Part shown: in pieces, positions 1 through 64,000 of the stretch
Layout of the letters: each line of letters starts with the position of its first letter
How positions within the stretch are numbered: position 1 is the first letter of the stretch
Origin: Planctomycetota bacterium
Lineage (GTDB): Bacteria; Planctomycetota; Brocadiia; Brocadiales; Bathyanammoxibiaceae
Length of the DNA: 64,000 nt
Assembly: GCA_016209685.1 (NCBI GenBank)
Contig: JACQVQ010000009.1
Location: 1 to 64,000 of the forward strand
Direction of reading: 5' to 3'
Notes under the pieces: model-generated
What the model was told of the DNA's origin: nothing
Database searches by the model: none
The model's input: the letters and a program-made list of their open reading frames with translations, nothing else
Position numbers and translations under genes: made by a program

Positions 1-2
1 AT

Positions 3-1610
3 ATAGTTATGGCCCATGCAGGTACGGCCTTTATCGTGGCCGCCTTCCTGTTTCTTTATAAATGGTATGGGTCTTTTGACTTTGCGGTCTTGAGGGCCTC
101 GGTGGCCAATCTTTCTGGGGGCCCGAAGGACCTCCTATTTGCCCTGTTCCTCCTGGTGACACCGTGGGGGAATTACAGCATATATATTCCAGGCCCGAAG
201 GACCTCCTATTTGTCTTGTTCCTCCTGGGCTTTGGGGTGAAGGCGGGGATAGTACCGCTCCATATATGGTTACCCAAGGCCCACCCAGCGGCCCCCAGCA
301 GTGCTTCTGCCCTCATGTCCGGGGTTATGATAAAGGTGGCGATATATGGATTAGTGCGGATGGTTATAGATATCCTGGGAGGAGGTAGCCTGTGGTGGGG
401 GGTAGCGGTCCTTGTTATTGCCTCTGCCTCGGCGGTACTAGGGGTACTTTATGCCCTGGTGGAACATGACCTTAAGCGGCTCTTGGCCTATCATAGTGTG
501 GAAAACATTGGAATTATCCTCATGGGCGTAGGGGCTTCCATGGTCTTTTCCTCAATGGGCGAGAGTGGGCCGGCGAGGGTGGCCCTGGTGGCAGGGCTCT
601 TCCATACCCTCAACCACGCCATTTTTAAGGGTCTCTTGTTCCTGGGTGCCGGCTCTGTGGTCTTTGGCACCCACATCAAGAATATAGAGGAACTGGGTGG
701 ACTTATCAAGAAGATGCCCTGGACGGCCCTCTGCTTTCTAGTGGGGGCAGTGTCCATTTCTGGTTTGCCTCCCTTTAATGGTTTTGTCAGTGAGTGGTTT
801 ACCTTCCAGGGCCTCCTCATGGGGTTTGGGGTTACGGAAGGGGGCATGAGGGTCTTTCTCCCTGTGGTGGCCATAATACTCGGTTTCTCCAGTGCCCTGG
901 CCGCCAGTTGTTTTGTAAAGGCCTTCGGGATGACCTTTCTGGCCCTGCCCAGGAGTGAACATGCCCGCCACGCCGTGGAGTCGCCCCTGTCCATGCGGTT
1001 AAGTATGGGTATGCTTGCGGGGCTTTGCCTTTTACTGGGAGTAATGCCGCAATACCTGTTGGGCCTTGTGGATGGTGTAGCCTCTGCGGTCCTACATATC
1101 AGGGCCCCTTTTAGGAGTGGCTACGATTGGTTTACCCTTATCCCTTTAACGCCAGGTGGTGCCTCTGCCCTCTCTGGCTTTTCTCCCCAGTGGGTCTTCC
1201 TCTTACTCCTGGCCTTCACGGGAGGTCTCCTCCTTGTCATGGGTATCCCTTACAGTAGGGCCAGATTGGGGGAGACCTGGGGGTGCGGGATACCTGCCCT
1301 GGTCCCCAGGATGGAGTACACTGCCACGGCCTTCTCCAAGCCCTTTATGATAATATTTAGGGACCTTTACAGGACTACCGAGGACATTGAAAAGATAGCC
1401 TCCCCGGCCCCCCTACAGCCCCACTTTACCAGGATAAGGAGCTACGAGGTGTCGGTGGTACGCATCTTTGAGAGATATTTCTATGAGCCCCTAGTACAGG
1501 TGGTTATGGCCATTTCCAATAAGATGCAAATCCTCCAGTCAGGGAGTATCCATCTGTATCTACTTTATTTCTTTATTGCCCTTATCGTGCTCATCTTCTG
1601 GATCAAATAG
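3..1610 (+). CDS. Antiporter-like membrane subunit of an Ehr/group-4-hydrogenase-like complex (HyfB/NuoL family), 5' partial
   Basis: This is a multi-spanning subunit of the NuoL/HyfB/Mrp family, which carries ion translocation in complex I-like enzymes of the inner membrane. The frame is open from the left edge. The ATG at 9 is probably internal, since 533 residues is shorter than usual HyfB and the text AHAGTAF belongs to the middle of such proteins. Family hallmarks seen are GFGVKAGIVPLHIWLPKAHP, SALMSGVMIK and the lysine-bearing EHDLKRLLAYHSVENIG. The gene ends 2 bases before the HyfC-like gene, so it belongs to the operon running to 6836. A 72-base in-frame tandem duplication near the left edge repeats GPKDLLF about 24 residues apart. 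Confidence 0.9.
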   Translation: MVMAHAGTAFIVAAFLFLYKWYGSFDFAVLRASVANLSGGPKDLLFALFLLVTPWGNYSIYIPGPKDLLFVLFLLGFGVKAGIVPLHIWLPKAHPAAPSSASALMSGVMIKVAIYGLVRMVIDILGGGSLWWGVAVLVIASASAVLGVLYALVEHDLKRLLAYHSVENIGIILMGVGASMVFSSMGESGPARVALVAGLFHTLNHAIFKGLLFLGAGSVVFGTHIKNIEELGGLIKKMPWTALCFLVGAVSISGLPPFNGFVSEWFTFQGLLMGFGVTEGGMRVFLPVVAIILGFSSALAASCFVKAFGMTFLALPRSEHARHAVESPLSMRLSMGMLAGLCLLLGVMPQYLLGLVDGVASAVLHIRAPFRSGYDWFTLIPLTPGGASALSGFSPQWVFLLLLAFTGGLLLVMGIPYSRARLGETWGCGIPALVPRMEYTATAFSKPFMIIFRDLYRTTEDIEKIASPAPLQPHFTRIRSYEVSVVRIFERYFYEPLVQVVMAISNKMQILQSGSIHLYLLYFFIALIVLIFWIK

Positions 1611-1612
1611 CA

Positions 1613-2545
1613 ATGGTATCCCTCAGCTATTCTATACACTTGGTATGTCTGCTACTGGGAGCGCTCCTGTTGCAGGGTTTCATAAAAAAGATGAAGGCCC
1701 GGCTCCAGGGGAGGCAAGGGCCTGGCCTCTTACAGCCCTACTACGACCTCGGTAAACTCTTGAAAAAAGACAGCGTCCTCTCGGAACATGCCTCGTGGGT
1801 CTTCCGATTTGCCCCCTATGGGGTCTTCGTGTTCACCCTGACGGCAGCCCTCTTTGTGCCCCTCTACATCCCACGGGCACCTATGACCTATGCGGGGGAT
1901 TGTATCCTGGTGGTCTATTTGCTTGGCATGGCCCGGTTCCTACAGGCGATTGCCGCCCTGGACACTGGCAGTGCCTTTGGAGGTATGGGCAGCAGTAGAG
2001 AGATGACCATATCCTCTTTTGTGGAGCCAGCCCTCTTTATGGCCCTCTTTACCGTAGGGATACAGATGGGCAGCCTGAACCTCAGTGAGATGGTCTTGAG
2101 GGTATCCAAAGACGGTGCCGGATACCTTTCTCTCTTCAATGTCCTCCTGGGTATAAGCTTCTTCGTAGTGCTCATTGCTGAGACAGGTAGGATTCCGGTG
2201 GATAACCCCGCTACCCACCTGGAACTGACCATGATCCACGAGGCCATGATACTTGAATATTCCGGCAGGGCCCTGGCGCTTATTGAGTGGAGTAAGGCCC
2301 TAAAGCAGTTTATATTCTTTGCTCTCCTGGTCAACCTTTTTTTGCCAGTACCAGTTTCCAGGGGGGAGGCCGTTCCCCTGTATTCCTTAGGCGTGTTCTT
2401 CTTAAAACTGATGGTTTTGGGTTACATCATAGCCTGGGTGGAGACCCTGAATGCTAAACTAAGGTTGTTCAGGATACCCAATCTCCTCCTTTTGTCTTTG
2501 TGTGGTTCCTTTTTGGCCTTATTGTCTATTATTTTTGTGAGGTGA
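1613..2545 (+). CDS. HyfC/NuoH-like membrane subunit of the complex
   Basis: A 310-residue NuoH/HyfC-type protein, the membrane subunit that anchors the hydrophilic arm and forms the quinone-side or coupling interface in complex I relatives. Seen are the conserved N-terminal RQGPGLLQPYYDLGKLLKK and the central loop ETGRIPVDNPATHLELTMIH, followed by EYSG, all characteristic of this family, in a protein of about eight hydrophobic segments. The ATG at 1613 lies 2 bases after the upstream stop, indicating translational coupling. It is followed after 6 bases by the HyfE-like gene. Family assignment is firm. The electron acceptor or donor cannot be read from this subunit. Confidence 0.9.
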   Translation: MVSLSYSIHLVCLLLGALLLQGFIKKMKARLQGRQGPGLLQPYYDLGKLLKKDSVLSEHASWVFRFAPYGVFVFTLTAALFVPLYIPRAPMTYAGDCILVVYLLGMARFLQAIAALDTGSAFGGMGSSREMTISSFVEPALFMALFTVGIQMGSLNLSEMVLRVSKDGAGYLSLFNVLLGISFFVVLIAETGRIPVDNPATHLELTMIHEAMILEYSGRALALIEWSKALKQFIFFALLVNLFLPVPVSRGEAVPLYSLGVFFLKLMVLGYIIAWVETLNAKLRLFRIPNLLLLSLCGSFLALLSIIFVR

Positions 2546-2551
2546 AGTTCC

Positions 2552-3217
2552 TTGGAAGGTCTGATAAAAGAGGCTTACTTAATAGATAAACTTGCTGTCT
2601 CCATGCTGGGGGTAGTGATGCTTATGTCCCTGTGCGGTCGTTTAGTAACGCTGGTCTATGTCTATGCCTTTCAGTCGCTCCTCCTGGCGGCCATAGCATT
2701 CTTTGCCTCTTACACCCCACATTCCCATCACCTGATATGGATGGTCTATCTCATCATAATAGTAAAGGTGATTGTCATTCCTTATGTGTTTCTCAGGATC
2801 ATTGAGACCCTGACCATAAAGAAGGAGGTGGAACCTTACGTGAGTCAGTTAGCCTCCCCGCTAGTGGCCAGTGGTCTGGTTATACTGGCCTACTACTCCC
2901 AGCAGTATGTATTACAACTCCACGAGGGTGTTGTCTTTAGCCACTGCCTGTCTATCTCTATTGCCGTAATCTTGATAGGTTTCTTTCTGATGATAACCAG
3001 GAAGAAGGCTGTTACGCAGATGGTAGGGCTAATGACCATGGAGAACGGTGTCTTCCTGTGCGCCATGGTCTTGACCTCGGGGATGCCTATGATTATTGAG
3101 CTAGGGGTGTCCTTTGACGTCCTGATGGGTATCTTGATTATGGGTATCTTTGTCTTCAGGATACGTGAGACCTTTGCCTCCATAGATACGAGTAAATTAA
3201 ACTCCTTAAGGGGATGA
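2552..3217 (+). CDS. HyfE-like membrane subunit
   Basis: A 221-residue hydrophobic protein with about seven membrane segments, matching HyfE (a NuoK-containing subunit) in length, gene order and the C-terminal pattern ENGVFLCAMVLTSGMPMIIE followed by DVLMGILIMGIFVFRI. The NuoK-like glutamate in MTMENG is retained. Translation most likely starts at a TTG at 2552, just after the HyfC-like stop. The stop overlaps the ATG of the next gene as ATGA at 3214-3217, a classic coupled junction. Function as part of the ion-pumping membrane arm is inferred from the family. Confidence 0.85.
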   Translation: MEGLIKEAYLIDKLAVSMLGVVMLMSLCGRLVTLVYVYAFQSLLLAAIAFFASYTPHSHHLIWMVYLIIIVKVIVIPYVFLRIIETLTIKKEVEPYVSQLASPLVASGLVILAYYSQQYVLQLHEGVVFSHCLSISIAVILIGFFLMITRKKAVTQMVGLMTMENGVFLCAMVLTSGMPMIIELGVSFDVLMGILIMGIFVFRIRETFASIDTSKLNSLRG

Positions 3218-4731
3218 TTTCTATGCTGAAACTCCTTCTAGCCCTTCCCCTGATTACGGGGTCTCTCTGCCTTCTTTGCCTATTTGTAAAGAAGGGTAGG
3301 GCGGCAGAGTTTCTCAATCTACTGAGTGTCGGCCTTTGTTTCGTAATCTCTATCCTCCTCCTGTCGGATATTACCAGGAGTGGGCCAAGATGCGATTTTA
3401 ATGGTTTTATCTACGTAGATACGCTGGGGGGCTTCTTTCTATGCCTCACCCTGATGGTAAGCCTTGCGGTATCTATCTATTCCATCAGTTATATGAGGCA
3501 GGCCGTGGAAAAGGTGGAAGTCGATAAACACCTGTGTCATTACTACTTACTCCTCAACCTCTTTGTATTCACCATGATGATGGTGACTACTACGGGGAAT
3601 CTTGGCGTCATCTGGATTTCTATTGAAGGTACTACCCTAGTATCTGCTTTCCTGGTAGGATTTTATAACGAGAGAAACTCTCTGGAGGCCGCATGGAAAT
3701 ACCTGATAATATGCACCGTAGGTATCACCTTCGCCCTCTTTGGGACGGTGCTCTTCTACTACGCCTCTTTGCATATACCTTTTGAACTGAGGAGCACCCT
3801 GAACTGGTTTGAGATGACCCGTTTTGCGGATAGGCTGGACCCAAGGTTAACCAAACTTGCCTTTGTCTTTATACTCCTTGGTTACGGTACGAAGGCAGGC
3901 TTAGCCCCCATGCATACCTGGCTTCCAGACGCCCACAGCCAGGCGCCCACCCCGATGAGCGCTCTGCTATCGGGGGTCTTATTAAAGTGCTCCTTCTACG
4001 GGATATTGCGCTTCTACATCATTGCCAGTAAGTGTCTGGGTACGGCATATCTTAATAATCTGCTCCTGACCTTCGGGATTATCTCCCTGGTTATTGCCAC
4101 CTTCTTTATTTTGATACAAAAGGATATAAAGAGACTCCTTGCCTATAGCAGTCTGGAGAACATGGGGATTATTGCGGCAGGGGTGGGCTTTGGTGGGATT
4201 CTGGGGGTATATGGGGCCCTCTTCCATATCTTAAACCATGCCCTGGTAAAATCCCTTATGTTCTTCGTGGGGGGGAGTCTTGCCGTCAAGTATCACACAA
4301 AGAGTATGAAAGACATACGGGGGGCCATAGGGATAATGCCCATTACGGGGACCGGGCTGCTCCTGGGGAGCTTCGCACTGGCAGGCGTACCGCCGTTTAA
4401 CATGTTCATGAGTGAGATTGCCATACTCACTGCGGGTTTTTCTAGCGGCAAGGTACTGGTAAGCTGTATATTCCTGGTCTCTCTGGTAATTGTCTTTGCA
4501 GGTATCCTCAGGCACACCACGGCTATGGCCTTTAATCCCCCGCCCCAGGGGGTAGAAAGGGGAGAGGCAGGCACCTGGGCTATCCTGGCATGTCTCCTCC
4601 TCTTGGGACCTGTCGTTTTCCTGGGGGTGTGCATACCCGATTTCCTGGACAATATACTTAACCAGTCAGTTAGCATAATCATAGGAGAGAAGGTCTCGTG
4701 GACGAAAGAAAGCCTTACATTGATGAAATAA
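3214..4731 (+). CDS. HyfF-like antiporter subunit
   Basis: A second NuoL/M/N-type antiporter-like subunit, 505 residues. Key text: GTKAGLAPMHTWLPDAHSQAPTP, ALLSGVLLKCSFYGILR, QKDIKRLLAYSSLENMGII and ALFHILNHALVKSLMFF, which include the lysines and histidines of the proton pathway known in the family. A conserved glutamate in SIEGTTLVSAFLVGF matches HyfF. The start is coupled to hyfE (ATGA). Its 3' end overlaps the large-subunit gene by 34 bases. With the HyfB-like subunit this gives the complex two antiporter-type modules, as in hydrogenase-4 and Ehr complexes. Confidence 0.9.
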   Translation: MISMLKLLLALPLITGSLCLLCLFVKKGRAAEFLNLLSVGLCFVISILLLSDITRSGPRCDFNGFIYVDTLGGFFLCLTLMVSLAVSIYSISYMRQAVEKVEVDKHLCHYYLLLNLFVFTMMMVTTTGNLGVIWISIEGTTLVSAFLVGFYNERNSLEAAWKYLIICTVGITFALFGTVLFYYASLHIPFELRSTLNWFEMTRFADRLDPRLTKLAFVFILLGYGTKAGLAPMHTWLPDAHSQAPTPMSALLSGVLLKCSFYGILRFYIIASKCLGTAYLNNLLLTFGIISLVIATFFILIQKDIKRLLAYSSLENMGIIAAGVGFGGILGVYGALFHILNHALVKSLMFFVGGSLAVKYHTKSMKDIRGAIGIMPITGTGLLLGSFALAGVPPFNMFMSEIAILTAGFSSGKVLVSCIFLVSLVIVFAGILRHTTAMAFNPPPQGVERGEAGTWAILACLLLLGPVVFLGVCIPDFLDNILNQSVSIIIGEKVSWTKESLTLMK

Positions 4732-6296
4732 AGAGGGAGTTCCCCGGAGACGTACTGTCAGAGGATACCTCCACGCCAGGGGAGGCGTATCTTACCATAC
4801 GGAAGGAGTCCCTCCCCCGTATAGCCAACTTCCTGCACGAGGTTAGATACAGTACGCCCCTCTTGAGCATGTTCGGTACGGACGAGCGCGCCCTGGACGG
4901 TACGTATAAGGTATATACCGTATTTCAAATCCCCAGGAAGCCAGTGTTTATTATCCTCAAGGTACACCTGAAGGAGGGGGAACTGGAATTCCCTTCCATA
5001 ACACCCCTGATGTATGCGGGAAGCCCCTTTGAGAGGGAGATGCAGGATATGTTTGGCTTTGTCCCCGTAGGTAACCCTGATACCAGGCGGATGGTACTCC
5101 ATGAGAATTTCCCCAAGGGCATCCATCCCCTCAGGAAGGATTTTAGTTATAGTACAACCTTAGATAAGGCCGAAGGCCAGTATCCCTTTCATACTATTGA
5201 GGGGGAGGGGATGCTTGAGATACCTGTGGGTCCCGTACATGCCGGAATCATTGAACCAGGGCACTTCAGGTTCAGCGTGGCAGGGGAACCCATAATAAAT
5301 CTTGAGATAAGGCTCCACTACAAACACAAGGGTATAGAGAAGTTGATGGAGACGCTGGATTTTAATGAGGGGTGCCGGGTGGCGGAAATGGTCTCCGGGG
5401 ATTCCGCAATAGGCCATGTAACGGCCTATTGCCAGGCCGTGGAGAAGATTGCCGGGATAGAGACCCCCCTGCTGGCCAGGTATAACAGGATGATAGCCCT
5501 GGAATTGGAGAGGCTCTATAATCATATAGCGGACATCGGGAGTATGTCTACGGACGCCTCTTTTCTCTTTGGTGCGGCCCGTGCGGGTATCCTTAGAGAA
5601 AAGGTAATGGGTCTCAATGACAGGCTTACGGGGAGCAGGTTCCTCAAGGGCCTGGTCGTCCCAGGAGGGGTAACGAGAGACCTCTTTACTGCCAGGGAGG
5701 ACATTACCCTCACCCTGAAGGAGGTCGGAGAGGGTCTTAAAGAATTGGTGGCAATACTCCTTTCCTCTGCCTCCTTTCTGGACAGGGTAAAGACCACAGG
5801 CGTCCTGAATAAAAAGACTGCCGAGGATCTGGCAGTAACTGGTCCACCGGCCAGGGCCTCCGGTGTAGACTCTGATATGCGGAGGGACGTCCCTTACGAG
5901 GCCTACGGGGAGGTGAAATTCAAGGTCCCCGTATACAAAGAGGGAGACGTCTTTTGCAGGCTCAGCGTGCGGATAGACGAGGCCTTTGAGTCTATAAGTA
6001 TTATAGAGCAGGTACTAAAGAAGGCCGTACGAGGTCCCATTAAGGCAGAAGTAGGGGCACGGCGTGCCGTGCCCCTACCCTACCGGTATGCCCTGGGTTG
6101 TGTAGAGGGGTGGAGGGGGGCTATCCTGTATTGGATAATGACTACCCCAGGGGACAAGCTGTACCGCTGTAAGATAAAAGACCCTTCCTTCTGCAACTGG
6201 CCAGGGCTCTCTTATGCGGTGCTGGGCAACATCGTCCCGGACTTCCCCCTCTGCAACAAGAGCTTCAATCTCTCCTATGCCGGCAATGACCTCTGA
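4698..6296 (+). CDS. NuoCD/HyfG-like large subunit lacking both NiFe-binding motifs (Ehr-type)
   Basis: A fusion of a NuoC-like domain (about residues 1-150) and a NuoD/hydrogenase large-subunit domain (about 160-532). In group 4 hydrogenases the NiFe centre is held by an RxCGxC motif and a C-terminal DPCxxC. Here the first site reads VAEMVSGDSAIGH (near residue 231) and the second reads SFNLSYAGNDL at the very end, so all four cysteine ligands are absent. The fold-defining HKGIEKLMETL and TAYCQAVEKIAGIE are kept. This matches energy-converting hydrogenase-related (Ehr) complexes rather than a hydrogenase. Translation appears to start at a GTG at 4698, overlapping the HyfF-like gene. A 28-bp palindromic element is read in frame at residues 451-460 (VGARRAVPLP). 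Confidence 0.88.
   Translation: MDERKPYIDEIKREFPGDVLSEDTSTPGEAYLTIRKESLPRIANFLHEVRYSTPLLSMFGTDERALDGTYKVYTVFQIPRKPVFIILKVHLKEGELEFPSITPLMYAGSPFEREMQDMFGFVPVGNPDTRRMVLHENFPKGIHPLRKDFSYSTTLDKAEGQYPFHTIEGEGMLEIPVGPVHAGIIEPGHFRFSVAGEPIINLEIRLHYKHKGIEKLMETLDFNEGCRVAEMVSGDSAIGHVTAYCQAVEKIAGIETPLLARYNRMIALELERLYNHIADIGSMSTDASFLFGAARAGILREKVMGLNDRLTGSRFLKGLVVPGGVTRDLFTAREDITLTLKEVGEGLKELVAILLSSASFLDRVKTTGVLNKKTAEDLAVTGPPARASGVDSDMRRDVPYEAYGEVKFKVPVYKEGDVFCRLSVRIDEAFESISIIEQVLKKAVRGPIKAEVGARRAVPLPYRYALGCVEGWRGAILYWIMTTPGDKLYRCKIKDPSFCNWPGLSYAVLGNIVPDFPLCNKSFNLSYAGNDL
6051..6078. repeat. 28-bp palindromic element inside the Ehr large-subunit gene
   Basis: Arms GTAGGGGCAC and GTGCCCCTAC with centre GGCGTGCC. 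It lies inside an open frame, contributing VGARRAVPLP. The same arms recur about twenty times in the window. Confidence 0.9.
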
Positions 6297-6308
6297 GGAT
6301 AAGACGCT

Positions 6309-6836
6309 ATGCAAAAGATGATATTATCCTGGTTAAAGGGACGTATCGCCACTAAAGACCTGAAGGAGCTGGTGAGCGATGCGAGACTAAAGGACTGCCT
6401 GGAGGTGGTTAACAATGCCTCCATTGAGGAGTTCCGGAGGCTCTCCAGGCGTTCCGTACATATAAGAGAGGTGGATGCCGGCTCGTGCAATGCATGCGAG
6501 CTGGAGATAAACGCACTGAATAATCCAGTCTATGACATAGAGCGGTTCGGTATCCATTTTGTGGCCTCACCAAGACATGCGGACATGCTCCTGGTCACTG
6601 GCCCCGTGACCAGGAACATGGAGATGGCCCTGAGGAAGACCTACGATGCCACGCCCGAACCCAGGCTAGTCGTGGCAGTAGGGGGATGTGCCAGGGACGG
6701 GGGAATCTTTAAAGGCTCTTATGCCGTGGTAGGAGGGGTGGAGAGGGTTATCCCCGTGGACGCTTATATCAGGGGCTGTCCCCCCCGGCCCCAGGAATTA
6801 CTCTACGGGATACTCCGCATCTTAGGGAGGATTTAG
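6309..6836 (+). CDS. NuoB/HyfI-like small subunit with a 4Fe-4S site
   Basis: A 175-residue small subunit of the NuoB/HyfI family. All four cysteine ligands of the proximal (N2-like) 4Fe-4S cluster are visible: the SCNACELE pair, GGCARDGG, and RGCPPRPQELL. The family text FVASPRHADMLLVTGPVT is also present. It passes electrons between the large subunit and ferredoxin-like partners in related enzymes. It is the last gene of the operon, 12 bases after the large-subunit stop. No HyfH/HyfA-like ferredoxin gene follows, so any such subunit must lie upstream of the window or be absent. Confidence 0.9.
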   Translation: MQKMILSWLKGRIATKDLKELVSDARLKDCLEVVNNASIEEFRRLSRRSVHIREVDAGSCNACELEINALNNPVYDIERFGIHFVASPRHADMLLVTGPVTRNMEMALRKTYDATPEPRLVVAVGGCARDGGIFKGSYAVVGGVERVIPVDAYIRGCPPRPQELLYGILRILGRI

Positions 6837-6839
6837 CAT

Positions 6840-6867
6840 GTAGGGGTACGTTGCAACGTGCCCCTAC
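6840..6867. repeat. 28-bp palindromic element after the Ehr operon
   Basis: Arms GTAGGGGTACGTT and AACGTGCCCCTAC around GC. It starts 3 bases after the small-subunit stop and lies between convergent genes, where it may act as a transcript-end hairpin. Confidence 0.85.
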
Positions 6868-6905
6868 CCTGCCAACACAATTATTGACTAAGGAGGTCCG
6901 TGGGG

Positions 6906-9041
6906 TTACGCCAGGATAAAATCTGCCTCCCTCTTAAAGAAGTCTATGTGGTCAATCTTGACCTTGAGCTCCTGGCCTACACGGAAGACCCTGCCCCTGC
7001 GGTTACCTACCATGGCCATCCGCTTCCTGTCCAGTTTGTAGAAGTCGTCTACAAGGTTGCGGACGTGTACGAGACCATCCAGCAGGAGGTCTTTTAGCTG
7101 TACGAATAGCCCGAACTCCTCCACCCCAGTAATGACCCCCTCCATTGCCTCTCCCACCCTGCCCTCCAGGTGACGGAGGAGCTTCAGTTTGGTAATCTCT
7201 CGCTCTGCCTCATCCGCCCTCCTCTCAGTAAAGGAGCAGTGTTCGGCCAGGTCTGCCAGGCCACCGGAGGTAAATTCATAACTCTCCCTTATCTCCCCGG
7301 GCTTCCGTCTCTCCAGCAAGTAGTGGTCCAGCGTCCTGTGGACAAAGAGGTCTGGGTACCGTCTTATTGGGGAGGTGAAATGGGTGTAATAGTCCATGGC
7401 GAGGGCGAAGTGAGGGCCCCATTTGTCAGAGTATTGGGCCTTCTTGAGGGAGCGGAGGAGGGCCAGGTTCACCTGATAGGCCTCGGGTCTGCCAGCTACC
7501 CGCTTTAACAGGTCCTGGATATGCCGCCTCTTGAAGGGGTCTAGCTTCACCTGCTCCAACTCCTTTATGAATTCGGCAAAATTCCTCATCTCCTCTTCCT
7601 CCGGCTTTGGATGGATACGGGAGAAATAGGGGATGTCTTTCTCGTGCATGAACCTGGCCACTGCCCCATTGGCCGCCAGCATAAACTCCTCAATAAGCTT
7701 GTGGGAGACGTCCCTCTCTACCTTCTCTACCTCCGCCACCCTGCCCGTTTCATCCAGCCTCAAGGAAACCTCTGGGAGGTCCAGCTCCAGTGCCCCATCC
7801 TCTACCCTCCTGGTCCATAGCTTCTGGGCCAACTCCGCCATCTGGGAGAGTAAGTCCCTCACCTCCTCCGGCACCTCAGAGGAGGCCGCTTTATCCTTTG
7901 TAAGGATTTTGCTGGCCTCCTTGTAAGTAAGCCTCTTGGTCACCCTGATAACGGAGTGCCGAATCTCGGAGGAGACGAGCGTCCCCTGGGGGGTAAAGGA
8001 TAGGAAGACCGTTTTGGTTAGCCTATCCACCCCCGCCTTCAGACTGCAGATGCCTGCCGACAGGGGTTCGGGGAGCATTGGGATGACCTCCCCTGGGAAA
8101 TAGACGCTGGTGCCTCGCTTGGAACCCTCCAGGTCTGTGGCCGAGCCAGGCCTGACGTAGTGGGACACGTCGGCTATGTGTACCCCCAGTTTCAGGTGCC
8201 CCCGCCCCAATCTCTCTAGGGAGACGGCATCGTCAAAATCCTTGGCGTCTTCAGGGTCAATGGTAATCGTCAACTTGTCCCTGAGGTCTAATCTCCCCCT
8301 GAGGTCCTCTTCTTTCACCTCCTGGGGCGCCGCCCTTGTCTCTTCTTCTACTTCTGGACTGAACTTATTGGGAAGACGATATTGATACACTACAGAGACG
8401 GTATCCACCCATGGGTCGCCATCCTCTCCCAGCACCTCCACTATCATCCCTTCGGGGGCTAGGTGTCGGGAGGGCCACTGGGTTAGCTTGACTATGACCT
8501 TTTGCCCTGGTCGTGCCCCGGCGGAGTCCTCTTCTGCCACATAGATGTCCCTGAAGAGACAGGAGTCGTCAGGGGCTACGAAGCCCAGGCGGCGGGTACG
8601 CTGATAGGCGCCTATAACGGTCTCATTAACGTGTTCCAGGACGTTGACTATCTGTCCCGAGGCGGCCCGATTCCGTCCGCGGCGTCTGGGGGGCACCCCC
8701 ATAGGAAACCTTGCCACCACGAGGTCATTGTGCATGGCCTGGCCCATGTCCTCTTCTCCTATGTAGACCTCCGGGTAGCCCTCCTTCACTGGCTCTACAA
8801 TGCCATAACCCCTTGGTCTGCAACGCAGCCTCCCTACTACCAGATGTACCTTTTCGGGGATGGCGTATTGCTTTTGTTTTATCTGGACTATCTCACCGAG
8901 GAACTCGAGCTGGCGGAGGAGCTTTTGAAAACCCTCAGACTCCTCTGCTGATGTGCCAAAGTGTTCCGCCAGCGCTGTCGCATTCATGGGGCTGTAGCGG
9001 CGGCCGCGGAGGAACTTGATTAGGTCTTTTGCGTCAACCAT
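6906..9041 (-). CDS. rnr: Ribonuclease R (RNB-family 3'-5' exoribonuclease)
   Basis: A 711-residue RNase II/RNase R protein that degrades RNA processively from the 3' end. Order of domains: an N-terminal winged-helix region (about 1-60), cold-shock-like OB domains (about 70-220), the RNB catalytic domain (about 240-580) with DPEDAKDFDDAVSL bearing the metal-binding aspartates, the signature HFTSPIRRYPDLFVHRTL, and a C-terminal S1 domain (about 625-711, GVITGVEEFGLFVQL). The ATG at 9041 gives the usual length. It lies downstream of the YhaM-like nuclease gene on the same strand, suggesting a small RNA-processing cluster, with a palindromic element between them. Confidence 0.95.
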   Translation of the reverse strand: MVDAKDLIKFLRGRRYSPMNATALAEHFGTSAEESEGFQKLLRQLEFLGEIVQIKQKQYAIPEKVHLVVGRLRCRPRGYGIVEPVKEGYPEVYIGEEDMGQAMHNDLVVARFPMGVPPRRRGRNRAASGQIVNVLEHVNETVIGAYQRTRRLGFVAPDDSCLFRDIYVAEEDSAGARPGQKVIVKLTQWPSRHLAPEGMIVEVLGEDGDPWVDTVSVVYQYRLPNKFSPEVEEETRAAPQEVKEEDLRGRLDLRDKLTITIDPEDAKDFDDAVSLERLGRGHLKLGVHIADVSHYVRPGSATDLEGSKRGTSVYFPGEVIPMLPEPLSAGICSLKAGVDRLTKTVFLSFTPQGTLVSSEIRHSVIRVTKRLTYKEASKILTKDKAASSEVPEEVRDLLSQMAELAQKLWTRRVEDGALELDLPEVSLRLDETGRVAEVEKVERDVSHKLIEEFMLAANGAVARFMHEKDIPYFSRIHPKPEEEEMRNFAEFIKELEQVKLDPFKRRHIQDLLKRVAGRPEAYQVNLALLRSLKKAQYSDKWGPHFALAMDYYTHFTSPIRRYPDLFVHRTLDHYLLERRKPGEIRESYEFTSGGLADLAEHCSFTERRADEAEREITKLKLLRHLEGRVGEAMEGVITGVEEFGLFVQLKDLLLDGLVHVRNLVDDFYKLDRKRMAMVGNRRGRVFRVGQELKVKIDHIDFFKREADFILA

Positions 9042-9044
9042 GGG

Positions 9045-9103
9045 ACTAGGGACTAGGGATTAGGGATTAGGGGTTAGTAGGGGCAGGGTAACCCTGCCCC
9101 TAC
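9045..9103. repeat. Tandem GGGATTA-type words followed by a 27-bp palindrome
   Basis: Near-repeats of GGGACTAGGGATTAGG run from 9045 to 9076, followed by a palindrome with arms GTAGGGGCAGGGT and ACCCTGCCCCTAC (9077-9103). Together they fill the gap between the two nuclease genes. Similar word repeats occur near 35200, 47085, 47220 and 60930. Confidence 0.8.
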
Positions 9104-9118
9104 CTCCCGCGTGCCTGT

Positions 9119-10069
9119 TTATCTGCCTTTTTTATAAAGATGGACATCACCGAACATCTTTTGCCTGGCTGTCCAATGACTCTCAGGGTCTCTGTCCTCG
9201 GCAACGGCCCTCTGGTAGCCCTGGAGCTTGGCGTCCAGGTTGTCCAGGTGGTGCACGGTCAGGGCCTCTGCCATCATTGGCAGCCTGGGGGAATTGTAAT
9301 CCGTCTCGCCGTGGTGGCTCAGGATTATGTGCCTGAGGAGGTCCAGGCGTTCTTGCGGGAATCCCTTTATCTGTATGGCCTTTTCTTCCACCATGAGCAC
9401 CCCGGATATCAGGTGGCCTACGAGCCTCCCATGGTCTGTGTAAGAGAAACCACTCTGATAGGAGAGTTCCCGAAGTTTGCCTATGTCGTGTAATATGGCC
9501 CCCGCCACGAGGAGGTCTCTATCCAGGGTGGGGTAGAGTTTAGAGGTCTGGAGGGCAAGCCTTGCCACTGCCACGGTGTGCTCTAGCAGTCCCCCCAGGT
9601 AGGCATGGTGATAGCTGGTGGAGGCCGGACCAATGCACAATTTACGCATAAATTCCTCGTCCCTTAGAAAGAGTTTGAGGAGTTGAGAGATATAGGGGTC
9701 AGTAAGGCCATTCACTATGTCTTCCAGTTCGGATTGGAGTACCCTCGGGTCCTCCTTGCTCCAGGGGAAGAGGTCCTCCAGGTCAAAGAAGAGTTCTTCC
9801 CTGCTGAAGTTCTTTATCTCTAACTGAGCGGTATTCTTGTACTGCCCCACGACCCCCTGGACTCTGAGTAACCCTTCCTTCCCAAAGGAGTCTATCTGTC
9901 CCTGGCTGACGTCCCACATGACGGCCGGGAGGGTGCCAGATTTATCGGCCAGTTGGGCCTGGATGGAGAGTTTTCCGTTACCGTAGGGGCGGACTTCTCT
10001 ACTATTCAGGCGAAACACCGTATCTACCTGTTCCCCAAGCCTGAACTCGGAGATATACCGCTTTACCAT
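9119..10069 (-). CDS. YhaM-like OB-fold/HD-domain 3'-5' exoribonuclease
   Basis: A 316-residue protein with an N-terminal OB-fold nucleic-acid-binding domain (about 1-95) and a C-terminal HD phosphohydrolase domain (about 155-310). Metal-binding HD elements seen are LLEHTVAVARLA, AGAILHDIGKLREL, HGRLVGHLISG and LSHHG. This architecture is that of the YhaM/CBF1 3'-5' exoribonucleases. The ATG at 10069 is 5 bases after the stop of the GcvH-like gene, so the two are probably co-transcribed. Activity on RNA rather than DNA is inferred from the family. Confidence 0.85.
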   Translation of the reverse strand: MVKRYISEFRLGEQVDTVFRLNSREVRPYGNGKLSIQAQLADKSGTLPAVMWDVSQGQIDSFGKEGLLRVQGVVGQYKNTAQLEIKNFSREELFFDLEDLFPWSKEDPRVLQSELEDIVNGLTDPYISQLLKLFLRDEEFMRKLCIGPASTSYHHAYLGGLLEHTVAVARLALQTSKLYPTLDRDLLVAGAILHDIGKLRELSYQSGFSYTDHGRLVGHLISGVLMVEEKAIQIKGFPQERLDLLRHIILSHHGETDYNSPRLPMMAEALTVHHLDNLDAKLQGYQRAVAEDRDPESHWTARQKMFGDVHLYKKGR

Positions 10070-10074
10070 CTTTT

Positions 10075-10479
10075 CTACTTTAGCTCCCGCTTTATCTTGA
10101 ATATTTGGGCCTCGTACTCATCGGCGCTCAATAGATTATCCTGGGGGAGGGGGCTGGTTAATCTCAACTTTACCAGCCATCCCCTGATGTAAGGGTCCCT
10201 GGTTATCAGGTCTAAATCTTTATACAAGGCATTATTTACCTCCATGACCTCCCCTTCTATAGGGGTTATTATCTCGTGGAGGGCATTTGTAGTCTCCACG
10301 TCCCCGAAGGCCATGCCCATCAGGAGGTCATCCCCTTTGTCCGGGAGGGATAGATCAATTATCTTTCCCAATCCCTCCAGGGCCAATTCTGTCAGGCCAA
10401 TTATGGCAGTACGGCCCTTCACCCTCACCCACTCATGGGTGGGCGTATATTTTAGGTCCTTGGGCAATGTATATGGCAT
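10075..10479 (-). CDS. GcvH-like protein without the lipoyl-attachment lysine
   Basis: A 134-residue protein with the glycine-cleavage H-protein fold: YTPTHEWVRV at the N-terminus, GDVETTNALHEIITPIEGEV in the middle and NNLLSADEYEAQ at the end. Canonical H proteins have ESVKA, where the lysine carries lipoate. Here the text is ETTNA, with an Asn codon AAT (read from 10285-10287). No other gene of the glycine cleavage system is in the window. I chose the ATG at 10479; an in-frame TTG at 10500 would add seven residues. It may be a non-lipoylated paralogue, and its coupling to the nuclease gene may be incidental. A sequencing error is possible, since Asn and Lys codons differ by one base. Confidence 0.8.
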   Translation of the reverse strand: MPYTLPKDLKYTPTHEWVRVKGRTAIIGLTELALEGLGKIIDLSLPDKGDDLLMGMAFGDVETTNALHEIITPIEGEVMEVNNALYKDLDLITRDPYIRGWLVKLRLTSPLPQDNLLSADEYEAQIFKIKRELK

Positions 10480-10586
10480 CCGTCGGCTATCGGTAATCAA
10501 CTATGTGCAATCGGCCAGCATTATAATATATACACTCTGGGGCCGAGACCCAAACTAGGAAAATCTAACAAAATCACCCCTGGAGG

Positions 10587-11555
10587 TCAAGGATATAAAA
10601 TCTCCATAGCCCTTTTTGCCGCCTCTTCCGGCCCTTCCTTCTTTATCTCCAGCCACACGGCCCCGGTAAAACTCCTGAACCAGGTCATCTGCCTCTTAGC
10701 GAAACGACGGGTGTTCCTCTTTATCAGTTCTTTTGCCTCTAATAAGGTCGTCTTACCTTCCAGATATTCCGTTACTTCTGCGTAACCAAGGGCCTCTCTG
10801 GCCTGCCGGCCAAGACCCAGGGGATGGGCCATGAGCCGCCTCACCTCTTCCACTAACCCTTCCTGAAACATCCTTTCTACCCTCTCCTCTATCCGCTGGT
10901 ATAGTTCCCTCCTGTCCAGGGAGAGGATGACCATGCGGAATGTGGAATGAGGATTGCGGATTGCGGAGTTAAATCCCGAACTCCGCATTCCAAACTCCGC
11001 ATTGGAATGCCGCATTCCCCATTCCTGTTGCAGGGAGGATATAGGGTGGCCTGTCTTTTGATAAACTTCCAGTGCCCGGACTACCCGTCGTAAATCACCC
11101 TTTTGTATCTGTTGCGCAGAGGTGGGGTCTACCTCTGCCAGTACGCCGTGGAGGTAGTGGACACCCTTCTCTCTAGCCACACCCTCTAGCTCCTGCCTTA
11201 TCCCCCAGTCTGCCTCTGGCCCTTTAAACAACCCCGCTACCAGGGCCTTTATGTAGAGGGCGGTTCCCCCCACCACCAGGGATTTTTTCCCCTCGGACTC
11301 CGGCTCCCAGACAATCTCTGCCGCATCCTGGACATACCGCCCAGCACTGTAGGCCTCCCAGGGGTCTAGTATATCTATGAGATGGTGGGGTATTTCGCGT
11401 CTTGTCTCCAGGGAGGGTTTGGCCGTGCCAATGTCCATGCCGCGATAAATCTGCATGGAGTCTGCAGAGACAAGCTCTACACCTGCCTGACGGGCAATCT
11501 GGATGGCTACACTACTCTTGCCAATGGCTGTGGGGCCGGTGAGGATTTTTAACAT
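10587..11555 (-). CDS. miaA: tRNA dimethylallyltransferase MiaA with an in-frame repeat insertion
   Basis: Transfers a dimethylallyl group to A37 of tRNAs reading UNN codons. Seen are the P-loop LTGPTAIGKSSVAIQIA, the signature DSMQIYRGMDIGTAKPS, and the C-terminal FAKRQMTWFR. The length of 322 residues fits the family, but about 30 residues (about 178-207, including EFGMRSSGFNSAIRNPHS) are encoded by a low-complexity inverted repeat at 10934-11025 and replace or extend a loop between QQEWG and VILSLDR. The frame stays open across it. The start is the ATG at 11555. Confidence 0.93.
   Translation of the reverse strand: MLKILTGPTAIGKSSVAIQIARQAGVELVSADSMQIYRGMDIGTAKPSLETRREIPHHLIDILDPWEAYSAGRYVQDAAEIVWEPESEGKKSLVVGGTALYIKALVAGLFKGPEADWGIRQELEGVAREKGVHYLHGVLAEVDPTSAQQIQKGDLRRVVRALEVYQKTGHPISSLQQEWGMRHSNAEFGMRSSGFNSAIRNPHSTFRMVILSLDRRELYQRIEERVERMFQEGLVEEVRRLMAHPLGLGRQAREALGYAEVTEYLEGKTTLLEAKELIKRNTRRFAKRQMTWFRSFTGAVWLEIKKEGPEEAAKRAMEILYP
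10934..11025. repeat. Word-type imperfect inverted repeat inside miaA
   Basis: Left arm made of TGCGGAATGTGGAATG and GATTGCGGATTGCGGAG. The right arm is the near-complement, CTCCGCATTCC and ATGCCGCATTCC. About 92 bp, without stop codons in the miaA frame. The same word family appears in frame in addB at 11907-11985. Confidence 0.85.
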
Positions 11556-11584
11556 CTAGCAATGTCTCGTTGTTTTTCTAGATT

Positions 11585-11613
11585 GCAGGGGCAACCTGTC
11601 GGGGTGCCCCTAC
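11585..11613. repeat. Degenerate palindromic element upstream of miaA
   Basis: Arms CAGGGGCAACC and GGGGTGCCCCTAC; the left end is eroded compared with the GTAGGGGC consensus. Confidence 0.6.
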
Positions 11614-11740
11614 TTTTATAAAGGATATTACTGAACATTATAAGAGTCAATAGGGAGTAAATAGTGTAACGGGCCAGAAATCCCTTGACAACTGGCCCAG
11701 GTCGGGAAATAATCCCTAAAGAACATCATTGGCAAGAATT

Positions 11741-11799
11741 TCAAATTACAAATTACAAGTTTCAAATTTTAAATTTGTAATCTGGAATTTGTAATTTGG
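11741..11799. repeat. AT-rich word-type inverted repeat before addB
   Basis: Repeated words TCAAATTACAAATTACAAG are followed by their approximate complement, AATTTGTAATCTGGAATTTG. It reaches to within 13 bases of the proposed addB start and may fold into a hairpin. Confidence 0.75.
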
Positions 11800-11811
11800 T
11801 TTTTAGGAATT

Positions 11812-14800
11812 TTGGTGTCTGAAAAGTCCCTCATCATCGGCAGGGCAGGTTGCGGCAGGACTACACTGTTACTGGAGACCTTCTGTAACAGCATAAAGGC
11901 CCGTACGGAATTCGGAATTAGGAATTCGGGATGCGGAATTAATAAATCAGAACTCCGCACTCCGCACTCCGCACTCCGCACCTCATGTTCCACTGGTGTC
12001 CTCTTCCTCCTCCCCACCCATAGCCAGGTAGAGCACATCAAGGACGTCATTATAAGAAAAGGTTTTGCCCCGGGTTTTATTGAGGAGGGCGTATGCACCT
12101 TCTCTCAACTTGCCAGAGATACCCTGGGGTACAACGGACCCAAGGGGCCGATTACTGAACTGGAAAAGGGGTTTATATTAAGGGAGGCGTTGAGGGGGTC
12201 CGCCTCAGGCGGATTAAAATATTTTAAGGGGGAAGAGGGGGTTCAGGGACTTCACATGGCCCTCCTCAGGTTCATCAAAGAACTTAAGGAGGATGGACAG
12301 TACCCAGCACAGTTCCACAGGGCAGTAAATGAATTCTTGAAGGGGCAGCACACCTTTTTCCCAGAGAAGTATCCAGCCCTGTCGGAGGTCTATTCTCTAT
12401 TCCAGACGGTTCTGGAAAAAAGGGGGCTCCTGGACGAGGACGACCTCCTGAATCAACTCCTCCACTCCCTTGAGGCCGATGAGACCCTGTTGTCCCAAAA
12501 AAGACTCCTCCTAGTAGATGGCTTTCATGACTTTACTCCCGTAGAATTTCGTATCCTCAGGATGCTCATCAAGAGGATACCCAGGGTACTTGTCAGCCTG
12601 GTGCTTGACGCAGAGACAAAGGACTTTCCCACATGTTCACCCCGCTCACCACAAGTTTTTGGGCATTGTCAGGCCGTTTACAAAGAACTCAAATCGCTGG
12701 GGTTAAAACCGCGGCTGCTTCAGGGGTTTCAGCGTTCCACCTCCCCTACTCTGAGGCAGGTAGAAAAGGGTCTCTTCAACCCGGCCACTGAACCCATTGA
12801 GGCCGAGGCCGCCCTGGAGATAGTAGAGGCCGCAGACCTAAGGGATGAGGTGGAACAGATTGCCCGCCGCATCTATAAGATGGTCTCTGGAGGGGAGGCG
12901 AAATACCATGACATAGCCCTCGTATTCAGGGAGATTGCCCTTTATAGGGACGTCATTGAGGCCGTCTTTCACGAGTATAACATCCCTGTGAGGGTTCGTA
13001 CCCGCAGGCCTCTCATTGAAAACCCCCTGGTCAAAGGTGTCCTCTCATTACTCAAGGTATTTGACAATGCCTGGAAGGACGAGGAGGTGCTACATGCCCT
13101 CAAATCCCCCTACACAATGTTGCCCCACCCCGAGGTTGACTCTCTGGAGTATGTAATACTGGAGAGAGGGAGACTGGACTCCAGGGAGGCATGGCTGGCA
13201 CTAATGGAAAATCGCCAGGGTTCGCCTCTCCCACTACAGGCCCTTACATGCCTACCTAAGACGAAAGAATTTATTAAGGACTTAGCAAGAACAGAAAAAG
13301 AACTGGATGGCCCCCACCCCGTCTTCTTCTTCAGGTCCTGGTTACTAAGGCTCATAAATAGATTCCTGTCCCTTCCCGAGGTAGGGGCGTATTGCAATAC
13401 GCCCCTACAACCTTATAGTCATTTACTGAAAGAAGAATCCCAGGGCCTCAGGGCCTTTCTGGAGCTTCTTGACAGACAGTGTCAAATAACCACAGCCTCA
13501 GTAACCTTTGCGGAGTTCTTTAATGACCTCAAGACTAACCTTTCCTCCGGCTTTTATACCCAGAAGGATAAACGGCACGAGGTCATAAACGTAATAGACG
13601 CCCTGGAGGCGAGGCAGTGGGAAAAGCCTGTGGTCTTCGTCGGTGGGCTACTGGAGAAGCAGTTTCCCAGACAGGGGAGGGAGGATATTTTTCTAAAAGA
13701 TAGAGAACGCAGGGACTTCAAGAGGCTCACTGGCGTAGACCTCCAGGAGGTACTCAGGCGTACCCATGAGGAGGAACGGTTTCTCTTTTATGTGGCCCTT
13801 ACCCGGGCCCAGAAGAGACTCATACTCTCTTACCCCGCTACGGATGGCCAGGGTAGGCCCACCCTGCCTTCTTTCTACCTGGAGGAGGTGAAGAGGCTCT
13901 TTACCCCCGAATCCTACAAGAAGGTCTTCCATAAGAGGTCCCCTGGTGATTTTGTCCCAAGACCTCAGGAGATACTAACCCAGAAAGACCTGAGGGATTT
14001 TGTCTTTCATAACCTGACCACCCCCCACCCACCACAGGTGGACATAGTGCGCGGGGTCTACAACCGCGAATCGTGCAAAAAGACTCCCTGGCTGGAGGGC
14101 CTGAGGATAGCCTTAGAGAGACCAGGAGAAGGGGAGTTGGGGGCCGCAGACGGCCTCAAGGAGATAATGTCCTCCTTTAGCGCCACACAGCTTAGTGACT
14201 ACGCCCAGTGTCCCTTTCTCCACTTCTGCAGGTGGGTCCTTAGACTGAAACCACTACCCAACCGGGCCGAGGAGGGCCTGAGTCCTACCCTTCAGGGAGG
14301 GATTGTCCATGAGACACTGCAACGTTACTACTCCGAGCTTGCCGTTAATAAATCCGCCCCATCCATTACAAGTCTTGAGGCCCACTTCCAGGAATCCTTT
14401 GCCACTAGGACCAGGGGTATCCCCCTGGGATTTAAGGAAGAGAAGCTCAAGAGGGAGATGCTCCAGGCCCTCAAGGCCTTTGCCGAGCAGGACAGGGAAT
14501 TTATCACAAAATCTGCCTTCAGACCTAGATATGCTGAGGTAGGTTTTGGGAAAGAGACGGCTGACGAGTCACTTGCCGTACATCTTGTTACATATGGGGA
14601 CGTCAGTACGCCCACCTCTCTCCCTCCGCTTGAACTCAGGGACAAGAAGGGGAACAGGGTCAGACTGACTGGCAGGATAGACAGGATAGACGTAGCAGAG
14701 ATGGACGACGAGACCCTGGGCCTGGTCATAGACTACAAGTACAGTAAAGAGGCGGCCAACGGGAACAAACTAATAAAAGACCTCAAGGAGGGAAACGACC

Positions 14801-15120
14801 TGCAACTACCCATCTACGTAATGGTAGCCAGGGACCTCCTGGGGCTAAGACCAGTGGGCGCCCAATTCTATTCCCTCAGACCCCCTGGGAGGAGCGGTAT
14901 AATAGCCTTACCCCTACCCAATAAGGGCGAACACATGTCACAGGAAGATATGGAAGCCCTCCTGGAATCCTGCAAGGAACACCTGTTTAGACAAGTGGAG
15001 GGTATCCTGGCAGGGGATAAGAGGGTCAGTCCCAGGGACGTCCAGTATTGCCATAACTGGTGTGGATATAAAGATGTTTGCAGATTTGAGAGAGGACACC
15101 GCAAGAGACATGAAGGATAA
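11812..15120 (+). CDS. addB: AddB-like helicase-nuclease subunit (Fe-S PD-(D/E)XK nuclease)
   Basis: An 1102-residue UvrD/Rep-like helicase fused to a C-terminal RecB-type nuclease, as in AddB of double-strand-break repair. The N-terminal P-loop reads GRAGCGRTTLL, with Arg (residue 16) in place of the Walker lysine. The helicase text VALTRAQKRLIL is intact. The nuclease shows LVIDYKYS near residue 970, and the Fe-S cysteines appear as QCPFLHFC and CHNWCGYKDVC. The proposed start is TTG 11812 or GTG 11815, with a weak AGGAA upstream. Three repeat insertions lie in frame: a word-type repeat (residues about 32-58), a CCGCCTCAGGCGG element (about 129-134) and a 28-bp palindrome (523-532, VGAYCNTPLQ). 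It overlaps or abuts addA. Confidence 0.88.
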   Translation: MVSEKSLIIGRAGCGRTTLLLETFCNSIKARTEFGIRNSGCGINKSELRTPHSALRTSCSTGVLFLLPTHSQVEHIKDVIIRKGFAPGFIEEGVCTFSQLARDTLGYNGPKGPITELEKGFILREALRGSASGGLKYFKGEEGVQGLHMALLRFIKELKEDGQYPAQFHRAVNEFLKGQHTFFPEKYPALSEVYSLFQTVLEKRGLLDEDDLLNQLLHSLEADETLLSQKRLLLVDGFHDFTPVEFRILRMLIKRIPRVLVSLVLDAETKDFPTCSPRSPQVFGHCQAVYKELKSLGLKPRLLQGFQRSTSPTLRQVEKGLFNPATEPIEAEAALEIVEAADLRDEVEQIARRIYKMVSGGEAKYHDIALVFREIALYRDVIEAVFHEYNIPVRVRTRRPLIENPLVKGVLSLLKVFDNAWKDEEVLHALKSPYTMLPHPEVDSLEYVILERGRLDSREAWLALMENRQGSPLPLQALTCLPKTKEFIKDLARTEKELDGPHPVFFFRSWLLRLINRFLSLPEVGAYCNTPLQPYSHLLKEESQGLRAFLELLDRQCQITTASVTFAEFFNDLKTNLSSGFYTQKDKRHEVINVIDALEARQWEKPVVFVGGLLEKQFPRQGREDIFLKDRERRDFKRLTGVDLQEVLRRTHEEERFLFYVALTRAQKRLILSYPATDGQGRPTLPSFYLEEVKRLFTPESYKKVFHKRSPGDFVPRPQEILTQKDLRDFVFHNLTTPHPPQVDIVRGVYNRESCKKTPWLEGLRIALERPGEGELGAADGLKEIMSSFSATQLSDYAQCPFLHFCRWVLRLKPLPNRAEEGLSPTLQGGIVHETLQRYYSELAVNKSAPSITSLEAHFQESFATRTRGIPLGFKEEKLKREMLQALKAFAEQDREFITKSAFRPRYAEVGFGKETADESLAVHLVTYGDVSTPTSLPPLELRDKKGNRVRLTGRIDRIDVAEMDDETLGLVIDYKYSKEAANGNKLIKDLKEGNDLQLPIYVMVARDLLGLRPVGAQFYSLRPPGRSGIIALPLPNKGEHMSQEDMEALLESCKEHLFRQVEGILAGDKRVSPRDVQYCHNWCGYKDVCRFERGHRKRHEG
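11907..11985. repeat. Word-type inverted repeat inside addB
   Basis: GGAATTCGGAATTAGG and variants, followed by CTCCGCACTCCGCACTCC. Read in frame as text including EFGIRNSGCGINKSELR, which resembles the peptide encoded by the insertion in miaA. Confidence 0.85.
12199..12213. repeat. Short CCGCCTCAGGCGG palindrome inside addB
   Basis: TCCGCCTCAGGCGGA, read as GSASGG in the addB frame. The same core recurs near 26870, 27495, 31872, 35308 and 37365, with variants at 19623 and 52170. Confidence 0.75.
13381..13408. repeat. 28-bp palindromic element inside addB
   Basis: Arms GTAGGGGCGTATT and AATACGCCCCTAC around GC. Read in frame as VGAYCNTPLQ. Confidence 0.9.
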
Positions 15121-18100
15121 TAACGTGCTTGCCGAGGTGAGCCTTCAAGCAAACGCCCCAGGTAACCTCACCCCTGAGCAGGGAAGGGCCGTAGGTACCT
15201 TGGGCAAGGATCTCTGCGTTAGCGCTGGGGCTGGCTCCGGTAAGACCGGGGTGCTGGTGGAACGGTTTGTGGGCCTCGTCTCGGAAGGGGGTCTATCTGT
15301 CTCCGAAATCCTTTGTATCACCTTTACTGAGAAGGCCGCGGGGGAGATGAAGCAGAGGGTAGCCCAGAAATTTAAATCCCTTGGGATGGAGCAGGAGAGG
15401 CAAGAGGTAGAGTTTGCCTATATCTCCACCATAGACGGCTTCTGTAGCCGCCTCCTCAGGGAAAACGCACTGGAGGCAGGACTGGACCCGGACTTCACCA
15501 TCCTGGAAGAGTACGAGGCAAGCTCCTTGCAACGTGATATGGCTGAAGAATTATTAGCACAGTGGGGGGAGACTAACCCGGAGGGATACAAACTCCTCCT
15601 TGAAGAGCTTTACTGCCGTGACCTTGCTGAAAGCTCCATTGAACTCCTGGCCAAGATAAGGAGTTCTGGCCTCCACCCAAAGGATATCCTGGTGAAGGAC
15701 GACGTCTCGCCTGAATTAACTGAAACCCTCAAGGGCACTAACCTCTGTATAAAAAGGATAGAGGACCTTCTAGCCAATTCGTCCCCTTCTTCCAGGCAGA
15801 GAGAGAAGGTGGAAGAGGTAGTGGTGAGACTCAGACATCTCAAGGATGTAAAGGCGGAAGACCTCCAGCATGCACACATAGCCAGCCTGCCGGAGATAAA
15901 GCTAACTGGAACATCTTCTGACCTGAAAGAAAACCTCAAGACGTTAAGAGAAGACCTCCTTGAAAGACTGAGGCATCTATACTGGGAGGGCGTGGCTATA
16001 AGGACGAAACTCGCCCTCAGGGAGTTCCTCTCCCAGTTCCTTCAACTCTACCAGGAAGAAAAGCGTAAACGCAGTGTGCTGGACTTTAGTGACCTGATAG
16101 AAAGGGCCATCAACCTCCTCCAGACCTTTCCTCCTCTAAGAGAGGAACAGAGGGACAAATTCAGGCATATCCTTGTAGATGAGTTCCAGGATACCAATAG
16201 CCTCCAGAAGACATTGCTAGAGATGTTAAAGGGGAAGGATAACCTCTTTGTAGTGGGGGACGCCCAGCAGTCCATATATGGCTTCAGGTATGCAGACCTG
16301 GAGGTCTTTTTTGAACACAGGAGGCAGACCCAGGAAAGAGGGGGTGAGGTAATTCATCTTAATAGAAACTTTCGTAGCAGGCCAGAGGTTATCTCCTTTG
16401 TTAATCAGGCCTTCAGGGGTTATTGGGGTTGTAGGGGCACGTTGCAACGTGCCCCTACAACAGATTGGAGACCACTGGTGGCAGGCTCCTCCTTCGCCCA
16501 AAAAGGCCCTCCCTCCGTAGAACTCCTCCTGGCCAGTGGGGAAGAGGGGGAGAACATGGAGGAGGTGCGGAGGGTGGAGGCCCGCCTCCTTGCCTGTCGC
16601 ATTAAGGAGATTGTTGAGAATGGGGAGCTAAAGATAACCAAGCCCAATTACCATCGGCCCATTACCTACGGGGATTTCGCCATCCTCTTTCGTAGTACCA
16701 CAGACATTAAGCTCTTTGAGGTGGCCCTGGAAGAAACGGGTATCCCTTTTTTCGTAGTGAGCGGGAAAGGACTCTATGACGCCAGGGAGATTATAGACTT
16801 GATTAACTTACTCCAGTTAATAGATAACCCCCTGGACGAGGTGAAGCTGGCGGCGGTGTTGAGGTCCCCTTTTGCAGGAATTAACGACCATACCCTGTTC
16901 TGGATGGCCCACTATGCGGGGGATAAAGGAAAAGAGGAACCCCTATTACTCCAACTGGACGGGCTGGCCAGTATCCCGGAAATAGACCTTATCCAGAAGG
17001 AAAGGTTACTGAGGTTCAGGGGATTGCTGGAAAGGCTCAGGGGGTTGAAGGAGAGGCTATCTATAGCCTCACTAATGGAGGGGATACTGGCGGAGACCCA
17101 ATATGACTCCAGGGTACTAGCTTCTCCTGGCGGCAGGCAGAGTTACGCCAATCTGCGAAAATTCGTAGAGCTGACCAGAGATTTTGAAAAGAGGGAGATA
17201 TTGGGCCTGCCTCAGTTCCTCAGGGCCATCCGTGACCTCCGGGTAACCGAGACAAGGGAATCCGAGGCCCCCACCGACCTGGAGGCAGGCGACGTGGTAA
17301 AAATCCTGACCATCCACAAGGCCAAGGGCCTGGAATTTCCCGTAGTAGCAGTCGCCGACATGGGGAGAGACCAGCGTAGTTACCCATCGGATATCCTCTT
17401 CTCCAAAAAGGGAGGACTTGGGTTGAAAATAATGAACCCATTGACAAACAGACCTGAGGTTACGGCCACCTTCGGGGAAATAGAACAGGAAATAAAAGAG
17501 AAGGAAAAGGGGGAGGAGGAAAGGGTCCTATACGTGGCCCTTACCCGTGCCCAGGAGCACCTAATACTCAGTGGCTCCTATACCAAAAAGACAAAGAGCG
17601 ACCCCCTGAAACGCCTGGCCGAGACCCTTGATATATCCCTGGACTCGGCCGACCTTCCCGACGAGCTAACTTTTGGAGAAGAGGGATACAAACTAAGGCT
17701 AGGTACGGGAAAGGGGGTATCACGGATAGACGCACCTCTTTCCGTAAGACTGTCATTTGAAGAGAGGGAAAAGATACTGCGCGGTGAACCCCTTCCTTTA
17801 CCTGTCATTGCGGGGGGCGAAGCGACACCCCTCCCTGTCACCATACCGATTCCAAGACAGGCCAGCCAGAGGGACTACATCTACTCGGCTACAGAGATAA
17901 TGAGCTACCACCGCTGTCCCAGGCTATATTACTTCAGATACAAATTGGGGCTGCCTAGTCTTGTAGTGAGCGAAGCGAATCTAATAGAATCAGGGGAATT
18001 ATTGCTGACTGACAGGACCGAGGATGAGTTGGAGGATTCCCCGTGGGCAAGACTAGGAACCGCAGCACACCGTACCCTGGAACTCTATCGTCCTTATGTA

Positions 18101-18700
18101 GTAGGGGCACGGCATGCCGTGCCCCCCCTACCCTGTGGTCTAGAGAAGGCCGTCCTTCAGGCCCTGGGGGAGACCCTGCCCTCTGCCGGGAGTGGCCCCG
18201 CCACCCCTGCCTCCCAGGAACAAATGGACGTCTTGAAAGGGTGGGTACACAACTTCTACTCCTCCAGGGAAGGTCAGGCAGTAATGGCGTCTAAAGAGGT
18301 CAGGCACGAGATGCCGTTCCTCTTCAACTGCAGTGGTACCCCCCTGAGGGGAAAGATAGACCTGCTTTTCTCTCCAGAGGGAAGAGGTTGGTGCCTACTG
18401 GATTTTAAGTCCTCTAGTAATGAGTCTGGAATGCTGGAGAGTTATGCCATACAGATGCGTCTCTACAGCCTGGCGGTAAGGGCGCTGTTTGGTACGTTTC
18501 CTGAGCGCTCCGTGTTATTCTTTCTCCCCAGGGGGAGGGCAGTAGACGTAGACATTGGCCCGGAGGCCATGAAGGGGCTTGATGAGTGGTTGAAGGCCTT
18601 CTTTGATGCAGAGGAAAAGACGCCAAACGGTGCTATCGCCTTTCCTGCCCGGCGTGAAGTGGGCTGCAGGTGGTGCGAGTACGGTAAGTATTGCGTGTAG
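15110..18700 (+). CDS. addA: AddA-like helicase-nuclease subunit
   Basis: A UvrD-type helicase with a C-terminal RecB nuclease domain, the partner of AddB. Seen: Walker A SAGAGSGKTGVLVERF, motif II ILVDEFQDTNS, GDAQQSIYGFRYAD, ILTIHKAKGLEFPVV and YVALTRAQEHLILSG. The nuclease motif LLDFKSSS appears near the C-terminus, and YHRCPRLYYF plus GCRWCEYGKYC suggest an Fe-S cluster as in AddB. The start is uncertain: GTG 15062, ATG 15074 and ATG 15110 are all in frame, and I prefer 15110, which overlaps the addB stop. Two palindromic elements are read in frame (residues about 440-449, CRGTLQRAPT; about 997-1007, VGARHAVPPLP). A third provides the TAG stop at 18698-18700. Confidence 0.92.
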   Translation: MKDNNVLAEVSLQANAPGNLTPEQGRAVGTLGKDLCVSAGAGSGKTGVLVERFVGLVSEGGLSVSEILCITFTEKAAGEMKQRVAQKFKSLGMEQERQEVEFAYISTIDGFCSRLLRENALEAGLDPDFTILEEYEASSLQRDMAEELLAQWGETNPEGYKLLLEELYCRDLAESSIELLAKIRSSGLHPKDILVKDDVSPELTETLKGTNLCIKRIEDLLANSSPSSRQREKVEEVVVRLRHLKDVKAEDLQHAHIASLPEIKLTGTSSDLKENLKTLREDLLERLRHLYWEGVAIRTKLALREFLSQFLQLYQEEKRKRSVLDFSDLIERAINLLQTFPPLREEQRDKFRHILVDEFQDTNSLQKTLLEMLKGKDNLFVVGDAQQSIYGFRYADLEVFFEHRRQTQERGGEVIHLNRNFRSRPEVISFVNQAFRGYWGCRGTLQRAPTTDWRPLVAGSSFAQKGPPSVELLLASGEEGENMEEVRRVEARLLACRIKEIVENGELKITKPNYHRPITYGDFAILFRSTTDIKLFEVALEETGIPFFVVSGKGLYDAREIIDLINLLQLIDNPLDEVKLAAVLRSPFAGINDHTLFWMAHYAGDKGKEEPLLLQLDGLASIPEIDLIQKERLLRFRGLLERLRGLKERLSIASLMEGILAETQYDSRVLASPGGRQSYANLRKFVELTRDFEKREILGLPQFLRAIRDLRVTETRESEAPTDLEAGDVVKILTIHKAKGLEFPVVAVADMGRDQRSYPSDILFSKKGGLGLKIMNPLTNRPEVTATFGEIEQEIKEKEKGEEERVLYVALTRAQEHLILSGSYTKKTKSDPLKRLAETLDISLDSADLPDELTFGEEGYKLRLGTGKGVSRIDAPLSVRLSFEEREKILRGEPLPLPVIAGGEATPLPVTIPIPRQASQRDYIYSATEIMSYHRCPRLYYFRYKLGLPSLVVSEANLIESGELLLTDRTEDELEDSPWARLGTAAHRTLELYRPYVVGARHAVPPLPCGLEKAVLQALGETLPSAGSGPATPASQEQMDVLKGWVHNFYSSREGQAVMASKEVRHEMPFLFNCSGTPLRGKIDLLFSPEGRGWCLLDFKSSSNESGMLESYAIQMRLYSLAVRALFGTFPERSVLFFLPRGRAVDVDIGPEAMKGLDEWLKAFFDAEEKTPNGAIAFPARREVGCRWCEYGKYCV
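16431..16458. repeat. 28-bp palindromic element inside addA (first)
   Basis: Arms GTAGGGGCACGTT and AACGTGCCCCTAC around GC. Read here in the other stop-free frame, as CRGTLQRAPT. Confidence 0.9.
17959..17987. repeat. GTAGTGAGCGAAGCGAATCT repeat inside addA
   Basis: About 27 bases, starting CTTGTAGTGAGCGAAGC, recur nearly exactly on the opposite strand at the 5' end of the CcsA-like gene (26171-26198). In addA they are read in frame as LVVSEANLIES. Confidence 0.7.
18101..18131. repeat. Palindromic element inside addA (second)
   Basis: Arms GTAGGGGCACGG and CCGTGCCCC...CTAC, with three extra C residues that keep the frame. Read as VGARHAVPPLP. A shorter GTGGCCCCGCCAC palindrome lies in frame about 60 bases downstream (near 18191). 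Confidence 0.85.
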
Positions 18701-18751
18701 GGGCAACCCTTGCGGTTGCCCTAGAGGGGGCAGGTGCAAGACCTGCCCCTA
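18697..18751. repeat. Two back-to-back palindromes at the addA 3' end
   Basis: The first is GTAGGGGCAACCC with GGTTGCCCTA; the second is GGGGCAGGTG with CACCTGCCCC-like arms ending CTAC. The TAG of the first is the addA stop codon. The composite resembles that at 50575-50653, which also holds CAACCCTTGCGGTTGCCC. It lies between convergent genes. Confidence 0.8.
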
Positions 18752-19528
18752 CTTCTCCAGTCCATTGACACAGCGTATAGGTATATCGCTCCTCCTGGAA
18801 TAGGCCAGGTTAGGTCTCCGGGCCTTGGTGTGATGGGGTTCATGATAGAGGTGGAAGACGATGGCCTGGGTAAGGATAGACCTTGGCCTCAAGCCCCACC
18901 TCTTGAGGCGTTCCCTGAGGTCGCTGTCCTCCTGTCCCCAACCCTCGTAGTTCTCATCAAACCCATTTATCTCAAATACGGAGCGTTTATCTACGGAGAT
19001 ATTGAGTCCTATAAACTTGGGCCGCCTCTTTTTGCCCACCAACGTATAGAAGAGATTCTTCCACTGCTTCAACCTTAGATTCCAGAGGTGTTCCGGCGTG
19101 AGGGTCTGCTCGTACAACCCCTGTCCAACGGCCCCGGCGGTTAAGTCTGCGGAGTAATCCTTTGTAAGTCTTACGTGCCCTCCCCCCAGGAAATAACCTT
19201 TTTGACAATTCCTGACGTGAGCCTCAACGAAGTCCCCTTTAGGGATGCAATCCCCGTCGGAGAAGATAAGGTAATCGTGACTGGCCAGCTTCATAGCCTC
19301 GTTGAGAATCTTGGCCCTTCTATACCCCTTGTTCTCCTGCCAGACGTGTCTTATGGGGAAGGAGGCCAGTTTCTGGTATCTTTCAATGAGGGCCTTAGTT
19401 CCGTCAGTAGAGCCGTCATCTGCTATAACCACCTCAAAGTCCTTATGGGTCTGCCTCATGTAACCCAGGAGGCTGAGTTCCAGATAATCTGCCCTGTTAT
19501 AGGTGCTAAGGAGGACGCTTACGTGCAT
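18749..19528 (-). CDS. Family 2 glycosyltransferase with galactosyltransferase-like C-terminus
   Basis: A 259-residue GT2 enzyme that transfers a sugar from a nucleotide sugar to a glycan. The N-terminus VSVLLSTYNRADYLELSLL and the ADDGSTDGT and FSDGDCIP motifs are the nucleotide-sugar and metal-binding sites. The C-terminal text NISVDKRSVFEINGFDE followed by GWGQEDSDLRERL is typical of the Glyco_transf_7C region of chondroitin-synthase-type enzymes. The open frame extends upstream through a palindromic element, but the ATG at 19528 (MHVSVLLSTYN) gives the natural GT-A start. The protein lacks membrane segments, so it is probably cytosolic. The acceptor is unknown. Confidence 0.88.
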   Translation of the reverse strand: MHVSVLLSTYNRADYLELSLLGYMRQTHKDFEVVIADDGSTDGTKALIERYQKLASFPIRHVWQENKGYRRAKILNEAMKLASHDYLIFSDGDCIPKGDFVEAHVRNCQKGYFLGGGHVRLTKDYSADLTAGAVGQGLYEQTLTPEHLWNLRLKQWKNLFYTLVGKKRRPKFIGLNISVDKRSVFEINGFDENYEGWGQEDSDLRERLKRWGLRPRSILTQAIVFHLYHEPHHTKARRPNLAYSRRSDIPIRCVNGLEK

Positions 19529-19550
19529 AGTAATAGTATTATTAACACCT

Positions 19551-19601
19551 GTAGGGGCGTATTGCAATACGCCCCTGTAGCGTTGGAGCTCTGCTCCAAC
19601 G
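19551..19601. repeat. Palindromic element plus GTTGGAGC palindrome
   Basis: A 28-bp type element (GTAGGGGCGTATT, AATACGCCCCTGTAG) is followed by CGTTGGAGC-TCT-GCTCCAACG. It lies in the divergent gap between the GT2 and FkbM genes. Further along, GCGTACGAG and CTCGTACGC flank another GGCGGA-type repeat (19609-19663). Confidence 0.85.
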
Positions 19602-19665
19602 TTTAGAAGGCGTACGAGCAAGTCCGCCAGAGGCGGATCTGCCTATGACATGACTCGTACGCTAC

Positions 19666-19693
19666 TTGACTTGCCTCTGTACCCCTTTATAAT
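19666..19693 (+). promoter_or_regulatory. Sigma-70-type promoter for the fkbM-like gene
   Basis: TTGACT (19666-19671), 16-base spacer, TATAAT (19688-19693). The ATG of the next gene is only 12 bases after the -10 box, so the transcript would be nearly leaderless. Confidence 0.65.
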
Positions 19694-19705
19694 CTGGAGA
19701 TACGC

Positions 19706-20497
19706 ATGAATATCATAAAAAGACTGAGAAGGGCTACTAGTAAATACCTTTTTGTGGCTCAAAGATGTAAGAATCGGAGAGAGATTTTTATAACATTAAT
19801 CAAAGGGAATAAGCCCCGTAGTGTTGTCTTAGAAGACGGGATTCACGTTTATGCGCCTGAAAATAATGAACTTTTAAAGATGATGCAGGAAATATTCTTT
19901 GAGAATGCGTATACTCCTTCTAACCTTTCTATTGAAGCCAATGATACTGTAGTGGATTTAGGGGCTAATATCGGGGTTTTTGCGCTGTTTGCCGCATGCA
20001 AGACACGAAGCACAGTATATGCGTTTGAACCTTTCCCTGAGAGCTTTGAATATCTAAGTAGAAATGTTCAAATAAATGGCTTGCACAATGTGGTCGCCCA
20101 TGAAAAAGCTGTCTATGACAAAATTGGAACTGCAAGATTATTTCTACACAAGTCCAGTGGAAGACACCTCCTCTCCCCCGATTACGCAAAAACTAAATTG
20201 GAGAGATGTGTGGAAGTTCCTACCACTACCTTGCAACAAATTATGGATAGCAATAATCTAAAGCAGATTGACTTTCTAAAATTAGATTGCGAGGGTTCAG
20301 AGGCCACGATACTACTCTCCACTCCAGTGGAATACCTTCAGAGGATTAGAAAAATAGCGATGGAATTTCACGATAGCCCAGCCCGAAACGAGCATAATAA
20401 AATTGAGAGCCTGTTGACCAAGGCTGGCTTCGTAACAAGGTTAAGGTGGGATGGTATGTCAAGATTCGGCTACCTTTATGGTCTCAAAAATGGCTAA
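19706..20497 (+). CDS. FkbM-family SAM-dependent methyltransferase
   Basis: A 263-residue methyltransferase of the FkbM family, usually acting on sugar hydroxyls in glycans or natural products. SAM-binding motif I reads TVVDLGANIGVFALFAA, the acidic residue follows in YAFEPFPESFEYL, and IDFLKLDCEGSEATIL is the family signature. The gene is visibly richer in A+T than its neighbours and has a different codon mix, suggesting recent acquisition. It sits between glycosyltransferase genes, which supports a role in glycan decoration. Start ATG at 19706. Confidence 0.9.
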   Translation: MNIIKRLRRATSKYLFVAQRCKNRREIFITLIKGNKPRSVVLEDGIHVYAPENNELLKMMQEIFFENAYTPSNLSIEANDTVVDLGANIGVFALFAACKTRSTVYAFEPFPESFEYLSRNVQINGLHNVVAHEKAVYDKIGTARLFLHKSSGRHLLSPDYAKTKLERCVEVPTTTLQQIMDSNNLKQIDFLKLDCEGSEATILLSTPVEYLQRIRKIAMEFHDSPARNEHNKIESLLTKAGFVTRLRWDGMSRFGYLYGLKNG

Positions 20498-20519
20498 ATT
20501 GATAGGATAGTAACTCCTT

Positions 20520-21710
20520 ATGAAGGTAATTCACATCATGAGTCTTGGTGTTAGGGGGGAGCTTAAAAGGGAATCCTTCTATAAATTAGACTTATTTCTC
20601 TTCAGGTACGTGCGGGCGATGAGGAGGTGTACGGATAAGTACCCGCTGGAGTGTTGGTGGACTGATTACCGTACACTAGAACCCCTCTCTGCTAAAGAAG
20701 ATGGCATACTCTTCCGGGCCTTTCCAGCCTCCCCCGGTAAGTTTCCATATAGATACCTCTCTGTCCCCCTTTACCAGGCACTAAAAAGGGAATGCGGAAA
20801 AGGCCCTGTCCTTTTATACCTACACGGCCTCAGGGGCAAGTGGACCACCCTCCTCCCCCTCTTCTTCCATGATACCCCGATGGTCGTACAGCAATACATG
20901 GAAGGGATACAGTACAGCAAGAAAAGGCTGTTAAAGCGGCCGTGGTTCTTCCCTTTCTATTTGTTAGAGCGTAAGGCCTTTGGTAGTATATCGCACTTCT
21001 TCCTGCTCTATGAAGAGGCAAGGCAGGAGCTGTCCAGACTGGTAGACCCTGCCCGCATAAGCTTACTGCCCAACGGGGTGGATTTTCAACTCTTCCGCCC
21101 GATGGATAAACAGGAGGCCAGGGAAGTCCTGCAATTAGACCCTGCCGCTCGTTACATACTGTTTGTGGGTAGGATAAATGAGCGGAAGGGGATAAGATAC
21201 CTCCTGGAGGCCATGCCAGCAGTGCTGGAGGATTACCCCTCCACCAGGATATTAGCCGTAGGAGAGGCCAGGAGAGAGCCCCTCCTTAACGAACTGTATG
21301 CACTGATGGATAACCTGGGTATAAGAGACAGGGTAAATTTCCTGGGGCAGATACCTAACGATAAGATGCCCCTTTACTACAATGCCTCAGATGTATTCGT
21401 GCTCCCCACCCTTACGGAAGGGATGGGGATTGTCTTTATAGAGGCCGCCGCCTGCAACTGCCCTATCATTGGTACTGCAGTCGGAGGGGTGGTGGACATA
21501 ATGAAGAACCTGCCACGGGGTATCCCTGTCCCCCCGCGGGACCCAAAGGCCCTCTCCCGTGCCATCAAGAAGGTATTTGAGAGACCTGAATATTACGGGG
21601 AACTCCGGGAAAGTGCCCTGAGTTATAGCTGGCCGCACACAATGGAAAAGGCCCTGCACGTACTGGAGGGGTTGGAGGATAAATACTTTGCCAGAAAGAC
21701 CTATCAGTAG
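20520..21710 (+). CDS. Family 4 glycosyltransferase
   Basis: A 396-residue GT-B glycosyltransferase. The C-terminal Rossmann domain begins with YILFVGRINERKGIRYLLEAMP and carries the retaining GT4 signature LPTLTEGMGIVFIEAAACNCP followed by GTAVGGVVDI. The N-terminal domain holds the acceptor site. It lies 22 bases after the FkbM gene on the same strand and overlaps the following methyltransferase, so the three probably form an operon. Its TAG stop lies inside a short palindrome (GTAGTGGCCCCGCCACTA, 21707-21724). Confidence 0.9.
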   Translation: MKVIHIMSLGVRGELKRESFYKLDLFLFRYVRAMRRCTDKYPLECWWTDYRTLEPLSAKEDGILFRAFPASPGKFPYRYLSVPLYQALKRECGKGPVLLYLHGLRGKWTTLLPLFFHDTPMVVQQYMEGIQYSKKRLLKRPWFFPFYLLERKAFGSISHFFLLYEEARQELSRLVDPARISLLPNGVDFQLFRPMDKQEAREVLQLDPAARYILFVGRINERKGIRYLLEAMPAVLEDYPSTRILAVGEARREPLLNELYALMDNLGIRDRVNFLGQIPNDKMPLYYNASDVFVLPTLTEGMGIVFIEAAACNCPIIGTAVGGVVDIMKNLPRGIPVPPRDPKALSRAIKKVFERPEYYGELRESALSYSWPHTMEKALHVLEGLEDKYFARKTYQ

Positions 21711-22503
21711 TGGCCCCGCCACTAATCCCGTTGACCCAAGAGAGAAACTGAAAGTAGCCTATCAAGACGTCCGGGTGGCCAGTAGCTACGATGAAGAAAG
21801 GGATTTCCGGGCCACGGACGTATCCCTACACTACGAGACAGAAATCATTGGCCTTAGGGAGGCACTGAGAGGGGTGAGAGGCCCCATCCTTGAGGTGGCC
21901 ATAGGGACGGGGAGGCTCTGCCGAAGACTCAGGGACGTAGGGCCATCGGACATGCCTTACGTAGGTCTGGACGTCTCCTTCCCCATGCTCTACGAGGCTA
22001 AAAGGTCCCTTAGGGAAAACCTTGTCCAGTCTGATTCGGTACGCCCCGTCCACCTCCTCAGGGGAGATGCCTTCCAGATGCCCTTCCATGACCGGCAGTT
22101 TCATGCCGTCGTAGGTTTCAGGTTCATAAAGCATCTCAGCCCCCCTAATAGAGGCCTGATGTACAAGGAAGTCAATCGTTTGCTTGTAAAGGACGGCCTG
22201 CTAATCTTTGACTTCTACGGGTGGAGGAGGAGGGCCAGGAGTCAGGAAGAGGGGCACAGGCTCACCCCCCCTGCCTTAAGAAAGGAATTGGAAGAGAGTG
22301 GTTTTAGACCCATCAAGATTTACGGTACCCGCCACCTCTTACCAGCCCTCCTGTCCGTCCCCTTCAGGGCACTAGGGCTTAAGTCCCCCGTGAAGGCCCT
22401 GGGCTTGTTGGAGGTCAAGTTATTAAGTCCTATAGACGAGCTACTGGGCAGGTCCAGGGGTGGGATAGTTGTAGCAAAAAAAATAGTAGATGGTAAACAG
22501 TGA
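21688..22503 (+). CDS. SAM-dependent methyltransferase (type 11-like)
   Basis: A 271-residue class I methyltransferase: motif I ILEVAIGTGRLCRRLRDVG, motif II YVGLDVSFPMLYEAKRSL, and LRGDAFQMPFHDRQFHAVV, as in the UbiE/type 11 families. I take TTG 21688 as start because GGAGG lies 9 bases before it; it overlaps the upstream gene by 23 bases, and the first codons run through the short GTGGCCCCGCCAC palindrome. The GTG at 21775 would be a shorter alternative. The substrate is unknown; the context of glycosyltransferases suggests glycan or lipid. Confidence 0.82.
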   Translation: MPERPISSGPATNPVDPREKLKVAYQDVRVASSYDEERDFRATDVSLHYETEIIGLREALRGVRGPILEVAIGTGRLCRRLRDVGPSDMPYVGLDVSFPMLYEAKRSLRENLVQSDSVRPVHLLRGDAFQMPFHDRQFHAVVGFRFIKHLSPPNRGLMYKEVNRLLVKDGLLIFDFYGWRRRARSQEEGHRLTPPALRKELEESGFRPIKIYGTRHLLPALLSVPFRALGLKSPVKALGLLEVKLLSPIDELLGRSRGGIVVAKKIVDGKQ

Positions 22504-22556
22504 GCACTAAACAGTCTTCTGCCTATTGCTTACTCCCTACTGCTTACTGTCTTTCA
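22483..22556. repeat. Word-type inverted repeat between convergent genes
   Basis: AGTAGATGGTAAACAGTGAGC and neighbours are mirrored by TGCTTACTCCCTACTGC and TTACTGTCT. It covers the 3' end of the methyltransferase and reaches the alr stop, and may serve as a bidirectional transcript end. Confidence 0.75.
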
Positions 22557-23837
22557 GTGTGCCACTGTACAGAGAGGCATAAGTTGGGGCTGTGAGTCGC
22601 AGTGAGGTAGTTGTGCCGCTCCTGGCGTAGGGTCTTCTACCTCTGACTCTTCAACGTAGGTCCTGGGATTGGCCTTACCAGTGGCGCAGAGCACCTCGTA
22701 AGGGCTACCCATCATAATCCCTGCTATCTCTTCTACGGAAGGCCCTTCTCCCCCGTAAAGCGTTACTACGTCCCCTATCTCCACCGCCTCCTCCTGCCCG
22801 AGGTCCACGTGTATAAGGTTCATACGTACCCTGCCCACTACGGGAAATCTCTTGTCCCTTATGACTACGTACCCTTTGTTGGATAGTCTCAAACTATACC
22901 CGCTATCGTACCCGACTGGGAGGACGCCTATCCTGGTACGCTGACCGGCAGTAAAGCTCCGTCCATAGCTCACCGTCTCCCCAGGTTCCAGGTCTTTTAT
23001 ATAGGCCAATCTAGTCTTGAAGGTCATGGCCGGCCTCAGGTCAATAGAAAACTCCCGGCACCCGGGAGGGGTTAGCCCGTAGAGGAGAAGTCCGGTACGG
23101 ACCATATTGAGGGGGGTATCCGTTGCAGGTGGCCTGCCCTGCACCGTTCTGGTGCAGGGCAGGCCCTCTCCCGTCAGAGGCTGGTAGGACATATAAGATT
23201 CCGGAGACCTCAGGATTGCCCCGCTATTGGCGGCGTGTCTGAGGGGGATATGGATACCCATACGCCCCAACTCCTCCACTACTCCCCTGAAGAGGTTTAG
23301 CTGTTCACGGGTATAGATACCGTTACTCTCGGTGGCAGAGTTGAAGTGGGTAAAGAGCCCCTCTACTACGAGGCCAGGGAGTCCCACCACCTCCTGTACA
23401 AAGCTGGAGGCCCTTTGGGCCCGCACCCCGAGGCCCCCCATCCCGGTATCTACCTTGGTATGTACCTTAATTGTCTGGCCCAGCCGGACAGCGTGGCGGG
23501 AGAACTTTTTGGCAAGGTCTAGCTCACAGAGGTTGGGGATTAACGAGTAGCTGAAGAATTTTTCTATCTCTTCGGGGAAGATACAGCCCAACACCAATAT
23601 GGGCAGTCTTATCCCTTTTTCTCTGAGGTCGGCCCCCTCTTCTGCGCTGGCCACCCCCAGCATGTCTACCCCACGTCTCTCCAGCAAGAGGCCCACTTTC
23701 TTGGCGCCATGGCCGTAGGCATCTGACTTCACTACAGCCAGCACCCTTACCCCCCGGCCTAGCTTATTGCGAATCTCTCGGAGATTATGGGCAATTGCCC
23801 CCAGATTTATCTCTACACAACTTCTCAGAAGACCCAA
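22554..23837 (-). CDS. alr: Alanine racemase with in-frame hairpin insertion
   Basis: A PLP enzyme making D-alanine for peptidoglycan. The PLP lysine lies in AVVKSDAYGHGAKKVG, the catalytic tyrosine in ETVSYGRSFTA, and the fold markers KVDTGMGGLG and VLPVGYDSGYSLRLS are present. At 427 residues it is about 50 longer than usual. Part of the excess is a loop near residues 224-235 (GLPCTRTVQGRP) encoded by a palindrome at 23131-23165. The rest is a C-terminal tail after VLCATGKANPRTYVEE. The usual GRVCMD is GRVRMN here. The start is taken as the in-frame start giving MGLLRSCVEINLGA at 23837. Confidence 0.9.
   Translation of the reverse strand: MGLLRSCVEINLGAIAHNLREIRNKLGRGVRVLAVVKSDAYGHGAKKVGLLLERRGVDMLGVASAEEGADLREKGIRLPILVLGCIFPEEIEKFFSYSLIPNLCELDLAKKFSRHAVRLGQTIKVHTKVDTGMGGLGVRAQRASSFVQEVVGLPGLVVEGLFTHFNSATESNGIYTREQLNLFRGVVEELGRMGIHIPLRHAANSGAILRSPESYMSYQPLTGEGLPCTRTVQGRPPATDTPLNMVRTGLLLYGLTPPGCREFSIDLRPAMTFKTRLAYIKDLEPGETVSYGRSFTAGQRTRIGVLPVGYDSGYSLRLSNKGYVVIRDKRFPVVGRVRMNLIHVDLGQEEAVEIGDVVTLYGGEGPSVEEIAGIMMGSPYEVLCATGKANPRTYVEESEVEDPTPGAAQLPHCDSQPQLMPLCTVAH
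23131..23165. repeat. Palindrome inside alr
   Basis: Arms GGCCTGCCCTGCACC and GGTGCAGGGCAGGCC, loop GTTCT. It resembles the second palindrome at 18726 (CAGGTGCAAGACCTGCCCC) and keeps the alr frame. Confidence 0.85.
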
Positions 23838-24006
23838 CTCTAGTCGGCCTATGCAGTCTGTAATCTCACTCGTCCAGGACGGTCGGATTACAAAGCATCG
23901 CCACCCGAAGGAGATAAGATACCTTTATAATTTGTTTTGTCAAGGGAAATCTACGGGGAAGGTATGGAGTATGCCGACATGGGCAACATTTTTGGCTTGT
24001 CCCCTG

Positions 24007-25305
24007 CTACCTGTTCTCAGGGGAGGAGTCTTGATGGTGTCCTATGCCGAAGAGTTTCTTGATGGTCTCCACGTAGCGGTAGCCCCCACCGTTCTTGGCC
24101 TCTTCTTTGCCTACTTCCAGGGGTCTGTGGAGGAGTTTATTTAGGGTCCTCTCCATGGTGTAGACCACTTCCTGCCAGGATTCCTCACTCAAGTTGCCTA
24201 GTTTTGGCCTGAGTCTCTCCAGTTCTTCTTTACCTACGTGGTGGAAATGGTGTCTTAGTCGGGCAATGGCGGGGACAATCTTCATCTCTTCCATCCAGGC
24301 CATAAATTCTTCCACCTCTTCCTCCACCATGGCCCGGCATTTCTCCACCTCCCTGGTCCGTTCCCCCACGTTCTGGCTCACTACGCCCTGCAGGTCATCT
24401 ATATTGTAGAGATAGACGTTTTCTATCTTGCCCACCTCGGGGTTTATATCCCTGGGGACGGCGATGTCTATGAGGAACATAGGAGTGCCCTTACGTCTCT
24501 GCATGGCGCCTTTTATGTGTTCAGGATGGAGGACGTAATGGGGGGCGGCAGTAGAACTGATGACTATGTCAGCCCTGGCCAGCTCTTCCTCCAGGGAATC
24601 AAAGCGTACGGCCTTACCTCCATACTCATTGGCCAGGGCTACGGCACGGTCGTAACTGCGATTAGAGACCATCACCGCCCTGACCCCTTGTTCCACCAGG
24701 GACTTCAGTACAAGCTCAGCCATTTCCCCTGCCCCAATGATAAATACCGTCTTGTCAGAGAAATCCTGGAAAATCTTCTCGGCAAACTCTGCGGCTACAC
24801 TACTAATAGAGACCTTCCCCTGGGCAATCTTGCTGTGGGTGTGTACCTCTTTGGCGGCGTTGAGGGCCTGCTGGAAGAGTTGATGGAAGACCTTTCCGGT
24901 GGCCCCCTGGCTACAGGCGGTCGCATAGGCCTCTTTCACCTGGCCTACAATCTGGGACTCCCCCAGTACCATGGAGTCCAGACTGGAGGCCACGAAAAAG
25001 AGGTGATTCACCGCCGCCAGGTCTTGATAAACATACATGTTTTCCCGGAAGCGGGCCTTTTCTATCCCATGGAACCCTGCCAGGAAGTCAAAGATGGCCT
25101 CCTCTGTGAACTCAGAGGAGGTCTTTGGAGAACAGGCATAGAGTTCTACCCTGTTACAGGTGGAAAGTATTACTACCTCGCTGGAGGGGAAACACCTGCG
25201 GAATCTATCCAGGGCCTCGGTAACCCTGGAAGGACTGAAGGCCAGTTGTTCCCTTATCTCCACGGAGGCGGACTTGTGGTTTAGTCCCACTACGAGGATG
25301 TTCAT
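24007..25305 (-). CDS. hemA: Glutamyl-tRNA reductase HemA
   Basis: Reduces glutamyl-tRNA to glutamate-1-semialdehyde, the first step of C5 tetrapyrrole synthesis. The N-terminus VVGLNHKSASVEIREQL and the catalytic cysteine in ILSTCNRVELYA are typical. The NADPH domain shows VFIIGAGEMAELVL (about residue 190), and the last ~100 residues form the dimerization helix. 432 residues is the normal length. It lies 1 base downstream of the ccsA/hemX-like gene, the classical order for these two. The alr gene follows after 169 bases that hold nothing I recognise. Confidence 0.95.
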   Translation of the reverse strand: MNILVVGLNHKSASVEIREQLAFSPSRVTEALDRFRRCFPSSEVVILSTCNRVELYACSPKTSSEFTEEAIFDFLAGFHGIEKARFRENMYVYQDLAAVNHLFFVASSLDSMVLGESQIVGQVKEAYATACSQGATGKVFHQLFQQALNAAKEVHTHSKIAQGKVSISSVAAEFAEKIFQDFSDKTVFIIGAGEMAELVLKSLVEQGVRAVMVSNRSYDRAVALANEYGGKAVRFDSLEEELARADIVISSTAAPHYVLHPEHIKGAMQRRKGTPMFLIDIAVPRDINPEVGKIENVYLYNIDDLQGVVSQNVGERTREVEKCRAMVEEEVEEFMAWMEEMKIVPAIARLRHHFHHVGKEELERLRPKLGNLSEESWQEVVYTMERTLNKLLHRPLEVGKEEAKNGGGYRYVETIKKLFGIGHHQDSSPENR

Positions 25306-25306
25306 C

Positions 25307-26179
25307 TTACTCCTTGATACCTTTTATAATCATTGTGTCTTCCTTAGAGACCTTCTTATAGCCATGTTGGGCACCCAGGAAAAAGGTCCCCAGGAAGGTA
25401 AAAAGCACCAGGGTAAAACCTGCTATGTTCAGCAGGGCCACACGACTCCCATGCATGGTTACGCCTATCCTCAGATGCAACAGGGCGGCATAGACCAGCC
25501 AGGTAACCGTGCCCATTACCACCTTGGGGTCCATGTACCACTGAGGCCCAAGGATGTTAGAATACTTGACCCAGAAAATACCGAAGACCAGTCCCAGCGT
25601 CAGCAGGGGGAACCCGAAGCTCAAGGTCTTCCACATGAGTCTGTCCAGGCTCTCCAGGGAGGGTAGCCCCAGCAGGAGGGGGCCAAAGAATTTGTGTTTT
25701 AACTGCCTCTGCTGTGTCAGGTACATAAGGCTCAGGACAAAGGTAAGGGTAAGGGCGGCATAACCCATGAAGAGGGGGATAGTGTGGGCTATGAGCCAGA
25801 ACTTGCTTAGATTGGACGGGGCACTAAGGAGGTTATCTCCCAGGCTTAGTACCCAGAAACCCAGCACCGTTACCAGGGGGAAGAGAAAGGCCCCCAGGGA
25901 GGGGACTCCGTAGAGATACTCCACCCCATTAAACACTGCCACCACACACCAGGTAAGGAACACCACTGACTCAAAGAGGTTAGTGACAGGGATATTTTCC
26001 ACCCTGGAGGCCAGATATAGGAGAAAAAGGCTGTGCAGGCCAAAGGCCACGAAGGGGAGTCGGTCGGCCCATTGCTTACTGAACCCCTGTGGTCTGAGGA
26101 GGCGGCCAACCTCCCATATACCGCTCAGGAGGTAAAAGACCACAATTAACCAGAAAGGGGAATAGGCTGAGATTTCCAT
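25307..26179 (-). CDS. CcsA/HemX-like cytochrome c assembly protein
   Basis: A hydrophobic protein of about 290 residues with about eight membrane segments, of the CcmF/CycK/CcsA family that handles haem for cytochrome c maturation; the HemX-type members lie next to hemA, as here. Seen are SLMYLTQQRQLKHKFFG, LVFGIFWVKY and VTWLVYAALLHLRI. The frame opens at a GTG at 26197, but I prefer ATG 26179, because the first codons would otherwise lie in the repeat GTAGTGAGCGAAGCGAATCT, which occurs in another gene. Whether it takes part in haem export or only regulates HemA cannot be told. Confidence 0.82.
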   Translation of the reverse strand: MEISAYSPFWLIVVFYLLSGIWEVGRLLRPQGFSKQWADRLPFVAFGLHSLFLLYLASRVENIPVTNLFESVVFLTWCVVAVFNGVEYLYGVPSLGAFLFPLVTVLGFWVLSLGDNLLSAPSNLSKFWLIAHTIPLFMGYAALTLTFVLSLMYLTQQRQLKHKFFGPLLLGLPSLESLDRLMWKTLSFGFPLLTLGLVFGIFWVKYSNILGPQWYMDPKVVMGTVTWLVYAALLHLRIGVTMHGSRVALLNIAGFTLVLFTFLGTFFLGAQHGYKKVSKEDTMIIKGIKE

Positions 26180-26198
26180 CAGATTCGCTTCGCTCACT
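26171..26198. repeat. GTAGTGAGCGAAGCGAATCT repeat at the ccsA-like 5' end
   Basis: The minus-strand copy of the element seen in addA at 17959-17987. It covers the start region of the CcsA-like gene. Confidence 0.65.
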
Positions 26199-26324
26199 AC
26201 AAGCTTAGGGCTTCCTCAAAATATCATTATTCAGTTTAAAAAGAGTCCTTCCCTTAGTCAACAGAATTTTTGGTGATTATAAACTCCTGAAGATTAAAGG
26301 TGGATGGGTTGTGTGTTTTTTTTA

Positions 26325-26354
26325 TTGGCAGGTGGATAATCTTATTGCTAGAAT
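26325..26354 (+). promoter_or_regulatory. Possible promoter of the small lipoprotein gene
   Basis: TTGGCA (26325-26330), 18-base spacer, TAGAAT (26349-26354), 20 bases before the ATG at 26374. The match is moderate. Confidence 0.35.
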
Positions 26355-26373
26355 AAAGCCACAGAGAAAAAGG

Positions 26374-26826
26374 ATGAAGTGCTCAAATACAACAATTCCT
26401 GATGTCAGGAACCACCTGTGGTGTGCGGTGTTTGCAAGTATGGTTCTTCTATCCTCCTGCGCCGAGTACAGCGTCCCCAGCGTTCCTAGCGCCCCTAGTG
26501 GCCCGCTTCCTGCCACTGGGCCCGCATTTTTGGAGGTAAGTCCCTGGGCGGTGGAGGTGACTGGTTCTGGAGATACGGAGGTTGTATTCGTAAAGGTAAT
26601 GGACCACGATAAAAGGCCAATACCTGACCAGATAGTCTACGCAACAATTGAAGACACCTCGGTAGCCACCATAGAGGACCACGAAGTAACGGACAAAAAA
26701 GGCCTGGCAAGATTTACTGTAACAGGTATAGGGATGCCTACGTTTACTACGCTTACCTTTACCGCTGATTCAGTTTCTACTAAAATTTATGTCTGGAAGA
26801 TTGGATGGGGGCCTTATGGGCGGTAG
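26374..26826 (+). CDS. Lipoprotein with a bacterial Ig-like (Big-type) domain
   Basis: About 150 residues. The preferred start is ATG 26374, giving a signal peptide with hydrophobic text VFASMVLLSSCAEYS whose Cys is the probable lipidated residue; the longer frame from 26311 would bury it. After a Pro/Ser-rich spacer (SVPSVPSAPSGPLP) comes a single beta-rich domain: VMDHDKRPIPDQIVYATIED, then VTDKKGLARFTVTG, the pattern of Big_1/invasin-like repeats that sense or bridge surface structures. It is probably an envelope protein; its partner is unknown. A GGCGGG-type repeat follows it. Confidence 0.7.
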   Translation: MKCSNTTIPDVRNHLWCAVFASMVLLSSCAEYSVPSVPSAPSGPLPATGPAFLEVSPWAVEVTGSGDTEVVFVKVMDHDKRPIPDQIVYATIEDTSVATIEDHEVTDKKGLARFTVTGIGMPTFTTLTFTADSVSTKIYVWKIGWGPYGR

Positions 26827-26855
26827 TAAAGATATTTTGTATTATCTATAGGCAT

Positions 26856-26886
26856 GGGTTATCCGCCTCAGGCGGGTCGCCCCTAC
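26856..26886. repeat. Degenerate composite palindrome
   Basis: TTATCCGCCTCAGGCGGGT is followed by CGCCCCTAC: a CCGCCTCAGGCGG element lodged in an eroded copy of the 28-bp element. Confidence 0.6.
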
Positions 26887-27005
26887 ACAAGAGATTGTCT
26901 TTACTACCAACTTAATTTCCAGTAAAATTTATATTGAAGAGGGGATATGGGCCCTCCCGAAACAGAGGGTTTTAGGTAACTTTTCTGTTAAAAGAGGAAA
27001 AGACA

Positions 27006-27473
27006 ATGAGGTATTCAAGTCTCCTGTTTGTGGCAAGTCTTGCCCTGATGTCTCTAGTCTCCTGTACTTTCTTATCGCTGGGGTCATACCCAACCCTGTC
27101 TCCGTCTCAGACGAACGTGGCGGGTAGCCATAATGTTGGTACGGAGACTACAGCCTCTGCATCGGAATCCGAAAGGACTTCCAACGTATGGACAGCTACT
27201 GGTGGCTTCCCGTTGGAACCCGGAAAGGCCCCTAAAGTACAGGTCCCAGGAAAAGACCCCTATGCGAACATTCCGTCCGGTACCTTGACACGACCCGAAA
27301 CCACCAGACCTAGCACCCCCTTTGAGGCGCCTTTTGGCATGATGTCCAGTGGAAAAGATACGTCCCGATTTACCGTACCAAGTTCACCAAGCACACCCTC
27401 TACCCCAGCTATTACCTTTAGTACAGAAGGCTTTTCCGGTACGCCGGGGCTAAGCCTCCCTGGTGCCCCCTAA
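27006..27473 (+). CDS. Small Ser/Thr/Pro-rich lipoprotein
   Basis: 155 residues starting with a lipoprotein signal peptide (MRYSSLLFVASLALMSLVSC, lipobox LVSC). The mature part is low in complexity and rich in Ser, Thr, Pro and Gly (for example SSPSTPSTPAITFSTEGFSG), without recognisable domains. It is likely a flexible envelope-anchored protein. RBS-like AGAGGAAAAG precedes the ATG at 27006. Its downstream side holds a nested palindromic element, then modA. I do not recognise a family. Confidence 0.65.
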   Translation: MRYSSLLFVASLALMSLVSCTFLSLGSYPTLSPSQTNVAGSHNVGTETTASASESERTSNVWTATGGFPLEPGKAPKVQVPGKDPYANIPSGTLTRPETTRPSTPFEAPFGMMSSGKDTSRFTVPSSPSTPSTPAITFSTEGFSGTPGLSLPGAP

Positions 27474-27479
27474 TAAAGG

Positions 27480-27529
27480 TAGGGGCAATTCCCGCCTGAG
27501 GCGGATTTTCAACATGAATTGCCCCTACG
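27480..27529. repeat. Nested element: GGCGGA-type repeat inside a GTAGGGGC palindrome
   Basis: Outer arms GTAGGGGCAATTC and ATGAATTGCCCCTAC enclose CCGCCTGAGGCGGATTTTCA. Removing the inner part restores a continuous palindrome. Confidence 0.85.
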
Positions 27530-27546
27530 GGTTGCTTCCACCAAAA

Positions 27547-28302
27547 GTGAAAAGAAAGACCGCATCTCTTGTCCTGGCAGGGATTCTTATCCTTCTACAG
27601 GCAAGCAGTCTTTCAGGTCAGACCCTCTTAGTAGCGGCCGCCTCTAGCATGAGGGATGCCCTGGAAGAAGTCGCTGCCGAATTTGAAAAGGGCTCAGGCT
27701 ATAAAACAAATTTTACCTTTGGCTCCAGTGGTCTCCTGGCCCACGAGATTGAGAGTGGGGTACCTTACGACCTTTATGTAGCCGCCGGGGCCAATTTTAT
27801 ACAGGAACTCTACCACAGAAGACTCCTCGTACAAGGCACCTCTAATGTAATTTGCAGGGGGAGGCTGGTTATCATAGTCAGAAAGGACTCGCCAAGAAAG
27901 ATAGACAGGCTTCAAGACATAACCAACTTCTCCTTAATTGCCATTGCGAACCCCCAGCACGCCCCCTATGGAAAGGCGGCCCAGGAGGCCCTGCAAAATG
28001 CAGGCCTGTGGATAGGGCTACAAAACCGAATCCTTTACACGGAGCGAGTGACGGACATCCTTGAACTGGTGGAGACAGGAAGGGTGCCGGTTGGGATTGG
28101 GGCACAATCCCTTAGGGCCTCTGCTCAGGTGGAGTACGTCCCTGTAGAGGATAAATTGTACGCCGCTCCCGAGACCTATATCGCCATGGTGAAGGGTACC
28201 TTACATAAAGAGGAGGCTAGGGCCTTCATCGGCTTCCTGGCCAGCGATAAAGGGATGACCATCTTAAAGGAGTACGGCTTCTCAGTAGACAGCAAACAGT
28301 AG
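27547..28302 (+). CDS. modA: Molybdate ABC transporter substrate-binding protein ModA
   Basis: About 251 residues, periplasmic. The signal peptide runs MKRKTASLVLAGILILLQAS and is followed by LLVAAASSMRDALEEVAAEF, the ModA N-terminal signature, then FGSSGLLAHEIESGVPYDLY, which forms the oxyanion pocket, and a C-terminal FIGFLASDKGMTILKEYGF. I chose GTG 27547: the earlier ATG 27514 lies in a repeat element and would give an unusual leader. No modB or modC is in the window, so the permease must be elsewhere. The gene's last codons run into an inverted repeat (SVDSKQ). Confidence 0.88.
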   Translation: MKRKTASLVLAGILILLQASSLSGQTLLVAAASSMRDALEEVAAEFEKGSGYKTNFTFGSSGLLAHEIESGVPYDLYVAAGANFIQELYHRRLLVQGTSNVICRGRLVIIVRKDSPRKIDRLQDITNFSLIAIANPQHAPYGKAAQEALQNAGLWIGLQNRILYTERVTDILELVETGRVPVGIGAQSLRASAQVEYVPVEDKLYAAPETYIAMVKGTLHKEEARAFIGFLASDKGMTILKEYGFSVDSKQ

Positions 28303-28357
28303 ACAGTAGACAGGGGAAACCACTATCCCTGTATGCTGTCTACTGACTACTGTCTAC
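28288..28357. repeat. Word-type inverted repeat between modA and trmD
   Basis: AACAGTAGACAGTAGACAGG is mirrored by CTGTCTACTGACTACTGTCT. It spans the convergent 3' ends of modA and trmD and may act as a bidirectional terminator-like hairpin. Confidence 0.8.
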
Positions 28358-29064
28358 TCCTTTAACAGGTCAGGTCTTCTCTGGCGGGTGCGGAGCCTTG
28401 CCTGCTCCAGACGCCATTTTCTTATCTTTTCGTGGTCCCCGGATAACAGCACCTCTGGCACACTCATGCCTCTGAACTCCCTGGGCCGGGTGTATTGGGG
28501 ATACTCCAGGAGTACAGGGGGTTCCCCCAGCATCTCACTGAAGGATTCGCTTACGGTAGAAAACTCGTCTCCCAACGCCCCAGGGATAAGCCTCACTAGC
28601 GCATCTATTATCACCATGGCAGGGACCTCTCCCCCACTCAGGACGTAGTCCCCTATGGAGACCTCCAGGAAATCAAAGCCTTGTCTTATCCTTTCATCAA
28701 ATCCCTCATAATGCCCGCAGAGGAGCATGAGGCGGGGCTCCCTGGCAAGCTCCCTGGCCATGGATTGATTAAATCTCGCACCCTGCGGGCAGAGGAGGAT
28801 TTTTCTTGGTGGCACCGTCACCGTCCCCGACACCTCCTTCTCCACCTCTTCTATTGCCCTGAAGACAGGCTCTGGTCTGAGGACCATCCCGGGCCCTCCG
28901 CCAAAGGGTCTGTCATCCACTTTCTTATGCTTGTCTTGAGTAAAATCCCTTATATTCCAGAGGTGAAATTCCACCAGCCCCTTCTCCTGGGCAATCCCCA
29001 GGATACTGTGTCCGAGGAAGGCAGGAAATACCTCTGGGAAGAGGGTAAGGATGTCTATATGCAT
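28354..29064 (-). CDS. trmD: tRNA (guanine-N1)-methyltransferase TrmD
   Basis: Methylates G37 of tRNAs reading CNN codons. The N-terminus [20 protein letters not shown] and [20 protein letters not shown], and the SPOUT knot [14 protein letters not shown] and [14 protein letters not shown], are diagnostic. 236 residues is the usual length. It stands alone, without rpsP, rimM or rplS as neighbours, which is the common arrangement elsewhere. Start ATG at 29064. Confidence 0.95.
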
Positions 29065-29368
29065 GACAGTGTCAAAAGGGTTAGGTTATTCTCGTCAATA
29101 CTAACACAATTATATTTTAGCGTCATATCTTTTACAATTGGAGTCTCTGAGAAAGTGAGAAAGGCATCCTAATTTGGAGATGTAAAGGCTACAAAATTTG
29201 TAGTCTTTTTAAAAACAAACCTGTTGATAAACAAAATTTTTTCTGTAAACTATTGGCATCTATCACTTATGAAAGATAAGGGATGGGTATAGATTTTGCT
29301 GTAAATGACCTTTGTTGTGATAATTATAATGTACTAACTCCCAATAAAAATGGTAACTTACTAGCCAA
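29065..29368. other. AT-rich divergent intergenic region with hairpin and promoter-like sites
   Basis: About 300 bases without a convincing gene. It holds a near-perfect dyad GGCTACAAAATTTGTAGTC followed by TTTTT (29187-29210), which could be a terminator or operator, and a promoter-like pair at 29224-29251. Confidence 0.5.
29224..29251 (+). promoter_or_regulatory. Candidate promoter of the surface-glycan operon
   Basis: TTGATA (29224-29229), 16-base spacer, TAAACT (29246-29251), about 118 bases before the first gene. It would drive the operon 29369-35154. Confidence 0.45.
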
Positions 29369-30091
29369 ATGCACAAAGACCTGGCCGAAAAATTGCTGTC
29401 AAGGCAGAGACTCCTGGTCCTGGCTCCCCATTCGGACGATGAGTCTCTGGGGTGCGCGGGCCTTATAGCCAAGATAAAGGACATGGGTGGAGAGGCATAT
29501 GTCATGGTGATGTCTATTGGGAGTCTGAAGCACTATGGGGTGGACGGCGTAGTCCCGGCGCAGATACGGAGGGACGAGTTCCTAGCGGCAGCTGAATTAC
29601 TGAAACTAGATGGTTATGACATAGTCTACAAGGACGACGAGAAATACCTCCGTCTTGATGCCATCCCCAGACGAGACCTGGTAAGCGTAATAGAGAGGGA
29701 GAGCAGTGTTTCTATAGACAAGATAAGCCCCACCATGATAGCCCTCCCTGCACCCTCATATAATCAGGACCATGCCGCCGTATTTTATGCAGGGTTTACG
29801 GCCTGTCGCCCCGCCCTGCCCCAATATAAGGCCTTCCAGCAAGTAGTTGTCACTTACGAATGCCCCACCCTATGCTGGAGTTCGGATAAGGTCTTTCAAC
29901 CTAACCTCTACGTAGACATATCCCAGTACATGGACAAAAAACTAGAGGCAGTAAGGTGTCACCGTTCCCAGTTGAAGGAACCCAACCATAATTACAGCCT
30001 GGAAAACGTAGAGAGGCTGGCAAGACTGAGGGGGAGCGAGATAGCTGTAGAGGCCGCCGAGGCCTTCGTGTGTTATCGCATGGTGATATGA
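29369..30091 (+). CDS. PIG-L/LmbE-family N-deacetylase
   Basis: A 240-residue zinc hydrolase of the PIG-L family, which removes acetyl groups from N-acetylated sugars. The metal motif reads LVLAPHSDDESLGCAGLIAK, and later PAPSYNQDHAAVF provides the second histidine. The protein has no signal peptide. It heads a tightly packed operon, its stop overlapping the DegT start as ATGA. With the aminotransferase and WecA-like transferase it probably serves synthesis of an amino-sugar-containing surface glycan. Confidence 0.85.
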   Translation: MHKDLAEKLLSRQRLLVLAPHSDDESLGCAGLIAKIKDMGGEAYVMVMSIGSLKHYGVDGVVPAQIRRDEFLAAAELLKLDGYDIVYKDDEKYLRLDAIPRRDLVSVIERESSVSIDKISPTMIALPAPSYNQDHAAVFYAGFTACRPALPQYKAFQQVVVTYECPTLCWSSDKVFQPNLYVDISQYMDKKLEAVRCHRSQLKEPNHNYSLENVERLARLRGSEIAVEAAEAFVCYRMVI

Positions 30092-31155
30092 GGAAGATAC
30101 CTCACTCCTTGCCCACGTTAGAGAAAGAGGAGTTAGAAATGGTAAGGGAAGTGCTTAGTTCCAACTACATTGCCCAGGGACCGAAGGTGGAGGAGCTGGA
30201 AGGGGTATTTAAGGACTATCTGGGGGTAGAGTATACCCTCGCCACCAACTCCGGTTCATCGGCCTTGCACCTCCTGCTCCTGGCCATGGGCGTAGGAACG
30301 GGGGACGAGGTTATCGTCCCCAGTTACGTATGCGCCGCAGTGCTCAACCCCATCCTCTACGTTGGGGCCACGCCCAGGGTGGTTGACATAGATGGACAAG
30401 ACCTGAACATAAACCTAAAAGAAGTCAAGAGGCAGGCCAATCCAAAGACAAAGGCCATGATTATCGTCCATACCTTTGGTCAGTCTGCTGACGTAAATAG
30501 TCTGTTAGAGTTGGAAATCCCAGTTATTGAGGACTGTGCCCATAGCCTTGGTGGTAACTATCCACCCAGGGTGGGAAGGAGGCTGGGGAGCCTGGGAGTG
30601 GCCTCTATCTTTTCCTTTTATGCCACCAAGATGATTGCCACAGGGCACGGCGGGATGCTTGCCTCAAATTCCTACACCCTGATGGAAAAGGCAAGGGACC
30701 TCAGGGAGTATGACGAGAGGGAGGATTATCAGGTAAGATACAACTACAGGATGACGGATATAGAGGCCGCCATGGGGCTGAGCCAGATGCAAAAGTTAGA
30801 CTATTTTATCTCAAGGAGACGTGAGATAGCGGCTACCTACGACAGGGTACTGGAGGATTATGGTCTGGAGATACCCTACAGGAGAAGGGGTTCTACCCAC
30901 GCCTTTTACAGGTACGTCCTTAAGACAAGGCAGACCGTGGAGGAAACAATTAAGAGTCTGGAGGCCAGGGGGGTAGAATCCAAGAGGCCCGTCTTCAAGC
31001 CCCTTCACCAGTACCTCCACCTGGACAATGGGGAGTTTCCCAATGCGGAGGAGGCCCACCGTACCATAGTCTCTATACCCATTTACCCATCCCTGAGCCA
31101 GGAACAGGTGGAATACGTGGCCAGGAACGTTGGGGAGGTGTTTTCAGGGTCATGA
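30088..31155 (+). CDS. DegT/DnrJ/EryC1-family sugar aminotransferase
   Basis: A PLP-dependent aminotransferase of 355 residues that makes amino sugars on nucleotide-sugar ketones. Seen are IAQGPKVEELEGVF, the cofactor pocket TNSGSSALHLLLLAMG, EVIVPSYVCAAVLNP, and the PLP lysine in SFYATKMIATGHGGML. ATG 30088 overlaps the upstream stop (ATGA); the frame extends to a GTG at 30070, which I consider less likely. Its 3' end overlaps the WbqC gene by 4 bases. Confidence 0.9.
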   Translation: MRKIPHSLPTLEKEELEMVREVLSSNYIAQGPKVEELEGVFKDYLGVEYTLATNSGSSALHLLLLAMGVGTGDEVIVPSYVCAAVLNPILYVGATPRVVDIDGQDLNINLKEVKRQANPKTKAMIIVHTFGQSADVNSLLELEIPVIEDCAHSLGGNYPPRVGRRLGSLGVASIFSFYATKMIATGHGGMLASNSYTLMEKARDLREYDEREDYQVRYNYRMTDIEAAMGLSQMQKLDYFISRRREIAATYDRVLEDYGLEIPYRRRGSTHAFYRYVLKTRQTVEETIKSLEARGVESKRPVFKPLHQYLHLDNGEFPNAEEAHRTIVSIPIYPSLSQEQVEYVARNVGEVFSGS

Positions 31156-31862
31156 TGATAGCAGGACACCAGCCCAATTACCTCCCTTATCTCGGATTCT
31201 TCCACAAGATGGCCCAGGTAGACACCTTTGTCATCGTGGACAACGTCCAATTTGTTAAGCGTGGCCCGTTTGGGTGGATGCACCGCAACAAGATTCGCAC
31301 CCAGGAGGGATGGGTGTGGCTTACCGTCCCGGTACTTACTAAAGGGAAATACACGCAGAAGATTATGGACGTCCATATCAATAACGCCCTCCCCTGGAGG
31401 CGTAAGCACTGGAAATCTATATGGCTTAATTACCAGAAGGCCCCCTATTTTGACAGATATGCCGATTTCTTCCACGAGACCTATAATAGGGAGTGGGAAA
31501 AGTTGTCAGACCTGAACGAGACCCTCATACTCTATATAAAAGAGGCATTGGGCATAAAGACAAGGGTGCTTAAGGCCTCTGACTTAGGGGTAGAGGGAAA
31601 GGCCACAGAATTAATCGTAGATGTTTGTGTGAAGTTAGGCGCCGACAGATACATGCACGGTATCCACGGTAAGGACTATGTGGACGTCAACCAGATGCAG
31701 GAAAAGGGGATAGAGAGCCTGTTCCAGGAATTTCATCACCCCCAATACAGGCAGCTCCATGAGCCTTTTATGCCCAGCATGTCCACTATTGACCTCCTCT
31801 TTAACGAGGGAGAGAGGAGTCTTGAGATACTCCTGGGGTCGGCTATCAGTTGTCAAACGTAG
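31152..31862 (+). CDS. WbqC-like family protein
   Basis: A 236-residue member of the WbqC family, found in O-antigen and capsule clusters. The N-terminal IAGHQPNYLPYLGFFHKM and QFVKRGPFGWMHRNKI are hallmarks, and YMHGIHGKDYVD sits near the C-terminus. Its exact chemistry is not established to my knowledge. It is coupled to the DegT gene by a 4-base overlap. The stop TAG is the first triplet of a palindromic composite element at 31859-31899. Confidence 0.82.
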   Translation: MMIAGHQPNYLPYLGFFHKMAQVDTFVIVDNVQFVKRGPFGWMHRNKIRTQEGWVWLTVPVLTKGKYTQKIMDVHINNALPWRRKHWKSIWLNYQKAPYFDRYADFFHETYNREWEKLSDLNETLILYIKEALGIKTRVLKASDLGVEGKATELIVDVCVKLGADRYMHGIHGKDYVDVNQMQEKGIESLFQEFHHPQYRQLHEPFMPSMSTIDLLFNEGERSLEILLGSAISCQT

Positions 31863-31899
31863 AGGGACATCCGCCTGAGGCGGACAACGTGCCCCTACA
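31859..31899. repeat. Nested palindromic element after wbqC
   Basis: GTAGAGGGACATCCGCC, then TGAGGCGGACAACG and TGCCCCTAC: a CCGCCTGAGGCGG core inside 28-bp-element arms. Confidence 0.75.
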
Positions 31900-31928
31900 A
31901 AACAAGAGGTTAAGGATAAAGAGTTCAG

Positions 31929-32993
31929 ATGACAGAGCCATTAACAGCCTGCGGTAAGACCTTTGGGATGGCCCTCTTAGTTACCCTGGTGGCAACACCT
32001 ATCGTAAGGGTCATAGCCGAGAAGATTGGGGCAATGGACCACCCTGGAAAGACAAAGCCCCACGCAAGACCTACCGCACGCCTGGGAGGGCTTGCCGTCT
32101 TCCTAGGCTTTACAGCCCCTTTGCTCTACAACATTGACCTCCTTACTGGCAAACAGCTTGGTATTCTGCTGGGTGGCACGCTTGTAATCGCCATAGGTCT
32201 GGTAGATGATATATGGGGGTTACCCGCCACAATAAAATTATTCCTGCTCCTGGGTATAACATATCTCCTTTCCAGATATGGGATAGTTCTGACGTTATTT
32301 CACAATTATTACCTTAACTTACTTTTTACCCTTATATGGATAACAGGGGTGGTAAGTGCCTTTAATGCCTCAGATACCATGGACGGGCTTGCGTCCGGCC
32401 TTGCCTTTATAGCTGGCTTCGCCTATATGCTGGTGGCCGTACAGACCTACCAGTGGGCCTGGGGTCTACTGGCCTGTGCCCTTATGGGTTCAACCCTTGC
32501 CTTCTTAAGGTACAACTACAATGGCGCCAACATCTTTCTAGGGGATTCAGGCTCATTTTTCCTGGGTTATATCCTTGCCACCCTTGGTGTCATGGGAGAA
32601 TGGTCTACGCATCCCATCAAGGCGGCCGTAATACCCATATTAATATTAGGTGTAATTATCCTTGACTTTTTGTATACTATTAGTAAAAGGTATCTGGAAG
32701 GGACTACGCATACCATAAAAGAGGCGATTACCTACCACGGGGTTGACCATCTCCCCCACAGGCTAGTAGCCATAGGTTTTAGCAGGCGGGGGGCAGTATT
32801 ACTTATCTATCTTGTTAGTCTTGTAATATCTATAGGCGCAGTAACCCTCAGGAACTCAAGGCCGGTAGATGCATTATTGCTTTTGTTCCAACTTCTTCTT
32901 ATATTTATAGTTGTCATTAGATTGGTGGACTTAAAGAGGGCGGAAACAGGCCATGTACCTGGACTATTGGGGACTAAAAAAGAAACCCTTTGA
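31929..32993 (+). CDS. WecA/TagO-like UDP-GlcNAc:polyprenyl-phosphate transferase
   Basis: A 354-residue membrane enzyme of the MraY/WecA family that starts lipid-linked glycan synthesis by putting a sugar phosphate on undecaprenyl phosphate. Catalytic text: DHPGKTKPHARPTARLGGLA, AIGLVDDIWGLPATIK, NASDTMDGLASGLAF and NIFLGDSGSFFLGY. About ten membrane segments are seen. The end overlaps the ATPase gene by 41 bases. The HLPHRL motif near residue 275 is also retained. This points to an initiating role for the whole operon. Confidence 0.88.
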   Translation: MTEPLTACGKTFGMALLVTLVATPIVRVIAEKIGAMDHPGKTKPHARPTARLGGLAVFLGFTAPLLYNIDLLTGKQLGILLGGTLVIAIGLVDDIWGLPATIKLFLLLGITYLLSRYGIVLTLFHNYYLNLLFTLIWITGVVSAFNASDTMDGLASGLAFIAGFAYMLVAVQTYQWAWGLLACALMGSTLAFLRYNYNGANIFLGDSGSFFLGYILATLGVMGEWSTHPIKAAVIPILILGVIILDFLYTISKRYLEGTTHTIKEAITYHGVDHLPHRLVAIGFSRRGAVLLIYLVSLVISIGAVTLRNSRPVDALLLLFQLLLIFIVVIRLVDLKRAETGHVPGLLGTKKETL

Positions 32994-33786
32994 AAATACC
33001 CCTAACCCGGATTTCTTCTTTTACTCGGTAAACCACGAGGAGGCCCTCACCAGGCTCTTATACGGGGTAAAGGAGAAGAAGGGGGCTGTTATGATTACAG
33101 GGGAGATAGGTGCCGGCAAGACCCTCCTCAGCCGGATGCTGGTGAGATTACTCTCCAGAGAGGAAAAGGGCTATAATATAGCCGTAGTAGTAAATCCGAA
33201 CCTCACTGCTGAGGACCTGTTACGAGAACTGATATATCAGTTCGGAGGGCTTGAAAGCCTGCCTCCGGTAACAAGTAAGCTAGATTTACTCCATAGACTA
33301 GAGGACATTGTATTTGAGAGTAACGAAAAAGGCCAACACTGTGTACTAGTAATTGACGAAGCCCATGTCATCAAGGACGAGGCCATCTTTGAGGAGATTA
33401 GGCTACTACTGAATTTCCAGAAGAACGATGCCTTTCTTATGACCATCGTCCTCCTGGGCCAGCCGGAACTGGCACAAAGGGTCAGGCAGCACGAGCCTTT
33501 GTCACAACGTATAGCAATAAGATACAACCTCTCGGGCCTTAGCAAAGAAGAGGTGGGAAAATACGTAGACTACAGGCTGAAAGCGGCGGGTGCTGACAGG
33601 GAGATATTCAATGCTACCTCCGTTGAGGAGGTATACAGGGCCTCAAAGGGCATCCCCAGGATTATAAACAATATCTGTGACTTGAGCCTCCTCATGGGCT
33701 TCAGCAGTCAGGCTGAACAGGTGAGCGATGCTGTAGTAAAGGCAGTTGCAGAGGACCTGAGGTTGGCGGCACGGTACGTGAAGTAG
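32953..33786 (+). CDS. ExeA-like AAA ATPase
   Basis: A 277-residue ATPase of the ExeA/GspA (AAA_22) type. It opens with YLDYWGLKKKPFENTPNPDF, followed by Walker A ITGEIGAGKTLLSRML and Walker B CVLVIDEAHVIKDEAI. Such ATPases occur in secretion and exopolysaccharide clusters. This one lacks the periplasmic peptidoglycan-binding tail of true ExeA, and its function is not defined. It overlaps the WecA-like gene and abuts the HD-GYP gene without a gap. Confidence 0.85.
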   Translation: MYLDYWGLKKKPFENTPNPDFFFYSVNHEEALTRLLYGVKEKKGAVMITGEIGAGKTLLSRMLVRLLSREEKGYNIAVVVNPNLTAEDLLRELIYQFGGLESLPPVTSKLDLLHRLEDIVFESNEKGQHCVLVIDEAHVIKDEAIFEEIRLLLNFQKNDAFLMTIVLLGQPELAQRVRQHEPLSQRIAIRYNLSGLSKEEVGKYVDYRLKAAGADREIFNATSVEEVYRASKGIPRIINNICDLSLLMGFSSQAEQVSDAVVKAVAEDLRLAARYVK

Positions 33787-35154
33787 ATGGAGATTGCTGA
33801 AAGACTGGAAAACCTGCCTTCAGAGGCAAAGTTTCCTGATAACCTCAAAGAGAAGATAAGTTACGATACCGACCGCAAGCTGTTGATTTTTGAAGGGGTC
33901 ATGTCTGAAGATGAAAAGAATGAATTACTGGGGATATCACAGGATGACTTGTACAGGAAGTCCATTGAGGCACTCTTTCGGCGGTCTCAAATCACAAAGA
34001 AGAGAGAAAAGAAGGCAAAATTGAGTCTAAGAGGGTCTAGAGATATCTTGGAGAGAGAAAAAGAGGGTACCGCCCCAACTGCCCCAAAAGAGAATATTCA
34101 GTTAAAGGGGCTTAACCCACCGGAGCGGGAAGAACCTCCAAAGGAGAGACTCCGTTTTAGTATCATCGGGCAGAAGATACAGGAACAATCTAAACAAATA
34201 AACACCGGACAGAAAGGTGAGGCCGAAGAAAAGGCAACCCCTCAAACACAGGTAACTAAAGAATTAAAGGACGAATGGAAAGAGGCCCAGACCTTCTACC
34301 ATGAGTTTGTGGTCCTTGCCCAGGAGGTCTTTGATAAAATAAAGGAAGGTCAGCACTTTGAAATAGAAAAGGTAAGAAATGCAATAGAGAAGCTCATAGA
34401 CGACCTCACCTTAGGGAATGAAAGTATAGTCAGGCTTGCGGCCATTTCAGACGAAAGCTATAGTCAATTCGCCTCCAATGCGGTAAACGTAACCGTCATT
34501 TCCATTAAAATAGGCGTATCTCTGCACTATAACAAGTCAAGCCTGATGGAACTGGGGATGATTTCCTTCTTGAGAGACATAGGCCTGGTCCTGTTGAGCC
34601 ACATCATAGAACAGCCAAGGAGGCTGAAGACGAGTGAATACGAGGAAGTAAAGAAGCACCCCCTATACACCGAAAGGTTTCTGGAGGGTCTTGGTATTAG
34701 AAATGAGGTCTTCAAACAGGTCGTCCTCCAGCATCATGAGAGGGAGGATGGTAGTGGTTACCCGGACAAATTAAAAGGGGAGGCCATTCACGAATACGCA
34801 AAGATTATAGCAGTGGCCGAGGCATACGAGAGCCTAACGCACAACCGCCCCGTCCGCGCAGGACTGCCTCCTCACACCGCCATGAGAGAGATACTGGAGG
34901 AGGGGGTGGCCTTTTTTGGCCACAGGATTACCAAGGCATTCATAAGGGAATTCGGTGTGTACCCTGTGGGTAGTGCTGTGGAGCTGAACACCGGGGAGAA
35001 GGCCAGGGTAATCGCCGTCCACAAGGATTTTCCACTCAGACCAGTCGTACAGCTTATGGCAGACGCAGAAGGGAAACCAATGAGTAAGATACTGAACCTC
35101 CTGGAAAAACCCCAGTTATTCATAAAGAGACCCGTAGAGGAAGGCAAGCGTTGA
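33787..35154 (+). CDS. HD-GYP-type protein with a degenerate HD motif
   Basis: 455 residues. The N-terminal half (about 1-165) is charged and low in complexity with no recognisable domain. The C-terminal half is an HD-GYP domain, usually a c-di-GMP phosphodiesterase. The GYP part is intact (HHEREDGSGYPDKLKGE, near residues 315-326, followed by KIIAVAEAYESLTHNRP), but the HD pair, normally HDIGK, reads RDIGL (near residue 262), so a key metal ligand is missing. It may bind rather than cleave c-di-GMP. It is translated directly after the ATPase and probably regulates it. Confidence 0.82.
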   Translation: MEIAERLENLPSEAKFPDNLKEKISYDTDRKLLIFEGVMSEDEKNELLGISQDDLYRKSIEALFRRSQITKKREKKAKLSLRGSRDILEREKEGTAPTAPKENIQLKGLNPPEREEPPKERLRFSIIGQKIQEQSKQINTGQKGEAEEKATPQTQVTKELKDEWKEAQTFYHEFVVLAQEVFDKIKEGQHFEIEKVRNAIEKLIDDLTLGNESIVRLAAISDESYSQFASNAVNVTVISIKIGVSLHYNKSSLMELGMISFLRDIGLVLLSHIIEQPRRLKTSEYEEVKKHPLYTERFLEGLGIRNEVFKQVVLQHHEREDGSGYPDKLKGEAIHEYAKIIAVAEAYESLTHNRPVRAGLPPHTAMREILEEGVAFFGHRITKAFIREFGVYPVGSAVELNTGEKARVIAVHKDFPLRPVVQLMADAEGKPMSKILNLLEKPQLFIKRPVEEGKR

Positions 35155-35610
35155 AGTCTTGACGCGCCCATCCGCTTACCTACTGTATTCTTTATCCTTT
35201 CCCTGCCCCCTAACCCCTGGTCCCTAGCTCCTGGCTTTGGGGGCGGATCTGCCCGTCCAAAAGATGGCGGATTTTCAACCTTCGACATGAGGGGTGGAAG
35301 CCCCCTTATCCGCCTCAGGCGGATTACCCATGTCCATAGCATCCACAATATATCAATAAAAGAGCTTGAAATTTTTACCGAAAAAGATTATGCTCCGTGC
35401 TTTAATAGAGTCTAAATAGACTTTAAAAGTAAACGAGCGTCTGGGGCTACAGCGCCCACCTGGGCGACGAGAGATTCCTCTATGGTAACATCTATAAAAA
35501 TACCTTCTGTCGTCTTGACGAAATAAATAGGTATCTGTGGGACCGAAAGAATCCACCAGCGGACGCAAATTTCATCTAGGGTACAGGGCTGTTGAAAGAC
35601 CGGTCACGAA
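35155..35610. other. Repeat-rich intergenic region with a decayed minus-strand frame
   Basis: About 456 bases. The left part (to 35330) is a patchwork: CCCCCTAACCCCTGGTCCC words, GGCGGATTTTCAACC and ATCCGCCTCAGGCGGAT (35308-35324). The right part (about 35412-35590) holds a minus-strand open frame without a normal start, reading for example GIFIDVTIEESLVAQVGAV. No intact gene is supported. Confidence 0.55.
35412..35590 (-). pseudogene. Possible gene remnant on the minus strand
   Basis: A frame without ATG encodes about 55 residues including RWWILSVPQIPIYFV and TEGIFIDVTIEESLVAQV, ending in TAG at 35412-35414. Codon use resembles real genes here. I do not recognise the protein, and a functional short gene cannot be excluded. 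Confidence 0.3.
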
Positions 35611-36720
35611 ATGAACAAAAAAGAAAGGCCAAAGGAAAGAGAAATAAAATACTGGCAGGCCATTAGTGAGGCCCATGTCCAGTCTATGGAGAGGAACGAG
35701 CGGGTATTCATCATGGGCATTGGGGTGGACGACCATAAGGGGATTTTTGGCACTACCCTTGAGGCGTACAAGAAGTTTGGCAAGAAACGGGTATTTGACA
35801 CCCCTGTTGCTGAGAATACCATGACCGGGTGTGCCATCGGGGCGGCCCTGGCAGGCATGAGGCCGGTGATGGTCCATGCCCGCAACGACTTTATGTATTA
35901 CTGTATGGACCAACTCTGCAACCACGCCGCCAAGTGGCACCACATGTTCGGTGGGCCGATGAGGGTGCCGATAACCGTCAGGGCCATTGTAGGCAGGGGA
36001 TGGGGGCAGGGGTCTCAGCATTCACAGAGCCTTCAGGCCCTCTTCTCCCACATACCGGGGCTGAAAGTGGTGATGCCCAGTACCCCTTACAGCGTCAAGG
36101 GACTTCTTATGGCCAGCATAGAGGGCGATTCACCAGTGATTTTCATAGAGCACCGTCGGCTCTACGACTGTACAGGCCCCGTACCTGAGGAGCCATATAC
36201 CCTCCCCCTGGGTAAGGGTTCCATTACAAGGATAGGGAGTGATGCCACCGTGGTAGCCTTTTCTTATATGGTATGGGAAGCCATACGGGCAGCCACGATA
36301 CTCAAAGAGGAAGGCATAGAGGTGGAGGTGGTGGACCCCCGTTCCACGAAGCCTCTTGACGAGGAACTCATATTGGATTCGGTGAAGAAGACCGGCAGGC
36401 TGGTCATAGCCGATACCTCATGGAAGACATGTGGGGTAAGCGCAGAAATAGCCGCCCTGGTCGCAGAGAAGGCTTTTGAGTACCTAAAGGCGCCTATCCA
36501 GAGAGTTGCCTTGCCAGATGTCTCCGCCCCTACCGCTGTGACCCTGGAGAAGGCTTTTTATCCCGGCCCCCTAGATATCATCTCAGCCGTGAAGAGGACC
36601 ATGGAAAAAGAGACAAAAAGGCTGGTGCCGGTTTTTGAATCTAACCTTGCAGGAAGGGCGGCTTACGAAAAAGAATTTACAGGGCTGTTTCACGAAAAGG
36701 AATTCATGGGCCCATTTTAG
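35611..36720 (+). CDS. Thiamine-dependent dehydrogenase E1-beta-like (transketolase C-terminal type)
   Basis: A 369-residue protein with the pyrimidine-binding and C-terminal domains of 2-oxo-acid dehydrogenase E1 beta or transketolase. Seen: VFDTPVAENTMTGCAIGAAL (the conserved glutamate that activates TPP lies here), GRGWGQGSQHSQSLQALFSH and VEVVDPRSTKPLDEELILDS. The expected alpha subunit is not adjacent; it may lie elsewhere or the protein may form a separate enzyme of surface-sugar synthesis. Immediately downstream is a glycosyltransferase stump. Start ATG at 35611; the last residues (EKEFTGLFHEKEFMGPF) contain a short internal repeat. Confidence 0.82.
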   Translation: MNKKERPKEREIKYWQAISEAHVQSMERNERVFIMGIGVDDHKGIFGTTLEAYKKFGKKRVFDTPVAENTMTGCAIGAALAGMRPVMVHARNDFMYYCMDQLCNHAAKWHHMFGGPMRVPITVRAIVGRGWGQGSQHSQSLQALFSHIPGLKVVMPSTPYSVKGLLMASIEGDSPVIFIEHRRLYDCTGPVPEEPYTLPLGKGSITRIGSDATVVAFSYMVWEAIRAATILKEEGIEVEVVDPRSTKPLDEELILDSVKKTGRLVIADTSWKTCGVSAEIAALVAEKAFEYLKAPIQRVALPDVSAPTAVTLEKAFYPGPLDIISAVKRTMEKETKRLVPVFESNLAGRAAYEKEFTGLFHEKEFMGPF

Positions 36721-36729
36721 TTGAATAAT

Positions 36730-36813
36730 ATGGACAAAAAGCCTGCCCTGGCCGTCATCGTTCCCGCCCTAAATGAATAGGGGAACCTTCAGGATACAAA
36801 AGGTCCGTCTATC
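36730..36813 (+). pseudogene. Stump of a family 2 glycosyltransferase
   Basis: ATG 36730 begins MDKKPALAVIVPALNE, the classic start of a GT2 enzyme, then a TAG (36778-36780) stands where the second glutamate of ALNEEGNL would be. The same frame continues GNLQDT before losing similarity. A single G-to-T change from GAG explains the stop, and the rest of the gene is missing. Confidence 0.6.
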
Positions 36814-36943
36814 AGGCTGTGGGCCAAGAATTAGAGGCCCACTAATTGGGCCTTACCGAGAAAGGATGTCCCAGGCCAGTCCTGCAGGGAAGCAATAACA
36901 CCCGCTACTGGACTAACCTTACCCTCCTCCCCCCCCTTTTTCC

Positions 36944-36972
36944 TTGACAAGCCCTCTATTGCTGAATATAAT
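36944..36972 (+). promoter_or_regulatory. Consensus sigma-70 promoter
   Basis: TTGACA (36944-36949), 17-base spacer, TATAAT (36967-36972): a perfect consensus match, about 70 bases before the acidic zinc-ribbon gene. Confidence 0.8.
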
Positions 36973-37042
36973 TCATGAAATTTTCACAGGGATGGGGGGT
37001 GAATGATTGGTTTTTCCCTTACAGGGATAAGGAGGTTGATGG

Positions 37043-37327
37043 ATGGTTCACTACACCTGTGACATGTGTGGTAAGCAGATACATACTGAAGAGGACATTA
37101 GGTATGTAGTAAAAATAGAGATACACGCCGCAGGTCAGCCCGAAGAAGATGAGGAAGAAGACTTTGAGGATATGGATGAACTAGAAGAATACGACCAGAA
37201 GGATATTGAAGACGAAGAAGTAGAGTATGATTCCATCCGCTTTGATTTATGTTCTAAGTGCCATAAGATATATATCCAGGACCCACTGTTTATAAAAAGC
37301 CACAGGAGCAGGTTTTTTAATAATTAA
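37043..37327 (+). CDS. Small acidic zinc-ribbon-like protein
   Basis: 94 residues. The N-terminus VHYTCDMCGKQI and the C-terminal DLCSKCHKIYI form two CxxC knuckles around a very acidic stretch (QPEEDEEEDFEDMDELEEYD). I recall similar proteins from planctomycetes, starting with a pattern like HYTCDxC and followed by RYVV; their role is unknown. AAGGAGG at 37029-37035 is an excellent ribosome binding site, and the consensus promoter just upstream suggests strong constitutive expression. It stands alone. Confidence 0.75.
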   Translation: MVHYTCDMCGKQIHTEEDIRYVVKIEIHAAGQPEEDEEEDFEDMDELEEYDQKDIEDEEVEYDSIRFDLCSKCHKIYIQDPLFIKSHRSRFFNN

Positions 37328-37362
37328 TGGACTTATCCTACCCCTTCACGCCTTAGGCAAAT

Positions 37363-37469
37363 CCGTTCGCCTCAGGCGGATAACCCTGATTAACCTATAG
37401 AACTACTACTAGTTATCAGTTGTCAGTTTTCAGTCTTCTGACAACTGGCAACTGACAACTGGTTACTAG
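37363..37469. repeat. CCGCCTCAGGCGG-type repeat and a word-type inverted repeat
   Basis: TTCGCCTCAGGCGGAT (about 37367-37382) is followed by CAGTTGTCAGTTTTCAG, mirrored by CTGACAACTGGC and AACTGACAACTGG (37402-37469). It lies just before leuC. Confidence 0.75.
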
Positions 37470-37490
37470 CCTTAAGGGTATACATTAGAG

Positions 37491-38747
37491 ATGACGCTGG
37501 CAGAAAGGATTATTGCGGCACATTCTGGACAGAGTGAGGTGTACCCAGGACAATTTGTCTACGCAGACGTAGACTTTTGTCTTGGGAACGACATCACTGC
37601 CCCCATAGCAATAAAAGAATTTGAAGAAGCAGGGCTGGAGAAGGTCTTTGACCGTAACAGGATTGCCCTTGTCCCGGACCACTTTACCCCCAGTAAAGAC
37701 ATAGCCTCAGCCCAGCAGGTAAAGACCCTCAGGGACTTCGCCAGGCGTCACCAGCTGGAATACTTCTTTGAGATAGGTTCCATGGGTGTGGAACATGCCT
37801 TGTTGCCAGAGCTGGGACTTGTGCTCCCCGGGGACCTTGTGATAGGGGCAGACTCTCACACCTGCACTTACGGGGCACTGGGGGCCTTTGCCGTGGGTGT
37901 GGGCAGTACCGACCTGGCGGCCTGTTTTGCCACCGGGAAGGTATGGTTAAAGGTGCCTGAAACTATTAAATTCTTATTCAACGGCAGACTTCCTAAATGG
38001 AGTTCGGGTAAGGACCTTATCCTATTTGTAATTGGAGATATAGGGGTAGATGGGGCACTGTATAAGGTTATGGAATTCACCGGTCCAGCCATCTCCGCCC
38101 TACCCATAGATGACCGCTTCGCCATCTGTAACATGGCAGTGGAGGCAGGTGCAAAGGCAGGGATAATACCTCCGGACAAGATTGCAGAGAAGTATGTAAA
38201 GGGTAGAGCCAAAAGAGGTTATGTGATGTATTCCAGTAATGGTGCCGCCTCATACTGCCAGACAAAAGAATACGATGCCAGCAAGATAACCCCACAGGTA
38301 GCCCTTCCGAATTTACCCTCCAATGTCCAACCTGTGGAGGCACTCGCACGGATAGACATAGACCAGGTTGTGATTGGCTCTTGCACCAATGGGAGGATAA
38401 CAGACCTCAGGGTAGCGGCAGGTATCCTCAAAGGGAAAAAGGTACACCCCTATGTCAGGCTCATTGTAATCCCTGCCACACAGGCCATCTATCTAGAGGC
38501 CCTTAAGGAAGGACTGATAGAGACATTCTTAAAAGCGGGGGCCAGCGTCTCCACCCCAACTTGTGGACCTTGTCTAGGCGGACACATGGGTATCCTTGCA
38601 GAGGGCGAGAGGTGCCTGGCCACCACCAACAGGAATTTTCCAGGCAGGATGGGACACCCCAAGAGTGAGGTCTACCTCTCAAGCCCTGCCGTAGCCGCAG
38701 CCTCTGCCGTCACTGGAAAGATTACCCACCCGGCAGAGGCCATATAA
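37491..38747 (+). CDS. leuC: 3-isopropylmalate dehydratase large subunit (LeuC/homoaconitase type)
   Basis: 418 residues of the aconitase superfamily; isomerises 2- to 3-isopropylmalate in leucine synthesis. Fe-S cysteines are seen in ADSHTCTYGALGAFAVG, VVIGSCTNGRITDLR and STPTCGPCLGGHMG. The length matches the archaeal-type LeuC/homoaconitase subgroup rather than the 470-residue E. coli form, so homoaconitate as substrate cannot be excluded. Its small-subunit partner, leuD, is 4.4 kb downstream beyond the giant activase gene. Start ATG at 37491. Confidence 0.92.
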   Translation: MTLAERIIAAHSGQSEVYPGQFVYADVDFCLGNDITAPIAIKEFEEAGLEKVFDRNRIALVPDHFTPSKDIASAQQVKTLRDFARRHQLEYFFEIGSMGVEHALLPELGLVLPGDLVIGADSHTCTYGALGAFAVGVGSTDLAACFATGKVWLKVPETIKFLFNGRLPKWSSGKDLILFVIGDIGVDGALYKVMEFTGPAISALPIDDRFAICNMAVEAGAKAGIIPPDKIAEKYVKGRAKRGYVMYSSNGAASYCQTKEYDASKITPQVALPNLPSNVQPVEALARIDIDQVVIGSCTNGRITDLRVAAGILKGKKVHPYVRLIVIPATQAIYLEALKEGLIETFLKAGASVSTPTCGPCLGGHMGILAEGERCLATTNRNFPGRMGHPKSEVYLSSPAVAAASAVTGKITHPAEAI

Positions 38748-38785
38748 CAAGGAGACAGGGAACAGGAGACAGGGAACAGGGACAA

Positions 38786-41700
38786 ATGAAGGAAAGAAAA
38801 TTCATTGGCATAGATATCGGCTCTGTCAGTCTTAAGGCAGTAGTCGTCAACGAGAATAAACAGGTCTTAGAAAGCCATTACATAAGGACCCACGGTCAAC
38901 CTGTAGATACAAGCATAAGGGTCCTGACAGACCTCTTTAGCCGGCATCCCAGGGGAGAGGTCGTGGGCATGGCGGCTACAGGCTCAGGAGGAAAACTCCT
39001 GGCAGAGGTCCTTGGGATTACCTTTGTCAATGAGGTGGTGGCCCAGAGTAAGGCCACTGCCACCTTCCACCCCGAGGTCAGGACTGTTATAGAGATTGGG
39101 GGGCAAGACTCCAAGTTCATGTTACTTGAATCCGACGGAAGGACCGGGGACGTAAGGGTAGCAGAGTTCTCTATGAATACTATGTGTGCCGCCGGTACGG
39201 GTTCCTTCCTGGACCAACAGGCCTCCCGTCTGGGTATCTCCATAGAGGAGGAGTTTGCGGAGCTGGCCCTCAGGTCTAAGAACCCACCGAGAATTGCCGG
39301 CCGCTGTAGTGTCTTCGCCAAGTCAGATATGATCCACCTCCAGCAGGAGGCTACCCCACTGCACGACATCCTGGCAGGTCTGTGCTACGCCATGGCCAGG
39401 AATTTTAAGAGCACCATCGCCAAGGGGAAGGAGTTCAAGAAGCCCATAGCCTTCCAGGGCGGAGTGGCCGCCAACAAGGCCATGATAAAGGCCTTCCAGG
39501 ACGTCCTGGAGCTTGGCCCCGGGGAGCTAGTGATACCGCAATATTTTGCCGTAATGGGGGCCATCGGTGCCGTCCTTACCATTATGGGTAAGGTCAATGG
39601 CGCCCCCTACCGTGGGGTAGAGGCCCTGCAGGCCCACATGAAAAACCGCAGTGCCGAAGCAGCTACCATGGAAGGGCTTGTGGGGGATAATTATCATATC
39701 AATATCCACTGTAAGCCCATAAAGGCCAACGGCAGGATAGAGGCCTACGTAGGTGTAGACGTGGGTTCCATCAGCACCAATGTAATAGTAATAGATAAGG
39801 ACATGAACGTACTTGCCCGCAGATACCTCATGACGGCCGGAAGGCCGATAGAGGCCGTTACCAAGGGGCTTTTTGAGGTGGGACTAGAGGTAGGCGACGC
39901 AGTAGAGGTGAAGGGGGTGGGTACTACTGGCTCCGGCCGTTACCTCACAGGGGATTACATAGGTGCGGATATCACCAAGAATGAGATTACTGCCCATGCT
40001 ACCGCCGCAATATGTACAGACCCGGAGGTAGATACCATCTTTGAGATTGGTGGACAGGACTCAAAATACGTCAGCCTGGAGAACGGCGCAGTGGTGGATT
40101 TCACCATGAACAAGGTGTGCGCCGCCGGTACTGGCTCTTTCTTGGAGGAACAATCTGAGAGACTGGACATAAACATAAAAGAAGAGTTCGGGAAGATGGC
40201 CCTGGGTTCTTGCGGCCCTTGCAGTATGGGGGAGAGGTGCACGGTATTTATGGAATCCGACCTGGTCCACCACCAGCAAAAAGGGGTAGCCAAGGATGAC
40301 CTGGTGGCTGGCCTGAGCTATTCCATAGTACTCAACTACCTCAACAGGGTAGTGGAGGGACGAAAGGTAGGGAACAGGATATTCTTCCAGGGGGGTGTGG
40401 CCTACAACCGTGGGGTTAAGGCGGCCTTTGAAAAGGTATTGGGGAAAAGGATAACAGTACCACCCCATCACGACTGTATGGGGGCCATAGGTGCCGCTGT
40501 AATTGCCCTCAGGGAATGCACATGGGAAAAGTCCACCTTCAAGGGCTTTGACCTCCGCAACCGTCGCTGTAACATAGGCTCTTTTGTCTGCCGGGATTGC
40601 TCTAACATCTGTACGGTAAGGAAGGTAGAGATAACAGGAGAAACCCCTCTCTATTACGGTGATAGATGTGGCAAATATGAGGACTCAAAAAAGCGCAACC
40701 TGGGGAGCCACCTTCCCAGGCTGTTCAGGGAGAGGACACAGTTCCTGTATACAGCCTATCCTAAGGATAAGCCGGATGCCCCCAATGGCCTCAAGATAGG
40801 TATGCCCCAGGCCAATATGTTCTTTGAGCTCTTACCTATGTGGAAGGCCTTCTTCACCGAGCTGGGCTACGAGGTGGTAAACTCAGACAAGACTAATCCG
40901 GAGCTTATTAAAGGGGGCGTGGAGAATATTGCGGCCGAGACCTGCTTCCCCATAAAGGTGGCCCATGGGCACGTCTTCAACCTGCTCAATAAAAAGATAG
41001 ATTACCTGTTTATCCCCAGCGTGGTTAATCTGCCAAACGTCAGCCCCAAGTTGGTGCACTCTTACCTCTGTCCCTACGTCCAGGGGTTACCATACATGGT
41101 CCGTTCAGCCATGAAGTTAGACCGGCGGCACTTTAAGGTCTTACAGCCCGTGTTCCACCTAGAGTGGGGGGAGGAGCACCTCAAGGACGTCTTCCGTCAG
41201 TTGGCCAGGGAACTGGGTAAGGGTGGAGATGCCGTGGAAAGGGCCATTGATGCCGCCCTTGCGGCACAAAATAGATTTTACCACCTCCTGGAGAAGAAGG
41301 GGAAGGAGATACTGGAAGGGCTTAAGGAGGATGACATAGCCCTGGTCATCCTGGGAAGGCCCTACAATAGTTGTGATAGTGGGGTAAACCTCAACCTCCC
41401 CGAGAAGCTCAGGGAGCGCGGTGTGCTGGCCATTCCTATGGATATGCTGCCCATGGACGTGGTGTCGGCGGCGGAGGACTATCCACACATGTATTGGCGC
41501 TCGGGGCAGAAGATTATAGCGGCGACCAGGGTCATAGCCAATGACAAGAGGTTATATCCCCTCTACATCACCAACTTTGGCTGTGGGCCGGACGCCTTCA
41601 TCCATAAGTATTACATGAAGGAGTTGAGAGGCAAGCCTCAGCTTACCATAGAGATTGACGAACACAGCGCAGACGTTGGTGCCGTAACCAGGTGTGAGGC

Positions 41701-42985
41701 CTTTTTGGATAGCCTCAGGAACGTCAGGAAGGGAGAGAGACCCACCCATGTACCTCCTGTGGCTGCCCCAATGAACATCACCAAGAAGAAAAGGGTCTTC
41801 ATCCCTTACATGGACGACCATGGTTTCTTGCTGGCCGCGGCCATGAGGGCCTGTGGGGTGGACGCTGAGGGCCTGCCAATGCCAGATAAGGAGAGCCTGG
41901 ACATAGGCAGACGCTACACGTCTGGAAAGGAATGTTACCCTGCCATCCTTACCACCGGGGACATAGTCAAGAAGGTTACCAGCAAGGATTTCAATCCAAA
42001 GAATAGCGCCTTCTTCATGGCTACCGCCTATGGCCCCTGCCGTTTCGGTCAATACAATAAGTTCCACCGCATGGTACTTGATGACCTGGGGTTCAAAGAA
42101 GTACCGATGGTGTGTCTTGACCAAGACAAGGGCTACCAGCAAGACGTCGCGGCGTTAGGTATGGCCTTTAAGCAACTGGCGTGGCAGGGGATTCTCCTGA
42201 TTGACTATCTGCAGAGACTCCTCAGACAGACCCGCCCTTATGAGGTCAATCCAGGGGAATCAGACGCCGTTTACAGGTACTATGTGGATATGGCAATACA
42301 GTGGATAGAGAAGGGGAAAGACCTCCTCAGGGTGGCCCAGAAGGCCAGAGACCGCTTCCTACAGATAAAGGTGGATAGGAGTGTGCCCAGGCCTTTAATA
42401 GGGATTATAGGCGAGGTATACGTCAGGATGAACCAGTACGCTAATACCTTTATTGTCAAGAGGATAGAAAACCTGGGCGGGGAGGCAGTGATGCCACCCC
42501 TGGAGGAGTGGATTAATTACATAGGTTATTGCCGTATGGAGGATTGCCGCAGGGAGCGCAACTGGAAGGGCTACCTGAAGGAGTTTATTACGGACATTAT
42601 ACAGCGATACCAGTCCTTCAGGCGCGCAAGGCCATTCAAGGGGACCATACGACACTTCTATAGAGAGGCCCCCTCCGCCGCCGTCGTCAAAAAAGGCTCC
42701 AGATACATACACCCGAGCTTCCGGGGGGAGGGCATACTGAGCATGGGCAGGGCGGTGGAATACGCCGAGGAACACGCAGATGGGGTTATAAACCTGGTAC
42801 CATTCCACTGCATGCCTGGGACGGTAGTCAACGCCCTCCTGGAGAAGTTCCAGAGGGATTATGACGGGATACCTGTCCTGAAGATGGCCTTTGACGGACA
42901 AGAAGAGACCAACGAACAGACCCGCCTTGAGGCCTTCATGCACCAGGCCCACCAGAGGATGGAAGCTAGGCAGAAAGAACACTAA
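38786..42985 (+). CDS. Giant acyl-CoA dehydratase activase (HgdC/BcrAD-BadFG and HgdB-like fusion)
   Basis: A 1399-residue protein with two ASKHA ATPase domains of the 2-hydroxyacyl-CoA dehydratase activator family: domain 1 starts FIGIDIGSVSLKAVVV, with MCAAGTGSFLDQQASRL; domain 2 (about 325-600) starts AYVGVDVGSISTNVIVID, with VCAAGTGSFLEEQSERL. The cysteine of each CAAGTGSF would hold the bridging 4Fe-4S cluster. A DUF2229/HgdB-like region follows (GLKIGMPQANMFFELLPMW, then AAETCFPIKVAHGHVF). Such fusions are common in anaerobes but their substrates are unknown. The gene lies between leuC and leuD on the same strand. Word repeats GGAGACAGGGAACA lie just before the start. Confidence 0.9.
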   Translation: MKERKFIGIDIGSVSLKAVVVNENKQVLESHYIRTHGQPVDTSIRVLTDLFSRHPRGEVVGMAATGSGGKLLAEVLGITFVNEVVAQSKATATFHPEVRTVIEIGGQDSKFMLLESDGRTGDVRVAEFSMNTMCAAGTGSFLDQQASRLGISIEEEFAELALRSKNPPRIAGRCSVFAKSDMIHLQQEATPLHDILAGLCYAMARNFKSTIAKGKEFKKPIAFQGGVAANKAMIKAFQDVLELGPGELVIPQYFAVMGAIGAVLTIMGKVNGAPYRGVEALQAHMKNRSAEAATMEGLVGDNYHINIHCKPIKANGRIEAYVGVDVGSISTNVIVIDKDMNVLARRYLMTAGRPIEAVTKGLFEVGLEVGDAVEVKGVGTTGSGRYLTGDYIGADITKNEITAHATAAICTDPEVDTIFEIGGQDSKYVSLENGAVVDFTMNKVCAAGTGSFLEEQSERLDINIKEEFGKMALGSCGPCSMGERCTVFMESDLVHHQQKGVAKDDLVAGLSYSIVLNYLNRVVEGRKVGNRIFFQGGVAYNRGVKAAFEKVLGKRITVPPHHDCMGAIGAAVIALRECTWEKSTFKGFDLRNRRCNIGSFVCRDCSNICTVRKVEITGETPLYYGDRCGKYEDSKKRNLGSHLPRLFRERTQFLYTAYPKDKPDAPNGLKIGMPQANMFFELLPMWKAFFTELGYEVVNSDKTNPELIKGGVENIAAETCFPIKVAHGHVFNLLNKKIDYLFIPSVVNLPNVSPKLVHSYLCPYVQGLPYMVRSAMKLDRRHFKVLQPVFHLEWGEEHLKDVFRQLARELGKGGDAVERAIDAALAAQNRFYHLLEKKGKEILEGLKEDDIALVILGRPYNSCDSGVNLNLPEKLRERGVLAIPMDMLPMDVVSAAEDYPHMYWRSGQKIIAATRVIANDKRLYPLYITNFGCGPDAFIHKYYMKELRGKPQLTIEIDEHSADVGAVTRCEAFLDSLRNVRKGERPTHVPPVAAPMNITKKKRVFIPYMDDHGFLLAAAMRACGVDAEGLPMPDKESLDIGRRYTSGKECYPAILTTGDIVKKVTSKDFNPKNSAFFMATAYGPCRFGQYNKFHRMVLDDLGFKEVPMVCLDQDKGYQQDVAALGMAFKQLAWQGILLIDYLQRLLRQTRPYEVNPGESDAVYRYYVDMAIQWIEKGKDLLRVAQKARDRFLQIKVDRSVPRPLIGIIGEVYVRMNQYANTFIVKRIENLGGEAVMPPLEEWINYIGYCRMEDCRRERNWKGYLKEFITDIIQRYQSFRRARPFKGTIRHFYREAPSAAVVKKGSRYIHPSFRGEGILSMGRAVEYAEEHADGVINLVPFHCMPGTVVNALLEKFQRDYDGIPVLKMAFDGQEETNEQTRLEAFMHQAHQRMEARQKEH

Positions 42986-43007
42986 AATAAGGGATAAGGG
43001 TTAGCAA

Positions 43008-43137
43008 TAAAAGTTCAAATGTCAAAATCCAAATATCAAATAAAATCCAAAGCTCAAATGCCAAAATTTCCCCCTTTTTTTGACATTTGAACTTTGACAT
43101 TTATTTGACATTTGGATTTTGGTATTTGGATTTTGCT
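43008..43137. repeat. Word-type inverted repeat before leuD
   Basis: About 55-base arms: left words such as AAGTTCAAATGTCAAAATCC, right words such as TTTGACATTTGAACTTTGAC, separated by a C/T run. A near-identical word set occurs at 47084-47243. Confidence 0.85.
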
Positions 43138-43160
43138 TTCCTACCCCCTAATTACTGACT

Positions 43161-43652
43161 ATGGGAAGATGCTGGAAGTTTGGGAATAACATAAGTACCG
43201 ACCACATCATAGCAGGGAAATACCTCGTCACCTCAGACCCCAAGACCCTGGCTATCCACTGCCTTGAGGACACACGTCCGGAATTCCCAAAGAAGGTAAA
43301 GGCTGGAGATTTAGTGGTTGCCGGGGAAAATTTTGGCTGTGGCTCCTCCAGGGAGCACGCCCCCATAGCGCTAAAAGGTTGTGGCATAAAGGGCATCATC
43401 GCCTCCAGCTTTGCCAGGATATTTTTTAGAAACGCCATAAATATAGGCCTCCCAATATTTGAGAGCAGGGAGGCCGCAAGGGATATCCAGGAAGGGGATG
43501 AGGTAGAGATAGACATGGGGGCAAGTAAGATTGTAAACCGCACAAGGGGAAAGAACTACGGCTTTGAACCCTTCCCTAAAGAAATATTAGAGATTATAGA
43601 GGCCGGGGGATTGATGCAGTTTGTGAAGAAAAGGATGGGAAAACAAAAGTAA
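43161..43652 (+). CDS. leuD: 3-isopropylmalate dehydratase small subunit LeuD
   Basis: 163 residues, the swivelling domain that completes the isopropylmalate or homoaconitate hydratase. GRCWKFGNNISTDHIIAGKY, then VVAGENFGCGSSREHAPIAL and IASSFARIFFRNAINIGLPI are diagnostic; the length fits the compact archaeal type, matching the LeuC here. It is the partner of leuC despite the intervening activase gene. Start ATG at 43161 after the inverted repeat. Confidence 0.93.
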   Translation: MGRCWKFGNNISTDHIIAGKYLVTSDPKTLAIHCLEDTRPEFPKKVKAGDLVVAGENFGCGSSREHAPIALKGCGIKGIIASSFARIFFRNAINIGLPIFESREAARDIQEGDEVEIDMGASKIVNRTRGKNYGFEPFPKEILEIIEAGGLMQFVKKRMGKQK

Positions 43653-43925
43653 GAAGAGAGTTGCGGCGAATGATATGCCCCCTGTAAGGAGGCCCCTTCT
43701 TACACGTCCGAGACGCTCCCAACCCTCTTCTTACAGTTAGGTAATTAAGACGCGCCCTGTTACTTCTTCCCGTCTCGCACCCGCTCCTGGCAGGCCATGC
43801 ACCGCTTCTGGTGCATGGCGGGCCGTAAATATGCCAATTTACGTGGTCGGCGTGTGCCTCCACACATTCTAGGCGGCAGGCCCTACGGCCCCCGCAATTT
43901 CTAGACGAACTCTAAGGCCTTCTGG

Positions 43926-43957
43926 ACATGCCCATTAGATGTTTTTGGGCATGTTTT
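43926..43957 (+). terminator. Hairpin followed by a T-run
   Basis: Perfect 9-bp stem ACATGCCCA/TGGGCATGT, loop TTAGATGTTTT, then TTTC. It lies about 270 bases after leuD and could end its transcript. Confidence 0.45.
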
Positions 43958-44386
43958 CACCCAGAGGCCATTGATAAGGAAGCATCCCCGAGGTGCCTCC
44001 TTATCCGGTTCAAGGCTTCGCCCCCTCGCTTCACTCAAGGCAAACTCTAGAGGGCGTAAAGCCTAAAGGGGCACTATTTACGGACGACTGCCAAGGAGCG
44101 GGTCTTCAGATACATAGAGAACTCTGCAAGATGCCGGTCCTGAAACGCCAGAGGCAGATTTGCCTGTGGCTAAAACTTCTGCTAAGGTACGAGATTCTTT
44201 ATTCTTTGCCTGGAACTACACGAACTACCTGCCATGCACCAGAAGCGGTGCATGGCCTGCCTGGTTATTGCAGAGGTCTCGCCCAATAAGTCTACCACCA
44301 TTTTTGAAAAAGGCAAATCGGGTGGTGAAAAAATTTTTATGCCTTTAGTGGAGATGTACTTATGTAAACCTCTTGCCGACCAAATT

Positions 44387-44446
44387 GTCATTCTGTGGGA
44401 GTGAGACGACCGAAGAATCTAGATTCTTTGCTTCACTCAGAATGAC
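44387..44446. repeat. GTCATTCTG/CAGAATGAC inverted repeat
   Basis: Outer arms GTCATTCTG and CAGAATGAC with an inner AGAATCTAGATTCT. The same class occurs at 50239-50303. Confidence 0.75.
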
Positions 44447-44459
44447 ACATGTGAAAGAC

Positions 44460-45341
44460 CTACTGCTTACTCTGGAAGAAATCCCTCCCCAGGGCCGTCC
44501 TGGAATAATGAAAAAGGTACTGCTGGGCATACCCCCCGTACCTGCCAAAATAGTTACTGACAAAGGATTGAACCTCCCTTGGCGAAACCTTTTTGCCTTT
44601 AAAATAGAAGGTACGTATTGCCCTATCTATCCACCTATCAACAGGAAAGGCCCCTACGAAATCCAGAGAGAATAGGAGGACACAATCCGCCACTTTTTCT
44701 CCTACCCCAGGTAGTTCCATCAACTTTTTCTTCGCTTCCAGATAGGACAGGTCCCTCAAGGATTCTAAATAGGCGTTGTCCACTCGCTGAGAGACCTCGT
44801 AGATGTACCTGGACCTGAAGCCCAGGCCAAGCCCCTTGAGTAGGGGCACGTTGCAACGTGCCCCTGCCATCTGATTTGGTCCGGGCAGGCTATATCCTTT
44901 GACCTCATCCAGACAGACCTCTTCTCCGAATGTCCTGGCCAGGCCGTCCAGACACCTCTGTATCTTTGGGATATTAGAGGCAATGGAGCATAGATAAGAC
45001 AATAGACACTCCCATGGTTCCTGCCTGATAATCCTGAGGCCGTAATACAATCGGAAGGCCCTTCGGGTATGCCTGTCTAGTGGTATCTCGGATAATACGT
45101 CTTCCATGGGGACATCAAGCGAAAAGAAGTGCCTAATAAAGTCTTTATCTGTCCCTGAGAATTCCAGACGATCTTCCCCCTGTCTTATCTTAAAAAATTT
45201 ATCTCCCGAATGGACATAGTACCAATCCCCTACCCTTCTATACCTGAACAATTGTCCGCATTCCATAGTATGAATCAGATGAAAATCTCTTACCTTAATA
45301 CATGAAGTCCGATTGCCAGAGTTTCTAGCCATCTGTTGCAT
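44460..45341 (-). CDS. OGG1-type 8-oxoguanine DNA glycosylase with repeat insertion
   Basis: A 293-residue HhH-GPD DNA glycosylase/lyase that excises oxidised guanine. The hairpin and catalytic lysine lie in LMELPGVGEKVADCVLLFSL, and the catalytic aspartate in GAFPVDRWIDRAI, as in OGG1. The N-terminal domain shows HTMECGQLFRYRRV. A 28-bp palindrome is translated at about residues 158-167 (AGARCNVPLL), in the loop before the conserved GLGFRSRYIYEVSQ. It stands alone, opposite in strand to dnaA. Confidence 0.85.
   Translation of the reverse strand: MQQMARNSGNRTSCIKVRDFHLIHTMECGQLFRYRRVGDWYYVHSGDKFFKIRQGEDRLEFSGTDKDFIRHFFSLDVPMEDVLSEIPLDRHTRRAFRLYYGLRIIRQEPWECLLSYLCSIASNIPKIQRCLDGLARTFGEEVCLDEVKGYSLPGPNQMAGARCNVPLLKGLGLGFRSRYIYEVSQRVDNAYLESLRDLSYLEAKKKLMELPGVGEKVADCVLLFSLDFVGAFPVDRWIDRAIRTFYFKGKKVSPREVQSFVSNYFGRYGGYAQQYLFHYSRTALGRDFFQSKQ
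44839..44867. repeat. 28-bp palindromic element inside the OGG-type gene
   Basis: Arms GTAGGGGCACGTT and AACGTGCCCCTGCC; the last bases differ from the consensus. Read in frame as AGARCNVPLL. Confidence 0.9.
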
Positions 45342-45373
45342 TCTGCTGAGGGTGATGGAGAGTTTTATTGAAT

Positions 45374-45478
45374 TCTTGTAGTTGGCAAGTTTTGTAATGA
45401 ACTAGACTTAAGCCCTATCAGACCAGAAACGTATGATGTTATTAAAGCTCTTGATAAGATGAAAAAATTTTTAGAATA
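45374..45478 (+). pseudogene. Possible frameshifted small gene
   Basis: MESFIEFL stops at TAG. In the next frame the text continues ILVVGKFCNELDLSPIRPET and ends ALDKMKKFLE. The pieces read like one helical protein of about 40 residues broken by a one-base shift. Not recognised. Confidence 0.3.
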
Positions 45479-45584
45479 AAATTTTACAGACACCCATCCT
45501 TTCCAATCTTGTTGAAGGAGTGAGTCTTATAATTCTTATGGGTTTCATAAACGAGGTAACAAAAAAATTCTAATCTGTTTTGTT

Positions 45585-45612
45585 TTGACAGTCCAGGATT
45601 TTCTGATACCCT
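45585..45612 (+). promoter_or_regulatory. Candidate promoter of dnaA
   Basis: TTGACA (45585-45590), 16-base spacer, TACCCT (45607-45612), 76 bases before the TTG start. The -10 box is weak. Confidence 0.35.
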
Positions 45613-45688
45613 GCCTAACCTGACAACTTGTGAAGCCTGCCATGTACGATGCCAGCAGAGAGCCTTACTAACCAAAAGGGGTGGCGCT

Positions 45689-47071
45689 TTGGGACAGAGT
45701 TGTAGTGAGATTTGGGCTGGGGTGCTGGGCAATATTCAAAAACAGGTCGGCACCATTACCTTTAACCTCTGGTTCAGGGATACTGAACTCCTTTCCTTTT
45801 GCAGTAACCGCTGCGAGATAGGCGTCCCCAATTCCTTCATAGGCGTATGGCTACAGAGGCATTTCCTGGCCATTATACAGGAGAAACTCACTGGTGCAAT
45901 AGGCGGGGCTGTGGAAGTGGGATTCTCCATCAATAGCAATAACTCTTATCCACCTCAGGCAGTCTGCAGTAGTCCCGGAGTAGCAACCATTGACAAGCCT
46001 GCTGCCAATACAGCTGTAGGGGTGGCCGGCCGGTCGCCCCTACTCCAGAGGACTTACCGGCTTGAGGATTTTATAGTAGGGCCTTCAAACCAGCTGGCCT
46101 ATAATGCGGCACTGGAAATCCTTAAGGATTCCGGACCTCCCAACTTCAACTCCCTCTTTATCTATGGTTCTATAGGGCTTGGGAAGACCCATATCTTACA
46201 AGGCATATGGAACTCCTTTAAGGAGAGAGGTCAGCCCCTGAAGGCAGTATACATGCCGGCCGAAGACTGGACCAATGAGTTCATTCATGCCCTTAAAGGT
46301 GGAAAGGTTGAAGGCTTCCGTCATAAGTATAGGAAGGTAGACGTCTTCCTCATGGATGACGTACGGTTCCTCTCCAGTAAGGAGGGTATCCAAGAGGAAC
46401 TGGTTCACACAATTAATGCCCTGGCCCAATCCTCCAAGAGGATGATCTTCGCCAGCGATGCCCACCCAAAACTTATAAAAGAACTCAAGGAAAGCCTGGC
46501 GAACCGCATGATAGGGGGGATGCTCGCTGAAATACACCCTCCGGATTTTAAAACCACCCTTGCCATTGTTCAAACAAAGGTCTCAAGGCTTGGACACTCA
46601 TTCTCTAGAGAAGTCCTCGTAGATATGACCGATGGCCTCAAGGGCCGCAGTATAAGAGAGATTGAGAGCGCCATAACGGCACTCCTTGCCCAGGCAACTA
46701 CCTATCAGAGAGAAGTGGACGTAAAACTCGTCAAGGAGGTCTTTAACCATCTCTTTGGCCAGAGGAGACGGCGAGTCAGCCTGGAAGACATAGAGGCGGT
46801 AATCAGGAATCACTTCCATCTTACTGCCCAGGAATTATGGTACCCAGGAAGGAGGCGTTCCTTACAACTCCCAAGGCAACTCTGCTGTTATTTTGCCAGG
46901 ACACTTACCAATCATTCCCATGAGGAAATAGGCCATCACTTCGGCAACAAGAGACATACCTTTTGTGTATCTTCTATGGGCAAGATAAAAAAACGCCTTG
47001 AAAATGATATGGAATTCGTTAAACTAACGGAGGAATTACACGAAGAGATTACTCGTAAAACCCTTGCTTAG
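45689..47071 (+). CDS. dnaA: DnaA-like replication initiator with divergent DNA-binding signature
   Basis: 460 residues with the full DnaA architecture: domain I (about 1-85), linker (about 86-120), AAA+ domain III with Walker A FIYGSIGLGKTHILQGIWN and Walker B VDVFLMDDVRFLSSKEGIQE, and domain IV with RRRSLQLPRQLCCYFAR. The DNA-box signature, usually GGRDHTTVLHA, is GNKRHTFCVSS here (near residue 418), and the Arg-finger region reads ESLANRM. A 28-bp palindrome is translated in the linker (109-118, VGVAGRSPLL). No dnaN is adjacent and no origin is visible, so this may be a second, divergent DnaA. The start is probably TTG 45689. Confidence 0.85.
   Translation: MGQSCSEIWAGVLGNIQKQVGTITFNLWFRDTELLSFCSNRCEIGVPNSFIGVWLQRHFLAIIQEKLTGAIGGAVEVGFSINSNNSYPPQAVCSSPGVATIDKPAANTAVGVAGRSPLLQRTYRLEDFIVGPSNQLAYNAALEILKDSGPPNFNSLFIYGSIGLGKTHILQGIWNSFKERGQPLKAVYMPAEDWTNEFIHALKGGKVEGFRHKYRKVDVFLMDDVRFLSSKEGIQEELVHTINALAQSSKRMIFASDAHPKLIKELKESLANRMIGGMLAEIHPPDFKTTLAIVQTKVSRLGHSFSREVLVDMTDGLKGRSIREIESAITALLAQATTYQREVDVKLVKEVFNHLFGQRRRRVSLEDIEAVIRNHFHLTAQELWYPGRRRSLQLPRQLCCYFARTLTNHSHEEIGHHFGNKRHTFCVSSMGKIKKRLENDMEFVKLTEELHEEITRKTLA
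46016..46043. repeat. 28-bp palindromic element inside dnaA
   Basis: Arms GTAGGGGTGGCC and GGTCGCCCCTAC-like, centre GGCCGGCC. Read in frame as VGVAGRSPLL in the interdomain linker. Confidence 0.85.
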
Positions 47072-47083
47072 AAACCTTTGCTT

Positions 47084-47243
47084 TAGGAGTCAGGATTAGG
47101 GAAATCCAAATTCCAAAGCTCAAATGTCAAGTCAATGTCAAAGTTCAAATGCCAAATGTCTTTGACCTCGAGTTTTCTTTGGATTTCATTTGTCATTTGG
47201 ATCTTGACATTTTTCCCTAGCCCCTAATCCCTAACCCCTGGTC
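47084..47243. repeat. Word-type inverted repeat between dnaA and pepP-like gene
   Basis: Outer words AGGATTAGGG and CCCTAATCCC enclose AAATCCAAATTCCAAAGCTC-type words and their complements. It shares words with 43008-43137. Confidence 0.85.
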
Positions 47244-47274
47244 TCTATGTTTCCTGGCCCATAGTTCTAACCTA

Positions 47275-48348
47275 TTGAACATTAGTAACCGACTCCGCCG
47301 TTTACGACAGAAGGTAATCAAAAAAGGCCTGGACGGGCTGGTCATCACCAAACTTCCAAACGTAAGGTATATGAGTGGCTTCACAGGCTCAGAGGCCCTC
47401 ATCCTCCTCACCAGGGATAGGTTCATCTTTCTTACCGATTTCCGCTACATTGAGCAGGCCCAGGGAGAATGCAAAGACCTGGAGATAGTAGAGAGAAAGA
47501 GGTCACCCATGAAGGCCCTGGGAAACCTGGTAAAGAAACAAGGGCTCAAGGTGTTAGGTTTTGAGTCTGAGGCCCTCAGTTTTGCCCAATACGCAGAACT
47601 CAAAGGCTTGGCCAGGAAGGTGATACCTGTAAAAGGGATGGTAGAAGAGATGCGGGAGGTGAAAGAAGAGGAGGAGATAAACCGGCTCAAGGGGGCAATA
47701 AAAATAGCAGAGGAGGCCTTTAAAAAGGTACTCAAGGGGATTAGACCAGGCCTGACAGATAAGCAGATAGCCAACAGGTTAGAGTTTGACATGAAAGAGG
47801 CCGGAGCTGAGGGGGCGGCCTTCAACACCATATGTGTAGTGGGGGAGAGGGCCTCTCAACCCCATGCCCTCCCCTCAGGTGTGGCAGTCCGGCCTGGCAA
47901 CAGCCTCCTTATTGACTGGGGTGCCAGGTGGAGGTTGTATAATTCTGACTTGACAAGGGTTGTATTCCTCAATAGAATCACCTCTCAGGCCAAAAAAATA
48001 TATCGGATTGTAAAGAAGGCCCAGGGCCTGGCCATTGAAAAGATACGGGAGGGCGTGAGTGCAAGGGAAGTGGACCTGGCGGCCAGGAACTATATAGAGA
48101 GTCAGGGGTATGGTAAAAATTTTGGCCATGGCCTCGGACACGGCATAGGCCTGGAGGTACACGAGAGCCCCCGACTTTACAAGACCAACAGGAGACTGCT
48201 TAAAGCGGGAATGGTCGTTACCGTGGAACCAGGCATATACGTGCCTCAACAGGGTGGCGTGAGAATAGAAGATGTCGTGCTTGTAAAGAGAGATGGCTAT
48301 GAAGTCTTGAGCCACACCCCAAAAGCACTAGAAGCGGTATTACTGTGA
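47275..48348 (+). CDS. M24-family Xaa-Pro aminopeptidase
   Basis: A 357-residue pita-bread metallopeptidase that removes N-terminal residues before proline. Metal ligands are visible in SLLIDWGARWRLYNSDLTRV, FGHGLGHGIGLEVHESP and VVTVEPGIYVPQQGGVRIED. The N-terminal creatinase-like domain covers about residues 1-125. The start is a TTG at 47275, giving MNISNRLRRLRQKV. In many bacteria this gene directly precedes efp or accB; here accB follows after 7 bases, so pepP-accB-accC probably form an operon. Confidence 0.92.
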   Translation: MNISNRLRRLRQKVIKKGLDGLVITKLPNVRYMSGFTGSEALILLTRDRFIFLTDFRYIEQAQGECKDLEIVERKRSPMKALGNLVKKQGLKVLGFESEALSFAQYAELKGLARKVIPVKGMVEEMREVKEEEEINRLKGAIKIAEEAFKKVLKGIRPGLTDKQIANRLEFDMKEAGAEGAAFNTICVVGERASQPHALPSGVAVRPGNSLLIDWGARWRLYNSDLTRVVFLNRITSQAKKIYRIVKKAQGLAIEKIREGVSAREVDLAARNYIESQGYGKNFGHGLGHGIGLEVHESPRLYKTNRRLLKAGMVVTVEPGIYVPQQGGVRIEDVVLVKRDGYEVLSHTPKALEAVLL

Positions 48349-48355
48349 CCCCCAG

Positions 48356-48871
48356 ATGAGGCTGGAAAGAATCTCCGACCTGAGCAAGAGGGCCTATAGA
48401 AGTATGGACACGATGAATAAAATAAAAGAGCTCATCTCTCTGATGAATACCAACGACCTCGCCGAGATTGAGGTCCAGGAAGATACCTTCCGGATAAAAG
48501 TGAGGCGCAGTAACGGTGTCCAGCCCTCCGTCCTCCCCAGCCATCAACTCCCTGGCGCCATGGAAGAAGGACAGCGACTCCTGCCCAGGAAGGACAACTT
48601 CCTTGAGATAGCCTCTCCTATGGTAGGCACTTTCTATAAGGCCCCCACCCCCGGGGCAGAACCCTTCGTAGGGGTTGGTGATATGGTAGACCCCGAGACG
48701 GTGGTGTGTGTCATAGAGGCCATGAAAATTATCAATGAAATCAAGGCAGAGCTATCCGGCAAGGTAGTAGAGGTACTGGTGGAGGATGGAAAAGCAGTAG
48801 AGTATGGCCAACCCCTCTTCAGGGTCTTCCCCCTCTCGCCTGAGCAAACAGCCCAAGCCCAACAGAGGTAA
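48356..48871 (+). CDS. accB: Biotin carboxyl carrier protein AccB
   Basis: Carries biotin in acetyl-CoA carboxylase. The biotinylation site reads [16 protein letters not shown]; the biotinyl domain covers the last ~80 residues after [19 protein letters not shown]. The N-terminus fits [20 protein letters not shown]. From ATG 48356 it has 171 residues; ATG 48404 or 48413 would give a start closer to typical AccB. The stop is 2 bases before accC. Confidence 0.93.
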
Positions 48872-48873
48872 AG

Positions 48874-50223
48874 ATGTTCTCAAGGATATTGATAGCCAAC
48901 CGGGGGGAAATAGCCCTAAGAGTCATCAGGGCCTGCCGGGAGTTGGGCATTGAGACCGTGGCCGTCTTCTCCAAGGCAGACGAAAATGCCAGATACCTCA
49001 AATATGCCGACGACAAGGTATGTATAGGCCCTCCCCCCTCCGAGCAGAGCTACCTTAACATCCCCAGCATTATCAGTGCCGCTGAGGTTACTGACGTAGA
49101 GGCCATCCATCCTGGCTACGGGTTCCTCTCCGAGGCCAGCCACTTTGCGGAAATTTGCGAATCCTCTAACATCACCTTTATCGGCCCTTCCTCCAAGACC
49201 CTACAGCTTATGGGCAACAAGTCCCAGGCCAGAAAGGTCGCCATGGAAAATAAGGTCCCCGTCATCCCGGGCAGCACCTCTACCATCACCAACCAGCAAG
49301 AAGCCGTAAGTATTGCCCATAAGATAGGCTTCCCGGTACTGATAAAGGCGTCCGCAGGTGGGGGTGGGAGGGGCATGAGGATAGCCCACAACGACGCCAG
49401 CCTGGCGAACGCCCTGGCTATGGCCCAGAGGGAGGCCGAGACCGCCTTCAAGGATTCCTCTCTATACATTGAGAAATACATAGAGCATGCCCGCCATGTG
49501 GAGGTCCAGATACTGGCAGACCAGCATGGTACCATACTACACCTCGGAGAGAGGGATTGCAGTCTCCAGCGCCGTCACCAGAAACTCCTGGAGGAAACCC
49601 CCTCCCCTGGCATAACACCAAGGCTCAGGGGAGAACTCTACACGGCCGCCCTCAGGATGGCCAAGGCCGTTAATTATACTAATGCCGGTACGGTAGAGTT
49701 TCTTGTGGACAGGGACGGTAAATTTTACTTTATTGAGATGAACACCCGCCTCCAGGTAGAACACCCCATAACAGAAATGGTTACGGGCATAGACCTGGTA
49801 AAAGAACAGATAAGGATTGCCTCAGGAGAACCCCTGAAGTACCGTCAGAAGCACGTAAGGTTTGATGGCGTGGCCATAGAGTGCCGCATATATGCCGAAG
49901 ACCCGGATAACGGCTTCAGGCCGCATCCAGGGAGGATATCTACGTACCATGTCCCGGGGGGAAGGGGCGTCAGGGTAGATTCCCACGCCCACCAGGGCTA
50001 TGAGATACCCCCATTTTACGACTCCCTCATCAGCAAGCTAATAGTACATCAGGCCACACGACAGGAGGCCATTGCCTGCCTCAAGGGGGCACTGGAGGAG
50101 TACGTAATAGAAGGGATAAAGACCACCGTGCCCCTCCACACGAAACTCCTCAACCACCCCAACTTCCTCAACGCAGACTTCAACACCACCTTCGTTGAGG
50201 GTCTCCTCGGACGGGAGCAGTAG
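48874..50223 (+). CDS. accC: Biotin carboxylase AccC
   Basis: 449 residues; ATP-dependent carboxylation of biotin on AccB, the first half-reaction of fatty-acid synthesis. Signatures: [68 protein letters not shown], and [20 protein letters not shown]. Length and order are normal. The carboxyltransferase genes accA/accD are not in the window. A repeat-rich stretch follows. Confidence 0.96.
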
Positions 50224-50692
50224 GCGCAATAGTACTGTTTGTCATTCTGGCCCTGAACGGAGTGAAGGGGAAGAATCTAGATTCTTCACTCCGTTCAGAA
50301 TGACCCTTCGGGTCAGATTCTTCGGTCCCCTTCGCTACGCTCAGGGCTTCGGCAACTACTTCGCTCCCTCAGACGCCGTCCTGAGCGAAGCCAAAGGAAT
50401 GACAAGTCGTGCTATGTAGGCTTTTGCAGAGGTCTCAATACAAAAACCACCAAAAATTTCCTTGATATTTTCCTCAAAAGTAGTAACATTTGCCCCAAAT
50501 TGCCTGTAGGGGTGTACTACAGTACGCCCCCACCTGTTATTGCCGATTTTTCTTGTAGATCGCCTGGGAGGTACAAAGCAACCCTTGCGGTTGCCCTTCT
50601 AGGGCAGGGGCAAATTGAAAATCCGCCGTGTTTGGGGCGGACCCTGCCCCTACAGCTTCTCATCAAACCTTTTAATCAGGAGGAGGGCCAAT
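50224..50692. other. Repeat-filled intergenic region before the Rh channel gene
   Basis: About 470 bases built largely of repeats: a GTCATTCTG/CAGAATGAC hairpin (50239-50303) followed by TTCGCT/AGCGAA-type repeats to about 50402, a palindrome at 50506-50533 (GTAGGGGTGTACT/AGTACGCCCCCAC), and a composite at 50575-50653. No gene is seen. The ribosome binding site AGGAGG of the next gene lies at its end. Confidence 0.75.
50575..50653. repeat. Composite palindromic element
   Basis: CAACCCTTGCGGTTGCCC, then GGGCAGGGGC and TTGAAAATCCGCC ... GGGGCGGA ending CCCTGCCCCTAC. It shares its first half with 18697-18722 and its inner TTGAAAATCCGCC with the reverse of 27490-27512. Confidence 0.75.
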
Positions 50693-51868
50693 ATGCGTAA
50701 GAGTACGTGTTTATTAATCTTAACGCTATTATTCATGGCAGGAATGGTAGTGGGTACTACTTCCTACGTGTGGGCCACAGAGGAGAAGGCGTCCCACGTG
50801 ACCATAGACCAGGTGGTGAGTGTCCAAAAATATAACCGCTCCATCCACGTCATGGCCATGTTGATGGTGGGGTTCGGTTTCCTCATGGTCTTTGTAAAGA
50901 AATACGGACGCAGTGCGGTAACGGCCACCTATCTTCTGGTAAGCATCGCTGTACCTATGTACCTATACATAAACGGCAAGGGTTACCTTGGTGAACCTAA
51001 GAGTGACGTAGACGGTCTCCTGCTGGCAGAGTTTGCTGCGGCAAGCCTGCTTATCTGCGCTGGGGCGCCCCTGGGGAGGTTGAAGATGTCCCAGTACCTC
51101 CTCCTGGCCCTGCTATTTACCCCCTGTTATATGATAAACGAGTGGATACTCCTGGAATCCGGGTTGGGCCTTATCCCTCACGGGGGTTTTGTAGATACAG
51201 GCGGGTCCATCTTAATACACGCCTTCGGGGCCCTCTTTGGACTGGGGGTTATAATGAACATGACCACCAAGGAGGAGTTTGCCGTACCAGTAGAATCAGA
51301 CCATACCAGCGACCAGTTCTCCATGCTTGGCAGTATGGTCTTGTGGCTCTTCTGGCCCAGTTTCTGTGCGGGGCTAGTAGAACCAAAGGCAGTACCTTTC
51401 ACGGCAGTTAACGTGTTCATGGCACTCTGTGGTGCCACCATAGCCACCTACTTCGTCTCGTCAACCCTCAGGGGCAAGATTGCCATTGGAGACGTTGCCA
51501 ATGCGGCCCTGGCAGGGGGTGTGGGGGTGGGCGCTACATGTGACACGGCGTCCCATCAGACGGCCTTTATAATAGGCATCCTGGCAGGCGCCCTCTCCAC
51601 TATTGGCTTTGTAGCCATCCAGCCCCTCCTCCAGAACAAGATAAAGGGGATAGACACATGCGGGGTCACGAACCTGCACGGCTGGCCAGGGCTCATGGGG
51701 GGCGTAGCCGCCGCCTTCCTAGTACCTGGGATAGTACCTGCAAACCAGTTCAAGGGTATAATCATTGCCATCATCCTGGCACTGGTAACAGGTTACGTTA
51801 CCGGGCAGGTACTGGCCTACTTTGGCAGACGGCGTACGCCCTACGTGGATGAGGAAGAGTTCCTATAA
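50693..51868 (+). CDS. Rh-type ammonium/ammonia channel
   Basis: About 391 residues, eleven or twelve membrane segments. Rh-specific text (rather than Amt): GSILIHAFGALFGLGVIMN, MVLWLFWPSFCAG, VANAALAGGVGVGATCD and DTCGVTNLHGWPGLMGGV, which hold the twin pore histidines. I chose ATG 50693, preceded by AGGAGG; it gives a signal-peptide-like start (MRKSTCLLILTLLFMAG). No glnK follows, consistent with Rh rather than Amt regulation. Its job is probably NH3/NH4+ passage across the cytoplasmic membrane. Confidence 0.9.
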   Translation: MRKSTCLLILTLLFMAGMVVGTTSYVWATEEKASHVTIDQVVSVQKYNRSIHVMAMLMVGFGFLMVFVKKYGRSAVTATYLLVSIAVPMYLYINGKGYLGEPKSDVDGLLLAEFAAASLLICAGAPLGRLKMSQYLLLALLFTPCYMINEWILLESGLGLIPHGGFVDTGGSILIHAFGALFGLGVIMNMTTKEEFAVPVESDHTSDQFSMLGSMVLWLFWPSFCAGLVEPKAVPFTAVNVFMALCGATIATYFVSSTLRGKIAIGDVANAALAGGVGVGATCDTASHQTAFIIGILAGALSTIGFVAIQPLLQNKIKGIDTCGVTNLHGWPGLMGGVAAAFLVPGIVPANQFKGIIIAIILALVTGYVTGQVLAYFGRRRTPYVDEEEFL

Positions 51869-51881
51869 AGGATTTTGAGCT

Positions 51882-51909
51882 GTAGGGGCACGTTGCAACG
51901 TGCCCCTAC
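51882..51909. repeat. 28-bp palindromic element after the Rh gene
   Basis: Arms GTAGGGGCACGTT and AACGTGCCCCTAC around GC, 13 bases after the stop. Confidence 0.9.
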
Positions 51910-52010
51910 TGCCTTCCTCGTCCTGCGACACCCGTCCCCTACAAAGGGGGGTTGAAGGGGATGCCAGAAATTGTTAATCTATTGGCGTACTTCACCAGCA
52001 AGACACAGGT

Positions 52011-52084
52011 GCGCCAGTAGCTCAGCTGGATAGAGCAACGGATTTCTAATCCGTCGGTCGGGGGTTCGAATCCTCCCTGGCGCG
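52011..52084 (+). tRNA. tRNA-Arg(UCU)
   Basis: A cloverleaf can be drawn by eye: acceptor GCGCCAG/CTGGCGC, D arm GCTC...GAGC, anticodon stem ACGGA/TCCGT with loop TTTCTAA (anticodon TCT at 52045-52047), T arm GGGGG-TTCGAAT-CCTCC. CCA is not encoded. It decodes AGA (and AGG by wobble), codons used heavily in this window. Confidence 0.95.
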
Positions 52085-52233
52085 CTTTTCTCTATCCCCC
52101 CATCTGCCCAGTTAGCCACTATAATCCTAAAGAAACGCCCTACCTCCCAAAATCGTGCCAGAGGTCGTGCCTGAGGCAGATCCGCCTTGGCGGACTTACC
52201 AGGATTAGTCTACTTTTGTCCAAAGGCCAGCCC

Positions 52234-52261
52234 TTGACAAGGCAAAATTCTCCTGTAAAAT
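52234..52261 (+). promoter_or_regulatory. Promoter of the V/A-ATPase operon
   Basis: TTGACA (52234-52239), 16-base spacer, TAAAAT (52256-52261), 165 bases before the first ATG. Confidence 0.6.
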
Positions 52262-52313
52262 TTAACTCACGTTTTTCTGAGAGGGACTTGGGAAGGCAGG
52301 CCTGAGGTAAACG

Positions 52314-52337
52314 GCAGCGTTGAATTTGCTGCTTTTT
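52314..52337 (+). terminator. Possible attenuator hairpin in the ATPase leader
   Basis: Stem GCAGC/GCTGC, 9-base loop, directly followed by TTTTT. The stem is short, so the call is tentative. Confidence 0.35.
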
Positions 52338-52426
52338 ACGAAGGAGCTTGGGAAGTGCCAGGAAGGGCACGCCTTCTGTAGGTCCTCTTTTAAGGCCTTC
52401 CTCTCCGCTACCAGAGGCTTTTAGCC

Positions 52427-54340
52427 ATGCATACCAGCATGAGCCGGGTGGAAATCATCGGCTCAAAAAGACACTATAACAGGGTTCTTGAAAGCCTACA
52501 GTCCTGGGGAAAGCTCCACATGGAGCATATATTGGACTCTGGAACCAGGGCTTCCCTAAAGGGTGTGGAATTAAGTGCCCAGGAACGAAAAGAGAATCCA
52601 TTTAGAGAGGCGCTTGAGAAATTACTCTGTGACCTCTTCAGTTACCTCCCTTCTGACTTTAACCACAACAATCACTGCAAGGGGAAAGTAGAGCAAAAGG
52701 TCCTTGAGATGCCGGTGGAAGAGGCCCTGGAGTGGGTAAGGGGCCTCCTTTACGAGCTTCGCCCATTACTCCGTAGAAAGGAAGAGATAGCGGGGGAAGC
52801 AAGTGTACTCAGGGGATACGAACAACTGGCCACCGCCATACTACCCCTCCTCCCCGAAGGACCGCCAAAGATATGGGGATACACAGGGATAATTTTAAAC
52901 AAGAATCAAAAAGAGGTCTTGCCTCTTTTAAAGCAGGAATTAAATAGGGTTACTGGTGGCCGTTCTGTACTCCTTTCCTCTCCACTAAAGGCCGAGGGGA
53001 TAGCGGTCCTCATAGGATACAGACAGGTTTACACGGAGGAAGTGAAGGGGCTCCTGGCAAGTAAGGGGGTGGCGGAGATACGCCCACCCGAGGCCCTGAA
53101 AGGCATACCCTTTCAGGAGGCCCTCCGAATCATAAAGCACAGGCTTCAGGGGCTCCCCAACGAGTTAAAGGAAGTAGACCTGAAGATTAAGGAATTCTTC
53201 CTCAGGAACATTCCTACTGCCCTGGCCCTCAGGGATACCAACAGAGACAGGCTTTCCCAGTTGGAAGTTACCTCCAGAATGGCCCAGACCAAGTACGCCT
53301 TTCTCATAGAGGGCTGGCTCCCCAGCAAGGAGTTCAGGAGGCTTCAGGATTTACTCCAAAAAGAGTTCAGGGGCGAGGTGGTTACCAACAGGCTACCCGT
53401 TCAGGGTGGCATGGAAGCCCCTGTCAGACTGAGAAATTCAAGGCCCTTCACAATCTTTGAAAGACTCGTTGGCTTTTTCTCTCTGCCCAAATACGGCACG
53501 ATTGACCCCACCCCTCACATGAGTTTCTTCTTCCCTATATTCTTCGGATTCATATTGGGGGATATAGGATATGGGTTAATCCTTGTTGCAATGGGAATAG
53601 GGCTCTTCTTTAGATTTAGAAAGAACCAGCCCCTTGCAGACGTGGGACTAATCACCATTATTTGTGGTTTCATCTCTGCCCTCTTTGGTGCGGTGTATGG
53701 GGAGTGTTTTGGAATCAGGACCTGGCTCCATCCCCTCATACCGCAATTGGCAAGGGGTCACCTCCACATGGAGCATTCATCGGAGGTGGTTATGAATTAT
53801 CTGGGGCTATCTCTGGCCTTTGGCGTACTACACATAGTCCTTGGTCTTATCCTGGGGATATACAATTCCTTCCGTATGCATCATCTGAGGCACGTCCTGG
53901 AGGGGGTGGCTAAGCTGTTTACCCTTGTAGGGGCCTTCCTCCTTTTGGGTAGATATTCAGGGTTCTTACCCCCACTATTCCTCTATGTTGGGGGCGGTGT
54001 GTTAGTCGCCTCTTTGATAGGCTGGGGCGTTGCCGGTGGCCTCCTGAGCCTTATAGAGGTAACCTCACTCTTTACAAATATCCTCTCTTACGCAAGGCTT
54101 ATGGCCCTGGGTATGGCCTCTGTGGCGTTTACCCTACTGGCAGACGTATTTCAGGCCCAGTTGAAGAACGTCTTCCTCGCTACTGGTGTGGTGGTTGCTG
54201 TCCACTTTGCCAATCTTGCCCTGCACATCTTCGCCCCAGCTATCCAGTGTCTTAGGCTTCACTATGTGGAATTCTTCTCTAAATTCTTTGTCCTTGGTGG
54301 CAGGGCCTATGAACCCTTCCAAAAGACCGAAAGGAGATAA
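52427..54340 (+). CDS. ntpI: V/A-type ATPase subunit I
   Basis: 637 residues, the membrane stator (subunit a/I) that forms the ion half-channels. A soluble N-terminal half (about 1-340) is followed by about seven membrane segments. Text such as FFFPIFFGFILGDIGYGLIL and LFTNILSYARLMALGMASVA, including the conserved arginine that faces the c-ring carboxylate, is diagnostic. It is the first gene of the nine-gene operon. The ATG at 52427 or the Met three codons later are both possible starts. Confidence 0.93.
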   Translation: MHTSMSRVEIIGSKRHYNRVLESLQSWGKLHMEHILDSGTRASLKGVELSAQERKENPFREALEKLLCDLFSYLPSDFNHNNHCKGKVEQKVLEMPVEEALEWVRGLLYELRPLLRRKEEIAGEASVLRGYEQLATAILPLLPEGPPKIWGYTGIILNKNQKEVLPLLKQELNRVTGGRSVLLSSPLKAEGIAVLIGYRQVYTEEVKGLLASKGVAEIRPPEALKGIPFQEALRIIKHRLQGLPNELKEVDLKIKEFFLRNIPTALALRDTNRDRLSQLEVTSRMAQTKYAFLIEGWLPSKEFRRLQDLLQKEFRGEVVTNRLPVQGGMEAPVRLRNSRPFTIFERLVGFFSLPKYGTIDPTPHMSFFFPIFFGFILGDIGYGLILVAMGIGLFFRFRKNQPLADVGLITIICGFISALFGAVYGECFGIRTWLHPLIPQLARGHLHMEHSSEVVMNYLGLSLAFGVLHIVLGLILGIYNSFRMHHLRHVLEGVAKLFTLVGAFLLLGRYSGFLPPLFLYVGGGVLVASLIGWGVAGGLLSLIEVTSLFTNILSYARLMALGMASVAFTLLADVFQAQLKNVFLATGVVVAVHFANLALHIFAPAIQCLRLHYVEFFSKFFVLGGRAYEPFQKTERR

Positions 54341-54343
54341 GTT

Positions 54344-54673
54344 GTGGAGGATACCCTAAGAACCATTGTAGATTTCCTCTTGGGCTTCTTTTATAATCCT
54401 GTCTTTGCCCAGGGGCTGGCAGAGATGCCCCTGCCCGTAGAGGGTACAGCAGCAAAGGCTACCGCAGAGGCTGGGAAGTACATCGCTGCTGGTATAGCTG
54501 TGGGGCTGGCTGGTGTAGGCACTGGTCTTGCCCAGGGAAGGATAGGGTCTGCGGGGGTTGGCGCTGTTACTGAAAAAGCGGGGATGCTACCCATCGTTTT
54601 AGTACTTCTGGTTATCCCAGAGACTATTATTATTTTGGGTTTCGTTATCGCCATATTTATCCTGATGCGTTAG
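54344..54673 (+). CDS. ntpK: V/A-type ATPase rotor (c-ring) subunit K
   Basis: 109 residues forming a two-helix hairpin after an N-terminal hydrophobic stretch. The ion-binding glutamate is in LVIPETIIILGFVIAIF. The first helix ends GLAGVGTGLAQGRIGSAG, with a Gln where Na+-binding c subunits have one; with the ET pair this hints at Na+ coupling. AAGGAG precedes the GTG start at 54344. The single hairpin (not the doubled form of some V-ATPases) means one carboxylate per subunit. Confidence 0.92.
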   Translation: MEDTLRTIVDFLLGFFYNPVFAQGLAEMPLPVEGTAAKATAEAGKYIAAGIAVGLAGVGTGLAQGRIGSAGVGAVTEKAGMLPIVLVLLVIPETIIILGFVIAIFILMR

Positions 54674-55696
54674 ATGGACGACTACGGTTACCTAGGAGCC
54701 AGGATAAGGGGGATGAAGGGGAGGTTACTACCTGGGGATTTCTTCCAGGGGCTTCTTGAGCAGAAGGAGTTGATGAAGGTGGCGGATTCCCTGCTTAGCT
54801 CTCCTTATGGGGAGGATATGTCTGTGGCCCTGGCAGGGGAGTCAGGCTTGTTAGCCATGGAGAAGGCCCTTCGTCGCAACCTTTATAGGATATTCAGAAA
54901 GGTGCTCCAGATGTGTAGTGAGGAACCGCATCGTCTATTAAGGGTACTGCTGGGAAAGTGGGACGTGTATAACATCAAAACTGTCCTGAGGGGCAAGCAA
55001 AAGGGCTTGCCCGCCCAGGAGGTGCTCTCTGCCCTTGTGCCAGCGGGAGAACTGGATGAGCCAAAATTACAAGAGCTACTCAACCAGCCAGACGTCAAGG
55101 CAGTGATAGATACCCTTGCCACCTGGCTTTCCCCCTTTGCCCCTCCCCTGCTTGGGGCATTCCCTGAATATCTTGAAAATGGGCAACTGGCCGTACTGGA
55201 GAAGGCCCTGGATAGGTACTATTTCAATTGGGTACTATCGGAAACCTCGCTGGGGGGGGAGAATAATGAGGGATTTGTGAGGGAGATTATCAAAAGGGAG
55301 ATAGATTATCAAAACCTCCTTTCAGCCCTTAAGCTAATCTCAGGAAGGTTTGAGGCCGGGGAGGTGGAGTTTTTCCCAGGCGGCAATCTATCCGGGGAGT
55401 ATCTTTCCGGGGCCAAAAGCCTGGAGGAAGTGCTGACAGGGCTTAAAAAGACATATCCGGATCTGGACGAAAGGCTCGCTGAGGGTGCCGAAAGCCCCTC
55501 AGACGTGGAACACCTCTTCTACTGCTTTTTGCTGAGAAAATGGAGTGATATGGTAAGGAAGGACCCCCTTTCTATAGCCATCGTTCTTGGATTCCTTGGC
55601 TTAAAGCTGAAGGAGTTTCTAAATCTAAGGATAATAGTAAGGAGTAAGGCACACGGTGTGCCTGTGGATATTATAAAGAAGGAGTTAGTATTGTAG
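54674..55696 (+). CDS. ntpC: V/A-type ATPase subunit C (d-like)
   Basis: 340 residues, the central-stalk adaptor that sits on the rotor ring (subunit C of the Thermus/Enterococcus enzyme). Text such as YGYLGARIRGMKGRLLPGDF and the C-terminal LGFLGLKLKEFLNLRIIVRS fits the family. ATG follows the ntpK stop directly. Its stop TAG lies at the edge of the downstream palindromic repeat, which separates it from the stalk genes. Confidence 0.88.
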   Translation: MDDYGYLGARIRGMKGRLLPGDFFQGLLEQKELMKVADSLLSSPYGEDMSVALAGESGLLAMEKALRRNLYRIFRKVLQMCSEEPHRLLRVLLGKWDVYNIKTVLRGKQKGLPAQEVLSALVPAGELDEPKLQELLNQPDVKAVIDTLATWLSPFAPPLLGAFPEYLENGQLAVLEKALDRYYFNWVLSETSLGGENNEGFVREIIKREIDYQNLLSALKLISGRFEAGEVEFFPGGNLSGEYLSGAKSLEEVLTGLKKTYPDLDERLAEGAESPSDVEHLFYCFLLRKWSDMVRKDPLSIAIVLGFLGLKLKEFLNLRIIVRSKAHGVPVDIIKKELVL

Positions 55697-55697
55697 T

Positions 55698-55755
55698 ATT
55701 GTAGTGGCAGAGCTTGCTCTGCCTAATCGTGCTGTGCCGAGCAAGCTCGGCCACT
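55698..55755. repeat. GTAGTGGCAGAGC palindromic element
   Basis: Arms GTAGTGGCAGAGCTTGCTC and GAGCAAGCTCGGCCACTAC with a short middle. It differs from the 28-bp family and lies between ntpC and the next gene of the same operon. Confidence 0.8.
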
Positions 55756-55774
55756 ACTTAGGGGAGGGCTTGAA

Positions 55775-56149
55775 GTGGCAAGAAAGGGAAAAATAGAACA
55801 ACCCAAGGAAGCCTCTCTCCTGGCCCAGGTAGAGGAAAAGGAGAGGATTCTGGAGGGGATGCTTAACGAGGCCAGGGAGAGGAGCAGTAGGGAGGTGCAG
55901 GCCGCTAAGGAAGAGGCCAGCCGATATGTGGAAGAGGTAAAAAGGGGACTTCCTGAGATGGCAGACCAGCGCCGCCAGAGCGGTCTAAAGGCCGTAGAAG
56001 AGGAAATTCAAAGGATAAAACAGGAGGGCCAGCTAAGACTTCAGGCCCTTATCCAGAAGGCAGGAAAACACTTTGAAGAGGCTAAAAAAAGGGCCCTAAA
56101 GGTCTACCTACCGGAGCTTGTCCTAGAGCGTGGCGAAGGGATAGAGTAA
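55775..56149 (+). CDS. V/A-type ATPase peripheral-stalk subunit (G/H-like)
   Basis: 124 residues, almost entirely a charged coiled coil (EEKERILEGMLNEARERSS; EEASRYVEEVKRGLPE), the pattern of the G/H (NtpF-like) stator subunit that pairs with subunit E. The probable start is a GTG at 55775, with GGGGAGGG upstream. It ends 1 base before subunit E. Assignment is by gene order and composition, as the sequence is poorly conserved. Confidence 0.75.
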   Translation: MARKGKIEQPKEASLLAQVEEKERILEGMLNEARERSSREVQAAKEEASRYVEEVKRGLPEMADQRRQSGLKAVEEEIQRIKQEGQLRLQALIQKAGKHFEEAKKRALKVYLPELVLERGEGIE

Positions 56150-56150
56150 C

Positions 56151-56750
56151 ATGCAAGAGACACAAGAAGGCCTCCTTGATGATATGGAAAGGGAGGTACT
56201 GCAAGAGAAAGAAAGGCTGGAGGCCGCCACGAAAAAGCAGATAGAGGATATAAAGGCGGCTTCAGAGAAAGAAGTCAAAAGGCTAAGGGAAGAGGTATTG
56301 AAATCAGTTGACGAGCAATTGAAACTAGAGTGCACCAGGAGCCTTGCAAGGGCCGAGCAAGAGGTAAAGAACTCCATCCTCCTTAAAAAACAAGGGATTA
56401 TTGAGGGCCCCCTGAAGGAGGTGGAGGATACCGTCCTCAAGGTTAGAGAGGAACAGTTTTACCCCGTGCTCTTTAAACAAATGCTCCTTGAGGCGTTAAA
56501 AGAACTGGAGGGTGAGGCGATTATAAAGGTGCATCCCTCTGATAAGGCCCTCTGCCAGGAGATAATTAGAGAGTTGGGACGGAACTGTAGGATAGAAGAC
56601 TTAAAAGATATCTCTGGCGGTGTAATTCTTACAAGCCCCGATGGCCGTGTCACAATTCACAATAGCCTCCAGTCACGAATAAAAAATGCCAGAAAGAAGG
56701 CCATGGAGGAAGTGGCGAGGGTTCTCTTTGAGGAGACAACCGTTGCTTAA
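56151..56750 (+). CDS. ntpE: V/A-type ATPase subunit E
   Basis: 199 residues: a long N-terminal helix (about 1-100) and a globular C-terminal domain ending with ISGGVILTSPDGRVTIHNSL and a final RVLFEE, as in V-ATPase subunit E, the stator stalk that caps the catalytic head. Its last codons overlap the start of subunit F. The context of the operon makes the call firm. Confidence 0.88.
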   Translation: MQETQEGLLDDMEREVLQEKERLEAATKKQIEDIKAASEKEVKRLREEVLKSVDEQLKLECTRSLARAEQEVKNSILLKKQGIIEGPLKEVEDTVLKVREEQFYPVLFKQMLLEALKELEGEAIIKVHPSDKALCQEIIRELGRNCRIEDLKDISGGVILTSPDGRVTIHNSLQSRIKNARKKAMEEVARVLFEETTVA

Positions 56751-57075
56751 AATTCTTGCCATAGTTGAACCGGAAGTCGCCAGGGGTCTCAGGCTCTCAG
56801 GGGTAGAGACCAGGATTGCCCACTCCCCCACACAGGTCCAGGATTGCCTTATGGAGACCCTAAGGACCAAGGATTGCGGCATAGTCATCGTAGATAAGGC
56901 CCACGTAGACTCGTTTAACGAGGGCACAAAACGCCTCATAGAAGAAAGTAGCGTCCCCCTGGTAGTACCACTGCCCCTCAACATGAAGTGGAGTAAGGAC
57001 AGTGATAAGGGGAGCGATACCTATGTTAAGGACATGATAAGGCATGCTATTGGTTACCATATCAAGATAAAGTAA
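56743..57075 (+). CDS. ntpG: V/A-type ATPase subunit F (central stalk)
   Basis: About 110 residues. The preferred start is TTG 56743, with AGGAG 7 bases upstream and overlapping the ntpE stop, giving [20 protein letters not shown], which matches the N-terminal beta strand of subunit F; the frame from 56686 would add a basic tail inside ntpE. Further text [15 protein letters not shown] and VPLVVPLP fits the family. It couples ATP hydrolysis to the rotor. Confidence 0.85.
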
Positions 57076-57088
57076 GAAAAGGGGAATT

Positions 57089-58879
57089 ATGATAAGAGGC
57101 AAGATAATTAAGATTTCTGGTCCCGCAGTAATAGCCGGGGGCATGACAGGGGCAAAAATGAACGACATAGTACGGGTGGGCAATCTTGGTCTTATCGGTG
57201 AGATTATAAGACTGGATAGAGACACTGCCTTCATCCAGGTATACGAGGACACCTCGGGGCTCTTTGTGGGAGAGCTAGTAGAGAGCACTGACGAGCCCCT
57301 TGTTGTAGAGCTAGGCCCTGGGCTTTTGGGAGGGATATTTGATGGCATTCAGAGGCCCTTAGACGAAATAGAGAAGCAAAGCGGATTTTGGATGGCCAGA
57401 GGGCTAATCGTAAACAGACTAGGCAGGGAAAAGACCTGGCATTTCTCTCCCAGGGTCAAAAAGGGAGACATTATTCATGAAGGGGACACCTTAGGGGAAG
57501 TAAAGGAAACAGGGGTTTTCTTGCATAAGATAATGGTGCCGCCGGGCGTAAGCGGAGTCGTGAATGAGGTGAAGGAAGGGGAATTCAAGGTAGAAGATAC
57601 AGTGGTCAGCCTTGAGGAGGGCCAGCAGTTGTCTATGATGCAGAAATGGCCCGTCAGGAGGCCGAGGCCCTTCAGAAAAAAAACTCCCCCTGAGGAGCCT
57701 TTTATCACAGGCCAAAGAGTCTTTGACCTGCTTTTTCCCATAACCCTTGGTGGTAACGCAATAGTACCTGGCGGCTTTGGTACAGGGAAAACGGTGGTAG
57801 AGCAAACACTGGCAAAGTATTCTAATGCCGATATCTTAGTCTACGTGGGCTGTGGAGAGAGGGGGAACGAGATTACCGACGTGCTAACAGAATTCCCCCA
57901 CCTGGAGGACCCAAAGACAGGAGGCCCACTTATGTCGCGAACCATCCTGGTAGTTAACACCTCCAACATGCCTATCGCTGCCAGAGAGGCCTCTATATAC
58001 ACTGGCATTACTCTGGCAGAGTATTATAGAGACATGGGTTTTAATGTGGCCCTCATGGCCGATTCCACCTCCCGTTGGGCGGAGGCACTCAGGGAGATAT
58101 CCTCCAGACTTGAAGAGATGCCAGGGGAGGAGGGTTTCCCCACCTACCTGGCCACCAGGCTGGCAAGCTTCTACGAACGTTCGGGAAGGGTGGAATGTCT
58201 GGGTGAACCAGATAGACGAGGCTCAGTTACGATAGTGGGTGCAGTCTCTCCCCCCGGGGGTGACTTCTCTGAGCCTGTGACACAACACTCTATGAGGGTA
58301 AGCGGTGCCTTCTGGGCCCTTGATGCCCACCTGGCCTATCGCCGCCACTTCCCCGCTATAAACTGGCACAAGAGCTACACCCTCTACTACCAGCCCATGA
58401 AGGACTGGTACCTGAAGAACGTAAGCCCTCAATGGGATAACCTCCGCACCCAGATGCTCCAGATTCAGCAAAAAGATGCAGAACTTCAAGAAGTGGTTCA
58501 GCTGGTAGGCCCTGACGCCCTTCAAGACGCAGAAAGACTTACCCTGGAGTCGGCCAGGATGCTTCGAGAGGGCTTCCTCCAGCAACACGCCTTCTCCGCC
58601 GTGGATGCCTCTTGCTCCTTAAATAAACAATACAAGATGCTCACCGCCTTTATCCTATTTTATGAAAAATGCAAGAAGGAGATAGAGGCAGGAACCCCTG
58701 TAACGACGCTCCTCCGCCTCCCTGTGAGGGAAGATATCTCCAGGCTCAAGGAGATACCCGAAGAGAGATTTGACGAACACTACGCAAGATTGGAAGAGGG
58801 AATAAAAGAGGTCTTTGAGAACCTTCACAAACCTGAGTTAACGGGAGTTAACGATGGAACTGCTGACAAAGGAATATAA
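57089..58879 (+). CDS. ntpA: V/A-type ATPase catalytic subunit A
   Basis: 596 residues. P-loop [18 protein letters not shown], the catalytic glutamate region [14 protein letters not shown], and [20 protein letters not shown] are diagnostic. The inserted bulge domain (about 110-190) typical of subunit A is present. It overlaps ntpB by 26 bases. Hydrolyses or synthesises ATP in the soluble head. Confidence 0.97.
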
Positions 58880-60281
58880 AGGCGCAAATTATATCTCTGG
58901 ACCACTTATATTCGTAGAGGGGGGAAAGCGCTTCAGCTATAACGCCATGGTTGAGGTGTTACTGCCCAACGGAGAGGTTCGGACTGGACAGGTACTGGAG
59001 GTCTCTAGCGAGTACGCCTGTATTGAGGTACTTGAGCAGACGGCAGGGCTTGAGGTGGTACAGATCACCGTGAGGCTAAAAGAAGAGGTGGCAAGGCTGT
59101 CCGTAAGCAGAGACATGGTTGGGAGGGTCTTTAATGGCAGGGGGGAGCCTATAGATGGTTTGCCTGAGGTTATCGCTGAGAAGAGGATGGAGATAACTGG
59201 CACCCCCATAAACCCCGTCTCAAGGGCCAAACCCAACGAGTTCATACAGACAGGCATCTCGTCCATAGACGGCAACAACACCCTTGTAAGGGGACAAAAG
59301 CTTCCCATATTTTCTGGGGCAGGACTACCCGCCAATGAATTGGCCAGCCAGATATTAAGGCAATCCACGGTGCTTGGGGAGGAGACCCAGTTTGTGGTGG
59401 TCTTTGCTGCAATGGGCATAACCCAGAGGGAGGCCTCCTTCTTCCTCCGTAGTTTCGAAGACTCAGGTGCCACGGGTAAAGCGGTCTGTTTCCTTAACCT
59501 GGCCGATGACCCTACGATTGAAAGGCTCCTCACGCCGCGCTTTGCCCTTACTGTGGCAGAGTACCTGGCGTTTGAACGCGACTACCATGTGCTAGTCATT
59601 CTCACGGATATGACCAACTATTGTGAGGCCCTCAGGGAGATTAGCACCGCCAGGGAAGAAATCCCTGGCAGGAGGGGCTACCCCGGCTATATGTATAGCG
59701 ACCTGGCCTCCCTCTACGAGAGGGCAGGGAGGATAAAGGGCAAGAAGGGCTCTATTACCCAGATACCTATACTTACCATGCCCGACGACGATATAACCCA
59801 TCCAATTGCAGACCTCACGGGCTATATTACTGAAGGCCAGATAGTACTCAGCCGCCACCTACACCACGCCGGTGTTTATCCCCCAATAGACGTGTTGCTC
59901 TGTCTCTCAAGGCTTATGAACAACGGTATAGGAGCAGGCAAGACCAGGAAGGACCATCGTCAGGTTGTCGACCAGCTCTATGCCTGTTACGCCCACGGCA
60001 GGGACCTAAGGCGACTGATAGCCATAGTGGGAGGAGAGGCCCTTAGCGAGCTGGATAAAAAGTACCTCCGCTTTGCCGAGGCCTTTGAAAATGGCTTTAT
60101 AGGCCAGGGAGATACCAACAGGACCATAGAAGACACCCTTAACCTGGCCTGGAGGTTACTCAAGATGTTCCCTGGGAGCGAACTCCACCGCATAAATAGA
60201 GAGGTTATCACCGAATACTTTGAGGAGATATTGGAGGAGGCACCTTCACCTTATTATAAACCAGAGGAGACTATGCCCTAG
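58854..60281 (+). CDS. ntpB: V/A-type ATPase regulatory subunit B
   Basis: 475 residues, the non-catalytic partner of subunit A. Text: [20 protein letters not shown] in place of a P-loop, [20 protein letters not shown], and [20 protein letters not shown]. The lack of a Walker A lysine motif marks it as the B subunit. It overlaps ntpA and ends immediately before ntpD. Confidence 0.97.
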
Positions 60282-60926
60282 ATGGAACATATAAGCCCTA
60301 CGAGGATGAACCTACTCCAAAAGAGGGCGCAGATGAGGCTGGTCCAGCATGGGGTAGAATTACTGAAGAGAAAAAGGGACGCCCTGCTAAAGGAGTTCAT
60401 GGAGGGGGTAAAGCCTCTCTTATCGGCAAGGGGCCGCATCAGTGAAGAACTCCATAAGGCTACAACCTCTCTTATTATGTCCCTGGCAGTAGACGGACTG
60501 GAAAGGGTAGAGTCTGCCGCCCTCGCCTGCAATAATGGGTTTTCTATAGATATAAAGGAGAGAAACATCTGGGGCATACGTGTCCCTGAGGTAAAGACAC
60601 GCACCACACCCCCTCCTTTGGAAGGAGGTTATTCTGGTAGTGGCACAAGCCCAAGGATAGACGAGACTGCCGCAGAGTTTCGGGCCGTTATAGAACGTAT
60701 CATAAGCATGGCCCCTATGGAGATTAAGCTAAAAAGGCTGGGCAGGGAGATACGCAAGACCTCCAGGAGGGTCAATGCCCTAGAGCAGATACTCATACCT
60801 GGCCTAGCCGCCCAAGTGCGATTCATCAAAGAGACCCTGGAAGAAAGGGCCAGGGAGGACGTCTTTAGGCTGAAGAGGCTAAAGGGTAAAAAGGAAAGAC
60901 AAGCCAAAGCTAAACCTACCAGCTAG
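60282..60926 (+). CDS. ntpD: V/A-type ATPase subunit D (rotor shaft) with an insertion
   Basis: 214 residues forming the coiled-coil axle. The N-terminal MEHISPTRMNLLQKRAQMRL and the C-terminal TSRRVNALEQILIPGLAAQVR are the family marks. Between the two helices a Pro/Gly-rich loop (near residues 108-125, PPPLEGGYSGSGTS) is encoded by a CCCTCCTTTGGAAGGAGG palindrome, probably another in-frame repeat insertion in a tolerant region. It is the last gene of the operon. Confidence 0.92.
   Translation: MEHISPTRMNLLQKRAQMRLVQHGVELLKRKRDALLKEFMEGVKPLLSARGRISEELHKATTSLIMSLAVDGLERVESAALACNNGFSIDIKERNIWGIRVPEVKTRTTPPPLEGGYSGSGTSPRIDETAAEFRAVIERIISMAPMEIKLKRLGREIRKTSRRVNALEQILIPGLAAQVRFIKETLEERAREDVFRLKRLKGKKERQAKAKPTS
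60608..60629. repeat. CCTCCTTTGGAAGGAGG palindrome inside ntpD
   Basis: Arms CCTCC(TT) and GGAAGGAGG form a short hairpin, read as PPLEGG. Confidence 0.55.
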
Positions 60927-61027
60927 GGGAAAAAGGGATTAGGGACTAAGTAATAATTTTCCTACCCCCTACCCCCTGACCCCTTTTTTCCCCAAGCCCT
61001 TCTTCTGATAATATGACGCCGTTGGTG

Positions 61028-61055
61028 TAGGGGCACGTTGCAACGTGCCCCTACG
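61028..61055. repeat. 28-bp palindromic element before the TSUP gene
   Basis: Arms GTAGGGGCACGTT and AACGTGCCCCTAC around GC, directly before the next ATG. Upstream lie GGGATTAGGGA and CCTACCCCCTACCCCC words (60925-60990). Confidence 0.9.
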
Positions 61056-61058
61056 ACT

Positions 61059-61841
61059 ATGGAAGAAATTGTTTCATTAAAGTTCCTATTCAGTGCACTG
61101 ACAGGTGCGGCGATAGGCCTCCTGGCAGGGCTTACGGGGATGCCACTGGGGGCCTTGAGGCTCCCGGCGGTCTATGCGGTGGTGCCAACGCCTTATGTGG
61201 CGGCAGGGACTAACCTGGGCATAGATACGCTGTCCTCCCTGACAGGGAGCTACCGCTACTGGAAAAGTGGTAAAGTAGATACCTGGATATTCCTCTCTAT
61301 GGGTTCTTTTTCCTGCCTGGGTTCATTCTTTGGGGGTTATTTTAGCCGATGCCTACCCCACAAATGGTTCCTATTGGTCATCGGTTTAGTGTATCTTTAT
61401 ACGGGCCTTAGTATGCTATGGGGGACAATATGGGGTGTATCCATCTCTGGTGGGGAGGTCGTGCCCGAAGGGAGGAAGTGGGTGGGGATGGCGGCATTAT
61501 GGGGCTTTGTCCTGGGCTTTATTGGAGGGATGGTGGGGCTCCTCATGGGGAGCCTGCGGGTACCTGCCATGATAAGGGGTATGGGACTGCCCCCAGCCCT
61601 TGCGGCAGGGACTAATATGGCCATAAGTTCCTTTGCGGCCCTTTCTGGTTTTATTGGGCATTATATCCAAAAGAATTTTGATGTCCCCGTCCTCCTGATT
61701 ATGGGCGTAGCCTCTATGGCTGGTGCCTATCTAGGCAGTCACCTGGCCGTGAATCTTAGCCCCCTGGCCTTGAGGCGGCTTATATCTACGGCCATAACCC
61801 TTATGGCCACTACCCTCATCGTAAAGTCATTAAGGATGTAA
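61059..61841 (+). CDS. TSUP (TauE/SafE) family membrane permease
   Basis: About 260 residues, eight membrane segments in two homologous halves: ALTGAAIGLLAGLTGMPLGA and GFVLGFIGGMVGLLMGSLRV each carry the GxxxGxxGG-type motif, followed by AAGTNLGID and AAGTNMAIS. The family exports or imports sulfur compounds such as sulfite or organosulfonates; the substrate here is unknown. I chose ATG 61059; the frame extends into the palindromic element upstream (TTG 61038), and no ribosome binding site is visible because the element abuts the start. Confidence 0.85.
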   Translation: MEEIVSLKFLFSALTGAAIGLLAGLTGMPLGALRLPAVYAVVPTPYVAAGTNLGIDTLSSLTGSYRYWKSGKVDTWIFLSMGSFSCLGSFFGGYFSRCLPHKWFLLVIGLVYLYTGLSMLWGTIWGVSISGGEVVPEGRKWVGMAALWGFVLGFIGGMVGLLMGSLRVPAMIRGMGLPPALAAGTNMAISSFAALSGFIGHYIQKNFDVPVLLIMGVASMAGAYLGSHLAVNLSPLALRRLISTAITLMATTLIVKSLRM

Positions 61842-61900
61842 CGAGTTTATCTCCACGCACTTGTTTTTTGCCAGCCTGGGTGTAAAATGCCCGCGGGGAC

Positions 61901-62018
61901 TAGAATTAAGAATTCAGAAGTCAGGGAACAGCAGACAGGGAACAGCAATCAGCTATCAGCCATCAGCAGTCAGCCTGTTGGTTGCTGATGGCTGACTTAC
62001 TGACTACTGATTGTTGTC
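61901..62018. repeat. Word-type inverted repeat
   Basis: AGGGAACAGCAGACAGGG and AATCAGCTATCAGCCATCAG are mirrored by GTTGCTGATGGCTGAC and TACTGACTACTGATTG. It fills most of the gap before the ArnT-like gene. Confidence 0.8.
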
Positions 62019-62049
62019 TCAAAGACCTGAATTTTCCCATAACCTCACT

Positions 62050-63639
62050 ATGAGATTCAAGGAAAACGACAGGGTTTTGATGGGGGGACTGATGGTCCTG
62101 TCCTCGCTGTTATACGTCCTTAATCTCGGCAGTACCGGTCTATGGGAAAAACATGAGGCGCTTTATGCAGAGGTGGCCAGGGAGATGTTAGTTGACGGCC
62201 ACTGGATTATACCCCACCTTGATGGGACGGTATACATTGAAAAACCCCCACTCTACTTCTGGATGGTTGCCCTATGTAGCATACCAGTTGGGGACGTAAA
62301 TGAGTTCACCGCACGGCTGCCTGCCGCCTTGTGTGCAATGGGCACGGTGATGGTCACCTTCCTCCTGGGGAGGAAGCTCTTTAACGCAAGGGTGGCCTTT
62401 ATGGGGGCATTGATTCTTGCCACCTGTCTCCTATTCATGGTCTACGGGCGTAGTGTTAGACTGGATACTACCTTTACCTTCTTTATCTCCTCTGCGCTAC
62501 TGGCTTTTTATTCTGGTTATACCTCTGATAGAAAGACCTTTTGCTTCCTCTCGTTCTGGTTCTTGACAGCCCTGGCCGTACTTACAAAGGGGTTATTTGC
62601 CCTGTTTCTTGTCGTGTCTCCGATTATCCTTTATCTCTTCTGGAATAATGACCTGAAGATATTGATAGAGAGGAGGTTTCTCTTTGGTGGGAGCGCCTTT
62701 GTCCTTACCATTACTGCCTGGCTACTGCCGGCCTACGTCTGGGACGAAGGCGATTATATAAGGCAGTTTATCCTTGTGAACTCCGGTCTGAGCTACGCAC
62801 TCCCCCTGGCGGAGTCTAAGCATCACCATAATGTCTTACGTTATGTTGTAGGATATTTTTTCTACGGCATGATGCCCTGGTCTATTTTTCTAATAGCCTT
62901 CTCTTACCGCTTCTTTTCCAAGCGGCTCTGGAGGGAGAACAGGCAATTGTTGTTCCCTGCCGCCTGGCTCTTTGTTATGTTCCTTATTTTCTTTCTGATG
63001 GGGCAGAAGCGTTCTACTTACCTCCTGCCGCTATACCCTCCCGCCGCCTTACTTATTGCAGCCTGGTGGGATGGCTTAATGGAACGGTCCCAAAATATAC
63101 ACAACCCCTGGCTTCTTAGAGGGTTGGGATGCCTCCTGGTCGTAGTATTAGGGTCAGAAGTAGTCTGGGTGTGCCAGGGCATTTCTTCCAGGGCGATGAT
63201 TGTGTTTGGATCCACCGTATTCTCAATATTTGCCTTTGGCGCCTTTCTGGTATATTCCGGGCGCTTTAAAGAACTATTTATCTTCGTGTTCCTGATAGCA
63301 GTAAGCACGGGGGTGTCATATAACCAGATATTCCTGCCCGGGGAGAAGAAGGACATCCTCCGCAAGGTCTTTTACAAGGAACTTAATTCTAGCCTCGGGA
63401 CGTGTACGACATTAGGTGTTTATGGTTACGGTCTGGACTACAAGGAGCTACTCTTTTACTCAAAGAGACGTTTGAAGCGAGTTAATTCTGCCAGCGAAGT
63501 GGAGGAGTTTTTCCGCTCAGAAGGGAAGGTGTACTGCCTTATGGCGGAGGGGGATTACTCCCTATTATCTCCCAAGGTGGATATGCATCTAGTGAGGGAG
63601 TTTCCAGGAAAGGGCCTTTTACTGGTGTCTAACAAGTAG
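62050..63639 (+). CDS. ArnT/PMT-like polyprenyl-sugar glycosyltransferase
   Basis: 529 residues with about twelve membrane segments (GT-C fold, PMT_2/ArnT type). The periplasmic active-site text is GLWEKHEALYAEVAREML and GTVYIEKPPLYFWMVAL. It would transfer a sugar from a lipid carrier to lipid A or another envelope acceptor. Start ATG 62050; the longer frame from 62011 runs through the inverted repeat. Its stop TAG is supplied by a 28-bp palindrome (63636-63663). Confidence 0.88.
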   Translation: MRFKENDRVLMGGLMVLSSLLYVLNLGSTGLWEKHEALYAEVAREMLVDGHWIIPHLDGTVYIEKPPLYFWMVALCSIPVGDVNEFTARLPAALCAMGTVMVTFLLGRKLFNARVAFMGALILATCLLFMVYGRSVRLDTTFTFFISSALLAFYSGYTSDRKTFCFLSFWFLTALAVLTKGLFALFLVVSPIILYLFWNNDLKILIERRFLFGGSAFVLTITAWLLPAYVWDEGDYIRQFILVNSGLSYALPLAESKHHHNVLRYVVGYFFYGMMPWSIFLIAFSYRFFSKRLWRENRQLLFPAAWLFVMFLIFFLMGQKRSTYLLPLYPPAALLIAAWWDGLMERSQNIHNPWLLRGLGCLLVVVLGSEVVWVCQGISSRAMIVFGSTVFSIFAFGAFLVYSGRFKELFIFVFLIAVSTGVSYNQIFLPGEKKDILRKVFYKELNSSLGTCTTLGVYGYGLDYKELLFYSKRRLKRVNSASEVEEFFRSEGKVYCLMAEGDYSLLSPKVDMHLVREFPGKGLLLVSNK

Positions 63640-63663
63640 GGGCACGTTGCAACGTGCCCCTAC
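63636..63663. repeat. 28-bp palindromic element supplying the ArnT-like stop codon
   Basis: Arms GTAGGGGCACGTT and AACGTGCCCCTAC around GC. Its TAG (63637-63639) ends the upstream gene. Confidence 0.9.
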
Positions 63664-63689
63664 CAAAGCCTGCGGCTACATATTTTATA

Positions 63690-63719
63690 TTGAATTCCTC
63701 AGGGTAAAAGGGCTATAAT
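63690..63719 (+). promoter_or_regulatory. Candidate promoter of the LptF/LptG-like gene
   Basis: TTGAAT (63690-63695), 18-base spacer, TATAAT (63714-63719), 24 bases before the ATG. Confidence 0.5.
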
Positions 63720-63742
63720 TAGGTTATAAGTAAAAGAGAAGT

Positions 63743-64000
63743 ATGAATTTAATCCTGCAGAGATACCTTCTTAAAGAATTCTTCAGGATATTCATCCCCA
63801 CTATAATAATCCTGGAATTCTTGCTGATATTGGGGATGACCCTCCAGTCTCTACACAAGGGGATGAATATAACTGCCCTGGCAGAGCTGGCCCCGCATAT
63901 ATTTTTCTATTCCCTCCCTACGGCCTTACCCGTAGCCCTGCTGGCAACCACAGTGATTACCTATGGCCGCCTCAGCGGTGATAATGAACTGTGGGCAATG
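63743..64000 (+). CDS. LptF/LptG-family LPS export permease, 3' partial
   Basis: The first 86 codons are in the window and the gene runs off the right edge. The translation begins MNLILQRYLLKEFFRIFIPT and continues with SLPTALPVALLATTVITYGR and LSGDNELWAM. This is the N-terminal pattern of YjgP/YjgQ (LptF/LptG) permeases, which move lipopolysaccharide from the inner membrane to the Lpt bridge. Whether it is LptF or LptG cannot be decided from the fragment. It implies an LPS-bearing outer membrane. Confidence 0.85.
   Translation, partial: MNLILQRYLLKEFFRIFIPTIIILEFLLILGMTLQSLHKGMNITALAELAPHIFFYSLPTALPVALLATTVITYGRLSGDNELWAM

Follow-up and report, generated by a model that had tools for sequence, protein, structure and literature searches.

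Two palindromic inserts in adjacent genes

The window (the whole stretch of DNA analysed, bases 1-64000 of contig 9) belongs to a 2.02-Mb genome in 14 contigs, labelled G000 here, whose nearest named records are Planctomycetes bacterium RIFCSPHIGHO2_12_FULL_52_36 and Candidatus Brocadiaceae isolate Yes70-17. In the window miaA and an addB-like gene lie on opposite strands, each with an in-frame insert, an imperfect palindrome built of 7-bp tandem units in two inverted arms (Table 1). In miaA the units run CGGAATG, TGGAATG, AGGATTG, CGGATTG and CGGAGTT, followed by the spacer and the inverse, and the insert is translated in frame as QQEWGMRHSNAEFGMRSSGFNSAIRNPHSTFRMVILSL. In addB the same arrangement begins with CGGAATT, CGGAATT, AGGAATT, CGGGATG and CGGAATT, and the insert encodes KARTEFGIRNSGCGINKSELRTPHSALRTSCSTGVLF. 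The original prediction, that repeat words of one kind and their complements occur within both genes and form related inserts on opposite strands, thus holds at both places. It had further described them as the same insert, which is correct in that both belong to one unit family (CGGANTN) and incorrect if taken to mean duplicates of a single sequence. The two genes match each other in inverted orientation over at most 30 nt, at 83% identity.

Table 1. Coordinates of the genes, inserts and heptad arrays in the window
Feature	Position	Strand	Details
miaA ORF	10587..11555	minus	322 aa; insert in frame
miaA insert, CGGANTN heptad palindrome	~10935..11018	minus	~MiaA residues 180-207
miaA insert parts			left arm 10936-10970; spacer 10971-10977; right arm 10978-11018
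addB-like ORF	11812..15120	plus	1102 aa; insert in frame
addB insert, imperfect palindrome of CGGANTN units	11904..11994	plus	91 nt
addB insert parts			left arm 11906-11940; spacer 11941-11949; right arm 11950-11983; non-repeat tail to 11994
AT-rich heptad palindrome, CAAATTA units	11739..11798		between miaA and addB
GGGANTA heptad arm, then GTAG-type REP	9041..9103		REP at 9077-9103
CAGTAGN heptad palindrome	28282..28359
CAGTTGT heptad palindrome	37406..37469

Both inserts fall where MiaA and AddB fail to align with their solved relatives. In AddB the position follows the N-terminal helix (itself preceded by a nucleotide-binding-like motif) and precedes the next strand. The AlphaFold2 model of MiaA retains an intact fold with most residues outside the insert confidently placed, while residues 181-203, between helix 172-182 and strand 206-212, have pLDDT values <50; the structural check proposed with the prediction thus places the insert in a loop, which is predicted to be disordered.

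Homologues show the inserts to be acquired rather than ancestral, as had been anticipated. Two congener records (L039, L040) have an undamaged addB without the insert, whose 91 nt in G000 take the place of about 10 nt (net +81 nt), and target duplication is not visible at the junctions. At the miaA position the congeners G001 and G002 have in common an AAGGTTC-type heptad array that differs from the one in G000, G006 and G009 carry REP-type palindromes (a nested REP and a GTAGGGGCAGGTTTAAAACCCGCCCCTAC REP, respectively), and only a short loop is present in the other relatives examined. The interpretation of the two inserts as acquired, related inverted repeats is supported. An assembly artefact is unlikely, since separately assembled genomes have arrays and junctions in common (miaA in G001 and G002; uvrA in G001 and G006).

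Palindromes of other kinds are also present. The addB gene contains a TCCGCCTCAGGCGGA palindrome (12199-12213) and a GTAGGGGCGTATTGCAATACGCCCCTAC REP (13381-13408, encoding VGAYCNTPLQ), and thus three different palindromic inserts in all. GTAG-type REPs occur seven times in the window (6051, 9077, 13381, 16431, 51882, 61027 and 63636), four of them being identical (GTAGGGGCACGTTGCAACGTGCCCCTAC).

Heptad arrays are dispersed through the genome

The miaA/addB pair is a small part of a system that extends over the whole genome, with hundreds of such inserts. A period scan of the window returned six segments of period 7 and none of periods 2-6 or 8-13, with none in shuffled sequence. In a 464-kb sample of G000 (the window plus 20 stretches of 20 kb, 23% of the genome) the scan returned 94 arrays of period 7, whereas periods 4-6 and 8-12 gave 0-10 apiece, with a harmonic at 14. 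Searched over the full 2.02 Mb with at most 2 mismatches, the pattern GGAATTCGGAATTCGG gave 82 matches compared with 6 for its reversed control, and the word family, for which a genome-wide search had been suggested, is dispersed and recurs in frame in uvrA, hypF (twice) and hypE. Going beyond the original prediction, the inserts represent one of at least six heptad families, including CGGANTN (A), GGGANTA (B), ACAGGNN, CAGTAGN, AATTGNA or CAAATTA, and (G/C)ACTANG, and sister genomes hold other palindromes at the same sites. GTAG REPs are abundant in this genome as a class separate from the heptad arrays, which have neither a GTAG/CGTC tag nor fixed ends.

Arrays number 20-22 per 100 kb in both G000 and G001 and 19 in the distant G009 (from 26 kb only), compared with 0-5 in the other Brocadiales sampled (most from 20-40 kb only). 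The palindromes of G009, a member of another family of the order, are equally dense but built of other units (CGTGACT, GGCTGAA; L137 and L149), which suggests an independent expansion. The CGGANTN word is found in 110 of 392 genomes of the phylum, in a very patchy distribution with a few strong expansions; in G113 and G201 the reversed control matches as well, a hint of further heptad families there.

Anatomy of the palindromes

An inverted-repeat score of at least 15 was reached by 71 of 187 arrays from two genomes and by one control region. Palindromes with both arms periodic number 73 in ~928 kb of these two genomes, and the strand that runs towards the centre is G-rich in 68 of the 73 and C-rich in 4 (P ~2e-16). 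Within internal units, with anchors picked by eye, the constant positions are 85-100% conserved and the variable ones ~38-73%; an unsupervised test for concentration of the variation in unit columns gave a weak effect (2.95 columns observed, 3.21 expected), and arms with two such columns prefer adjacent ones (34 of 52, P = 2e-6). GGG tracts, which could form G-quadruplexes, are confined to family B and are lacking from families A, C, D and E, the miaA and addB inserts included.

The variable positions were further compared between the arms of one palindrome and between arms of different palindromes (4 to 11 palindromes per family). Own-arm and cross-arm identities were.59 and.59 in family A,.18 and.30 in C,.56 and.52 in F,.53 and.41 in E, and.61 and.38 in B, so that an arm agrees with its partner about as well as with another palindrome in A, C and F and somewhat better in E and B. 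With own arms agreeing at most somewhat better than cross arms, neither arm is a copy of its partner, and fold-back copying is rejected.

Reading frame and genomic placement

In-frame palindromes interrupt unrelated genes (miaA, addB, uvrA, hypF and hypE), and the length differences at the five coding sites compared (81, 93, 96, 15 and 24 nt) are all multiples of 3. The hypF gene (L068:9244-11841) carries two in-frame heptad palindromes, at the second of which half a GTAG REP adjoins the array; hypE (L068:6786-7886) combines a heptad insert with a REP-derived peptide, VGAYCNTPLL. All six reading frames of CGGANTN are open, whereas family F units leave none open. Correspondingly more CGGANTN arrays lie within ORFs, 16 of 31 compared with 20 of 156 for the other families (P = 6e-6).

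Between genes, arrays lie in 42 tandem, 11 convergent and 12 divergent settings, tracking the numbers of such gaps (145, 39 and 46), so that a regulatory role is unsupported. This lack of a preferred gene-pair context gives no sign of a terminator role either, none of the heptad palindromes at 9000-13500 scored as terminator-like, and an Rfam search returned no match apart from a tRNA.

Occupants of orthologous sites are exchanged

To follow individual sites, the flanks of G000 arrays were located in G001 and in further congener sequence, which is ~92% identical; the counts rest on the sampled parts of the genomes (about a third of G001), and 21 orthologous sites were classed by eye from the alignments, so that the numbers are approximate. 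Unrelated palindromes occupy the same flanks at ~9 of the 21 (miaA, window 11734, L067:4173, L068:6705, hypE, uvrA, L080:17305, L095:9660 and L101:1182). At ~5 the outer parts are kept and the inside differs (window 9037, L067:6205, L074:2756, L092:5705 and hypF site 1), ~4 have homologous arrays (L062:3688, L067:10197, L074:1935 and L080:14188), and 3 are empty in the congener (addB, L067:7717 and hypF site 2). Two examples flank the genes described above: the CAAATTA palindrome between miaA and addB is replaced by a TCCGCCTCAGGCGGA palindrome in congeners, and the counterpart of the GGGANTA arm and its REP is, in one congener, a heptad arm with an AT-rich heptad palindrome. Random insertion into non-coding DNA predicts that ~1 of 12 non-homologous sites would coincide, whereas 9 of 12 do; with a rough null, P is ~2e-7 at a chance of ~10% and 2e-3 at 30%.

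In uvrA the succession can be read directly. The gene is without an insert in three genera (G003, G004 and G005), which have SQEKRxxW-like loops; G006 and G001 carry a homologous CAGTAAG palindrome, and G000 and G002 a CGGAATG palindrome at the same junctions. An inherited CAGTAAG palindrome has been replaced, in frame, by a CGGAATG one. A copy of the uvrA array at C11:57441 is 95% identical over 88 nt between differing flanks, and several more are 86-92% identical, while the addB array has no other match in the genome above ~84% over most of its length. Copying of whole palindromes thus occurs, yet it does not visibly explain every array. Arrays shared by G000 and G001 differ mainly by substitutions and not by unit number.

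Neither fixed ends nor target duplications are visible at the empty sites of addB and hypF (junctions can be seen at only three empty sites), and the combination of IS terminal inverted repeats with target site duplication that marks MITEs is not seen in the heptad arrays. In the G001 counterpart of L067:10197 (L092 ~14714-14870), a conserved AT-rich heptad palindrome has one of its arms interrupted by a ~160-bp palindromic element. The latter is flanked by a 6-bp AATCTG duplication and is a true insertion with target duplication.

A proposed model for origin and turnover

The arrays are specific to lineages and take the place of a few native bases, and genes contain them only if the reading frame remains open. 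Where a site is occupied, a sister genome often has a palindrome of unrelated sequence there, and sometimes the outer arms persist around a different centre. The reading that we tentatively prefer, and that covers most of the observations, is that they are short selfish or neutral palindromic elements of degenerate 7-bp units, turning over through breakage and repair. An extruded hairpin or cruciform would break at its centre and the broken ends would be trimmed; repair would then copy or capture another palindrome, whether heptad array or REP, so that the new occupant of the site could belong to any family, and rare breaks elsewhere would create new sites. Within proteins, elements would survive only at loop positions accepting 20-35 extra residues, and such tolerance would be why MiaA, AddB, UvrA, HypF and HypE retain theirs. 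Against the model, re-use of sites in genes may partly reflect the scarcity of insert-tolerant positions. Consistent with this model are the empty addB site, the lengths in multiples of 3, the uvrA series, the classes among the 21 sites, the 95% identical uvrA copy, the REP/array junction in hypF and the frame bias; against it, the sequence comparisons contain no break, cruciform or repair intermediate. In complete family switches (uvrA, miaA), moreover, the old arms leave no trace, so that homology-guided copying alone is insufficient to account for them. The model also leaves the period of 7 outside what it explains, and SbcD, considered with loss of SbcCD as a permissive cause, was not detected in array-rich genomes nor in many array-poor ones.

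A somewhat unlikely alternative is that the arrays are non-autonomous MITE- or REP-like elements moved in trans by a transposase (e.g. RAYT) that favours existing palindromes or single-stranded hairpins. Copies limited to the element, found at unlinked positions with identities of up to 95%, would be expected in that case, as would nested insertion and the repeated use of the same sites, and the genome has abundant REPs and three Y1_Tnp matches. However, heptad arrays lack fixed termini, the GTAG tag and visible target duplications, whereas the ~160-bp element that G001 carries at L067:10197 has its 6-bp duplication. Moreover, Y1_Tnp copy number does not track arrays across genomes (G015 has 31 Y1_Tnp and a single heptad-word match), and the transposase would have to recognize each of at least six unrelated unit families.

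A further reading, which we regard as improbable, is a dedicated or semi-dedicated process in these bacteria that writes degenerate heptads on both ends of a broken palindrome, such that the site stays a palindrome over evolutionary time while its family is exchanged. Such sites would be heritable hairpins with a sequence replaced time after time, in essential genes too. Telomere-like de novo synthesis of heptads on the 3' ends at a break, which are then joined to give (unit)n and its inverse, is quite improbable. It would account for the G-rich inward strand (68 of 72 palindromes), the almost independent draw of variable positions by the two arms and the addB array without a close copy, but RVT_1 reverse transcriptase was not detected in G000-G004 or G006-G009, array-rich genomes among them, the uvrA array has its long 95% identical copy, and several families per genome would need several templates.

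Growth in place of ordinary simple-sequence repeats by 7-nt polymerase slippage is very unlikely: heptads are the commonest long class of such repeats in many bacteria, with a polymerase footprint proposed in earlier work cited in PMC4679880, but here unlinked loci have units in common, the arms form inverted pairs, the arrays also present in G001 vary mainly by substitution and whole families switch at one site, all of which is poorly compatible with slippage. Retention for a function, such as binding of proteins to a fixed core that recurs every 7 bp, termination of transcription or provision of useful protein loops, is highly unlikely, for although the cores of the units vary far less than the variable positions and the palindromes could form RNA hairpins, intergenic placement follows gap counts, orthologous sites conserve neither sequence nor family and receive unrelated replacements, and the MiaA insert is predicted to be disordered.

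Relation to known repeats

A close likeness is to the heptameric repeats (GGGANTN)n of Xanthomonas and GGGGA(T/C)T of Nostoc (Rehm et al. 2015, PMC4692102). They are 7-11% intragenic, and in Xanthomonas 70 (Xcc) and 75 (Xac) pairs are inverted and convergent (PMC4692102). Dispersal, convergent pairs and 7-bp units with a constant core and variable positions are common to both (GGGANTA corresponds to family B, CGGANTN to family A). That work followed a single unit family in each genome, whereas at least six coexist here, ~1/5 of arrays lie in ORFs, orthologous sites hold different families and most families are without GGG tracts. The TAACTGA heptamers of Beggiatoaceae and cyanobacteria, although dispersed, comprise one unit only and are nearly all direct and upstream of start codons, with a single inverted case (PMC4679880).

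Rickettsia palindromic elements form ~150-bp families, some ending in CGTC, and likewise enter many unrelated housekeeping genes in frame, adding tens of residues; the portions of these descriptions available to us mention neither a 7-bp periodicity nor in-place family replacement (PMC10969869, PMC3733652). GTAG/CGTC REPs with their RAYTs also lie within genes, notably uvrA and recB, and in recB two Xanthomonas species carry different REPs in roughly the same position (PMC3733652). Palindromes in genes, notably uvrA, and a Y1_Tnp transposase in the genome are thus common to both systems, but the heptad arrays have no fixed 20-40 bp stem and lack the tag of RAYT-mobilised REPs. A literature search by the exact repeat words returned no paper. 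What is new is the presence of several unit families per genome, the switching of family at fixed sites between close relatives, and the empty, old and new states of the same gene.

Heptad repeats are known in many bacteria without an account of their origin. The three close genomes (~92% identical where compared) supply many before/after sites, including empty ones and in-gene switches such as that in uvrA, and origin and turnover are therefore directly testable. In these bacteria, conserved enzymes gain loops of 20-35 residues from non-coding palindromes at repeatable positions, and in-frame survival hinges on which repeat family has open frames.
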